Assembly (NCBI GenBank): GCA_933228675.1
Contig: OW121742.1
Coordinates: 123,667,983 to 123,731,982 of the forward strand
Direction: 5' to 3'
DNA: 64,000 nucleotides
DNA from: Stomorhina lunata
Taxonomy: Eukaryota; Arthropoda; Insecta; Diptera; Rhiniidae
Made by a program: the position numbers and the translations under genes. Positions 1-64,000 of this stretch are shown here, one piece after another. The notes under the pieces were generated by a model. That model had not been told where the DNA came from, made no database searches, and saw only the letters and a list, made by a program, of their open reading frames with translations. The first letter of the stretch is position 1. Each line of letters starts with the position of its first letter.

Positions 1-3000
1 TGTTCTAGTTCTGTTCTAGTTCTGTTCTAGTTCTGTTCTAGTTCTGTTCTAGTTCTGTTCTAGTTCTGTTCTAGTTCTGTTCTAGTTCTGTTCTAGTTCT
101 GTTCTAGTTCTGTTCTAGTTCTGTTCTAGTTCTGTTCTAGTTCTGTTCTAGTTCTGTTCTAGTTCTGTTCTAGTTCTGTTCTAGTTCTGTTCTAGTTCTG
201 TTCTAGTTCTGTTCTAGTTCTGTTCTAGTTCTGTTCTAGTTCTGTTCTAGTTCTGTTCTAGTTCTGTTCTAGTTCTGTTCTAGTTCTGTTCTAGTTCTGT
301 TTTAGTTCTGTTCTAGTTCTGTTCTAGTTCTGTTCTAGTTCTGTTCTAGTTCTGTTCTAGTTCTGTTCTAGTTCTGTTCTAGTTCTGTTCTAGTTCTATT
401 CTAGTTCTATTCTAGTTCTGTTCTAGTTCTGTTCTAGTTCTGTTCTAGTTCTGTTCTAGTTCTGTTCTAGTTCTGTTCTAGTTCTGTTCTAGTTCTGTTC
501 TAGTTCTGTTCTAGTTCTGTTCTAGTTCTGTTCTAGTTCTGTTCTAGTTCTGTTCTAGTTCTGTTCTAGTTCTGTTCTAGTTCTGTTCTAGTTCTGTTCT
601 AGTTCTGTTCTAGTTCTGTTCTAGTTCTGTTCTAGTTCTGTTCTAGTTCTGTTCTAGTTCTGTTCTAGTTCTGTTCTAGTTCTGTTCTAGTTCTGTTCTA
701 GTTCTGTTCTAGTTCTGTTCTAGTTCTGTTCTAGTTCTGTTCTAGTTCTGTTCTAGTTCTGTTCTAGTTCTGTTCTAGTTCTGTTCTAGTTCTGTTCTAG
801 TTCTGTTCTAGTTCTGTTCTAGTCCTGTTCTAGTTCTGTTCTAGTTCTGTTCTAGTTCTGTTCTAGTTCTGTTCTAGTTCTGTTCTAGTTCTGTTCTAGT
901 TCTGTTCTAGTTCTGTTCTAGTTCTGTTCTAGTTCTGTTCTAGTTCTGTTCTAGTTCTGTTCTAGTTCTGTTCTAGTTCTGTTCTAGTTCTGTTCTAGTT
1001 CTGTTCTAGTTCTGTTCTAGTTCTGTTCTAGTTCTGTTCTAGTTCTGTTCTAGTTCTGTTCTAGTTCTGTTCTAGTTCTGTTCTAGTTCTGTTCTAGTTC
1101 TGTTCTAGTTCTGTTCTAGTTCTGTTCTAGTTCTGTTCTAGTTCTGTTCTAGTTCTGTTCTAGTTCTGTTCTAGTTCTGTTCTAGTTCTGTTCTAGTTCT
1201 GTTCTAGTTCTGTTCTAGTTCTGTTCTAGTTCTGTTCTAGTTCTGTTCTAGTTCTGTTCTAGTTCTGTTCTAGTTCTGTTCTAGTTCTGTTCTAGTTCTG
1301 TTCTAGTTCTGTTCTAGTTCTGTTCTAGTTCTGTTCTAGTTCTGTTCTAGTTCTGTTCTAGTTCTGTTCTAGTTCTGTTCTAGTTCTGTTCTAGTTCTGT
1401 TCTAGTTCTGTTCTAGTTCTGTTCTAGTTCTGTTCTAGTTCTGTTCTAGTTCTGTTCTAGTTCTGTTCTAGTTCTGTTCTAGTTCTGTTCTAGTTCTGTT
1501 CTAGTTCTGTTCTAGTTCTGTTCTAGTTCTGTTCTAGTTCTGTTCTAGTTCTGTTCTAGTTCTGTTCTAGTTCTGTTCTAGTTCTGTTCTAGTTCTGTTC
1601 TAGTTCTGTTCTAGTTCTGTTCTAGTTCTGTTCTAGTTCTGTTCTAGTTCTGTTCTAGTTCTGTTCTAGTTCTGTTCTAGTTCTGTTCTAGTTCTGTTCT
1701 AGTTCTGTTCTAGTTCTGTTCTATTTCTGTTCTAGTACTGTTCTAGTTCTGTTCTAGTTCTGTTCTAGTTCTGTTCTAGTTCTGTTCTAGTTCTGTTCTA
1801 GTTCTGTTCTAGTTCTGTTCTAGTTCTGTTCTAGTTCTGTTCTAGTTCTGTTCTAGTTCTGTTCTAGTTCTGTTCTAGTTCTGTTCTAGTTCTGTTCTAG
1901 TTCTGTTCTAGTTCTGTTCTAGTTCTGTTCTAGTTCTGTTCTAGTTCTGTTCTAGTTCTGTTCTAGTTCTGTTCTAGTTCTGTTCTAGTTCTGTTCTAGT
2001 TCTGTTCTAGTTCTGTTCTAGTTCTGTTCTAGTTCTGTTCTAGTTCTGTTCTAGTTCTGTTCTAGTTCTGTTCTAGTTCTGTTCTAGTTCTGTTCTAGTT
2101 CTGTTCTAGTTCTGTTCTAGTTCTGTTCTAGTTCTGTTCTAGTTCTGTTCTAGTTCTGTTCTAGTTCTGTTCTAGTTCTGTTCTAGTTCTGTTCTAGTTC
2201 TGTTCTAGTTCTGTTCTAGTTCTGTTCTAGTTCTGTTCTAGTTCTGTTCTAGTTCTGTTCTAGTTCTGTTCTAGTTCTGTTCTAGTTCTGTTCTAGTTCT
2301 GTTCTAGTTCTGTTCTAGTTCTGTTCTAGTTCTGTTCTAGTTCTGTTCTAGTTCTGTTCTAGTTCTGTTCTAGTTCTGTTCTAGTTCTGTTCTAGTTCTG
2401 TTCTAGTTCTGTTCTAGTTCTGTTCTAGTTCTGTTCTAGTTCTGTTCTAGTTCTGTTCTAGTTCTGTTCTAGTTCTGTTCTAGTTCTGTTCTAGTTCTGT
2501 TCTAGTTCTGTTCTAGTTCTGTTCTAGTTCTGTTCTAGTTCTGTTCTAGTTCTGTTCTAGTTCTGTTCTAGTTCTGTTCTAGTTCTGTTCTAGTTCTGTT
2601 CTAGTTCTGTTCTAGTTCTGTTCTAGTTCTGTTCTAGTTCTGTTCTAGTTCTGTTCTAGTTCTGTTCTAGTTCTGTTCTAGTTCTGTTCTAGTTCTGTTC
2701 TAGTTCTGTTCTAGTTCTGTTCTAGTTCTGTTCTAGTTCTGTTCTAGTTCTGTTCTAGTTCTGTTCTAGTTCTGTTCTAGTTCTGTTCTAGTTCTGTTCT
2801 AGTTCTGTTCTAGTTCTGTTCTAGTTCTGTTCTAGTTCTGTTCTAGTTCTGTTCTAGTTCTGTTCTAGTTCTGTTCTAGTTCTGTTCTAGTTCTGTTCTA
2901 GTTCTGTTCTAGTTCTGTTCTAGTTCTGTTCTAGTTCTGTTCTAGTTCTGTTCTAGTTCTGTTCTAGTTCTGTTCTAGTTCTGTTCTAGTTCTGTTCTAG

Positions 3001-3700
3001 TTCTGTTCTAGTTCTGTTCTAGTTCTGTTCTAGTTCTGTTCTAGTTCTGTTCTAGTTCTGTTCTAGTTCTGTTCTAGTTCTGTTCTAGTTCTGTTCTAGT
3101 TCTGTTCTAGTTCTGTTCTAGTTCTGTTCTAGTTCTGTTCTAGTTCTGTTCTAGTTCTGTTCTAGTTCTGTTCTAGTTCTGTTCTAGTTCTGTTCTAGTT
3201 CTGTTCTAGTTCTGTTCTAGTTCTGTTCTAGTTCTGTTCTAGTTCTGTTCTAGTTCTGTTCTAGTTCTGTTCTAGTTCTGTTCTAGTTCTGTTCTAGTTC
3301 TGTTCTAGTTCTGTTCTAGTTCTGTTCTAGTTCTGTTCTAGTTCTGTTCTAGTTCTGTTCTAGTTCTGTTCTAGTTCTGTTCTAGTTCTGTTCTAGTTCT
3401 GTTCTAGTTCTGTTCTAGTTCTGTTCTAGTTCTGTTCTAGTTCTGTTCTAGTTCTGTTCTAGTTCTGTTCTAGTTCTGTTCTAGTTCTGTTCTAGTTCTG
3501 TTCTAGTTCTGTTCTAGTTCTGTTCTAGTTCTGTTCTAGTTCTGTTCTAGTTCTGTTCTAGTTCTGTTCTAGTTCTGTTCTAGTTCTGTTCTAGTTCTGT
3601 TCTAGTTCTGTTCTAGTTCTGTTCTAGTTCTGTTCTAGTTCTGTTCTATTTCTGTTATAGTTCTGTTCTAGTTCGTTCTAGTTCTATTCTAGTTTTATTC
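1..3700. repeat. 11-bp tandem satellite, unit TGTTCTAGTTC
   Basis: The unit TGTTCTAGTTC repeats head to tail from the first base to about 3646, roughly 330 copies, then decays over the last ~50 bases (a one-base-short unit and several substitutions near 3646-3700). Internal variants are very rare: a TTTTAG unit near 300, two TATTCTAG units near 398-412, one C substitution near 824, and a pair of variants near 1722-1737. The array is cut by the window start, so its true length is unknown. Near-absence of indels over 3.6 kb implies recent amplification or strong homogenisation, although assembly collapse or expansion could also change the copy number. It has no coding potential. I do not recognise this satellite by name. 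Confidence 0.98.
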
Positions 3701-5379
3701 CCTACTATCCCACAACTCTGCTAACAGCCTTAATCTTTCCTATCTTGTTACCAGATTCTTACAATTACTTTCTCACTAATGTTCCATATCCGTATCCTCC
3801 TTACAAACACTTATACAATTACAGCTAACATATACCCCTTCTTTCAATGAATAAACGCATTGGCACAACAAAAAAGGATAAAGTCATAATTGCATAAGTA
3901 CTGTTGTAACTCTCTCATACTCATCATTATCCTCATCCTGATCCAAACTCAAATAAATACAAAATGTAACAAATAGAAGCAAAATAAAATTGTATAACAT
4001 TCATCATAATCAAGTGCTTGTAGTCATTGAGTCCTGTTTGGAGGATATTTTTTTTTCTCTTGCTCTGTATAGGATAGAAAGTAAGGCAACAAAAAACAAA
4101 ATAGGAAAAATATAAAACGTTGAATTATATAATGAAACAAAGTATTATCAACGATAAGGAAGTTGTTTTGGGTTGTTAAGTGTTGCCTTACTAAGTAGAA
4201 ACAGAGTCGAGTACACCAGCAGCGGAGTGAAGTGGTAGTTCAGGCAGACGGATGGAAGGACGGACGGACGTAGGACTTGGAGTAAAAAGTACTTCTAACT
4301 GTTAAATGGATAGACAGACGACTGTGTAACAAACATGAGTGGCAATAACAAAATACTCTAAATGTTACTGAAGTTTTCCGATTCTATTATTGTTTTTTTT
4401 TTTTGTGTGTAGATTCATGGCAATATTTTCCTCAGCTACCGGAAAACAAAAGGGGCATAAACAGATTGCAACAAAATAAATGAGACATTTAGAGAAAAAT
4501 TCTGTAATATACAAGGAAAATAAGCCTTTCAAAATAGCAATAATTTATTATGACTATGGAAATTTTTCATAGCAACTAAAAAGGATTTAAGGCCATTACT
4601 CAGTAGAGGTTTCAGGAGTCGTTGTATATTATATTAAAAGTTTTGATTCACCTGTGTTCTTCGCTAGAGTACTTTACTCCTTATAAATGTATCTTTTAGA
4701 TCTTTTTATGTCAGTTATATTGTATTTTTCTTTTTTTATAACATTTACTTTTGTTTTGGGTATAATTTCAATAGAAATGTCTGTATCTGTATCTATTTCT
4801 TCTTCTAGCAGAAAACCAGAAGGAGGCAAATGTTTGAATCTACACAAAGTTTTTTTTTTTTTTTGTAAATTTTATTTCTTGTTGGTTACAATTAGATTTG
4901 TAGATTGTTTAAGCTTTAAACTTTTATTTGTCATTTGACAATAATAATAATAATGATGAGTTGTTTTTGTTTTACAAAAACTCTTGTCGTAAGTACTTAA
5001 ATATAGAGATATAGATTTTTTGCTAAAAGACAGACAGAAAGTCAGACGGACTTTCATTCTCTTGTTGAGTCCTTGTATTTTGTATTTAATGTTTTTTGCT
5101 ATATAAATATGAAAATAAGTTTTTATCTAAACGAGATTTTTATAAACTTTGGAGACAACATTAAAGTTTCTGTCTTCTTGTTTTTACTTATTTCAGGATT
5201 ATTTTGAGATGTGATTAAAGTATCAGAGTAATTAACCCAGAAACAAATTAGTTTAGAGGGAATTTAAATTAAAAACTTGAAACTAAAATTAAAAAATATA
5301 TAAAATTTAAAGTTTCTATGTAATTTTTTGAAATCTAGAGTAATTTTTACTTTAAAATAAAAATTTTTGAAATTTATAA
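3701..5379. other. AT-rich non-coding DNA beside the satellite
   Basis: No gene is recognisable. The stretch holds a GGAC/GGAT-rich microsatellite-like patch (about 4248-4276), T runs near 4389-4402 and 4850-4864, and a short ATA/ATG triplet run near 4939-4958. The open frame at 4687-4938 is rich in Phe, Ser and Leu, with a T-run-encoded Phe tract, and has no family signature. Confidence 0.6.
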
Positions 5380-6500
5380 ATTTTTTTTTTATTTTCAAAA
5401 AAGGATATTTGGAAAACTTTTTTATTTTTATAGTTAGAGTGCTTAAATTTTGCATTATTGTTGCTAACGTAAAGCCACAAGTTGTCAGCTAAACTATTCT
5501 CTTCTGACTCTTACAGGACTAAAAAAATGTAAGGCAGATATATATTTTAAAGTTTTCATGTTTTATTTTTTAAATTAAGAATAATTTTAATATTGAAATA
5601 CAAATTTTTTAATTAAAAAATTTTTTTTTTTTAATTTTCGAAAAAGGATATTTAGAAAACTTCTTTATTTAAAGAGCTAGAGTGCTTAAATTTTGCAATA
5701 CTATTGCTAACATAAAGCCACAAGTTGTCAGCTAACGTTTTTTCTTCTAACTGTTAGGGGACTAAAAAAATTTTAGTTGTTTTTCTAAAAATTTTTAATG
5801 TTTAAAATTTCTGTATTAAAATTGTTTTTCTAATATTTTTGGAATGTTTTTAATTATTTTTATTTATAAGGTTTATGATTTCTTAAAAAGGATATTCAAA
5901 AAACTTCTTTGTTTTAAAATATTGAATGCTCAAAGTTTCTAACAATATTGTAGATATAAAGCCACAAGTTGTAGGCAAACGAATTTTGTGCTAGCTCTTA
6001 TAAAGCACGAAATATTTAGAGAAAAATATTTTCGAGATGTGAAATTGAAAACTGTTGTTTATTCGTATATTGAAATGCCTTTTTGTTGTATTTTTAAAAA
6101 TGTTTAAAAATAGTTTTCGGAATTTTTTTCAAAAAAGGACATTAAGAAAACATCTTTAAGTTAGGAAGCAGAGAGACAAAATTTATCAAAAATGCACAAT
6201 ATGCTAAATCATAAATTGTAATAACATTAAGGTTGTTCTGGAAATTGAATAGGGTAATAACTTTTTTTTTATGTAGAAAATTTTTTTTTATAATTTAATT
6301 AGAAAACATTTTTTTTTAATTAAAAAAAAAAATATTAATTTATAATTTGACGTTTAAAATAATGTTTTACTAATAAATTTTAATAAGAAAAATTTTTGTT
6401 AATTTTTTAAAAATATTTTTACATATTTCCACAAAAGGAACTGAAATTTGGTGTTTATCTTTGGGACTTTAAGACGCGAATTGTTGCGTACTCAAAATCT
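5380..6500 (+). repeat. Module block 1: degenerate ~244-bp tandem repeat carrying GGATAT / ACAAGTTGT boxes
   Basis: Box 1 cores (GGATAT or close variants) lie at 5403, 5646, 5890 and 6137, with a weak one near 6437; the first four are spaced 243, 244 and 247 bp. Each is preceded by an A run. In the first three copies, AAAGCCACAAGTTGT starts exactly 68 bases after the core (5471, 5714, 5958); the fourth has a decayed version at +69 (6206). Sequence shared between the boxes includes GAGTGCTTAAATTTTGCA in copies 1 and 2. The DNA between modules is A/T-rich and largely diverged. This is the clearest place to see the family that recurs through the rest of the window. Its function is unknown. Confidence 0.85.
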
Positions 6501-7056
6501 GTTTTCACTAAATTTGTTTTATATTTTTGAACTGACAAAAATTTTCAACTTCAATTTTTACAAAATTTATTGTTTTCTAAGTATGTGTTTATTCATACTC
6601 AATGACTTTTAGTTCAAACACTAACAAAACTTATATGCGAAACATGTTTTAATATTTTTCACAAATTCCTGTTTTCTACAAAATAAAAAACATAAAAAAA
6701 TCCTTTTTATTCATATTTGTACATCTGCATTTGGGGAGGATGCATTCATTATAATGGAGTGTGAATCTATGTTATATATTATCTTTGTGTGACCATTGTT
6801 TACATTGACAAAAGCTTAAGCCGCCTTCAATATCAAACGACAACACAGCACAACGTCATGTGACATTAACTGATGTTGATGCTGCTACTGCTGCTGACCA
6901 AGCTGTTGACTAAACGACTGACTGAATGTCAGCCAGTTTAAACGAAAGACTCTTTGCCTATATGACATTTTTGTACTTGGTGGCATTTCATTACAGACTT
7001 CAGCTTTAGCTTTAAGTTAAGGCTGTTGCTGTTTTAAATGTTGCTTACTCATGTCG
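6501..7056. other. AT-rich non-coding DNA
   Basis: I see no gene or long repeat. Base composition becomes more mixed toward 6820-7020, with several GCTGCT-type triplets near 6880-6905. Confidence 0.55.
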
Positions 7057-7135
7057 ATGTTGATGTTATTACTGTTGTTACTGCTGTTGTTGTTGTTATT
7101 GCTGTTATTATGATTTTGATGTTGTTGATGTTGAC
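7057..7135. repeat. TTG/CTG/TTA triplet-rich microsatellite
   Basis: An imperfect run of GTT, CTG, GAT and ATT triplets, of the CAX/opa kind common in fly non-coding DNA. No convincing reading frame continues on either side. Confidence 0.75.
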
Positions 7136-7297
7136 GTCACCACCCACAGAGCTTTATGACAGCTAAAACATTCCTTCCATGTTTTTCATAAACTCTAATA
7201 CAAACACAGATTCTATGATATATAGATTTTTTTGTAAATCAATGTATGTGTATTACACTTTGAAAAAAAAAAAGGTTTGGGTCTATTTTTGTGATTT

Positions 7298-7660
7298 TTC
7301 TAATCATATTATGATCTCATATATTAAAAAATCGATCATCCAATCTAACGTTATCAAGAAATGTTCCCAGCTTATTCTTCTAATTATAAAATGATCTGAA
7401 ATGATGATATTAAAAAATCGATCATTCAATCTAACATTATCAAGAAATGTTCCCACCTTATTCTTCTAATCATAAAATGATCTCATATCAGTGAGAAAAA
7501 AATAAGGTTTGCTATGACTACGGCTAACTTTTTCTAATCATAATATGATCTTAAACATCAAGATAATCAAGAAATGTTCCCAGTTTATTCTTCACCATCA
7601 AGAAATGTTCCCAGTTTATTCTTCACCATCGAGTTTATTCTTCTAATTATAATATGTTCT
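7298..7660. repeat. Short tandem array of ~84-bp units, left flank of the foldback element
   Basis: Units start near 7300, 7381, 7467 and, more degenerate, 7539. Each begins with a near-palindrome of the type TAATCATAATATGATC and contains TATCAAGAAATGTTCCCA and CTTATTCTTC. The later copies are partly collapsed, with CAAGAAATGTTCCCAGTTTA repeated at short spacing near 7570-7620. The same near-palindrome occurs in inverted form on the other side of the foldback element (about 17983-17997). This suggests the flanks belong to one older repeat that the element split. Confidence 0.75.
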
Positions 7661-7687
7661 CGTATATTGACCATTTTTGTCACTCTG

Positions 7688-7696
7688 GCTAACAGT
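7688..7696 (+). repeat. Left target-site duplication GCTAACAGT
   Basis: Nine bases directly before the left inverted terminus are repeated, identical and in the same orientation, directly after the right terminus (17755-17763). A perfect 9-bp direct repeat abutting both ends is the usual mark of a transposition event. Confidence 0.92.
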
Positions 7697-7876
7697 ATGT
7701 GTGTGAAGATAAATTCGAATTTAACTAGCAAAGACAAAAACCACAATTTTTAGCAGAGCCAATTTTGTAGTCAACAGAGCACTGTAAACAGTTTAACAGT
7801 AATGTTAAATACTATACTGGAGTTAGTTTTGACGAATTTTGAGGTATATGGATATATATAAGAATATACAATATTG
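7697..7876 (+). repeat. Left terminal inverted-repeat domain, unique part
   Basis: This is non-repetitive sequence between the target-site duplication and the first tandem unit. It is reverse-complementary to 17575-17754 with one mismatch seen (near 7849). It is the likely transposase-recognition end, by analogy with other terminal-inverted-repeat elements. Confidence 0.88.
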
Positions 7877-8002
7877 GGAACGGGTACTCCAAAGGGTCCA
7901 GTTTGATACTGTATAAGTCGTTTTCCTAAAATAATCTTGGAATTTTAGAAAAATATGGTTTAAAATTATATGTTGTCAAAAAATTCTCAGAAGAAGCTGG
8001 GC

Positions 8003-11000
8003 CTCAAAAATGGCCAAAAATGGAATTGTACACGTATACCACTATATGGAGCGGGTACTCCAAAGGGTCCTAATTGTCACTGTATAAGTGGTTTTCCCCA
8101 AATAATCTTGGGATTTTTTAAAAATAATATTGAAAATTTTAGTTTTTTGAAAAATCTAGAGAAGATGAATTTGCTCAAAAATGGCCAAAAATGGAATTGT
8201 ACACGTATACCACTATATGAAGCGGGTACTCCAAAGGATCCTAATTGACACTGTATAAGTGGTTTTCCCCAAATAATCTTGGAATTTTTTTAAAAAAATT
8301 TTGAACATTTTTCGAAAAATCTGGGGAAGATGAAAATGCTCAAAAATGGCCAAAAATGGAATTGTACACGTATACCACTATATGGAGCGGGTACTCCAAA
8401 GGGTCCTAATTAACACTGGATAAGTGGTTTTCCCCAAATAATCTTGGGATTTTTTTAAAAAAATTTTGAAAAATTTTCGAAAAATCTGGGGAAGATGAAT
8501 TTGCTCAAAAATGGCCAAAAATGGAATTGTACACGTATACCACTATATGGAGCGGGTACTCCAAAGGGTCCTAATTGTCACTGTATAAGTGGTTTTCCCC
8601 AAATAATCTTGGGATTTTTTAAAAATAATATTGAAAATTTTAGTTTTTTGAAAAATCTAGAGAAGATGAATTTGCTCAAAAATGGCCAAAAATGGAATTG
8701 TACACGTATACCACTATATGAAGCGGGTACTCCAAAGGATCCTAATTGACACTGTATAAGTGGTTTTCCCCAAATAATCTTGGAATTTTTTTAAAAAAAT
8801 TTTGAAAATTTTTCGAAAAATCTGGGGAAGATGAAAATGCTCAAAAATGGCCAAAAATGGAATTGTACACGTATACCACTATATGGAGCGGGTACTCCAA
8901 AGGGTCCTAATTAACACTGGATAAGTGGTTTTCCCCAAATAATCTTGGGATTTTTTAAAAATAATATTGAAAATTTTAGTTTTTTGAAAAATCTAGAGAA
9001 GATGAATTTGCTCAAAAATGGCCAAAAATGGAATTGTACACGTATACCACTATATGAAGCGGGTACTCCAAAGGATCCTAATTGACACTGTATAAGTGGT
9101 TTTCCCCAAATAATCTTGGAATTTTTTTAAAAAAATTTTGAAAATTTTTCGAAAAATCTGGGGAAGATGAAAATGCTCAAAAATGGCCAAAAATGGAATT
9201 GTACACGTATACCACTATATGGAGCGGGTACTCCAAAGGGTCCTAATTAACACTGGATAAGTGGTTTTCCCCAAATAATCTTGGGATTTTTTTTTAAAAA
9301 TTTTGAAAAATTTTCGAAAAATCTGGGGAAGATGAATTTGCTCAAAAATGGCCAAAAATGGAATTGTACACGTATACCACTATATGGAGCGGGTACTCCA
9401 AAGGGTCCTAATTGTCACTGTATAAGTGGTTTTCCCCAAATAATCTTGGGATTTTTTTTTTTAAATTTTGAAAAATTTTCGAAAAATCTGGGGAAGATGA
9501 ATTTGCTCAAAAATGGCCAAAAATGGAATTGTACACGTATACCACTATATGGAGCAGGTACTCTAAAGGGTCTTAATTGACACTGGATAAGTGGTTTTCT
9601 CTAAATAATCTTGGGATTTTTTTAAAAAAATTTTGAAAATTTTTCGAAAAATCTGGGGAAGATGAAGTTGCTCAAAAATGGCCAAAAATGGAATTGTACA
9701 CGTATACCACTATATGGAGCGGGTACTCCAAAGGGTCCTAATTAACACTGGATAAGTGGTTTTCCCCAAATAATCTTGGGATTTTTTTAAAAAAATTTTG
9801 AAAAATTTTCGAAAAATCTGGGGAAGATGAAAATGCTCAAAAATGGCCAAAAATGGAATTGTACACGTATACCACTATATGGAGCGGGTACTCCAAAGGG
9901 TCCTAATTAACACTGGATAAGTGGTTTTCCCCAAATAATCTTGGGATTTTTTAAAAATAATATTGAAAATTTTAGTTTTTTGAAAAATCTAGAGAAGATG
10001 TAGTTACTCAAAAATGGCCAAAAATGGAATTCTACACGTATACCACTATATGAAGCGGGTACTCCAAAGGGTCCTAATTGTCACTGTATAAGTGGTTTTC
10101 CCCAAATAATCTTGGGATTTTTTTTTTTAAATTTTGAAAAATTTTCGAAAAATCTGGGGAAGATGAATTTGCTCAAAAATGGCCAAAAATGGAATTGTAC
10201 ACGTATACCACTATATGGAGCAGGTACTCTAAAGGGTCTTAATTGACACTGGATAAGTGGTTTTCTCTAAATAATCTTGGGATTTTTTTAAAAAAATTTT
10301 GAAAATTTTTCGAAAAATCTGGGGAAGATGAAGTTGCTCAAAAATGGCCAAAAATGGAATTGTACACGTATACCACTATATGGAGCGGGTACTCCAAAGG
10401 GTCCTAATTAACACTGGATAAGTGGTTTTCCCCAAATAATCTTGGGATTTTTTTAAAAAAATTTTGAAAACTTTTCGAAAAATCTGGGGAAGATGAATTT
10501 GCTCAAAAATGGCCGAAAATGGAATTGTACACGTATACCACTATATGGAGCGGGTACTCCAAATGGTCCTAATTAACACTGGATAAGTGGTTTTCCCCAA
10601 ATAATCTTGGGATTTTTTTTTTAAATTTTGAAAAATTTTCGAAAAATCTGGGGAAGATGAATTTGCTCAAAAATGGCCAAAAATGGAATTGTACACGTAT
10701 ACCACTATATGGAGCGGGTACTCCAAAGGGTCCTAATTGTCACTGTATAAGTGGTTTTCCCCAAATAATCTTGGGATTTTTTAAAAATAATATTGAAAAT
10801 TTTAGTTTTTTGAAAAATCTAGAGAAGATGAATTTGCTCAAAAATGGCCAAAAATGGAATTGTACACGTATACCACTATATGAAGCGGGTACTCCAAAGG
10901 ATCCTAATTGACACTGTATAAGTGGTTTTCCCCAAATAATCTTGGAATTTTTTTAAAAAAATTTTGAACATTTTTCGAAAAATCTGGGGAAGATGAAAAT

Positions 11001-13856
11001 GCTCAAAAATGGCCAAAAATGGAATTGTACACGTATACCACTATATGGAGCGGGTACTCCAAAGGGTCCTAATTAACACTGGATAAGTGGTTTTCCCCAA
11101 ATAATCTTGGGATTTTTTTAAAAAAATTTTGAAAAATTTTCGAAAAATCTGGGGAAGATGAATTTGCTCAAAAATGGCCAAAAATGGAATTGTACACGTA
11201 TACCACTATATGGAGCGGGTACTCCAAAGGGTCCTAATTGTCACTGTATAAGTGGTTTTCCCCAAATAATCTTGGGATTTTTTAAAAATAATATTGAAAA
11301 TTTTAGTTTTTTGAAAAATCTAGAGAAGATGAATTTGCTCAAAAATGGCCAAAAATGGAATTGTACACGTATACCACTATATGAAGCGGGTACTCCAAAG
11401 GATCCTAATTGACACTGTATAAGTGGTTTTCCCCAAATAATCTTGGAATTTTTTTAAAAAAATTTTGAAAATTTTTCGAAAAATCTGGGGAAGATGAAAA
11501 TGCTCAAAAATGGCCAAAAATGGAATTGTACACGTATACCACTATATGGAGCGGGTACTCCAAAGGGTCCTAATTAACACTGGATAAGTGGTTTTCCCCA
11601 AATAATCTTGGGATTTTTTAAAAATAATATTGAAAATTTTAGTTTTTTGAAAAATCTAGAGAAGATGAATTTGCTCAAAAATGGCCAAAAATGGAATTGT
11701 ACACGTATACCACTATATGAAGCGGGTACTCCAAAGGATCCTAATTGACACTGTATAAGTGGTTTTCCCCAAATAATCTTGGAATTTTTTTAAAAAAATT
11801 TTGAAAATTTTTCGAAAAATCTGGGGAAGATGAAAATGCTCAAAAATGGCCAAAAATGGAATTGTACACGTATACCACTATATGGAGCGGGTACTCCAAA
11901 GGGTCCTAATTAACACTGGATAAGTGGTTTTCCCCAAATAATCTTGGGATTTTTTTTTAAAAATTTTGAAAAATTTTCGAAAAATCTGGGGAAGATGAAT
12001 TTGCTCAAAAATGGCCAAAAATGGAATTGTACACGTATACCACTATATGGAGCGGGTACTCCAAAGGGTCCTAATTGTCACTGTATAAGTGGTTTTCCCC
12101 AAATAATCTTGGGATTTTTTTTTTTAAATTTTGAAAAATTTTCGAAAAATCTGGGGAAGATGAATTTGCTCAAAAATGGCCAAAAATGGAATTGTACACG
12201 TATACCACTATATGGAGCAGGTACTCTAAAGGGTCTTAATTGACACTGGATAAGTGGTTTTCTCTAAATAATCTTGGGATTTTTTTAAAAAAATTTTGAA
12301 AATTTTTCGAAAAATCTGGGGAAGATGAAGTTGCTCAAAAATGGCCAAAAATGGAATTGTACACGTATACCACTATATGGAGCGGGTACTCCAAAGGGTC
12401 CTAATTAACACTGGATAAGTGGTTTTCCCCAAATAATCTTGGGATTTTTTTAAAAAAATTTTGAAAAATTTTCGAAAAATCTGGGGAAGATGAAAATGCT
12501 CAAAAATGGCCAAAAATGGAATTGTACACGTATACCACTATATGGAGCGGGTACTCCAAAGGGTCCTAATTAACACTGGATAAGTGGTTTTCCCCAAATA
12601 ATCTTGGGATTTTTTAAAAATAATATTGAAAATTTTAGTTTTTTGAAAAATCTAGAGAAGATGTAGTTACTCAAAAATGGCCAAAAATGGAATTCTACAC
12701 GTATACCACTATATGAAGCGGGTACTCCAAAGGGTCCTAATTGTCACTGTATAAGTGGTTTTCCCCAAATAATCTTGGGATTTTTTTTTTTAAATTTTGA
12801 AAAATTTTCGAAAAATCTGGGGAAGATGAATTTGCTCAAAAATGGCCAAAAATGGAATTGTACACGTATACCACTATATGGAGCAGGTACTCTAAAGGGT
12901 CTTAATTGACACTGGATAAGTGGTTTTCTCTAAATAATCTTGGGATTTTTTTAAAAAAATTTTGAAAATTTTTCGAAAAATCTGGGGAAGATGAAGTTGC
13001 TCAAAAATGGCCAAAAATGGAATTGTACACGTATACCACTATATGGAGCGGGTACTCCAAAGGGTCCTAATTAACACTGGATAAGTGGTTTTCCCCCAAA
13101 TAATCTTGGGATTTTTTTAAAAAAATTTTGAAAATTTTTCGAAAAATCTGGGGAAGATGAATTTGCTCAAAAATGGCCGAAAATGGAATTGTACACGTAT
13201 ACCACTATATGGAGCGGGTACTCCAAATGGTCCTAATTAACACTGGATAAGTGGTTTTCCCCAAATAATCTTGGGATTTTTTTTTTAAATTTTGAAAAAT
13301 TTTCGAAAAATCTGGGGAAGATGAATTTGCTCAAAAATGGCCAAAAATGGAATTGTACACGTATACCACTATATGGAGCGGGTACTCCAAAGGGTCCTAA
13401 TTGTCACTGTATAAGTGGTTTTCCCCAAATAATCTTGGGATTTTTTAAAAATAATATTGAAAATTTTAGTTTTTTGAAAAATCTAGAGAAGATGAATTTG
13501 CTCAAAAATGGCCAAAAATGGAATTGTACACGTATACCACTATATGAAGCGGGTACTCCAAAGGATCCTAATTGACACTGTATAAGTGGTTTTCCCCAAA
13601 TAATCTTGGAATTTTTTTTTTTAAATTTTGAAAAATTTTCGAAAAATCTGGGGAAGATGAATTTGCTCAAAAATGGCCGAAAATGGAATTGTACACGTAT
13701 ACCACTATATGGAGCGGGTACTCCAAAGGGTCCTAATTAACACTGGATAAGTGGTTTTCCCCAAATAATCTTGGGATTTTTTAAAAATAATATTGAAAAT
13801 TTTAGTTTTTTGAAAAATCTAGAGAAGATGAATTTGCTCAAAAATGGCCAAAAATG
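8003..13856 (+). repeat. Left array of ~167-bp tandem units with 2,663-bp higher-order duplication
   Basis: Each unit contains ATGGCCAAAAATGGAATTG, ACACGTATACCACTATATGG, AGCGGGTACTCCAAAGGGTC and a GTGGTTTTCCCCAAATAATC box, followed by a variable A/T spacer. Units are mostly 166-168 bp and differ by diagnostic variants: GGAGC or GAAGC, GGGTCC or GGATCC, short or long spacer with TTTTAGTTTTTTG. A block of 2,663 bp (8003-10665) is repeated in tandem at 10666-13329 with very few differences, one being an extra C near 13095. A partial third block follows. Short frames recur in every repeat; I read them as repeat translation, not genes. Confidence 0.93.
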
Positions 13857-13863
13857 TATATAT
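13857..13863. other. Junction between the opposed arms
   Basis: A TATATAT-type spacer of about seven bases separates the last plus-oriented unit, broken off within its ATGGCCAAAAATG box, from the first minus-oriented unit, broken off within its GTCACTGTATA box. The two arms therefore meet at non-equivalent points of the unit, with almost no loop. Confidence 0.85.
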
Positions 13864-16800
13864 TATACAGTGACAATTAGGACCCTTTGGAGTACCCGCT
13901 CCATATAGTGGTATACGTGTACAATTCCATTTTTGGCCATTTTTGAGCAAATTCATCTTCCCCAGATTTTTCGAAAATTTTTCAAAATTTTTAAAAAAAA
14001 ATCCCAAGATTATTTGGGGAAAACCACTTATCCAGTGTTAATTAGGACCCTTTGGAGTACCCGCTCCATATAGTGGTATACGTGTACAATTCCATTTTTG
14101 GCCATTTTTGAGCATTTTCATCTTCCCCAGATTTTTCGAAAAATTTTCAAAATTTTTTTAAAAAAATTCCAAGATTATTTGGGGAAAACCACTTATACAG
14201 TGTCAATTAGGATCCTTTGGAGTACCCGCTTCATATAGTGGTATACGTGTACAATTCCATTTTTGGCCATTTTTGAGCAAATTCATCTTCTCTAGATTTT
14301 TCAAAAAACTAAAATTTTCAATATTATTTTTAAAAAATCCCAAGATTATTTGGGGAAAACCACTTATCCAGTGTTAATTAGGACCCTTTGGAGTACCCGC
14401 TCCATATAGTGGTATACGTGTACAATTCCATTTTTGGCCATTTTTGAGCATTTTCATCTTCCCCAGATTTTTCGAAAAATTTTCAAAATTTTTTTAAAAA
14501 AATTCCAAGATTATTTGGGGAAAACCACTTATACAGTGTCAATTAGGATCCTTTGGAGTACCCGCTTCATATAGTGGTATACGTGTACAATTCCATTTTT
14601 GGCCATTTTTGAGCAAATTCATCTTCTCTAGATTTTTCAAAAAACTAAAATTTTCAATATTATTTTTAAAAAATCCCAAGATTATTTGGGGAAAACCACT
14701 TATACAGTGACAATTAGGACCCTTTGGAGTACCCGCTCCATATAGTGGTATACGTGTACAATTCCATTTTTGGCCATTTTTGAGCAAATTCATCTTCCCC
14801 AGATTTTTCGAAAATTTTTCAAAATTTTTTTAAAAAAATCCCAAGATTATTTGGGGAAAACCACTTATCCAGTGTTAATTAGGACCCTTTGGAGTACCCG
14901 CTCCATATAGTGGTATACGTGTACAATTCCATTTTTGGCCATTTTTGAGCATTTTCATCTTCCCCAGATTTTTCGAAAAATGTTCAAAATTTTTTTAAAA
15001 AAATCCCAAGATTATTTGGGGAAAACCACTTATCCAGTGTTAATTAGGACCCTTTGGAGTACCCGCTCCATATAGTGGTATACGTGTACAATTCCATTTT
15101 TGGCCATTTTTGAGCAACTTCATCTTCCCCAGATTTTTCGAAAAATTTTCAAAATTTTTTTAAAAAAATCCCAAGATTATTTAGAGAAAACCACTTATCC
15201 AGTGTCAATTAAGACCCTTTAGAGTACCTGCTCCATATAGTGGTATACGTGTACAATTCCATTTTTGGCCATTTTTGAGCAAATTCATCTTCCCCAGATT
15301 TTTCGAAAATTTTTCAAAATTTAAAAAAAAAAATCCCAAGATTATTTGGGGAAAACCACTTATACAGTGACAATTAGGACCCTTTGGAGTACCCGCTTCA
15401 TATAGTGGTATACGTGTAGAATTCCATTTTTGGCCATTTTTGAGTAACTACATCTTCTCTAGATTTTTCAAAAAACTAAAATTTTCAATATTATTTTTAA
15501 AAAATCCCAAGATTATTTGGGGAAAACCACTTATCCAGTGTTAATTAGGACCCTTTGGAGTACCCGCTCCATATAGTGGTATACGTGTACAATTCCATTT
15601 TTGGCCATTTTTGAGCATTTTCATCTTCCCCAGATTTTTCGAAAATTTTTCAAAATTTTTTTAAAAAAATCCCAAGATTATTTGGGGAAAACCACTTATC
15701 CAGTGTTAATTAGGACCCTTTGGAGTACCCGCTCCATATAGTGGTATACGTGTACAATTCCATTTTTGGCCATTTTTGAGCAACTTCATCTTCCCCAGAT
15801 TTTTCGAAAAATTTTCAAAATTTTTTTAAAAAAATCCCAAGATTATTTAGAGAAAACCACTTATCCAGTGTCAATTAAGACCCTTTAGAGTACCTGCTCC
15901 ATATAGTGGTATACGTGTACAATTCCATTTTTGGCCATTTTTGAGCAAATTCATCTTCCCCAGATTTTTCGAAAATTTTTCAAAATTTAAAAAAAAAAAT
16001 CCCAAGATTATTTGGGGAAAACCACTTATACAGTGACAATTAGGACCCTTTGGAGTACCCGCTCCATATAGTGGTATACGTGTACAATTCCATTTTTGGC
16101 CATTTTTGAGCAAATTCATCTTCCCCAGATTTTTCGAAAATTTTTCAAAATTTTTAAAAAAAAATCCCAAGATTATTTGGGGAAAACCACTTATCCAGTG
16201 TTAATTAGGACCCTTTGGAGTACCCGCTCCATATAGTGGTATACGTGTACAATTCCATTTTTGGCCATTTTTGAGCATTTTCATCTTCCCCAGATTTTTC
16301 GAAAAATTTTCAAAATTTTTTTAAAAAAATTCCAAGATTATTTGGGGAAAACCACTTATACAGTGTCAATTAGGATCCTTTGGAGTACCCGCTTCATATA
16401 GTGGTATACGTGTACAATTCCATTTTTGGCCATTTTTGAGCAAATTCATCTTCTCTAGATTTTTCAAAAAACTAAAATTTTCAATATTATTTTTAAAAAA
16501 TCCCAAGATTATTTGGGGAAAACCACTTATCCAGTGTTAATTAGGACCCTTTGGAGTACCCGCTCCATATAGTGGTATACGTGTACAATTCCATTTTTGG
16601 CCATTTTTGAGCATTTTCATCTTCCCCAGATTTTTCGAAAAATTTTCAAAATTTTTTTAAAAAAATTCCAAGATTATTTGGGGAAAACCACTTATACAGT
16701 GTCAATTAGGATCCTTTGGAGTACCCGCTTCATATAGTGGTATACGTGTACAATTCCATTTTTGGCCATTTTTGAGCAAATTCATCTTCTCTAGATTTTT

Positions 16801-17754
16801 CAAAAAACTAAAATTTTCAATATTATTTTTAAAAAATCCCAAGATTATTTGGGGAAAACCACTTATACAGTGACAATTAGGACCCTTTGGAGTACCCGCT
16901 CCATATAGTGGTATACGTGTACAATTCCATTTTTGGCCATTTTTGAGCAAATTCATCTTCCCCAGATTTTTCGAAAATTTTTCAAAATTTTTTTAAAAAA
17001 ATCCCAAGATTATTTGGGGAAAACCACTTATCCAGTGTTAATTAGGACCCTTTGGAGTACCCGCTCCATATAGTGGTATACGTGTACAATTCCATTTTTG
17101 GCCATTTTTGAGCATTTTCATCTTCCCCAGATTTTTCGAAAAATGTTCAAAATTTTTTTAAAAAAATTCCAAGATTATTTGGGGAAAACCACTTATACAG
17201 TGTCAATTAGGATCCTTTGGAGTACCCGCTTCATATAGTGGTATACGTGTACAATTCCATTTTTGGCCATTTTTGAGCAAATTCATCTTCTCTAGATTTT
17301 TCAAAAAACTAAAATTTTCAATATTATTTTTAAAAAATCCCAAGATTATTTGGGGAAAACCACTTATACAGTGACAATTAGGACCCTTTGGAGTACCCGC
17401 TCCATATAGTGGTATACGTGTACAATTCCATTTTTGGCCATTTTTGAGGCCCAGCTTCTTCTGAGAATTTTTTGACAACATATAATTTTAAACCATATTT
17501 TTCTAAAATTCCAAGATTATTTTAGGAAAACGACTTATACAGTATCAAACTGGACCTTTTGGAGTACCCGTTCCCAATATTGTATATTCTTATATATATC
17601 TATATACCTCAAAATTCGTCAAAACTAACTCCAGTATAGTATTTAACATTACTGTTAAACTGTTTACAGTGCTCTGTTGACTACAAAATTGGCTCTGCTA
17701 AAAATTGTGGTTTTTGTCTTTGCTAGTTAAATTCGAATTTATCTTCACACACAT
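13864..17754 (-). repeat. Right arm of the foldback element (3,891 bp)
   Basis: This is the reverse complement of the left arm: about 22 units plus the terminal domain. Mirror comparison matches the left arm out to about 9580 without net length change and is one base off at the 10657 landmark. Near the centre the register slips by about 500 bp, which fits loss of three ~167-bp units (501 bp) from the right arm or gain on the left. Confidence 0.88.
17575..17754 (-). repeat. Right terminal inverted-repeat domain, unique part
   Basis: Reverse complement of 7697-7876, ending CTTCACACACAT directly against the second copy of the 9-bp duplication. Confidence 0.88.
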
Positions 17755-17763
17755 GCTAACAGT
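17755..17763 (+). repeat. Right target-site duplication GCTAACAGT
   Basis: Identical to 7688-7696. Removing the element and one copy would restore a continuous pre-insertion site. Confidence 0.92.
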
Positions 17764-17796
17764 CAATATAAACAACTTAATATATGATCTCGCATT

Positions 17797-17902
17797 CTCA
17801 AGATAGATCAGACCAATCATAAGTATGGTTAAATTTTAATTAAGCCCATAAAAATGATAATTTAATTCAATCATTACTATGATTGGTGTGATTTATCTTG
17901 AG
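17797..17902. repeat. Inverted repeat in the right flank (~28-bp arms)
   Basis: Arm 1 (17797-17825) begins CTCAAGATAGATCA and arm 2 (17875-17902) ends TGATTTATCTTGAG; they pair imperfectly around a ~50-base A/T loop. With the inverted TAATCATAATATGATC copy near 17983-17997, the flank looks like part of an older palindromic repeat split by the foldback element. Confidence 0.65.
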
Positions 17903-19229
17903 TTCGGTTGATCATATTTTAATTTGATAAGATGTTATTGTGATCCAGGGAGAGAAGAGTTGATATACATGTATAAAATAAGATCATATTATGATTAGGG
18001 AACAAGCTGTGATGATTTTCAGTGGATTAATGTAATAGTCAAAATCATTTTTATTTCATATGACCAGTTTCTATATCATTATAATATAATCGAGATATCA
18101 GTAGAATCATAATATAACCACATATAATTTTTAAGCTCAATAATTTTATAATACTATGATTGACAAATAGTTTTTTGAGAATTTCTTTAAGTGCATGTAA
18201 GACCATTAGAACTGACCATTGTTGCTGTTTAAGGCTGCCACGTTTGCCAGCTACTGCATCAGATCCTGCTATCGTTGTTGTTACATGAAAAACGAGACAA
18301 AAGGCTTAAAAGGATGCACGTACAGGTCATGCACTCTTGTGAATCTTGTGTATATATGTATACCTACTAAACAAAAATATTCTTTAAAAAAACATAAACT
18401 TACAGACATACTAATACATATGAATATATAACTACTGTGTAAGTATTTGTATGCTTTATTCAGGCATATACAAATGATGTACGTAGCTTTACATTCTAAA
18501 CGCATTGTTCCAAAAATTCATACTGTTATGGTCCTCTAGTAAGTCTTACTCCTCCATATACATAAAAATATATACATTTTTGTTTTTTTAGGATTTTTTT
18601 TTTTAAATAACAACCGTATTCAAAAATATTTTTAGTTTTTGTGCTCTCATTCAAAATATGTCAGAAGCCATTGTTGTTATTTTTTGAGCTTACAAACGTT
18701 CGATTGTTTAGAGTCTTCTATAAGCCAACGAACGAGAGGGCGGCAGATTTCTATAGTTCTACAGAGTTATATGATGTTTTGCTCTGATGTTGATGTAAGA
18801 GATGATGATGATGATTTTTCTGCTTCTGTTTGTTGACCAGGAGACAGCCATAGCAGCAGCCAAGCAGGCTATTGTTAGTTTAGTTGCAGTTGATGTTCTT
18901 GGGATGAAATATCAAAAAATAACTAAATATTCAAACAAACAAACAAACTACTACTACTATTTAGCAACAACAAGAACAACATTATTTTCCAATGAAGCCC
19001 TACTACCAACAACATTGAATGTTTTCAGCATCAACTCTTACTAAAAACTACACAAATAACAGAGTTATGTATGCGTTAAGCATACAATATTAGTTAAAAG
19101 CAACCAAATACCATGTACTTGTATTTCTTTACCATATCTATGGAATTTTACACACAGCAGCCCAGTTCAGAATCAGTAAAAACTACATCATTTTAATAGT
19201 AAGCCAACTGACTGTGACAGTTTTAAGTT
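17903..19229. other. Mixed non-coding DNA
   Basis: No gene is recognisable. A GAT triplet run lies at about 18796-18816, and 18190-18510 and 18830-19060 are less A/T-biased than their surroundings. The short frames at 18219-18431 and 18802-19044 show no domain, biased codon use or splice context I can support. Confidence 0.5.
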
Positions 19230-21420
19230 AAAAAAAAAATTATTTAAAATTTAAGAATTTTTAAATGTTAAACGAAAATTGTAGGAGTTTAATCATACCT
19301 AGAAAAGATTTTATACAGCCACAACTTGAGAAATTTTGTATATTATAAGCTTGCCAAATTTTAGCTTTCTGATGTAAAAGATAAAAAAGTTTTGCTAATA
19401 TCCTTTTTTTAGTAAAATATTTTTTTTTTTGAAAATCAAGAACAATTGAAAAAAAAGTTATATGCTTATATTTTTAGTATTAAAATTAAAATTTTTTGTA
19501 AGAAATTACCAAATTTTTTTGTTCTCTTAGTAATTAAAACATTTCCAACTTAACTACAGTTTAAGATATAAAGTCCTTAATATCACTGCAAACTCTCAGA
19601 CCTCTAATGTGAAAAAAACAAACATTTCCCGAATGTCCTTTTTTTAAATGTTAATTTTTTTCAAAAAAAAATACGAAAATTTTAAATATCAAATATTTTC
19701 AAATTAAAAAACAATTTTAAAATTAATTAAAATTTTTCTGAAAGAAAAGTCCCCCATATTTAATATAAAATCAAAATATTTTTATTATTTTCTTTTTAGA
19801 CATTTTTGAGGCAAAGCTTTACAAAAAGCTTTGTTCCTGACTAAAGAAACAATACATTATTAATACTTTTAATTCATGTTTTAAAGCCAAACAAATTTTC
19901 CTTTGTCAACATATAATGTTACTGACCCCTTTAAACGTTATTCACAATTTTGTAAAAAGGACTTTTCTTTTTCCTATTTTTTTTTTTGCGAAAGTCAACA
20001 ACCATCAATCATTTTTGAATTGTTGTAAAAAACGAATGCTCTGGTTAGTTAGCCAAATCGAAAAACATTGTGTTTCGGGCTTGTTGTGCTATTAGTTGGG
20101 ATAAAGCTTTAATAATTTGTTGTTTTTGCTAAAAGGATGTTTTACGTTTTGGCAAACATCATTTTTTATAAATTGTAAGAATTTCTTTTTTCATAAGTTT
20201 TTGTAGACTTTGTAGTTTTTGTTTTTTATAAGAGAAAAAGTGCTAGAGACAGGGATAAGTGTCAAAGTCTGTAAATGATGTTGTTTGATATGAAAAAGTT
20301 TATTTTGTTTTTTTTTTTTTTGGCAAAATTGATTGTTTAACTATAAAATATTTGTTAACAATAGCGTAAGCTATTAAAAAGGCGTTAAAATGGAAAGTTA
20401 TCCATTATAAAGTTATTTGTTAGTTTTGTAATTTATAAGACATGAAAATAATACAGAAATGATGTAAGAAAAAAGTAAATAATCTTGATAATTTTAAAAT
20501 TTTAAAAAGCATTTATTAAAAAAAATCATCTTAGACCGTTTTAAATTGAAATTTTTCTTTGATACAACTTGTGATATACGCATAACTAAAACCATACCAA
20601 AGTTCAGATATGTCTAATCTTAAACGAACAAGTTTTTCATATATCCTTTTTGAAAAGTAAGATTGAAATTTAGATATTTTTACTAAAAAAGAAAATTGCT
20701 TGAAAAACTAAAAAATTGCCAATCAAAGTAATTAAGATTTATGCTATTTGTTTTTTTAATTCTAGAAAAGATAAACATTTCGGAATAAAGTATTTTTTTT
20801 TTTTTTTGATTTTTTCTTGACTTTTATTAAAATATTTTCATACTACAATTTACCTTATTCCCTTAATTATCAGTAAAGAAAATTTAGCCGATATTGAATG
20901 TTAAATATAAATTTTTAGCATACATCCTTTTTCGAAACTAAAATTCAAAATGTTGATTATTAAAATTTTTGTATCGCACAACTTGCGATATCCGCAAAAT
21001 TATAGTCATACCAAATTTCAGATATGTCTACCTTAAATCGAACAAGTTTTTCATATAAAAAAGTAAGATAATTCCAGTTCATATTTTTATTAAAAATAAC
21101 TTGTTTTGAAAACTTATCCTTATAAAAACCTGCCAATCAAGGTAATAAAGATTTATGCTAAATTTTTTTAAATTTTAGAAAAAAAAATGGAATAAAGTAA
21201 AGTTTTTTTTTCCTTTTTTCTTGACTTTAATTTACATTTTTTCATATCACAGTTTGCCTTTATTCCTAAGTTATTTGTAAACAAAATTTCACCACTATTG
21301 GACTTTAAATAAAAAAGTTTGCCACATATCCTTTTTTTAAACAAAAATTCAAAATTAAATTTTGGATAGAAAAATACATGGGATAATATTTATACGTTTT
21401 ACCGCCACACATGGAATGTC
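19230..21420 (-). repeat. Module block 2, minus orientation
   Basis: Read on the minus strand, box 1 cores lie at 19398, 19633, 20641, 20932 and 21326, with a decayed copy near 21050 that has lost GGAT. Box 2 is visible at 20564 (ACAACTTGTG), 20978 (ACAACTTGCG) and 19321 (ACAACTTGAG). The stretch between boxes is shared, for example CATACCAAAGTTCAGATATG near 20594 and CATACCAAATTTCAGATATG near 21008. The section 19700-20540 is A/T-rich filler with no clear module. Confidence 0.78.
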
Positions 21421-22919
21421 CGACCTTTAAGAAAATCTATATCATAAGATGATCCTATATGACTGCCTTCCCGGAATATATTTTTTTACCCTTTTTATTG
21501 AAATATTCCAAAGCTTTCGCTTGGGAAAGCTTTTTATATTAAAGTTAGCTGTTAAGTCAGTTTTAGATACTTCTGCTTTCATATCTTATATTTTTTTTAG
21601 CATCTTTTCAATTTTTGAAAACTATTGCATAGTTTTAGGTGTTTTATTAAGATTTTTCTCTCCTAACTTTTCTCTTTTGTTTATTTTTATTTAGTTTTTT
21701 CCAAGAATATTTTGCACTTATTTTTTATATCACTTTATAAATATTTAACATGCTTTTGTCATGTTTTACTTCCTTATTATATGCTTTAATAAATAAAGGA
21801 TAATTTTAAACATAAAAGTCCTGGCAAAAAAAAATTAAAAAGAAATTTGAATTTACTTAACTTTTCTTGCCCTTCCTTCTTCCCTTAACTTTTTGTTTTT
21901 TGCCAAGTGTAAAAATATGATCCCAAGTGCATAATTTTCTTCTCCTCCTTTTTTGCCAGGAGTAAGCTATTTTGCACTTTGCAAAAAAAAAATGGCAATT
22001 ATATTATGATACCCAGATTCTGAAAATGTTATTGTTGCTTTTTCCTATTTTTTTCGCTCATAAAATGAACAAAAGTTTTATTTTATTTTCGTTTTCCTTT
22101 AATTTTTTTGAAGTTTTATTTTTGTTAATTCTTTTTTTTTCCAATCCTGCTTGGAGTTTTTTTGCTCGGTGAATATTTATGATTATCGCTTTTTGGTGTT
22201 TTATAAAATAAGGAGAAAAAAATTATAAGAAATATTTAATAGTGAAGTGAGAAGGTAGCTCTGAAGATATTGTAATTTTATTATACAACTCCTTAGAGCC
22301 TTAAACCAGAAAAAAGAAAACAAAACTTACGGTCAAGCTATTAAAAGGACAAACTTTTTCAATGAAATTATATTTACAACCTACTCAACAAAAAGAAAAA
22401 AGTCAAATTGCAAAATTTTAGTTTTTTTCTCTCTACAATCCTTACGAAAAGAAGTAACGCGTGCTTAATTTTCATAATAATAAAACTGAGAGAACGAAAA
22501 GAATGAAGAGGAGAAAAAATGGCTTTAACCGGTTAATAGTACAATGGTGGGTTATATACGAGCTTTTATTTTAAGCAAGGATATCCGCTTTAATTTTCAT
22601 GCTTTGTCAGCCTTATACTCTATATGGATGCATTTCAATACCAGAGAAAAAGAAAAGAAATAATGCATTTAAAAAAATTATATTAAGAGAAGGATAATGT
22701 AAGTACCTTTAATAAACAAAAGGATATATGTGAATGAGCTAAGGAAATGAATGGGTGGCTATGAATGAAAATTATCGTATGCCGAATAAAAAAAAACAAT
22801 AATATAATAATAAAATCAGGAAAATAGTTCATAAATTTTACAATTTTTATGTTATTTCCTTGTTTTTTAAATAATATGAAATAAAGCCTTTAAAGTTGTA
22901 AATAAAATTCAATTAAAAA
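21421..22919. other. AT-rich non-coding DNA
   Basis: No gene or array was seen. The frames at 21449-21694 and 21972-22172 are dominated by Phe, Ile and Leu from T-rich DNA and have no recognisable domain. Confidence 0.55.
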
Positions 22920-23792
22920 GCTAATAAATGTCTAAAGGAATTGTTTATTTTTGTGAATTTCTTATTTAAATATTATTACTTTTCGCTGTTAAACATTTCC
23001 TCAAGATTTTCTTATAAAAAATCTTAATTTTTAATTTTGTTAAAAAAAGGATATACAGAAAAGTTTTTCATTTTGACTTCAATAATACTGAAATTTTTTG
23101 TAGTTATAGCTGACGCAATAACACAAATTGTGTGATTAAAAAAAAATTCAAAAGTCAATTCAAAAAATTTTGTTAAATAAAAAAATAAAATATAAAAAAA
23201 TTTTAAAAATAAAAAAAATTATTCAGATTTACTGATAATTATTTCTGATAACCAAGTATTGGTTTGTACACTATCACATAAACTGTTTAAAGCTTAACCC
23301 GTTTTAAACAAATTTGTTAAATTACCAAAATCTCTAGCCAATAAATGTCTGCCGAAATGACTTGTTTAGAGGAATTTCTTATACTTTTTGCTGTTAAATA
23401 TTTCCTCAACATTTTCTTATCAAAAATCTAAAATTTCAATTTTGTTTAAAAAAAGGATATATAAAAAATTTTTTCATTTTAAGCTTAATATGACTGAAAC
23501 TTTTTATAGTTATAGCTGAGGCCTTAAGACAAATTGTGTGATTAAAAAAATGTTAAAAAACAATTCAAAAAATTTTGTAAAATAAAGTTAAAAAATTTTC
23601 AAAAAATTCAATAAAAAAATATAATTCAGATCTGCTGATACTTAATTCTTATAACTTTTCATATTGCTTATCTTACCAATAACCAAGTATTGGTTTGATC
23701 ACTAGTACATAAAATATTTTAAGCTTTTTTATTATCAAAAACTTAAACCGTTTTGAAAAAATTTGTTGAATTACCAAAATCTATAGTCAACT
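22920..23792 (+). repeat. Diverged tandem duplication (~420-bp unit), each with one module
   Basis: Unit 1 is about 22920-23338 and unit 2 about 23337-23792. Shared landmarks are AATAAATGTCT at the start, CGCTGTTAAACATTTCCTCA against TGCTGTTAAATATTTCCTCA, a box 1 core (23049 and 23455), ACAAATTGTGTGATT (box 2), AACCAAGTATTGGTTTG and TTACCAAAATCT at the end. Here almost the whole unit aligns, unlike other clusters where only the boxes do, so this duplication is younger than the family. Confidence 0.82.
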
Positions 23793-24849
23793 CCTAAGCT
23801 TTATCACTCGTTTTTCCCCATTTTTCAATATTAATTTTTATTTTTTCAATATAATTTATGGCCAAAACCCCCTTCCCTAACCCATTAACAACCAATTCAA
23901 TTTTAGTAATTTTTCAACTAATTAAATTTTAAAAAAACTCATTCATGTGACTGTCCGTCTGTCTGTGTGTCCCACCACCCTAAACTGTATGAACAATCTC
24001 TTCTATTGTATCTTTTTTGCCAACAAAATAAAAACCACAATTTAAAATTTATTACCATGGCGCCCAAGCGGGGCAGTCAAGCAAAAATGTCACTTAATTG
24101 CAATTTACTAAATTGTTTCTGTATTGCTGATATAAGTGTTTGTTTGTATAAGAGTATTTATGTGTGTGTATGTGTGTATTTCTGAATTCAAAAACTGTTA
24201 AAACATTAAATACAATAACCTTATAACAAACTCAAAAATAATATAAATATAAAAACACATACATACATAAATAAAATTATAAACAATTTATTTCTACACA
24301 TACATATACAATAATGTCTCTATATATGTATATACAAAATTTTGCTTATATTAAATAAATACATACACATGTATTTATATAAAAGACTAATTGTATTTAT
24401 ATATTTTCACATACATATAGACCGAAACAAGTGTTTGGCTATATACATATTAAAACCATAAATTTTGCGTTGATTTATCTTAATTTAAATGTTGCATACA
24501 TTGTTTTAACACATAGAGACATACATAGACACACAACAACTAAATTCATTCATTTTCGTCCTTTATATGTTTAAGTGAGTGAGCGTTTTAGCAATTGTTT
24601 CTGTATTTGTGCTTATGAATATAAAAAATGATATTGTTTTATTTATTATGAAATCAACAGACTTTAAATAACACAACAATAGCAGCAATATGTATATTAA
24701 CAATACAAAAATTCTGCCTCTCTGAACACTAAATGGTATTGTTTAATTTATAAACAACAAACACATGCATATATACATACATTGATAAATGAACAATAAC
24801 GAATGACTATAGTTAACACTACCTGCCAAAGAATTCTTACATACATATT

Positions 24850-24853
<4 letters not shown>
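23793..24853. other. AT-rich non-coding DNA with one GC-rich island
   Basis: Short CA/TG and ATAC microsatellite stretches lie near 24160-24180, 24255-24275 and 24765-24780. No gene is recognisable apart from the ambiguous GC-rich site at 24057. Confidence 0.55.
24058..24074 (+). other. GC-rich 17-mer resembling a tRNA-Lys primer-binding site, or a small ATG context
   Basis: TGGCGCCCAAGCGGGGC stands out in DNA that is otherwise mostly A/T. It closely resembles the complement of an insect tRNA-Lys 3' end (TGGCGCCCAACGTGGGGC), differing by about one base and one indel, as in the primer-binding site of LTR retrotransposons. No LTR, gag or pol is visible next to it. Alternatively, the ATG at 24057 has a good context (ACCATGG) and opens MAPKRGSQAK, but no splice donor or downstream coding signal supports it. 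It may be neither. Confidence 0.3.

Positions 24854-24933
<80 letters not shown>
24854..24933. repeat. (TA)40 microsatellite
   Basis: Eighty bases of uninterrupted TA dinucleotide. Such tracts extrude cruciforms easily and their assembled length is often unreliable. Confidence 0.98.
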
Positions 24934-24936
<3 letters not shown>

Positions 24937-25139
24937 ATATCAGCAACTGAGAGAAAAACTCTCATGCATAAATTGTTAATAGATATTAAATAAATAAATT
25001 GATTAAATTAAAGTTAAGATTTTAATGAAAATGTTAAATTGATATTGAAAAAGAAAAATTTAAAGAATTTGAAAAAATGCTTTAAAAAAATATTTTGATT
25101 TTTTTTATCAATAAAAACACAACAACAACAATTTTTAAA
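24934..25139. other. AT-rich non-coding DNA
   Basis: Nothing recognisable. Confidence 0.6.
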
Positions 25140-25775
25140 AACTTTTTAATGCTCTTGTCATATGCTCTAAACTATTACTGTGCCAAATGTCACTAAAATC
25201 CACACATAAGCAAAGGACTTTTACTAATATCCTTTTTCTAAAAAAATATTTTTTAATGAATTTAATGAAATTTTCTTAAGCAACTAAAATTTTAATAATA
25301 TCAAATTTAAAAAAATGGTTATAAAAATATTTTTAAAATTTTATTTTTCCCAAAAAAAACAACAATATCAAGTTTAAAAAAATGGTTTCAAAAATATTTT
25401 TAAAATGTTATTTTTACCAAAAAAAAACAACAATAAAAATTTCGGTAATTATTTAAATGTCACAACTTGCCTTATGCCCTACTCTATAGCTGTACCAAAT
25501 AACACTGAAATCCAAAACCAAACAAAGGTTGTTTTCAAATATCCTTTTCTCAAAATATTGTGAAATAGATAAGTTTAATACCAAATTTGTTTTTTTTTAT
25601 AAACAAGTTTCAAAAAGTTTTAGGTAAAAGAAAAGCGCAACATTTATAAAAAAAAAAATAATTTCTGAACTTTTGTAAGGCCACAATCGGCCATAGTTCC
25701 AATCATTTATTGAACCAAATGTCATTGAAATCCTAGCACAATCAAATAATTTTTTATAAATATCCTTTTTCCAAC
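25140..25775 (-). repeat. Module block 3, minus orientation, three copies
   Basis: Box 1 cores on the minus strand lie at 25227, 25539 and 25760. The inter-box segment is well kept: GTGCCAAATGTCACTAAAAT, GTACCAAATAACACTGAAAT and GAACCAAATGTCATTGAAAT occupy equivalent positions, followed by CCAnnnCA. Box 2 is CACAACTTGCC at 25461 and CCACAATCGGCC at 25680. The frame at 25597-25857 on the minus strand runs through this repeat and is not taken as a gene. Confidence 0.82.
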
Positions 25776-25869
25776 TCTTTACAAAATTGCAAAATCTAAT
25801 AAAAAAAAATAGTAGTTTGGTTAATAAACAGGTTCCAAGTAGTAAAGAGTAAAACAAACAATTTAAAAA

Positions 25870-26660
25870 TTATAAAGCTTTCGTTAAGAAATGGTTCTCC
25901 AGGAAAAGAAGCTTTCATATAAGAACTAATTTTTAAGAAAGGATAATGTTTTGAAATATTTTCTTAGAAAAACTTTCTTTTTAATAAGGTTTTTACGAAA
26001 AAACTTTCTTTTGAATCCAGTTTTTATAGAAAAGCTATTATTTAAGAACTACGAAAAAATTTTCTTTTAAATCAAGTTTTTATAGAAAAGCTTTTTTTCT
26101 AAATAAAGCATTCACTTGAGAAGTAAAACATTGTAAAGAAACATTTTTAATAAAGAAACGATTTTAAAGAAAGATTTTGTAGAAAAGATTTTGCTTGAGA
26201 AAGGTTTCATAGAAAAGCTTTCATTTAAGAGAGGTTTTTATAGAAAAGCTTTCGTCTTAGAAAGATTTTTATAAAAAAGCTTAGGTTTGAGAAAGGCTTT
26301 CGTAGAAAAGCTTTTGTTTGAGAATGGATTTTATAGCAAAGCTTTCGTTTGAGAAGGGTTTTTATAGAAAGCTTTCATTTGGAAAAGATTTTGTATAGAA
26401 AAGCTTTCGTTTGAGAAAGGTTTTTAAAGAAAAGCTTTCTCTTGAGAAAGGTTTTTATAGAAAAGCTCTCGTTTGAGAAAGTTTTTTATAGAAAAGCTTT
26501 CGTTTAAGAAATTTTTTTAGAAAAGCTTTCGTTAGAGAAATGTTTTTATAGAAAAGCTTTCGTTTAAGAAAGGATTTATAGAAAAGCTTTCGCCTGAGAA
26601 ATATTTTTATACAGAAGCTTTCCTATAACAATCGATTTTATAGAAAAGATTTCGTTTTAA
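25870..26660. repeat. ~31-bp tandem array around GAAAAGCTTTCGTTTGAGAA
   Basis: About 20-25 imperfect units, each with ATAGAAAAGCTTTCGTTTGA and GAAAGGTTTTT, the first few being more diverged. The core contains AAAGCTTT, an 8-bp palindrome. Unit length varies by a base or two. No open frame persists. Confidence 0.9.
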
Positions 26661-27799
26661 AAAAATCTTAACTTAAAGTAATTTATAATAGAAATGTTCC
26701 TAATTATTACATTTTTCGAAATAAAGCTCCTCTGGGAAAGCCATTCTTTTAAAAAGCTTTTTATAGCAATGATTTTGTTTAAGAAAAATAACACCTTTAT
26801 TTCATATTTATATTCATGTAAAATTTTCAATAAATTTATTATTAAGTCCTTCAATTAAGTTCACAGAAAAAATAATTAACAAAAAAACCTATTATCCATA
26901 TGAAGCTGTTAAATAATATTGTTGTCTTTTATTGTATTTGTGTAATTATATATTTTTTAATAAAGCAAAAATTAAAATGTATTGTTTTTAAATAAAAGCA
27001 TACATTTAGGAGCACATCAACACTTTGCAAAACAACTCATAAATTAAGTCTCATAAACACTCACACATATACTCATACATTTGTACATACGGAAATGAAA
27101 TTGCCTACATATAAATATTGGAGCCTAGGGAGTATTTAAATTCAATACAATCCAAACTTGTTTAAAACATAAATTTTGTTAACAATTTTTTGTTTTTTTA
27201 TTTTTTCAAACTTCTTTTTTTTTTGCTCTCATGAATTAAATTCAATTTAAACTGAATTAACGTTAACATTATTGTTTCAAAATTTATTTGTTGTATATAT
27301 ATGTAAAAGCGTTGGCTTCTAACATTGTAACATTATATTGTTTGCCGAGTAGAAAAAGTAGATTTGCATTGTTTTACGTGTGAGTAGGTGCAATTTTGAT
27401 GGATTACTTTAGCAACTAACTACAAACTTTTCACAAAACAACAAAGCATTAAGAAATTGTTTCAAACTCATACACTCCAACATTCATGTATACAATTACG
27501 GAAAAGCAGTAGCAAAAAAGTTAAACATTTGGCAACATCTGCGTTTAAATACTTCAGCATAAAGCATCGCCCCGACATATGCAAAGCTCTATACGTGCAT
27601 TGTTATTTGATAACTTGACTTACGCGAATGCAGCAATGTTTTAGTTCAGGGGGTGTTGGTTTCACTCTTTAAGTGAGAGCATGTGTTTGTCGATGTTTTA
27701 AGTTTGAAAGAGGAACTTTTAGCAGAGGGTGTTTAATTTTTGTTATTAATTTAGCTCAAGATAGGAAAAATTGTTTAAATTTTAAGTTAAATTTGCAAA
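26661..27799. other. AT-rich non-coding DNA
   Basis: No gene, array or RNA gene was seen. The segment 27330-27720 is less A/T-biased, but no frame longer than chance is present. Confidence 0.55.
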
Positions 27800-29089
27800 A
27801 AATGTAAAAATTTCAAAAAAGGATATGAGACTAGATACAAGAAAATTCTTCAGAATTAATTGATAACCAGTTTGCTGGTAGGCTATACCATTTGGCAAAT
27901 TGTGGCATAAAAAAAATTTTAATTTTGTCTGAGAAATACCTTTTTCAATTTCAAAAATTATTAAAAATATTTTTTTTTACAAATTTCAATTCGTTTAATA
28001 TATTTCTCTTATTTCTTAGGCAATACAAATATATTCAAATAATTACAAAAAAGGAAATTAGTAAAAATCCTTTAAATAGATGTGACCCTTATAAAATTAA
28101 GTATAGCAACAGACTATGTGTAAAGACAAATTGTGGCATAAAAATAATTTTAAAAATGTTGATAAATTCACGTTTTTGAACAAAAAATATTTTTGAAATT
28201 TTACTTTTCTTAAATTTTTTTTAATTTTTCTTTTACTTCAAAATATGATTAGAAAACTTTCTGCATTAATGTTTTCTTTGTCCCTTTTTTAAAAAACCCC
28301 ACCAAAAATTTTCCAGCAAAAACCATTTTATGGTCTAACACCTTTATTATATTTTATCCTTTTTTTCGAAAAACTACAAAAGAAAAAAATTCAACCAAAA
28401 ACTCCCATAAAACATAACAAATGACTGTTTCTAAAAACTAAGCAAACTAACTTTTTAACATTAAACATTAGAAACGAAACCCTTTTTGAGTCTTTTTTTT
28501 CTGTTACTCTTCAAAACTTTCATACATTTGTGTTATAAAAAGAATAAAGCTTGAATGTGGAAATTTAACAACAGGGAGCTCAAAAACTGTTTGAATGTTA
28601 ACAAAAAAAGTGGAGAGAATATGACAAATGACAGTCAATCATGCTAAGCTGTTATAGTGGTTACATACCTGTAATCGTAATGAAATTAAGCCAATAAAAA
28701 GCTAAAACCAAACACTCAAATTGATGCAGAAAAAGACCAGACAGGACATTGAATGTAATGAATGTTTTTGAAAAGATAAAATAATCCTTTAGAAGGAAAA
28801 AAATTGCCATAAATTATAAACGGAAGTTTTAGGAAAAATTTTAAATATAATTTTTAGTGGAAAATTGTAGTATAAGGCATAAAAAATTACCTAAGGGAAT
28901 CTTGTCGAATTTTCATGGAAGTGTTGCCCTTTTCCACTCTACGGACAAACCATTTTGTTGTAAAGGTTTAGATCAAAAATGTTCATTTTTCTTTATTTTT
29001 TGACTTAAAAATGTAAATATACAAATTAATACTAAAAAAAATATAATAAAAAAATTTTTCTCGTAAAATTTTAGCATTTTCTAAAAAAT
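27800..29089. other. AT-rich DNA with isolated, decayed modules
   Basis: A plus core lies at 27821, with CAAATTGTGGCAT at about 27896 (box 2, +75). A second CAAATTGTGGCAT at about 28128 has no clear core before it. A lone minus TTATCCTTTTTTT lies at 28354. The frame at 27892-28179 spans these repeat remnants, and I reject it as a gene. Confidence 0.6.
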
Positions 29090-29480
29090 TTTATTATTAG
29101 ATGAAAAAAGGATATATAACAAACTTATTTATTTCTAAAGGAATTAAAATAATATTTGGATTTAGGAAGACTCTAAAGTTATTTAAGTTGTAGGCTTGTC
29201 AAAATTTTAATTTTCGTCCTGCAGAACAATAAATTCTTATAAAAAAATTTCGAAACAATATGTAGGTCTTTAATAATAACTAAAGACTAAAAATTATAAA
29301 AGTTCTTGAACAAATTAAAAGATTTAAAGAATTTTTTCGTTGCATATTAAATAAAGGATATATGAAAAACTTTTTTTAATTTTAATGAAAATGTAAAATT
29401 TTTCCATAGATATAAATATTATTTTAGTACACAAATTGTAGTAGTATCAAAAGTTTCCTACTTATTCTAATAGTCAAAAT
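29090..29480 (+). repeat. Module block 4, plus orientation, two copies
   Basis: Cores lie at 29110 and 29356 (246 bp apart). Box 2 is AGTTGTAGGC near 29186 and ACAAATTGTAG near 29440. After the first module comes TTTTCGTCCTGCAG (29212-29225), which recurs in block 5. Confidence 0.78.
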
Positions 29481-30509
29481 ATTTAACATCAAAATTTTTA
29501 TTTCAAGTTTTTTTTTTTCAAAAAAAATTTAATGAAGTTTCGAATAATAAACTTAAGTTATTATTGATACAAAAACAAAACAATTTCTTAATTTCTTTTC
29601 TTTTGGTTTTTATCTAATTTGGCTCAAAAAAACAAACAAACAAATAACAGTCTGTTCATTTCAAATGCAAGACCTTAACATATTTGATATTTAAAATTTT
29701 CTAAAGCCAAGAATAAAAACAAACTCGTTACAAACTTTAAACATAAAAATATTCTCTCTTGAAATATTCGATTTTTGCCATAAATTGATAAGCTGTTATT
29801 TCACAAAAAAAATGCGTACCATATAAACAGGAATATAATACAAGGATTACTTTTTGAGTTTTCCAGCAAATCGTCTAAAACTTTTTGCAAATAATGGTCA
29901 TAAAATAATAAACAATAGAATCGTCGCTGGATATCTTTTTGAAAAATGAACCAGAAAAAAAAACAAAACTTTTATTACAAAAAGCTTTTTTGTTATTCTA
30001 GAAGAGTTTTTTTTGTGCTCTAGCAAAAAGAAAATATAAAAACGTTGGTAAATGATATTGAAAAGTAAAGAAATAAATAAAATTAAAAAAGTTTTTTTCT
30101 ATGTACTAACAAATGAAAAAGAAAAACTGAAATAAAATTGAACTGAAAACACCTTTTTCTTATAAAAATGAAAAACAAGAAAAACATTAAGATAAAAGTA
30201 TAATAACAAAAGCAAAAACTCTACTATACACACATATAATTTTTTAACACCCCTTATAAACGTGTTAACTAAGACATGAGAGAAAATTGGAAAAGTTCAA
30301 ATGGTTGCTAATAAACATCAGCCTAATATTAAGGTCATATTTTCTAGCTTAAAACTATAATAAAGAAAAAACTTAAGTTAATATATTTTCTAAAAGTATT
30401 CAACAAAAATTTTTAAGGAGACGTAAAGAGAATTTTAAAATCATTGGCAAAACCTAATTATAATGTCGTCAGATAATATTTTTTAAAAATATTTTTAAAA
30501 ATTTGTAGG
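29481..30509. other. AT-rich non-coding DNA
   Basis: Nothing recognisable beyond A and T runs. Confidence 0.6.
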
Positions 30510-30920
30510 ATAATTTTTCGTCCTGCAGGACGGTAAGGACATTTTCTTGTAGGCCACATTTTGCTTTTCACTAAGCTTTATAATGAGTAAAAATTTCAGT
30601 TTAATCTACCCTTAAGCAAAAAAGTTGTTCATATATCCTTTATTTTGAAAAATATATTTAAACTTTTAAACAATAAAATTCATTATCAGTACTCAACAAT
30701 TATGCCTTTAGACTAACGCAGAAATTTTTTTAAGTTTTAAAATGCAAAATTTTTAGAAAAAAATATTTTTAAACAATTTCTGGGTTCATTTTTCGTCCTA
30801 CAGGATATCAAGAACATTTTTACGTTGACCACAATTTGCTTTTCGTTCAGACTTATCAATCGATGAAAACCTAGTTTGATCAATCCTAAAACAAAAAAGT
30901 TTTGCATATATCCTTTTTTC
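30510..30920 (-). repeat. Module block 5, minus orientation, with CGTCCTGCAGGACG palindrome
   Basis: Minus cores lie at 30633 and 30908 (275 bp apart). On the far side of box 2 (CCACATTTTGC near 30560 and CCACAATTTGC near 30829) are TTTTTCGTCCTGCAGGACG (30514-30532, containing a perfect 14-bp palindrome at 30519-30532) and a decayed copy at about 30791. The unit is thus longer here than the two boxes alone. Confidence 0.8.
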
Positions 30921-31049
30921 GTATGTATATAAACAAAAATTTAAAAAATTAACAAAAAACTGACAATTTTAATTTTTCCCCTGTTATTTTTTCCTGAAAC
31001 GAAAAATCCATTAGTTGTAGCTTGATGTCAAGAACTCGTATACTCTATC

Positions 31050-31400
31050 AATTAAAGTATTGGGGAGAAAGCTTCTCCTGCACGTATCCTTTCTAATTTT
31101 GACAAAATTAATCATAAATGTATCTTAGTAAGGGATTCTCCTGATCTGTTCCTTTATTTTTCTACCAAAATCTTGATAAGAATGATAAAACTTTACTTCT
31201 TCTAAAGATATACGATAGTAGGTTTCTTTTTTATGAGGAAGAAACTCTCCCTGCTCCTATCTAATTTGTACATCCTAATTAATGAAAACGAGTTTCGCAC
31301 AAAGTTTTAAGACTTTACCTTATTTTGAAAAATTCTTAAGATTGAGGTGGATAAGTATTTTACTTGTATAGAGGAGAAAGTTCCCCCTGCTCCGATCTTA
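31050..31400. repeat. Degenerate ~145-165-bp repeat, three copies
   Basis: GGGGAGAAAGCTTCTCCTGC near 31062, GAGGAAGAAACTCTCCCTGC near 31227 and GAGGAGAAAGTTCCCCCTGC near 31370 are each followed by an ATCYTAT-like stretch. They are GC-richer than the surroundings and diverged elsewhere in the unit. Confidence 0.65.
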
Positions 31401-33185
31401 TCAAAATTTTGCTTAAACTACTTCCATTGACCATAAAGTGGGTTACAGAAAGTTTTAAATTATATAAAGATAAAATTCAATAAGTATTATCTTTGTTTAA
31501 AGTAAAAATATACTTGTATTAAGTATAAGGATTTTAATTCTAACTGTTCTAATTTATGAAATATTCATTCAAAATAAATATTAAATATGACCCGATTTTA
31601 TCCTATTTTTAGAAAACTTCACGGATCATGTTTTGAAGTAAAACTAAGTCAACTGTATCATTTTAGTACAACTCAATATACATTTAAGTCTACCAAAATT
31701 AGTTAAGACATGATCTGCACTTAAATAGTCTTACAACTAGCATCATTATGAGTTTATCAAAATAGTTGCCATATGGCACATTCGAAAATATTATATAATA
31801 TGAAATTATATATGAAATATATAGTCAAAGTGTTAAGTTACGTTGGTTAAAGACTTAATATTTTGTTCCTAAAAATTTTGTCTCTTGTTTATCTTGTTCA
31901 AGGATTTCAAGGACATATTTTTTTTACCACAATTTGTAGTTTAAGCTCAAATTTAATCACAATTAATTTCACTTCAATACTGTAAGAAACAAAAAAGTTT
32001 TTCACATATCCTTTTTGGAAATTTTAGATATAAAACAAATTTTTGATATATTAATTTTTAAAAGTGAACAAATGTTGCTTAAAAAAGTATTTCTTGACAA
32101 ACTTAACACTATTTCCTAAGATTTCCTTTCAATCTAATATTCTATATTTATTTATAGAACAATGAAAAAAGGACGAAAAATAACTATAAAATTTAAAGCA
32201 TTTCACTTATGTATATTCAAGTACTATGTCAATAAAATATGCTAAGCATAGAATATATAGTATATTTACTTTATTATTGAGGCAGCAAGTCCTACCCAAA
32301 AGGAACTCAAACTCAAGCATAAGAAATATATGAAACACAGCAACAACAATAATATATACAACTTAATAAAAATAGAAATAGAAGTAGAAAATATACAAAA
32401 ATCTCTTCCACTTGCTAGCTTTTCCTGTTGGTGACAAGCATTTTATTTATAAACAAACAAAAACATTAAAGAACTTTAAGTGTTTTGACAAATATAGCAA
32501 AAGGAGACTCTACACTTAACTCTACTCTTCCCTTTCCTTAGTTCTGTTATTTCTTGACAATTGTGTTTTTGAGAAAATAAAGATGTAGATTTTTATTTTT
32601 TTTTGTGATTTTGCTTAAAACATTTGCTTACAAGTCCTTACAATTTTGTTAGGGTTTTTCCTAGAGTAACAGAGAGTTTTGGGGGTATTTATTATTTTAG
32701 GCAAAGCATTTTGTGTAAATGTTAAGGAAAAACAAGTGTTTTGTTCTGTTTTCATTTTTTTGTCGGAGACCAAATAATATTATGTTTTCTGCTTAATTTT
32801 GTTTTCATGTTTTAAAGTTTTTTGTTAAAACATGTTTTGTTTTGTTTGGTTCCTGGTTTTTTGTGGGCTATAAACAGTAGTTTTCTTATATTTTTTCTTG
32901 TTCTTTTTTTTTAAAGGGAAGTGTGAAAAAGTCAAGTAATCAGTAAATTTACAAAATTTTAACACTTAAGTTTATTTCCTAGCTTAGTTCTTACTTTTTT
33001 CTTTCAACTTCTATTTTCTTTTATGTGGTAATTACATAAGAAATTTCAAGTTAAAAGTATGTGTAAATTGTTGGCCAAAAGCCAAAAATTTTGGTAATTT
33101 TTTTACAAGATTTTAAAAGCCAACATTAGTTAAATTAACTTTTCAATTGAAATTTTGATTCAATTTGCAATTTTTTGCTGTAAGT
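31401..33185. other. AT-rich DNA with one minus module
   Basis: A minus module has CCACAATTTGTAG near 31930 and core ATATCC at 32006, with AAGGATTTCAAGGACAT before it, like block 5. The rest (32020-33185) shows no gene, array or RNA gene. Confidence 0.6.
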
Positions 33186-35000
33186 AAATAAAAGGATATA
33201 TGATAGAAATTTTAGAACATAAGTAGATTGAATTTTTTTGTTTAAGTTCTTAAAGTTAAGTGTCAAACATAAATTGTAAGTAAGCAAAAATTGTAAGACT
33301 TTCAGTTTTTTCTAAATAAAGTTACACTAAAAGGCAAAATTTATGCACACAATATTTCTTTCTAAAAAATTTCTATAACAAACATTCCCAATCTAAAAAT
33401 CTGTATGCAATTAACTTTTTATTGCCTGTATTTTAATTTAAAAGCGGATTTTTAACAAGTTTAAGAAAAAGGATATATGGTGAACTTTCAAAAACCTAAG
33501 AAATTTTGAAATATTTTTATAGTATGTCATAGCACAAAAATAAGGTCAAATTGTCAGCTATAAGTCGATAACATTTAATAATTCTTTAAGGTTTAAACAC
33601 TCAAATTAATAGTTTTGTTTCCTAAAATTTTTCTTCTTAACAAATCTTCCTTCGAAATAAACTTCTCTTGACTAAATTTGAAGTAAGACTGTGATTTTAG
33701 AATAAAGGATATATGGTGACCTTTTAAAAACCAAAGAAATTTTAAAATATTTATATAGTACGTCATAGCAGACAAATAAGTTCAAATTGCCAGCTATAAA
33801 TCGAGAGCATTAAACGATTCTTTAAGGTTATGACATAATTTTGCCTAAAATTCTTCTTTTTTGCAAATTTTCTTATGAATACCTCTCAGAGTTTCCAATT
33901 TTTCCATAGAAATAAACCTGTCTTGGCAAATTTTAAGGTAAAACTATGATTTTTACTTGATTTTCATTTATTTAAAAAAAGGGCATATGGCGACCTTTTC
34001 TAAAACTATAAAATTTTTAAATATTTATATAGTATGTCATAGCACACAAATAAACTCAAATTATCAGCTATAAATCGAGTACATTTAATGATTCTTTAAG
34101 GTCTTAAAACACAATGTAAATGTTTTATTGTCTAAAAGTCTTCTTTTAGCAAAATTTATAAAGAATACCTCTCACAGTTTCCCACTTTTCCATACAAATA
34201 AAATTCTTTTGACCAAATTTAAAGTAAAACTATGATTTTTTCTTGATTTTAATTTATTTAAAAAAAGGATATATCGTGACCTCTTTTAAAACTAAGAAAT
34301 TTTAAAATATTTTTATATAATGTCATTCCATAGAGATAAGCCTGAATTGTCAGTTATAAATCATTAACATTTTCTGATCTTTTACTTATTATTACGAAAG
34401 AAATTGGAAAAAAAAATAATTTTAATTTTCTTAAATTTTTTTAATCTATGATTTTAGACTAAATTGAAATCACATGTTGTCGTTGTAACTGCAAAATTAT
34501 ATTTAAAATATTGCAGGGCTGACAGTCCTTGGTCGGAATATTAACATTTTCGAGTAGTTCCTGTGCGAAGAATCGACTTTTGTAGAAACGTTTAGTTTTT
34601 AGTGAAATAAAGTGATTTTTTGTCGATTTTTACATAGGTTAAAAAAAGGATATGTGGCGAATTGTTTTCTTAATAGAAAATTTTGATATAATTATATGGG
34701 ATATCATAGCCTTCAGTCCAGCACATATTGTCAGATTTAAGAGATTGTCCCTTATTAAACATTTTTTAAGAATTCTAACAAATAAAATTGTCTTGAAGAC
34801 AATTTTGAGCTTTATGAATACTTTTTAAGCAAATTTTTTCAAATCTTTTTCTTTTTTGTTATATTCCAATATTTCCTGAATTAAAGAAATCTTAACCTTA
34901 ACCATTTTTGTATAAAAGGACATGTTGACAAATTCTTTTTATTTTTCCTAGCCATTAATTTTCCAAATGCCTTTGTAAAATTAATGAAGATAAGAAAAAA
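33186..35000 (+). repeat. Module block 6, plus orientation, seven copies, GGTGACCTTT subtype
   Basis: Cores lie at 33194, 33471, 33717, 33982 (GGCATA), 34267, 34648 and 34918, spaced 277, 246, 265, 285, 381 and 270 bp. Copies 2-5 extend box 1 to ATATGGTGACCTTT or close forms. They also share AGTATGTCATAGCA, box 2 as CAAATTGTCAGCTATAAATC, and GATTCTTTAAGGT after it, so more than 100 bp align. This is the best-preserved local array of the family. The frame at 33593-33775 (minus) lies inside it and is not a gene. Confidence 0.85.
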
Positions 35001-36839
35001 ACTTCTAATTAAATCTCATTTTTAAACTGATTTACATTCATATCTATTATTTGTGTGTGTGTGAAGGTTCAAGTACTCAATAAATGTATGCAAATCGGAA
35101 AAGTGAACTCCTCTTTTCATTTATTTCCTTTAATTTCTTCTTGCTGGGGTGTTTTTCAACTGCTACAAGCTGGCAGTTTAATAGGGATTTTAAATTGATT
35201 ACCTCTGCCACGTTAAGTACTCAATCACTTTTGAAATCAACGTAGAACCATACTTTTTTGTATATACTTATATATGTATGAACATATATTTTTAAAGAGG
35301 ACATAAGTACTGATAAATTTTATATATAAAAAAAATATATCTAAAGTGGAGGGATAAGTAGATGCATAAATTCAGGCAGAACTTTACTTTAAATGAGTGT
35401 TTGTAAGCAGTAAGGTCCTTAAAAATGTCACAGACCTATAAAATACTTGAAACTTAAGCAGCTTCACTCAAACAAATTTATACAATCATCATCAGCAGCC
35501 ACCTTCTGCTACAAAAGGATTCAAACCCAACAACACCCCCTTATTTTTTGATAACCCACAAAACCATACAATACTTTAGGTTACAGGATGAAAAAAAAAG
35601 AAATAAAATAAATGAAAAACTACTTTTAACAAAAAAAAATCAGTTTTTTAAAATACCCACGAAATGAATGAAAATGTATGAATGAATGGATGAATGTGCA
35701 TTCAAATCAAGTCAAACGTTAAAACGATGACTTTTGCATACAAGATGTATTGGTTGTAATATTACATTTAGGAGTAAAACAGACGGCTATAACGGAAAGA
35801 CAGAGACCACGGATGAACACATTTCCCTCTAGATTTTTAAATAGGACAGAGGAAGAGTGTCAATATGCTAAATAAAAAATCTTCAAGCTAGTGGTAAATG
35901 CACTGAAAGTACCAGCAAAAAAAGCAGGAATTTGCAAATGGAAATGGCAAAATGAAAATAAATAGTCCTGGTACAATACCCAACCATTAACTTGAGTATA
36001 AAACTTCGGCTCGGAAAGCAAAAAAAAAAAAACACTGAATAAAAACCTATAAGAACATACAAAAATCTCATACAACTGAACACAAAAATATAATAAAGCA
36101 AAAAAAAAAAAGGAAAAGATTTTTTTCTGAGGAAAATAAACTGCAAATCTACATACAGGGCAGCACTTAAACGATTTTAAAAGTGTATTAAAAAAGCAGT
36201 GACTGTGAAAAAAGTGTTTAAGAAGTAGGAGTAAAATATATGCATGTGTTAGTCTTTTACCCAAACATTTGTTAAACCAACAAAAAAATCTCTAGGATTT
36301 GCAAGAACCCGCAGCCAGTTCAAAGAGGTGTTCTTCTGCGTTCTTCTTTAATGTTGGCAAATAGGCAAAACATTTATGTTCGTTTTCTGGTATAGGTCTC
36401 TGTGTGTATATGTGTCTGTGTCTGGTTGACAAATATTCTTTTTTTTTCTCTTTCCTCTTCCTTATTGTTGATTTTTTATGGTTTTTAGCTTGATTTAATT
36501 CATATGGCAAGAGTTTTTATACTTGGTATTTGTTTGCGAGCAAAAAATGTAAACCATTAAACGAATTAATGTTTACTTTACACTTAAAACATTCATAGTG
36601 CATTATTCAATTCCTATTTTTTGGCTCTAAAGTTGCTCAAGCCTGAAAAATCTTATACGAACAAAAAGAAGGCAAAGAATTACCAAATATTGATAAGAAA
36701 TTCAATTTTTTTTAAATAATTAAAGATCTTGACTTTAATTTAGGATTTTTGATTGAAAACTTGAAGAAATACAAGAAAAAATATAATAATTTAAATATTC
36801 TTCGAAATTTCAATGATTTTCTTAGAAAAAAAAAATTGT
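35001..36839. other. AT-rich to mixed non-coding DNA
   Basis: This holds the longest non-array frame of the window (35860-36264, minus, 134 codons), rich in Phe, Leu and Cys from A-rich plus-strand DNA. It has no domain, homology or splice context that I recognise. A second minus frame (36292-36510) is more mixed in composition but equally unsupported. Short GT/AT and GAATGAATG patches are present. Confidence 0.5.
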
Positions 36840-37265
36840 GTCCAAAAAAGGATATATGAAAAAGTTATTTATTTATCAAAGGATCTTAGTCAAAGTTAGT
36901 GGACACAAAGCCTACAGCATTAGCAAAATTGTGGCCAACTTTAATATCAATTCTTGTTTTAACATTACGAGATATAGGTTGTTAAAAAATTTTCGAAAAA
37001 ATTTCAGTTTAACAAAAAACTAATTAAAAATTTGTAAAAATTGTATTAAAGAGAGATTTATATTTAGGATTTTTACCCAAAAAACTAAAAATATTCAAGA
37101 AAAAAATAGAATAATTGTAATATTTAACGATTTTCTTAGAATTTAAAATTCTGTTCTAAAAAGGATATATGACAAATTTTTTTTTTTTTTTTTCAAAGGA
37201 TTTTACTTAGATTTCGCTAAAGCAAAGCCTTAAGTATAAACGAAATTGTGGCCAACTTTAAATCC
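36840..37265 (+). repeat. Module block 7, plus orientation, two copies
   Basis: Cores lie at 36850 and 37163 (313 bp apart). Both are followed by a segment with AAAGGATnTTA, ACAAAGCCT or GCAAAGCCT, and AAATTGTGGCCAACTTTAA (box 2, near 36926 and 37244). Confidence 0.82.
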
Positions 37266-37359
37266 ATTTGTTGAATAAACATAACAAAATTTAGGCAAAA
37301 AAATAGTTCAAAATTTTACCAAGAATTGCAATTACAAGAGAAATTAGGAAAATAATTTT

Positions 37360-38130
37360 CTACAGAAAAATTTTGATAAAAAAATTTTTGAAAAAAAAAA
37401 TTCTATAAAAAGTTTTTGATAAGAAAAATTTTTTGATAAAAAAATTTTCTATAGAAAATTTTTGATAAAAAAATTTTCTATAGAAAAATTTTTGATAAAA
37501 AAATTTTCCATAGAAAAATTTTTGATAAAAAAATTTTCTATAGAAAAATTTTTGATAAGAAAATTTTCTATAGAAAAATTTTTGATAAGAAAATTTTCTA
37601 TAGAAAAATGTTTGATAAACAAATTGTCTATAGAAAAATTTTTGATAAAAAAAATTTTCTATATTAAAATTTTCAAAAAAAAATTTTCTATAGAAAGGTT
37701 TAAAAAAAAAATTCTATATAAAAATTTTTGATAACAAAAATTTTCTATATAAACATTTTTTTATCAAAAAATTTTCTATAGAAAAATTTTTAATAAAAAA
37801 ATTTTCTATAGAAAAATTTTTGATAAAAAAATTTTCTATAGAAAAATTTTTGATAAAAAAATTTTCTGTAGAAAAATTTTTGATAAAAAAATTTTCTATA
37901 GAAAAATTTTTGATAAAAAAATTTTCTATAGAAAAAATTTTTGATAAAAAAATTTTCTATAGAAAAAATTTTTATAAAACAAAGTTTCAATAGAAAAATT
38001 TTTGATAAAAAAATTTTCTGCAGAAAAATTTTTGATAAAAAAATTTTGTATAGAAAAATTTTTGATAAAAAAAATTTTGTATAGAAAAATTTTTGATAAA
38101 AAAAAATGTCTATATGATAATCTCAAAAAA
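37360..38130. repeat. 30-bp array built on palindrome TTTTCTATAGAAAA, GATAAAA spacer
   Basis: The unit is TTTTCTATAGAAAA plus TTTTTGATAAAAAAA, 30 bp in most copies, with about 20-25 copies and decayed edges. The core is a perfect 14-bp palindrome, so both strands carry similar open frames (a 10-residue repeat); these are not genes. One spacer near 37757 is inverted (TTTTTTATCAAAAAA). The same core forms the larger array at 53.4-55.5 kb. Confidence 0.93.
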
Positions 38131-39600
38131 TTTTCTTATATATATTACCTTTTACTAACTATAAAGCAATTTTCTGTAGTTTACAATGAGTTTTAGGGCA
38201 ATTTTTTTTAAATATTTTATATTAAAATAAAATTTTTGCAAAAAATACCTTCAGAGGACCAATTTTTCTAGATAAGAATTTGTAAAAAACGGTGCTAGAC
38301 GAACTGTTATATGTAATTTGTTCCAAAAACTAAGTATGACAAAGGTCACCAGATATCCTTTTTGGAAAATATTATTCAAAAATTATTTAAATTTTTTAAA
38401 AATCTTAGTTTTGTCTAGAACTTGTTATTATATAAAAGTAAAAATTAAGCATTTTGTTAAAAAATAATTCATTCATTCATTCATATCCTGAACACTATTA
38501 AGGTTATTTTCCATAATATCTTCTGTTTTAAAATATTCCTTCAATTTTAATTAAAAAAAAAAAAAAAAAACTTCTCAATCTAACCACTTAAAAAAAGCCA
38601 ATAACGCCAACAAAAACCCGTACCCCCAGAAGAATTGTAAGCAAAAACTAAAAAACAAAGAAGTGTTAATATTTAACTTGTGTCTGTATTTAAATATACT
38701 TTCTGCAAGGATATTCTCAAATATATAACTTCCTTTTTATGGTCATAGACACTTTTATAATAAAATTACAACTATAAAGGCATGATTCATATTACATGAA
38801 TCATTATGTTTATACTAAAGCTTAAGCACAACTTGCCAACGCTACCTTCGTTATATTCCAGGAATATTACTAAATAACTAAAAATATCCTTACAGCTACA
38901 GAGCGATGAATATTCAGCTATAGAGACATCGACCACACTAAAGCAAACATACACAATTTTTCGGGTTTGCAAATAAATTTTACAAAAGTTTTCATTTAAC
39001 AACTCAGAGCAAAGACACTGTTGCTTTAAAGCATGCACAAACATGTTCATTTGGGGGAAAAGGGAAAATAAAACCTTAAAATAAAATCGTCATCATCTAC
39101 TATAGTGTATTTTTTAGTAATAGCGCCTTTAAAAGTGTCTGTAATTTGACCTAAAGCAAATGTAAATAAACGAATGCGGTTGTTCTTGTGCAACATTAAC
39201 ATCTAACGTTTCTAACTTTATGTGTAATGAAGGCTGAAGGGAAAGAACATGGCTCAAAAGAAGGGAGTGTTGTTACAAAAGCATGAGACCAAATAAAGTT
39301 AAACATTTTGTGTAACTTAATGAAATACTGACCAAAGAACCTCAATATAAATATATACACAAACAAACTCAAATAAATTCTCAAACACACACAAAGAGAC
39401 TTTCATTTACTTTATTGGGGGAGGAGATTGAAAAACAAAGACAAAAATATAAAGTCACAAAGTCGTACAGAATTTGCTAAACAAACACAAACGGTACCAG
39501 CGGTATAAGTAGAATATTTAGATGTCTTTGTGCAAAGGATTAGGCCAATTGGAAATTTTTATAGACTCAGGCAATAATAATTTTGAATTTGTTACAAATT
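38131..39600. other. AT-rich DNA with one minus module
   Basis: A single minus module has its core at 38353, with AAGGTCACC adjoining (GGTGACCTTT subtype). An A run lies at 38552-38570 and a CATT repeat at 38469-38484. No gene is recognisable; the frame at 38787-39050 (minus) has no support. Confidence 0.55.
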
Positions 39601-41080
39601 TTAAATGATTTCCTTAAAAAGGATATATGGCGACCTCTCTTACAAAAGGATCTAGATTTGAAAATCTTTTAAAAACTTTTAGTTTGACTATAAACATAAA
39701 TTGTGGAGTAGAAAAACATATACTTTTAATGTCCTGTGTGATAAAATGTATAGTTCTGAAAATGTTTCTTTTAATATTTGCACTGTGTAAGAAAATTTTG
39801 ATTTCGCTAAAGGAGTTTCATTAAAATTGCACAATTATTTGTTTATTAAAAAGTTTTCTTATTTTAGAAAACATTTTTGAAATTTATTTTTAAAGGATAT
39901 ATGGTGACCTTTAATGTATTAAGGACTAGAAGCGAAAAGTCTTTAAAAACTTACTACTTGGCAATGAAAATAAATTGTAAGCTAGAAACATGATTTAAGG
40001 AACATTTTAAACATATTTAAAAAAAATATGATACTTCGCTCAAAATGTAATTTTAAAAAATTTTTACTTATATAACAAAATTGTTTTAATTGTAGTAGGT
40101 TTTATTTATGTTACAAATTTACAAATTATTTAATTTTACAAATTATTCAATTTGAACCAATTATACAAAAGGATATTTGGTGAAGAAAGAAATTATAAGA
40201 ATTTTATAGTAAGACAATAATTCTAAATTGTGATTAATACAAACGAATAAAATACAGTACGAAAAGCTTGATATAACCAATTTAAATCGTTTTCCATCTA
40301 AAAAATTTCTTAAACCCGCAATAATATAAGTTTTCTATTCAAAATCAAAAAAATATATATATAACATTTTACATTTTAAAAGTCTATATAATAACATCTA
40401 AAATTTTTATAAAACCTTAAAAGAATATTATGACATGACACAAAATTCAAAATGTACTTTTCACAAACTTTTTATTAAAAAAGTATAATTTAGTTTTGAA
40501 TTATTTTAACTGCAAAATAGTTCGTTTAATTTTCTGAATTAGTGAAATTATAATAATTTTATTTTTGTTTTAATGAATTTATAAAAAAGGATATATGGTG
40601 ACCTTTGAAATCCTTTGCGATATGGAAAAGAAATTTATACAAATATAAAGTATGGTATAAAATACATAATGTCAGCTAAAAAAAGTAGACTTTTTAAAGT
40701 CTTTTTAATTGAAATTTATTATTTTAAAAAATTTCCAAGTTTTTTTTTAATATGTCCAAAATTTTTGATATGTCATTCAATTTTCTTACGTGAGTAGAGA
40801 ATAATTAATAAACTTTTTTAAGTTTGGTCCGTTTTCATGGATAAATTTTATAATTTTATGATTTCTGTATGAATTGTTGAAAAAGGATATATGTTGAACT
40901 CTGAAATCCTTTGAGATCTATTAAAAACACTAGCACCGGAGTATAGTTCAATATAAAATACAAATTGTAAGAAAGAAAAATTTAGCTTTTGAATGTTGTT
41001 TTTACTAAAAAAAAATATAATTTTTTCAAAAAAGTTAAAATTTAACAAAAATTAAATTTTTTCTTAAAATTTAAATAATT
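39601..41080 (+). repeat. Module block 8, plus orientation, five copies, GGTGACCTTT subtype
   Basis: Cores lie at 39621, 39895, 40171, 40589 and 40885 (spacing 274, 276, 418, 296). Box 1 extends as ATATGGCGACCTCT, ATATGGTGACCTTT and ATATGGTGACCTTT in copies 1, 2 and 4. Box 2 reads ATAAATTGTGGAGTAGAAA, ATAAATTGTAAGCTAGAAA, CTAAATTGTGATTAATAC and ACAAATTGTAAGAAAGAAA at similar distances. Small frames at 39627, 40615 and 40848 run through the repeat. Confidence 0.83.
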
Positions 41081-42265
41081 CATGAAATTTTCTTACGAAT
41101 TAAGTTAAAAATTGACAATTCTTACTTTATTGAGTCTCTTTTCTATTGGGTTCTTTTTATAAGGGTCATTTCAATAGAAAAAGAAGGAGTGTTTTCATTT
41201 GTTTTGTGTGTGTAGATTTTGTCGATGTTGATGCCGGTGATGATGACTATGGTTTTTTCTGCATTTCTACCTACAACAACTAATGCAACAGCAAAAAAAA
41301 TAACCCTCTACCGTAATATTAAAACTCACAAGCGGATTACAGTTTGTGTTAATTCTTTCATGCTTTTAAAATATACACAATGAAAATTGTGAGTGAATAA
41401 AAAAGAGAAACAACAGAAAAAAAACTGTTGCTCTTGTACACGTTTTTTAATATTTTCAAATGTTTTAATTTACAAGACTCGGTGTTTGCCAAAGAGGTTT
41501 TAATGTTAAAATTCCCAGCTAAATAAAAAAATTGTGGAAAAAAACAAAAAGAGAACGAAAACGTGTTGTAAAATAGAAACAAAAAAAGAATTTCAACTCA
41601 AATCCAAAACACTATTACTGATGTATACACTTCTGCCTGAGTGCCTTAGAAGCAACTAACTCCTCTTCATGCTTTAGCATGAATGTGAGTTCTTCTTTAA
41701 GCTTAATGCATAATATGCATACGTTTACTTTTTTTTAATATCAACCTTTTAGACTACAGGGCAAATTAAAATTTAAAATTTTTCTATTTAAAAATGTGTA
41801 AAAAAATATAAAATGTTAAAGGAATTTGAGGAAACAAAGACTACAGGGTATATATATATAAATGTTGCAGACGTGTTGATGTTTAAATCTTATAGTTAAA
41901 ATTTAAAAACAAAAAAATATAAACTGGAAAAAAATAATTTAACAAAAAAATAACACTAGCATTTGCAGCAGCTTTATATATAAAATAAAGAGAAAAATGA
42001 AACACAAAATGGTTATTAATTAAAACAAAGCAGAAGAAAAGGCAAGCCAAGCTTTTTTTGTATGTAAAGGGTACAAAACTACAAAGAAAAATTTAATTAA
42101 CTTTTATACAAGAAATGTTAAAAAAAGGGTGGCCGCAAAAAAGAAAATTTGTATAAAAAAGAAAAAAATAACAGACCAAATACCAAATTTTTTATATAAA
42201 ATTAATTAAAATCATTTTTTTTTTTAGAAATTTTAAAGTAAATTTGTTTGTCAAAAATGAAAAGA
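41081..42265. other. AT-rich to mixed non-coding DNA
   Basis: Nothing recognisable. GATGATGATG triplets occur near 41225-41255 and a short TATA tract near 41850. Confidence 0.55.
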
Positions 42266-44470
42266 AACCTTAATTTCTGAGGTCTACAATTTGTGTTTAT
42301 CTGTTATTTATATATTTATAAAAAAAATTTGTAAAAATCCCTAGGCATTTCTGAGGTCACCATATATCCTTTTTCGATTTACACAATAAAAATACAAAAT
42401 ATTGGCATTTTGCTTAATCAAAGTATTAAAAATTTAAATAAGAGATACTTAAACTTTAAACCAAATTTTTAAATTCAACAAAAAAAATCATAAAATAGTC
42501 TTTTTTGATAACAAGAATTTGTGATATACTCTAACCTATAGTTTAATAAAGAATTTGCCTCTATAGCTTTAACTATTTAAAAGGCTATCATATATCCTTT
42601 TTGTTATAAACAGGACAAAAGTAGACAAAAAGTGATTCAGATATCAGAACGTGCTAAAAATTATTAAAATTTTCCCAAAAGATAAAAGATTTAATTTAAA
42701 TTAAATCTTTTATTTTTTTGTAAATTAAATTTTAATTTTTTTGTTAATTAAATTTTAATATTTATATGGAAAAACACTGATATTTATTGATAACAATTTA
42801 AGGATAGCTCTTAGCTTAAGTTTGCTGAGATAATTTTAAGAATAACTTAAAGTATTTCAGAGGTCATCATATATCCTTTTTAATATTATTTAGAAAAATT
42901 CAAAATATTTGTTTATTTTATAGATATATAATTAAGACTAAATAAAATTCATTGTTTTATTAAAAAAAAGATGAAAGGAAACTTAAAAAAAAAGCTACAA
43001 AATTAAATTTTATGAACAAAAACTTTTGCGAATTGAGAAATATTTCACTTTCGCAATTCGAGGAATTAGGCATTCTTAAAATTGATGTCAACACCTTGCT
43101 CAAATTTCATACCAATATAAATATTTTCTAATGTCCTTTTTGTAGACTTTTCAAAAAATTTTAAAAATTTCTTCTATTTTAATTTCAAGTAAAGAATTCG
43201 AATTTTTTTCTTTAATTTTCTATATTTATGATAATTTAAATCATTTCTCCAAAAGCCTTTCCATGTCTTTCTCTCTAATTATAGACAAAATTAGCCATAT
43301 CCTTCGTTCTTTAGCTTGTAAGTGTTATATTAACATAAATGTTTATAAGTTTTGAAGATATTTTTATATTAATTTATTACCATTTTTGGCAAATTTGCTG
43401 CTTCTATAAGGCAAATTAAATAAAATTTACAACCCTCTGCGCGCTCGTAAACTTTTAACAAATTTTGTTGTCAAAAACTTTGTTATGCTTTAAATTCATT
43501 TAATATAATGAAAGCCAATGCGGATTTTTACTTATATTTCTTGTTCTTGGGCTTTTAAAAGTTTAGTAGATTTTGTTGTTTCATAAATTTTGGTATAAGT
43601 TTTATTTTTGTGTTATGTGAAAAGAAAGAATTTATGGTGGTTTTTGTGGAAGCATTTCAGATTTTGGTGGTATGAATTTTAAGGCTTATGTTTCTACAAT
43701 TTGCTAAAGAATTTAAAATTTTATAGAAAAAAAATTTTAAATAAAATTATTTTGTTCAGGAAATAAAAAAGATACATAAATTTCCCCAAAACATTTTTAA
43801 CCAAAAAGTCAAGAATGCGCTTATTTAACTTATTCACAATTTCAATTTGGTTCTAATTTTTAATTATAGGAAAAATGTATGCTTAAATCATTTAAAATTA
43901 CAGAGGTCACCATATATCCTTTTTTGATTTATATAAAAAAAAAATTGAAAATATTGACATTTTTGTGTGTTTAAAGTACTTAAGATTTTATATAAGAAAC
44001 ATTAAGAGAAAATATGATTTAAATAATAAATTCCTTAATCAAAATATAAAATTTTATTTAAAAGGATATCCAAAGGATCTGTCTATCTTGTCTATAATTT
44101 CCTTTCGACAATATTCTTTACTGTGCTTAAGAAATTTTCTTGTTATCTTTTAGGATGTCAAAGGTCACCATATATCCTTTTTTATTTATTTATTTTTTTA
44201 ATTAAAAATTTTTGTAATTTATAATTTCCTGGCATTTAAAACTTGAAATCTAAAAATTTTTTCAAGCTTAATTTGTTTAATCTTTAAAAAATTATAGGTT
44301 TAAAAATATTTTATCTGTAGTTCTCGTTTAAACAAAATCTTAATGAATCTCTAAAAATTAATTTTTTGTTACTAAGAACTTGTGTTTATCTGTAGTCTAT
44401 GACCTAGTGAAGATCTTTTTTATAATATGCATAAGTATTAAAAAGGTCACCATATATCCTTTTTATATGT
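42266..44470 (-). repeat. Module block 9, minus orientation, about seven copies, GGTGACCTTT subtype
   Basis: Minus cores lie at 42364, 42592, 42871, 43131 (ATGTCC), 43914, 44172 and 44454. Spacing within the two runs is 228, 279 and 260 bp, then 258 and 282 bp. Adjoining sequence is GAGGTCACCATATATCCTTT or close forms at 42364, 43914, 44172 and 44454. Box 2 is represented by ACAATTTGTGTTTATCTGT near 42287 and GAACTTGTGTTTATCTGTAG near 44377. The section 43300-43850 is filler. Confidence 0.83.
42682..42713. repeat. Perfect 32-bp A/T palindrome
   Basis: The two 16-base halves (ATAAAAGATTTAATTT and its reverse complement) are exactly complementary with no loop. Such a site can extrude a cruciform. 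It lies between two modules of block 9, and no associated gene is seen. Confidence 0.9.
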
Positions 44471-46519
44471 TTTTTGAAAATTTAAGATTTTTATATTTTT
44501 TTAATTTTTTTACTAAACGACAAATGCAAAGAAATTATTTTAAACGAAAAAGATGAATAAAAATGAATAAAATATTAACATAATTTAAAAAGAAAATGTA
44601 CACTCAATTTAAATTTGCTAATGGTGGCTATTTAAGATTTCTTATAGAATTTTTAATGCATTCTTTCTTGTCTTTCTTTTTTGTGCCTTTTTCCCCTGGC
44701 TGATATTTAAATTGCCTTACCAAAGCTTTTAAGTTTTTATAGTACGGAAATTGCCTTTTTCGTTACGTTTTTTTTGCGTCTTCTTTTTGTGAGATTTCCA
44801 TTAGGCAAGCACATCCTTTTTTGACAAGTTTTTTTTTTGTGTGTATTATATTTTCTGTTGCTAGTTATCTGGCTCTTTTGTATAGTTTGTAGCTGCAGTT
44901 TTGCAGCTTTTTATAATGGTCATTTCCGTTAAATTTTTAGCCTTAGCAAGGACATTTAACAGTAAATGTTTTCGAAATTTTTTACTATACCTATTTTGGA
45001 AAGCCATTAATATTTCATAAGTAAAATTTGTTCAAAGTAAATTTAAATTTGTCATAAACAGTTTCCTTATAGAAGAAAATGTAGTAATGGTTTAAAATTG
45101 ATTTAATAGCCATTAGAAAAATATTTACTTTCAAGCTATAAATTTCTAAAACAAACGTTTACAAAGGCGTGTTGTTTTATTTAGTATAACGTGAACTAAT
45201 GAAATGTATCTTTGTTGTGGCAGCAGCAACAAAAAAGCCTTTGCACGTTATACTCCAGAGACCTGCAATTCTAACTAAGCGTACAATCATATTAATAACT
45301 TAAACAAGAAGAAAAGGACAACAAAAAACAACTAAATTTAATATGAAATAACAAAACGGCTGACGGAAGGACAGATGTAAAGAAAGAAGGACCGACAGAC
45401 GTAAGGACATTCCTCAAATGAATTATAGATAAAATGACAAGAACTAAAGCTTTTTTGAAAAACCCTGCAATGATGTATATGAACCTTATTTTATTATTAA
45501 AACTTAATAGCTCTGGCCCTCATACTATTACCGCTAAAGTACTTCAAAGCCTGTCGAGTCTGTTAGTGGCAAAGTATTAGAAGAAGGTAAAAGTAATATT
45601 AAGTAATTGATTACATCTCTAGGGACTTTTAAGACTTTTTCCTAAATGTAAGAAACTTAACAAATAACACAATATTTTCAAAATTATTATTAACTTCTCG
45701 AAACTCTTGCCACGGTCTACACAAATGGCAAACCCAGGACAAAAAAAGAGAATACTTGAGCATATAAAAAATATCACATAAATTTTATATTTACAATACA
45801 ATAATAAAAACAAGCAATAACAAAAATTTTCTCCATATGAAAAAAAAAGAACAATAATAAAGTATAGACTATACAGAAACCGCAAAACAGAACTCAAAAT
45901 TGCAAAAATATAAAATAAATGATAACGGCGAAACCAGGATAACAGTGTTGCGAGGACATAAAAACAGAACAGAAATTTTTACAGTTTAAAAATCTTTATT
46001 ATTTCCGAAATTTGATCAGAAAAAGGTGAATTCAGCTTTTTTAAATATTAATGTTTTTCCAAAATTATTTTAGAAAATATGGTAAAGAATTTTGTAACAG
46101 TTTTTGGTCACTTTAGTGCTCTATGTATAGACTATAAAATGGCCCAAAGTCAACTGCATAAGTTTGCCTATACTTGAGGAGCGATTATATTTTGAAAACT
46201 ACCAAAACTAAGATTTGTGCTTTAATTTATCAAAATAATTTTAATTTAATAAATCATGAAAGCTAAACTTCGCTGTGAAACTTTCTAAATATCTAACATT
46301 TTATCACCAATATTGGTTACATTAACACAACATAAATCCAGCTGCATAAGTCTGCACATATTTAATTTGTGGATATTTGTTGATAACAACATTTACAAAA
46401 ATTGTTTCTTTTTTTTATAAAAGAATCAAATGTTTGTAGTCTATCAAAATTTATGATTTTAAAATCATTTTATAGTATGTGAAATATCAAGAATAAAATT
46501 TTAATACTTCAAAAATTAT
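44471..46519. other. AT-rich to mixed non-coding DNA
   Basis: No gene is recognisable. A GGAC/AGAC-rich patch at about 45362-45411 resembles the one at 4248. The frame at 45619-45897 (minus) is rich in Phe, Leu, Tyr and Cys and unsupported. Confidence 0.55.
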
Positions 46520-48460
46520 TTAAAAAAAAGGATATTTGACAAACTCTTACAATTCACTTCCCAGAATTATAAAATTTGGCTAATATATTCAAAACTTTAA
46601 GACACAACTTGTGGCATTAAAATTTTTCCAAAAAATTTAAATTTAAAAAAAAATAAAAAATAAATTTTTACTAAAATTTTTATTTAAAAATCAAAAATGT
46701 TGAATTTTCAAAATACTTTCTGCATATTTGCCAAGAATATTTTCTAAATTTTTGACATGGTATTTTTTTTAAAGAGTCCTCTTAAACAAATCCTTAATTC
46801 AGCTGCACAAAACTGCAAAATTTTGATTTGTCAACATTCACAAAATTTAAAAAGGATATTAGTGGTATTTATGTTATAACTTCTTTAAATGTTTCTAAAC
46901 AATGACAAGTTTTCTTAAATAACCAAATATTTCCGATCCTTTTTTCTCTGAAACCTCAACACTGTGCGGCGCCTTTACGACTATACAAACACAATAACAA
47001 TAATTGTTCCTTTTTATTTTATATTTTTTTTTATACTCTCACACACAATCACATTTTATTAATAACACAAATTGCCTGTGTATAAGCTGAAACAAATACA
47101 AATAAACATTTAAAAGCAAATTTCTGCTACGGAAAAATTAATAAAAATAAAAGACTATAAAACTACACAACACGAGCAATAGCAACAAACTTACTCTCTA
47201 CCTACACTTGGCCATTTGTTATATATGAAATTTTATGACGACTAATTGCAACCACAGTGTAAAATTATAAAATTACTTTTTGCGGTGGCAGGTTTTTATT
47301 TATTTTACTTCCATTACGATGTTCAAAACTTGTATAAAGCTCAGCGCTCTTACTGCTGTTTTCAGCTACCAAATGTTTTGCACAAAAATTGTTTATAGTT
47401 TATGTTTTGTGTTTAACGAAAAATTGTTAATTTATTGCAATACAATAACCAGAAATATAGACACACATATATAAAGTAAATGAATTTTGTTTGGTATAGA
47501 AGTTTTGGGTGTTTTTTTTTTGTTTTAAAAAGGGATATTTAGAAATACATTTTAAAGAAGAAATAATAATTTAGGAGCTAAAGGGGCTATAAATTTGTGG
47601 AAAACTAAATTTTTATGTTAAAAACACATTTACATTTTTTTTCAACAAAAAAGGATATATAGCAAACTTTAACATTTTAGAACTTAGCTTTGTGAAAGTT
47701 GGCTATTTTATAACTCGATGTATTCTGCAAATTGTGGCATAAGTGCTTTTCATAATGTCATAAAATTTCTACAAAAATGTTAACAAAAAAATATTTAATA
47801 ATCCTAAATATGTCAAAAATGTACCTTTACTAACTGAAAAATTATTTTAAAGATTATTGGCAACACTTAAAAGCCTTTTAAGAAAATTTTTTAATAAAGG
47901 ATATATGACAAACTTCAACAATTGAAATGCGAGAAATATAAAATTTGGCTATACTATACATATATTTAAAAAACAAATTGTGGCTTAATAATTTTTTTAA
48001 ATTTCTCAAGATTTCTACGCATTTCTTTTGTTAAAAAATTTCAAATAATTAAATAACTCAAAAATTTTATTGGAAAATTAAAAGAAGGCAACATTTTAGC
48101 ATATTTTGTATGTGAAGCATATTTGAAATTTTATAAGAATATAAATCTCAGGTTTACTGCTTAATCCTTTTGAATACATATGGTTTTAATCCTTTTGAAT
48201 ACATATAGTTTTTGATTTCAACTTAATTTTGTTAATGCCTTACAAATTATTTAAAAAGCTGAAAATTTACACCATTTTTAATGTTAAAGATACTAAGCTA
48301 CGTTAAAAACGGTTTTTTAATATTTTTCAAAAAAGGATATATGAACACAATCCACAATTTAAGTCCAACAGTTATGAAATTTGACAAGAATGTACTTCTA
48401 TGTAAGAATCAAGTTGTGCTTTTATAATTTTATTAAATTTCTGAAGATTTCTAATGAATT
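46520..48460 (+). repeat. Module block 10, plus orientation, GACAAACTT subtype
   Basis: Cores lie at 46530, 46854, 47533, 47653, 47899 and 48335. Box 1 extends as GATATNTGACAAACTT or AGCAAACTTTAAC. Box 2 starts at +71 (46601, GACACAACTTGTGGCAT), +72 (47725, TGCAAATTGTGGCAT), +72 (47971, AAACAAATTGTGGC) and +69 (48404, AAGAATCAAGTTGTG). A 24-base tandem duplication, ATCCTTTTGAATACATAT, lies near 48163-48210. Confidence 0.84.
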
Positions 48461-49660
48461 CTTTTTTTGAAAAAAATTTTTAATTTTTAAAAACAAACAA
48501 AATTTTATTAGAATTTTAAAATAAGGCAAAATTTTTTATTTAAAGCATATTTGGAATTAAATTATAATATATTTCACTAGTTTTCTGCTCAATCCTTTTG
48601 TTAAAATGTGGTTTTGCACTTAATTAATTTTTCTTTTATTACAATTTTGTTAATTCTTCCAAAAGAGAAATTTTACTTGAAAACTTCCTAACAGAATTTT
48701 CAAATTTCTTGTTAAATTTCGTATTCAATATTAATATTAACTAATTTCAATATTAATATTAACTATTTAAATATTAACTAATTTAAATAGGCTTTAATTC
48801 TAAGATTCCTCAATATTTAAAGTATTTTGCTCATTAATTATCTGCTCTCATCTTGGTAACCACATACAACTACTTAAGTTTCAAACTCTAATGTAAAGAA
48901 AATGTTAATTTTCTAGTTTATATGCATTAATACTGTTACTATGAATGTTCTTACATACTTAATTTTTGGTAATTTTATCTCTTCAGATACACCCCAGTAT
49001 TTGGAGATTTTAAGGGCAATTAATATTTGCGCACGAGTAATTCAATACTTTTTTTTAACATTATCTTGATGTTAATGATAATGATACTTTTGTGATAAAG
49101 TGTAGTTTAACCACTTAATACAGTTAAGCCATGGTAACTCCTTCTATATTTGAGATTTTCCTATTAATTTCTTGTCTCTTAGTTAGTTTTTTTTTTTTCA
49201 TTGCAGTATTATTATGTACCTGATATTATATTATCTCTAGAATTAAATAGAAAGCTGCCACTTAATAAATGTGTATACAGGTTTATTTGTTGATTACTAT
49301 TAAAGTCTTTTGAATGTGCGAGTGTGTATGTTTGTGAAAGTTATATTACATTTTTAGTATTATAAGCACAATTTGTTAAAAAGTTTTTTAATTGAAGTTG
49401 CTATCAACTACAACTACTATTAACTATTGCTGTGTAATATTACTTTATATTACAATACACAGAGTTTAACATTTTACACACTTGAAAGCCTCAGGGGTAT
49501 TTTGTCATAAACCTACACACATATTAAAATTTTGTGAACTTCCAAGAACCCACTAAACAATATATGAGGATATGTTTGATGTTAGACAGTTATCTTAAGG
49601 CTTTATAAAAACATTATAGTTGATAGTTAAAAGAAGAAATTTAACTAAAATAAGCAGATA
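48461..49660. other. AT-rich non-coding DNA
   Basis: Contains a small ATTAATATTAACTA repeat at about 48727-48785. No gene was seen. Confidence 0.55.
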
Positions 49661-51000
49661 CTAAAAAAGGATATATGAGCAACTACACAAGGAATCAATT
49701 TTTTACAAAAAATATAGTTTTATTTTAAAGTTCTTATTTAACTACAAGTTGTGTCAGAAAATTTTTTCAAGATTTTGCCAAACTTATGAATCAAAAAATA
49801 TTTAAAAAAAATATATTTTAATAATTTTTTTTAATTATATTTAAGAAGAGAATTTTAAGTTACTAAAGCCTTAAAAACGATAAAAATGAACAATTGCTAA
49901 AAGAGGTTATATGAAAATTTTTTCAAGGGATAACATTAGAAGAAAAATTTTATTTTTATCTAAAGCTTTACAATAAACTTCAAGTTGTGACCCACAAATA
50001 TTTCAATATTTTGGAAAATTTGTAAAAGAAAAAAATTTTTGAAAATCAAATTGTCAAAAAATTTTGTTAATTTTCTTCAAATATTAAATATTAGAAGCTT
50101 TTTAGTCATTTAAGCCTAAAGTTATGTTAAAAATAAACAAATGGTTAAAAATGATATTTAAAAAATTGCCTAAATAAACATTTCTTTTTTAGTTAAAACA
50201 ACAGCTCAAACTACAAATTGTAGCTTTAAAATACTTGAATATTTTAAGAAAAATCAAAGAAAAAAATATATTTCTGAAAATTATATATTAGTTAAAGTTT
50301 CTAAAACATTAATAATAAGAAGCTTTTCAGTAATTTTAGCCTCAAATTTAGCTTAAAATTGACAAAAAGGCAAAAAGGACACATGAAAAATTGTTTAAGA
50401 AAAAAAGCTGGAAGAAAAATTTAGTTTATATCTGAAAATACAGCTCGAACTACAAGTTGGAACATCAAAATATTTCAATATTTTTGCAGAAAAATAAAAA
50501 ATTGTTAGTTAAAATTTCTAAGATATTTATAATAAGAAGCTTTTCTGTAGTTTTAGCCTCAAATTAAGCTAAAAATTGAGAAAAGATAAAAAGGATATGT
50601 GAACAATTTTGTAAGGAAAAAAGTTGGAAGAAAAATGTTTTTTCTAACTGAAACTACACCTTAAACTACAAGTTGTGACATTAAAATATTTCAATATTTT
50701 TGCAGAAAACTAAAAGAAAAATGTATATGATTTTTTTACTTTATGTCAAAGAAAAAATATATTTCTGAAAATTTTTTATAAACAATAGTTAAAAATTTTC
50801 AAATATTTATAATAAAAAGTATTTAGTTATTTTAGCATCAAATTAAGCTAAATGAAAAATTTTTTAACGAAAAAAAGTTGGAAGAAAATTTGTGTTTTTA
50901 TCTGAAACTATAGTTCAAACTACAAGTTGTGACATTAAAATATTTCAATATTTTTGCAGAAAACTGAGAGAAAAATATCTGCGAGAATTGTTTTTAATTT
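49661..51000 (+). repeat. Module block 11, plus orientation, ~245-bp units rich in box 2
   Basis: A clear core lies at 49669, with decayed or partial cores near 49904, 50377 and 50593. Box 2 is well kept in six copies: ACAAGTTGTG near 49744, CAAGTTGTGAC near 49980, ACAAATTGTAG near 50213, ACAAGTTGGAAC near 50451, ACAAGTTGTGACAT near 50670 and 50920. Four of these are followed by TATTTCAATATTTTTGCAGA or similar. Spacing is about 220-250 bp. The 99-codon frame at 50892-51191 starts inside the last copy and is not taken as a gene. Confidence 0.8.
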
Positions 51001-52140
51001 TATTTGTAGTCCAACAAAATTGCTTATTGGGTAAGCAGCTTAGTTATGAACTAGTATTTGTAATTTGTTTGTATGTTGTTGTTGTAGTACCTATTTATTA
51101 CTATATGCTTAACATGAACTCATTAACATCTCTATTCTACTTACTAACAACTACACGAGCATTACATGTGCATACTATTGTACAACAATGAAAAAGGAGC
51201 TCAACAAATGCCAAAGCAACCCAAAGTAAAGGTAACCATAGTGTTAGCATTATAATTACTATGAATATATTATATAACTACCTAATACTAGAATACTTAT
51301 AAAAAAAAATATATAACAGGAAAAAATGATTATAATTACGTGATTGCTCATAGTTCGAGTACAGACAAAAAAAAACAAGCCAACAAACAACTCAACTCAG
51401 GAAAAAAGAATAACTTAATTTGAACTGAACTGAATTATTATTATAATGAGGTATGTTTCCAGCTTGTTCGAGAAAATCCCCAAGGGTTTTTTCTTTTATT
51501 TTCAAAAATTTCCAAAAATAATTTCTCTTTCTATAACTTTTTCATAATTTCTAACAAACACCTGAAATGTCGTTAGAATTTGTTCACATTTATTTAGTTT
51601 GCTTGCTTGTATTTTTATTTAAAAAAGAGATTTAAGTATTTGAGTTTAAAGCAAATATTTCCACAAATTCATTTTTTATTTGTCTGTCTTTTTCAAAAAA
51701 AAGAACCACATAATCTAAAAACAAACTAAAAAAATTTCATATTTTAATTGCTTTGCCACGTTTTTAAATAAAAATTATTTTGTATTTCACTTTTTTCGTT
51801 TCGTAATCTCCCCTGAGACATTTGGCTTTATTTTATTTTGTGTAAAATCTCATTTTGATTTTACTTTGATGTAAATAATAGTAATAATAAATAATTGCTT
51901 AGCGTTAAAGTAAATATTTTCTAGGTAAATAGTACCAAGAAAAGAAGATTAATTACATTTTTAATAAATTCTAGAGGGGGGAAACGCAACGGAAATAAAG
52001 ACAGTGACAAAATTTCATCATTAAAAGGTAAATGAGAGGAAAATTGTGGAAATAATTAAGATTTCAAAGTGTATGAATGAACTTTTTTTAAGCAGCAATG
52101 AAATTCTTTAAGAAAAGCAAAGTTCAAAAAACAAAATCTT
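51001..52140. other. AT-rich non-coding DNA
   Basis: Nothing recognisable. Confidence 0.55.
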
Positions 52141-52255
52141 AAATTGTCAAAAAAGGATATATAAAAAACTTTTTAAGGGTGAAACTTAGAACAAAGATTT
52201 TAATCTTATTTTTAAGTAGACAAAAAACTACAAATTGTGGCATTAACAAAATTCA
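52141..52255 (+). repeat. Single plus module
   Basis: The core is at 52155 with ATAAAAAACTTTTTAAG following, and box 2 is ACAAATTGTGGCATTAAC at 52230 (+75). Confidence 0.75.
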
Positions 52256-53380
52256 ATATTTTAAGCAAAATTTTAACAAAAAAAAAATTAAATTTAATAT
52301 AAAAAAAAATTGTTAACGTTTTTAAAGCATTTGTAGTTTTAATATATATAAAGCCAACAATTATTTTGTTAAGCAGTTTTTCAGATTTTTCAATAATTCT
52401 AATTGTTATTCTTAAGAACAAATCTTTAATATTAAAACTGAAGGATTTTCTTTAATTTATTGTTTTGCATTGAACTTAGGAATAGAATTTTCTTGCCTTT
52501 AAGCTGCCTTAACTAACTAGTATTTTCTTAAAAACATAAATATTTTATTAAAATAACAATTCATTTTCTTTAAACATAAATTTTTTTAAACAATTTATAA
52601 ATTCATTTAAGCATTAGTATCTTTTGTTAAGAATTGAAGTTTTAAATCCTATGTATATGTAAAAAAGCTTAATAACAGGAAGCTGCCAATTTTATTTTTC
52701 TGAATTTATTTAAATAAAATGCCACAACACACACAAAAAAAATTTACACAAAAATATTTTCCAACAAAATCCTCTTAGTTATTAAGATGAAATATAATTA
52801 AAAGTTTATATAAGCAGAAAATCTTAAAGTTTGATTATTCAAACAAAAAACATAGTATAAAAATAAATAAATTTTTTTATAGTGTTTTTTTATCAACATT
52901 TTATTTGTTTATTTGTTGTTATGCATAAAATATTTATATTATAAGGTATTACTATGAAATTTATACATATGTATGTGTGTATTATAGACGTATATATAAT
53001 TTTAAAAAATATATATATAGTATATAAATAATACAACAATATAATAAATACACATTGACAGTAGAAAGAACCAATCAAAAATCCAATTAAAATTGAGGAA
53101 AATTCGATTTGTATGTAAAATATTCAAATATCATACTACTTTGTATTTATAAAAGTTATGGCATAAAACTGTGGATATATGTAGTTGTGTGTGTGTGCTG
53201 GCAACAGCTCCATATTTATTTGTTTATACTCTCACACATCTACTATTAAAAAAGGCAGAATAACACATAATATCCCAGCAGTTTTGTTGGGCTTATATCC
53301 AAAAATTATAAGAGTGATTTCCCCAAGAAATAAGAAATAGATTAGACCGCTTTTAAAATTGTATGTGATTTTTGAAGCAA
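52256..53380. other. AT-rich non-coding DNA
   Basis: TATATA tracts occur near 52990-53030 and a TG run near 53183. No gene is recognisable. Confidence 0.55.
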
Positions 53381-55540
53381 AAAATTTTTCCATAGAAAAT
53401 TTTTTTATAAAAATTTTTTCTATAAAAAAATGTTTCTATAGAAATTTTTTCTGTAGAAAATTTTTTGAGAAAATTTTTCTATAGAAAATTTTTTGAGAAA
53501 ATTTTTCTATAGAAAATTTTTTGAGAAAATTTTTCTATAGAAAATTTTTCTATAGAAAATTTTTTGAGAAAATTTTTCTATAGAAAATTTTTTGAGAAAA
53601 TTTTTCTATAGAAAATTTTTTGAGAAAATTTTTCTATAGAAAATTTTTTGAGAAAATTTTTCTATAGAAAATTTTTTGAGAAAATTTTTCTATAGAAAAT
53701 TTTTCTATAGAAAATTTTTCTATAGAAAATTTTTCTATAAAAAATGTTTGTATAGAAAAATTTTCGAGAAAATTTTTTATAGACAATTTTTCGACAAAAT
53801 TTTTTTGTAGAAAATTTTTTGAGAAAATTTTCCCAAAATTTTTCGAGAAAATTTTTCTATAAAAAATTTTTCGAGAAAATTTTCCTATAGCAAAATTTTT
53901 GATCGAAAAATTTTCTATAGAAAAATTTGTGATCGAAAAATTTTCTATAGAAAAATTTTTGATCGAAAAATTTTCTATAGAAAAATTTTTAATCGAAAAA
54001 TTTTCTATAGAAAAATTTTTAATCGAAAAATTTTCTATAGAAAAATTTTTGATCGAAAAATTTTCTATCAAAAATTTTTGATCAAAAAATTTTCTATAGA
54101 AAAATTTTTGCATAGAAAATTTTTCTATAAAAATTTTTTCTATAAAAAAATGTTTCTATAGAATTTTTTTTTGTAGAAAATTTTTTGAAAAAATTTTTCT
54201 ATAGAAAATTTTTTGAGAAAATTTTTCTATAGAAAATATTTTGAGAAAATTTTTCGATCACAAATTTTTCTATAGAAAATTTTTCGATCAAAAATTTTTC
54301 TATATAGGAAAATTTTCTCGAAAAATTTTTTAAAGAAAAATTTTTTATAGGAAAATTTTCTACAGAAAAATTTTGTCGAAAAATTTTCTGAAAAAATTTT
54401 CTATATAAAATTTTTTGAGGAAATTTTTCTATAGAAAATTTTTTGAGAAAATTTTTCTATAGAAAATTTTTTGAGAAAATTTTTCTATAGAAAATTTTTT
54501 GAGAAAATTTTTCTATAGAAAATTTTTTAAGAAAATTTTTCTATAGAAAATTTTTCTATAGAAAATTTTTCGAGAAAATTTTTTAATAAAAAATTTTTGT
54601 ATAGAAAAATTTTCGAGAAAATTTTTTATAGACAATTTTTTGACAAAATCTGTAGAAAATTTTCCTATAAAAAATTTTTCTTTAAAAAATTTTTCGAGAA
54701 AATTTTCCTATATAGAAAAATTTTTGATCGAAAAATTTTCTATAGAAAAATTTGTGATCGAAAAATTTTCTATAGAAAATTTTTTTTCTATAGAAAATTT
54801 TTCGATCAAAAATTTTTCTATAGAAAATTTTTCTATCAAAAATTTTTCAATAGAAAATTTTTCGATCAAAAATGTTTCTATAGAGAACTTTTCGATCAAA
54901 AATTTTTCTATAGAAAATTTTTCAATCAAAAATTTTTCTATAGAAAATTTTTCAATCTAAAATGTTTCTATAGAAAATTTTTCAATAAAAAATTTTTCTA
55001 TAGAAAATTTTTCAATAAAAAATTTTTCTATAGTAAGTTTTTCAATAAAAAATTTTTCTATAGAAAATTCTTCAATCAAAATTCAATCAATTTTCATAAA
55101 AACTTTACCTATTGAAAATTATTCGATAAAAAGTTTTTCTATAAAAAATGTTTCAATGGAAAATTTTTTCTATAAACTATTTTCTATAGAAAATTTTTCT
55201 ATACAAATTTTTCGATAAAAACTTTGTATCTACAAAATTTTTCTATAAAAAATTTTTATCTAGAAAATTTTTCGATAAAAAATTTTGATAGAAAAATTTT
55301 CGTTAGAAAATTTTTCGATAAAAAATTTTTCTACAGGGAATTTTTTTTATGAAAAATTTTTCTACAGAAAATTTTTCGATCAAAAATATTTTAGATAAAA
55401 AATTTAGCTATAGAAAATTTTCGGAAATATTTTTCGAAAAATTTTTTTCTGTAGAAATTTTTTTGATAACAAATTTTTTGAAAACAAATTTTTCTATAGA
55501 AAATTTTTCTATAGAGAATTTCTCGATAAAAAATTTGAAA
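53381..55540. repeat. Large compound array on palindrome TTTTCTATAGAAAA
   Basis: Sub-arrays differ in spacer and period. About 53381-53720 has a 28-bp unit with TTTTTTGAGAAAA; 53890-54110 a 30-bp unit with TTTTTGATCGAAAA; 54170-54540 the 28-bp form again; 54715-54778 the 30-bp GATCG form again; 54785-55090 the same 30-bp unit inverted (TTTTTCGATCAAAAA or TTTTTCAATCAAAA). 55090-55540 is degenerate. The segment about 53745-53960 is duplicated at 54595-54785, with shared oddities such as TTATAGACAATTTTT and TTTGTGATCG. Long frames on both strands (159 and 172 codons) are low-complexity translations of the array, not genes. Confidence 0.93.
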
Positions 55541-56440
55541 AATCTCACAAAAGGGTGTATACCGCTTTTACTCTAATTCGGAAGCAACTAATGGAGACCA
55601 TTATCGAATGAGAGATAGCTAAGTCACACAAACGTTATCATGAATCATGTGCGTTTATGTGTTTTTCATTGTTCTTTAACGACTTCAATATACACATTTG
55701 ATAGAAATAAATTAATGGAGTGCAATATCTTTAATTATATAGTCCTTGCTTCAACTGCAGGGCTAAATGCCTATATGTGTTAGTAAGTTTGAATAAATTG
55801 ATGAATTTGTTATTTATAAAATATGATTTTTTTTAAACTATAAATGTATTGGTAGTGTTTCTTTTTTCTCCTCTACCAATATAGTATTTTTATATATTGC
55901 ATTTTATGATTGATTATTTTATATAATATAACAATTTTTTTGTTGCTTTTCTGTTTGCCAAAACTCTCTAAATAAATGAAAACCCAAGTGTTGGTTACAC
56001 CACTTTATGTGTGTGTTTGTTTTTAAAAAATATAATAAAATATAAACAAATATGTATATAAAATTTTAATAAAAGTTTATATTTTGTTGGCAAAAAGGAT
56101 TATATTTGCCAAAGATTTTTGTGCTAAAATAAATACCCATATAATTGGTTTTTATTTAAAATGTAGTAAAAAATATATAAAGGAGATTATAGTTTCATTA
56201 CATGAACTAGACCTTATAGTTTTATCATAATCTAAAAGGTAAGATTAGCAGTAATAGCTGAATTAAAAGTAAAATTCTTTGAAAATAATTTTTAAAAATT
56301 AAATCAAAAGAAATTTGATTTGATATTTTAAAAAATTCTCTAGTATTTGATGTTTTCTTGTAATATGATTAGTAGTTTTATTTAGAGATTTATTTTTATT
56401 GAGAAAATTGTTTTTATGTTATATACTTAACATGATGGCC
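55541..56440. other. AT-rich non-coding DNA
   Basis: A degenerate AAAAAGGATTATATTTGCC at 56092-56110 may be a decayed module. Otherwise nothing is recognisable. Confidence 0.55.
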
Positions 56441-56775
56441 ATATATCCTTTTTGCAATCCAACTTAAATAATCAAATAAATAAATTTATTGAAATTTGTT
56501 TCTAACTTTTATTTCTCAAACTCTGTTTATATATCCTATTTTGGAACCATAATATTTTTTAAAGATAAGTAGACAGATTAAAAACACTTTTCTTGACTTA
56601 ATAAAAATGTGTAAAATATAGTATTTTTCATTAAAATTAAATTTTTCTATTTACTTTGATAAAATTGTATGAAATTTCTATAATACAATTTGTGGCTTTA
56701 CTTTTCTTATTCAGCGTATATTGTTTGAGTTTTCTAAATTGCCTTATCGCAAAGTTCGTCATATATCCTTTTTTA
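56441..56775 (-). repeat. Module block 12, minus orientation
   Basis: Minus cores lie at 56443, 56531 (CCTATTTT, weaker) and 56763. For the last, ACAATTTGTGGCTTTA at 56685 is box 2. Confidence 0.75.
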
Positions 56776-57059
56776 TATTTTAAACTTTTGGGTTTTAAAT
56801 TACAAGATTTTAATTGTTGGATTATAAAAACTTGATTCTTTTACTTAGAAGTCTTAATTATTCTATGAATTTTTCTCTTATTTACTTTGTAATGATAAAA
56901 CGTTGTCTAAGTCTTTATTGTCTTTAAGTTCCTTCCCTCTAAATTTATTAAAAATGAAATTGATCATCTTTTTTTGATACAATTTTTACTTGTTTATTTA
57001 AGTTTTTGATATAATTTTGTGTTTTATATTTTTTTAATTTTCAGCGTTTAATTTTCTTA

Positions 57060-58345
57060 AGAAAAAATTCGTTTCTGAAAAAAGGATACATCGAAGGCAC
57101 TTAGAGTTGTGATCCTAGGAAGATTTTTCAACTTAAATTTGTTTTTACCCCTCGCCTAACGACTTGTGTTGTAAAAATTTCATTATTAAAACTATTTTTC
57201 AATTGAGTTTTTGGCAAAAATAAAGTATTTTTATAAAAAATTACTTTTCTTTTACATTTTTAAAACTTTCTTTTATTATCTAATAAATTTATTCTTTTTT
57301 AATAAAGATTTTCATTAAAACCTTTATCTTAACAATTTTAATTCAGTATGAACAATTTTTTTACGTAAATTTGAAATTTTTAAAAAAAGGATATGTGACA
57401 GTTTCTTACATTATTATTTCTAGAAATATTTTTTCATTAAAATTTTATACTGCCGCTCAATAAACGACTAGTGGCATATAAGTTTTTATCAAAAAAAAAA
57501 AAATCAGAAAAAAATTTACGATTTCAAGAATTTCTAAAAAAATCAATTAATTTATGCCTTTAAATTTATATTTTCGCTAAAAACTTTAAGCTTTAAAAAT
57601 CAAATTCAGTATAAGGCACTTCCTTAAGAAAAATTAAACTTCTCAAATGAAGGATATATGACAGTTACCTACATTATTAACTCTAGAAATATTTTTCAAT
57701 TCAAATTTCACTTTTCTGCTCAAGCAACGACTTGTGGTGTATAAATTTCTAAATAAGATTAATATGAAATTATTTTAAAATTAAGTTTTTTAGATGTTTT
57801 TAAAAAATTTACAATTTTAAAAATTTTTTATAAAAATCGATTAATTTATGTCTTCTAAATTTATATTTTTGCTTAAAAGATTAAGCTTATATTATTGAAT
57901 TCAGTTTAGGAAATTTTCTTAAGAAAAATTAAACTTCTCAAAAAAGGATGTATGACTAATTCTTAGGTTATTAATTCCAGTAAATTTTTTCAACTCAAAT
58001 TTGAAGCTTATCCTCAATCCACGACTTGTGGTGTATATATTTATTAATTATAGTTCAAATATTTATACTATGTTTAGGTTTTTATCTAAAAAATCTTGAA
58101 AATTAAACTTATTGTTGTTTTATTAATTTTTGGCTCAAACCTTTAAGCTTAAGAATTCTTATTAAACATTTTTTTAAGAAAAACTTAAATTCTTCAAAAA
58201 GGATATATGACAAACTTCAAGAGTATCAATCCCAGCCATATTTTTCAAAGCAAATTTGTTTCCACTCCTCAATCAACGACTTGTGGTTTGTGAATTTCTT
58301 AATTAGGTTAAAGAAAAACTACTTTTTAATTTAGTTTAGGGGAAA
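57060..58345 (+). repeat. Module block 13, plus orientation, five copies of a 255-305-bp unit
   Basis: Cores lie at 57084, 57389, 57652, 57946 and 58201. Box 2 has a local form: ACGACTTGTGTTGTAAA near 57159, ACGACTAGTGGCATATA near 57464, ACGACTTGTGGTGTATA near 57727 and 58021, and ACGACTTGTGGTTTGTG near 58276. Each is preceded by CTCAA or CTCGCCTA and followed by TTTCT or TTTAT. Unit edges share AAGAAAAATTAAACTTCTCA before the core. The uniform local variants imply local amplification. This block faces away from block 12. Confidence 0.86.
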
Positions 58346-61030
58346 AAATCAAGTTTTTTTATATAATTTATCATGTTTCATTTTCTTGCGCTTTCTTGTA
58401 ATTAAATACAAGCCTTGAGCTGATTAAATAATTCTATTTTAGTATTTATTAATTACCTTTTATACAATTATAAACTGCATTTAGTTAAATCTAGCTAAAA
58501 GCAATATTATCTCACTCCCTCTTCAGTAGAAACAAAACGTTTTAAGTCCTGATCTCTCTGATAGTTTGCCATGATGTTTTTGTTGCTGCTGTTGTTGTTG
58601 ACGTTGTTTTTATGTATATTTAATCCTTAATTAAAATCAAGGATTATGGCAAACTCATACACACATACATAGATACATTTATACCAATAACAACAATCCC
58701 TTTTTGCCATAATTAAATTTCCATTTGTTATTTATGTAAATAACACACTACCACCATCAAACCCAGCAACCAGCCATGGCCAGTTTTAAAAAGCTACAAT
58801 TTCATAGTCATCAATATAATGAGTTCAAATGTTTATCAAAAAAGGGATGGATGGATGTTGCTGATGTTATTTTACTTTATCTAGAACTTATTACTTTCCT
58901 GTAAGCTTGAGAAAAAAACTAAAGGAAAACGAAAGGAAATTGATAAGAATTAATTAAAAGCTTGGACAGCTTGTAGTATACAATTTTTTTTTTTGTTTTG
59001 TTTTTTCTGAAACAAAAACTCAAGGAAGTATTAGTGAATATAACGAGCATAGTCTTTGCACGCAAATCAAATTACATTTTAACAAGCTCCTACACTAACA
59101 CCACTACTAGTACGTCAATATATTTACTAAGTATATTTTAATACCTACACTTATAAAGGTAAGCAAATACTTATTAAAAAAGTAAATACCTAAATAAAAT
59201 TAAAGGTAAATAAATAATTGAATTCATTAAGTAAATGAAAAAAAATAAAATTCAAGTGAAGAAAAAAGAAAACAAAACTACTGTCAATCTGTCCAAAGCA
59301 TATCCTTCAAGTAACAAACAAGAACACCCTCTTCTTACTTTTTTTCCGTCATTCAACCATTCATTCAATAAATGACTGACAACAAGAAAACAAATATCTT
59401 ACTAAATATATTTAGTCATATACACTTATAGCTCGCTCTCGCTGTTTCACGTCATGGGCCAACAAAGAAATGTTAGAAAAACTTTGTTATTTAAACAAGT
59501 TTCCTTAAAATATCTAAAAAAGGACTAAATGACATCTATTGGTTGAAAAATAAAGAAAACAAGGTAAATAATATGTTACCAACACACATATAAATTCTTT
59601 CACCTATACTTACTTAAGTTTGTTTTTTTTTTTTTTTTTTTTTTGATAAAGGAATTGTTACAAAAACATATTGACCTAAATTTTATACTATGTATGAAAC
59701 TAATGCCCACCACTTTTAGTCGTATTCCCATTATTTTATTCCACTTTCCTATAAAAACAAGCAAAAATAATGTGTGTTGTTGTTCTAAAGTCCTTTGTTC
59801 CAAATTGATGATCAAGTGTGTTTTGTTAACGTCAGATAACGTTCTTTATATAACGAAATCTTTTACATACATTTTAACACACTTCAGGATTTCCTTCAGT
59901 TCTGGCTGTTGAAATGCCCCAAAAGGACAAAAGATAAAAAAAAGTAGTACTTTTTTATACAATTTACGAATTTTGTTGATATATGTATAAAACAATACTA
60001 TCGACACATTTTAGATTTTCACTTTATCAGTTGATACGTATTCAGGGACAATTGCCACTGAAGTGACCCCATAGTAATGCGAAGGTAGAGAGTAAATTTT
60101 TGACAAAACATAGTTAGATTTAAAGTTTATTTATACAAAAGTAATCTAATATGACAATTTTTAGTAATATAATGAAAAAAATTCTAAAATAAATTTTAAA
60201 TCTTAAGGATATTTTTTTATATATTTTTAAATTTAAGAGTTTTTTACAAAATTTTTGAATAACAATTTGTTGAATTATCTCTATCTTCAGCAGCTAAAAT
60301 TTCCTCAACCTAACATTACCCACTTTCAAGCTTGCCCTGTATCCTTTTTCTAATATTTGAACAAAAATATATATATTTCAGGTAAAGCCATGACAAAATT
60401 CTTCCTTGAAACCGCAGGGCTTAAATGTATTTACTACTTTCTCTGCTGTTAATGCTTTTAGTGTAATTTTTTTCTTTCCCAAACAATTTTATACTCATTA
60501 ATTTATCTATCTCTATATAAAACCTTCATTCACCAAGTGCAACCTCTTAATCAAACTCAAATCGAAAGCATAAGAGTTATCTATAGAGAGACAGAGAAAG
60601 AGAAAACAAACGAGCCATCACTTAATACTTACAAACAAACAAACAAGAGCCATTGTTTAAGCTGTCAATCCAAAACATGCCAAAAAGTATAAAAGTTTAC
60701 ATTTATTTGTATTAAAAACTAAGGTAAAATAAATTAACGTTTGTTTACTTATAAAAACATGCAGACACACACACACACATACTTCACAACTACCTTTTAA
60801 CTACACCCACTCTTTTCTTTAGCCATTCCTTTCCTAATAGTTTTTTTTAACTACCTTTTTCATCCTTTTCCCATTTAAGAGTTTTTGTTTGTTTGCAAAA
60901 TATTGTAAAATTTATTTACAAACACTTGTTTTTAATAACATCAAACATGTCAAAAGCAATAAAATGTCAATTATACGTAAAGAAAGAAATAAAAATTTAA
61001 AGATAATTATAAAAATCGCTATTTTATATT
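58346..61030. other. AT-rich DNA, microsatellites and one weak minus module
   Basis: Holds TTG/CTG triplets near 58578-58607, a T run at about 59622-59643 and CA/AC repeats near 60766-60778. A possible isolated minus core, GTATCC, lies at 60339 with CCCTGTATCCTTTTT around it. Frames at 59600-59815 and 59643-59912 overlap on opposite strands and have no support. Confidence 0.5.
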
Positions 61031-61410
61031 AAAAAAAGAAAAAAGGATATTCGGAGCGCTTGAAAATGGCAAGGGTTAGGAAAGGAAAATTTTAGCTAAC
61101 AAAATAAAGGAGAAATTTAACAAATTGTGACATACAAATTTTGAAAAAAAAAGTCAAGACTTTTCTAAAAAAAAAAATTGTAAATAAAAAAAAAAAATTT
61201 CATAACATATAAATTTTTTTTATAATAAAATAATTTCAGTTATCATTTAAAACTGAATTGTTACATATCTTATCCTTTCTTATTGCTATAAAGTCATAAT
61301 TTCTCTCAATTTAGCATTTTTTCAAAAAAGGATATATGACAAACTTCTTAACTAGTAGAGCTAGTATCATAAAATTTAATATACTAACACATATCATAAA
61401 AACACATATT
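61031..61410 (+). repeat. Module block 14, plus orientation, two copies
   Basis: Cores lie at 61045 and 61330 (285 bp apart); the second reads GGATATATGACAAACTTCTT. Box 2 is ACAAATTGTGACAT near 61118 and ACACATATTGTGTTAAG near 61401. Confidence 0.8.
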
Positions 61411-64000
61411 GTGTTAAGCAAAAATTTACAAATTTGCTTAAATCAATAAAGAAAAATATTATTAAAATTTTTGGAAACTTTATTCAAAAAAATGTTTGTT
61501 AATTAAAGTATATAAATTTTATATTTCTGTATTAAAAATATTTAATTACATACTCTAATAACTTATTTTAGTATTTCAATTTGCTTGTTTATAATTAAAA
61601 ATTCCTTCCTAGTTATAAATCCTTTTTTCTAATATTCTTATATTCTTTTAAACTAATTAATTTATTTCCTAGAATTTTACCTTAAATATCTTAGGTAAAT
61701 ATTTGAAATAAATCAAATTTTTCAAGCACTTCATTCTGTTTTAAAAATGTTATGTTATATATTTAAATAGTTAATATTTGCTAATAATGAAAACAATTTA
61801 AATAAATATTATTAATAGAATTAAATTATTTTGAAGAGAAAATGTCCTGAGTAAATAGAAAATTGAATATTGGTTAGCTTGAGATAATTCACAAAACAAA
61901 AAATAACTAAGGCAATCAGATAAGGTAATTTTCTGAGAATACCAAAGGAAAATATTTAATTGATATTGCATTTAATATTTCATAATTATGTATATGGCTA
62001 TAATTGTCAATATGTCAGCAGAAACTACTTGATCTATCCTGCCTTCTTGTTTTGCATGAGAAGAGTTCATTCAATCAGTATAAGTCCAAGAAAAATATAT
62101 ATTGTTATAAAACTAGTTAAGTTGTTTACTTTGAAAAAATTTGTTTAATAAAATATCGAAAGTTGTATCATATATTTTGGAAACATCAGTTAAATTTTCT
62201 AAGATTTGCTTCCATTCAAAGAATATTAAGAACTTTATTTATTTCTTAAATTCCTTAAGATGTTAACGACTGATTGTAATCAACAAAATTTTGTACGATT
62301 TACGATTTAGAAGTTATAAAAACTTTTAAGTAAAATACTGTACAATTAATATCAATCATACGCTCTAGGGGAATTTAAAAGTTTTTGCCTCATAACTTTT
62401 ACATAATTAAACTGATAGTATTGAAATTTAAAACATTTAAAGAACACTTTAAAATACATTAGCTTTATTATACAAATTTTAAATTGAGAACTTGAAAAGC
62501 AATATTTTCATAGACTAAACATATAAAACAACCCTAAAATTATGCTTCAAATAACTTAAGCCTTTTTTTTATATATTCAAATGTTTAAAGCCTTAAAGTG
62601 AATGAGAAATAGATACCCTACTAACTTTAACAAATGTCACCTTGTTCTACCCCTTCCTCAAAAAAGACTTTAGATTTTTATTTTTCTTTCTTGTCAGCCT
62701 AAAAGTATGTGCTTAAATTATTAACACACTTTTATTTTTTGTTTTGGAGACATTTTCTACAACATAAATTATTCCATTATAGAACATATACACATATAAA
62801 ATAAATATTTTGAAATCTAATTGAAAATTTCTTCTTAAAGGTTAGACAACAACCCACGCTCTTAGGTATAGGGCGAAAAACCCGCACACATGTGTCAGTA
62901 TCTTAAAAAAAGAAAATAACAACAATGGCACGCGAGCCTGAAAATCTTGAAACTTAGAGAATTACAAGTCACTCAGAATTTCAATTTAAAGCTAAATCCA
63001 AATTATACACATACATTCTATACAAATGAACATGACAAAAGTTTGACTAGTGCGTGTTGGGTGATAAAGTAGGAAGAAAAAAACCCTTATCATTTTTTGG
63101 CAAACTTGTTAAAGAAAATGAAAGCTACCAAAAAAGCAAGAAGCAAGTAAATCATTTAAGCTCTCATACGCCAAAAATTGTCACCTTCATATAAGTTAAA
63201 CAAAAAATAAAAAACAAACATACTTATTTTTCTTTTTTTTCACAATTTCCTTAACATATGAGTCGAAGAAATTCTCTAAAATGAAAATTAAATCTTTCTA
63301 AAAGCCAGGACACATTTCCTAAGACAAGGGTAGCTTATGACTATACAAAAAAAGGAAACAAAAAATATTACTTTTTACTCCAACTGCTTATAGGCTTAGT
63401 AATAACTTAAGGAACAGCCAAACAAAATATTTTTTTATCTCTTCTAATGTCTGTTGCTTTTTGGGAAAATTAAAGATTCAAAATAAAAAAAAAAAAAGAA
63501 ATCCTTCTTTAAAGGAAATGTCCTTTGCATATTAAATACATAATTTTTAATACTTCTCTTCTTAAACATATAGGCCAAAAATAAAAAGGTTTAAACTTAA
63601 ATGGCCCTGAAACGTTTTGAATTTTTTACATTAACTTCAATATTTATGTTTTTTTAGATTTTTCCCGAACCCCCCGCCCCCTCTTGTGTTTACATGTTGG
63701 TATTTATGATAATTTTTCTCCCAAAAAAAGTATTTGTTGCTTTTTCTTGTCTTTTTGCTTAATGTTTATAGTCCTTGGAGTTTATGGGTTAATGATGCGT
63801 AAACGTGACCTAATGGTGGCCTGTCTTTAAAAGTCGTCACAGACTTGGTGCGTTTATAAATTTAAAACTTTTGTAGATATAAATTTGGCAGTACAAAAGG
63901 AAAAAGGTCAAAGCAATTTACGCCGGATTAAATAGACATGTCAAAAAATTTGTTTTTCACAAGTTATGTGCATTGATTAATAATGTGGGACAAAAGTATG
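61411..64000. other. AT-rich to mixed non-coding DNA to the window end
   Basis: No gene, array or further module was seen. The composition becomes less A/T-biased after about 62840, with one C-rich spot at 63664. The frame at 61960-62148 is unsupported. Confidence 0.5.
63664..63681 (-). other. C-rich tract, GC-box-like on the minus strand
   Basis: CCC, GAA, CCCCCC, G, CCCCC on the plus strand; the minus strand reads GGGGGCGGGG, the consensus bound by Sp1/KLF-type zinc fingers. It is the strongest GC outlier near the right edge. No transcription start is evident, so a regulatory role is only a possibility. Confidence 0.35.

Follow-up and report, generated by a model that had tools for sequence, protein, structure and literature searches.

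A foldback element of 10,058 bp occupies positions 7697-17754 of the window, i.e., the whole 64,000-nucleotide stretch of Stomorhina lunata DNA that was analysed, and lies between perfect copies of the 9-bp target-site duplication GCTAACAGT. The insertion is real and well preserved. The element probably derives from a cut-and-paste transposon, most likely one of the Mutator/Rehavkus group, as a non-autonomous foldback with two arms. In this reading, the interior was lost and one arm was copied from the other. What is unusual here is the length of the arms and the higher-order repeat common to both of them, whereas the length of the repeat unit is not new.

Ends of the element and insertion site

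The two copies of the target-site duplication were located by string search and comparison of the element ends, and the terminal domains by comparison of the ends with each other:

7688..7696, plus strand: target-site duplication GCTAACAGT, left copy
7697..7864, plus strand: left terminal domain, 168 bp of unique sequence with the 14-bp palindrome TAAATTCGAATTTA, from end comparison
17587..17754, minus strand: right terminal domain, from its inverted identity to the left end
17755..17763, plus strand: target-site duplication GCTAACAGT, right copy

The sequence GCTAACAGT has exactly two sites on both strands of the whole window (7688-7696 and 17755-17763), and these directly adjoin the element ends ATGTGTGTGAAG and CTTCACACACAT. 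The chance of a 9-bp match between the flanks is 2.4e-5 when calculated from base composition. When pairs of 9-mers were drawn at random from the window without the element and without the 11-bp satellite described below, 228 of 2,000,000 pairs were identical. The outer 400 bp of both ends are inverted copies of each other (398/400 identical), and this inverted identity breaks off exactly at the 9-bp duplication. With up to three mismatches allowed, the 20-bp terminus was found at the two element ends only (0.01 occurrences expected in the window), and no second copy of the termini was found elsewhere in the window. The 9-mer and terminus statistics rule out chance or a composition effect as the source of the duplication and the termini. 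The proposal of the sequence-only reading that this is a foldback of about 10 kb with a perfect 9-bp duplication is thus confirmed by the two sites of GCTAACAGT and by the inverted outer 400 bp.

Short repeated and inverted motifs, e.g., CTAATCATAATATGATCT, are present in both flanks (7285-7665 and 17773-18010), so the element may have inserted into, or next to, an older patch of repeats. Other repeats were observed further away. The window opens with an 11-bp satellite array of TGTTCTAGTTC at 1-3694 (~336 copies, 99% match). At 37349-38104 and 53381-55536, there are diverged arrays of 15 and 30 bp built around a TTTTCTATAG core, both with inverted repeats within them, and a 31-bp unit forms an array of 16 copies (79% match) at 26168-26657.

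Structure of the arms and order of their units

Both arms follow the same plan: the 168-bp terminal domain is followed by one divergent unit (157 bp aligned) and then by a tandem array. The left arm is 6,160 bp long and the right arm 3,892 bp. Between the terminal domains, the element consists of the following parts:

7865..8021, plus strand: divergent first unit of the left arm, 157 bp aligned, from alignment to the array units
8022..13856, plus strand: left array with 35 anchored units of 164-171 bp, 34 of them complete and the last one cut at the centre
13857..13862, no strand assigned: spacer TATATA, 6 bp, between the arrays
13863..17429, minus strand: right array with 22 anchored units, 21 of them complete; the unit order of the left arm is kept on either side of one jump
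17430..17586, minus strand: first unit of the right arm, divergent, located through its similarity to the left arm

Tandem arrays of ~167-bp units, which had been proposed for the arms from the letters of the DNA, were therefore recovered on both sides (35 and 22 anchored units of 164-171 bp). The 55 complete units (34 left and 21 right) fall into 16 exact types with lengths from 164 to 171 bp, and their G+C content is 0.33 compared to 0.24 in the flanks. Identity between the divergent first unit and the array units is 70-77%. Their local alignment spans nearly the whole unit and reached a score of 136, whereas none of 200 base shuffles scored above 32. Because this alignment is of near-full length and scores far above the shuffles, the array probably grew out of the subterminal divergent unit. 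The element thus has long inverted termini composed of a terminal domain and tandem repeats, together with a target-site duplication at the insertion, as is characteristic of the foldback class. Three open reading frames of at least 120 aa are present in the window and none of them lies inside the element, which rules out a coding interior down to this ORF length.

The order of the unit types reveals a higher-order repeat. The first 16 units of the left array are of types 1,2,3,1,4,5,4,6,7,8,9,10,11,8,12,13. The same 16-unit series then follows again with type 14 in place of type 12, and the array ends with types 1,15 and the cut unit. Read from the outside in, the right array has the order 1,2,3,1,4,5,4,6,7,8,9,10,11,8,16, then 3,1,4,5,4,6 and a cut unit. 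It therefore follows the higher-order unit order both before and after type 16. Types 12 to 15 occur in the left arm only and type 16 in the right arm only. The positions that describe this order are:

8024..10686, plus strand: higher-order repeat copy 1 (16 units, 2,663 bp), from unit typing
10687..13349, plus strand: higher-order repeat copy 2 (2,663 bp), from unit typing
10469..10968, plus strand: 500-bp stretch, equal in length to three units (165+164+171), that the right arm misses if the jump is read in this way (a second reading is equally good)

The opening 2,410 bp of copy 2 are identical to copy 1 with zero differences. Tiling of the right arm with the left arm showed that its 3,892 bp equal the left arm with two substitutions and one 500-bp, three-unit jump. 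Positions 1-2772 of the right arm match the left arm except for two mismatches, at 154 and 198, and positions 2773-3892 are exact to positions 3273-4392 of the left arm and equally to positions 610-1729. Both mismatches fall outside the array, but little weight can be put on only two events.

At the jump, unit R15 combines a prefix of L15 with a suffix of either L18 or L2, and the two parts overlap by 22 bp in an A/T-rich tract. Several other unit types fit the prefix as well, and the donor of R15 is therefore not fixed. The structure of R15 is such as an unequal exchange would leave, and it is typical of an exchange between out-of-register units. Eight of the 16 unit types can each be composed as a two-parent mosaic of other types and eight cannot. 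Some of the mosaics are reciprocal, so they are not all independent.

At the centre of the element, the arrays meet out of phase, with the left unit and the right unit cut at different points. When the two arms were compared over 160 nt at offsets of 0-399 nt, good hairpin pairing required that either 106 nt of the left arm (153/160 paired) or 395 nt of the right arm (160/160) be dropped. The real loop of the folded strand would therefore be ~110 nt or more. The earlier description of the arms as meeting almost without a loop is accurate for the arrays, which are separated by a 6-bp spacer, but not for the folded strand.

Near-exact arms and an exact higher-order repeat resemble the errors that arise in repeat assembly, and a palindromic read or collapsed repeats could have produced mirror arms. 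A simple mirror artefact of this kind is disfavoured by structured differences between the arms, namely their lengths (6,160 compared to 3,892 bp), the two substitutions, the whole-unit jump and their private types. In addition, the mirror identity ends at the element ends, while the 9-bp duplication is direct. We consider an assembly or chimeric-read artefact very improbable, although the copy number of the units could nevertheless be wrong.

Comparison with known foldback elements

FB of Drosophila melanogaster has the foldback form of the element described here and a 9-bp duplication, but its units of 10-31 bp are far shorter. The target-site duplications of hAT elements are 8 bp long. Foldback denotes a form and not a lineage: most foldback elements are assigned to Mutator (PMC4079207), and Galileo belongs to the P superfamily (PMC3573991). 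The comparisons below follow the available parts of the cited papers.

The element with the closest description is Rehavkus-1_TC of Tribolium castaneum, which contains the satellite TCsat23. It is 9.5 kb long, and its inverted termini contain tandem copies of a 164-bp satellite unit (PMC10218199). Compared by description, its arrays are mostly of five and eight units, in contrast to 35 and 22 in the element (PMC10218199). Satellite or minisatellite units in or next to the termini are a Rehavkus character that is also found in the element, as judged against Rehavkus-1_TC, where both termini contain them. Duplications of 9 bp and a transposase with a PHD finger are described for the Rehavkus group (PMC6446971). 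The element has the 9-bp duplication, but no ORF of at least 120 aa is present in it. The group is further described with a minisatellite before the 3' TIR and with TIRs of 26-400 bp, in contrast to arrays in both arms here, and the fit to the group is therefore looser than that to Rehavkus-1_TC (PMC6446971). The 9-bp duplication also lies within the range of 8-11 bp given for MULEs (PMC6446971).

Tetris of D. virilis and D. americana is likewise a non-autonomous foldback, in which each TIR consists of a flanking domain followed by a variable tandem array (PMC4079207). Its unit has a 37-bp stretch in common with the flanking domain, which can be compared to the divergent unit of the element. 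The duplications of 8-10 bp, the AT-rich units and the growth into kb-size arrays are further similarities (PMC4079207). In contrast, the Tetris unit is ~220 bp long compared to 164-171 bp in the element, TIRs are reported up to 1,735 bp, and Tetris has inner and middle domains that are missing in the element (PMC4079207). Long foldback-derived arrays are already known, since as many as 66 copies of the Tetris unit can be found in satellite-like arrays (PMC4079207). PMC12628747 and PMC12910113 name Tetris only in passing or in the reference list. Galileo subfamily F of D. mojavensis resembles the element in its long TIRs with ~210-bp internal tandem repeats, and its longest TIRs are in copies that lack the transposase (PMC3573991). 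It differs in belonging to the P superfamily, in having two or three repeats, and in TIRs that reach ~1.26 kb (PMC3573991). Its duplications are 7 bp compared to 9 bp here, and on this ground the element does not qualify as a Galileo (PMC3573991).

Muta1 of Aedes (PMC5225508) and Tm1 of Meloidogyne (PMC3169594) are MULEs with foldback-type TIRs and duplications of 8-9 or 9 bp. Both have subterminal tandem repeats in the TIRs and derivatives that vary in repeat number, but their units are 12-15 bp long, coding relatives are known, and the TIR of Muta1 measures 145 bp (PMC5225508, PMC3169594). Among the Aedes MULE families, 14/14 have 8-9-bp duplications, and 9-15-bp subterminal tandem repeats are found in 10/12 of the families with long TIRs (PMC5225508). 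The longest MULE TIR in a survey of 4,268 arthropod genomes is 1,193 bp, which is not a like-for-like limit because the survey counts transposase-bearing copies (PMC13359780). With 6,160 and 3,892 bp, the arms of the element are well beyond the TIR lengths given for the elements compared here. In contrast, the unit length is not a ground for an undescribed family, as had been suggested by the sequence-only reading, because Rehavkus-1_TC (164 bp), Tetris (~220 bp) and Galileo F (~210 bp) are already described with long units.

These comparisons bear on the superfamily to which the element belongs. That the element is a foldback of convergent form from a different superfamily of transposases (P/Galileo-like, hAT or Merlin) is unlikely. 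Galileo demonstrates that a member of the P superfamily can acquire long TIRs with ~210-bp internal repeats, but its duplications are 7 bp long (PMC3573991). The 9 bp of the element fit the 8-11 bp of MULEs and the 9 bp of Rehavkus (PMC6446971), as well as the 8-9 bp of Aedes MULEs (PMC5225508). The assignment to Mutator is based on duplication length and architecture, and the foldback form also arose in the P superfamily (Galileo). From these two features, a Mutator-type origin is plausible. The FB/Mutator-like architecture seen by the sequence-only reading thus stands in part, namely with respect to the foldback form and the 9-bp duplication.

Searches for relatives gave no matches. Exact patterns from the element (four in viral contigs and two in prokaryote genome contigs) had 0 matches, as did its first 704 bp when compared to plasmids and phages. 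Zero matches say little about an insect element because these collections are viral, prokaryote, plasmid and phage. Three terminus strings were also searched in the literature, where the 16 papers containing at least one of them look unrelated by title or start of the abstract. In the whole window, 0 matches to 4,227 Rfam families were found at the gathering score, and ARAGORN with the bacterial code predicted 0 genes. None of 10 ORFs outside the element, which were hand-picked from the 70 longest less the low-complexity ones, had a Pfam match above the curated cut-off. An open frame of 143 codons at 35863-36291 on the minus strand gives a RING-like match that is weak and does not reach the Pfam cut-off (E 0.012), and is possibly an exon.

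History of the element

In the proposed history, a Mutator-like transposase encoded elsewhere would have bound the termini, and perhaps the units too, and moved the element. The tandem repeats of Galileo are described as containing transposase binding sites (PMC3688188). The subterminal unit would have given rise to the array as units exchanged unequally or slipped against each other. Interrupted gap repair after an excision may have caused the loss of the transposase interior and joined two unequal array ends through the 6-bp filler. Deletion derivatives of MuDR are stated to come from interrupted repair (PMC10288884, citing earlier work). One arm would have been copied from the other, either afterwards or in the same event. 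Several points speak against this history. The junction is the single feature that points to interrupted gap repair, and its 6-bp spacer could reflect simple end joining. Eight of the 16 unit types cannot be composed from two of the other observed types, and the array may have grown after insertion instead of moving at full size.

The last point corresponds to a different history of the array, in which a short element with two TIRs and few units inserted and its arms expanded in place, so that the 10-kb form never moved. Such recent growth fits the whole-unit jumps and the two copies of the higher-order repeat in the left arm, which are identical over 2,410 bp. For Tetris, a difference of one unit was described between alleles of a single site, and the long arrays were read as having grown inside the element (PMC4079207). 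However, the unit order common to the arms on both sides of the single jump requires arm-to-arm copying besides, and a single copy does not separate growth before insertion from growth after it. As an account of the array, expansion in place is possible and is partly compatible with the derivation from a Mutator/Rehavkus transposon that we prefer.

For the two-arm derivative of such a transposon, the intact duplication, the boundaries and the readable unit order mean that one copy records how foldback arms grow and how their likeness is maintained. Whole-unit jumps and arm-to-arm copying would account for arms that grow and stay alike. Tentatively, the arms may evolve as one, with a higher-order satellite inside a mobile element being copied whole between arms that are far longer than those of the foldbacks compared. 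Through transposition, hairpin conversion and unequal exchange together, such an element would serve as a travelling nursery of satellites. The available parts of the Tribolium (PMC10218199) and Tetris (PMC4079207) papers leave it open whether satellites are spread by the transposons that contain them or expand after insertion. If other copies of the element have the same unit order, this order would provide a direct test between the two.
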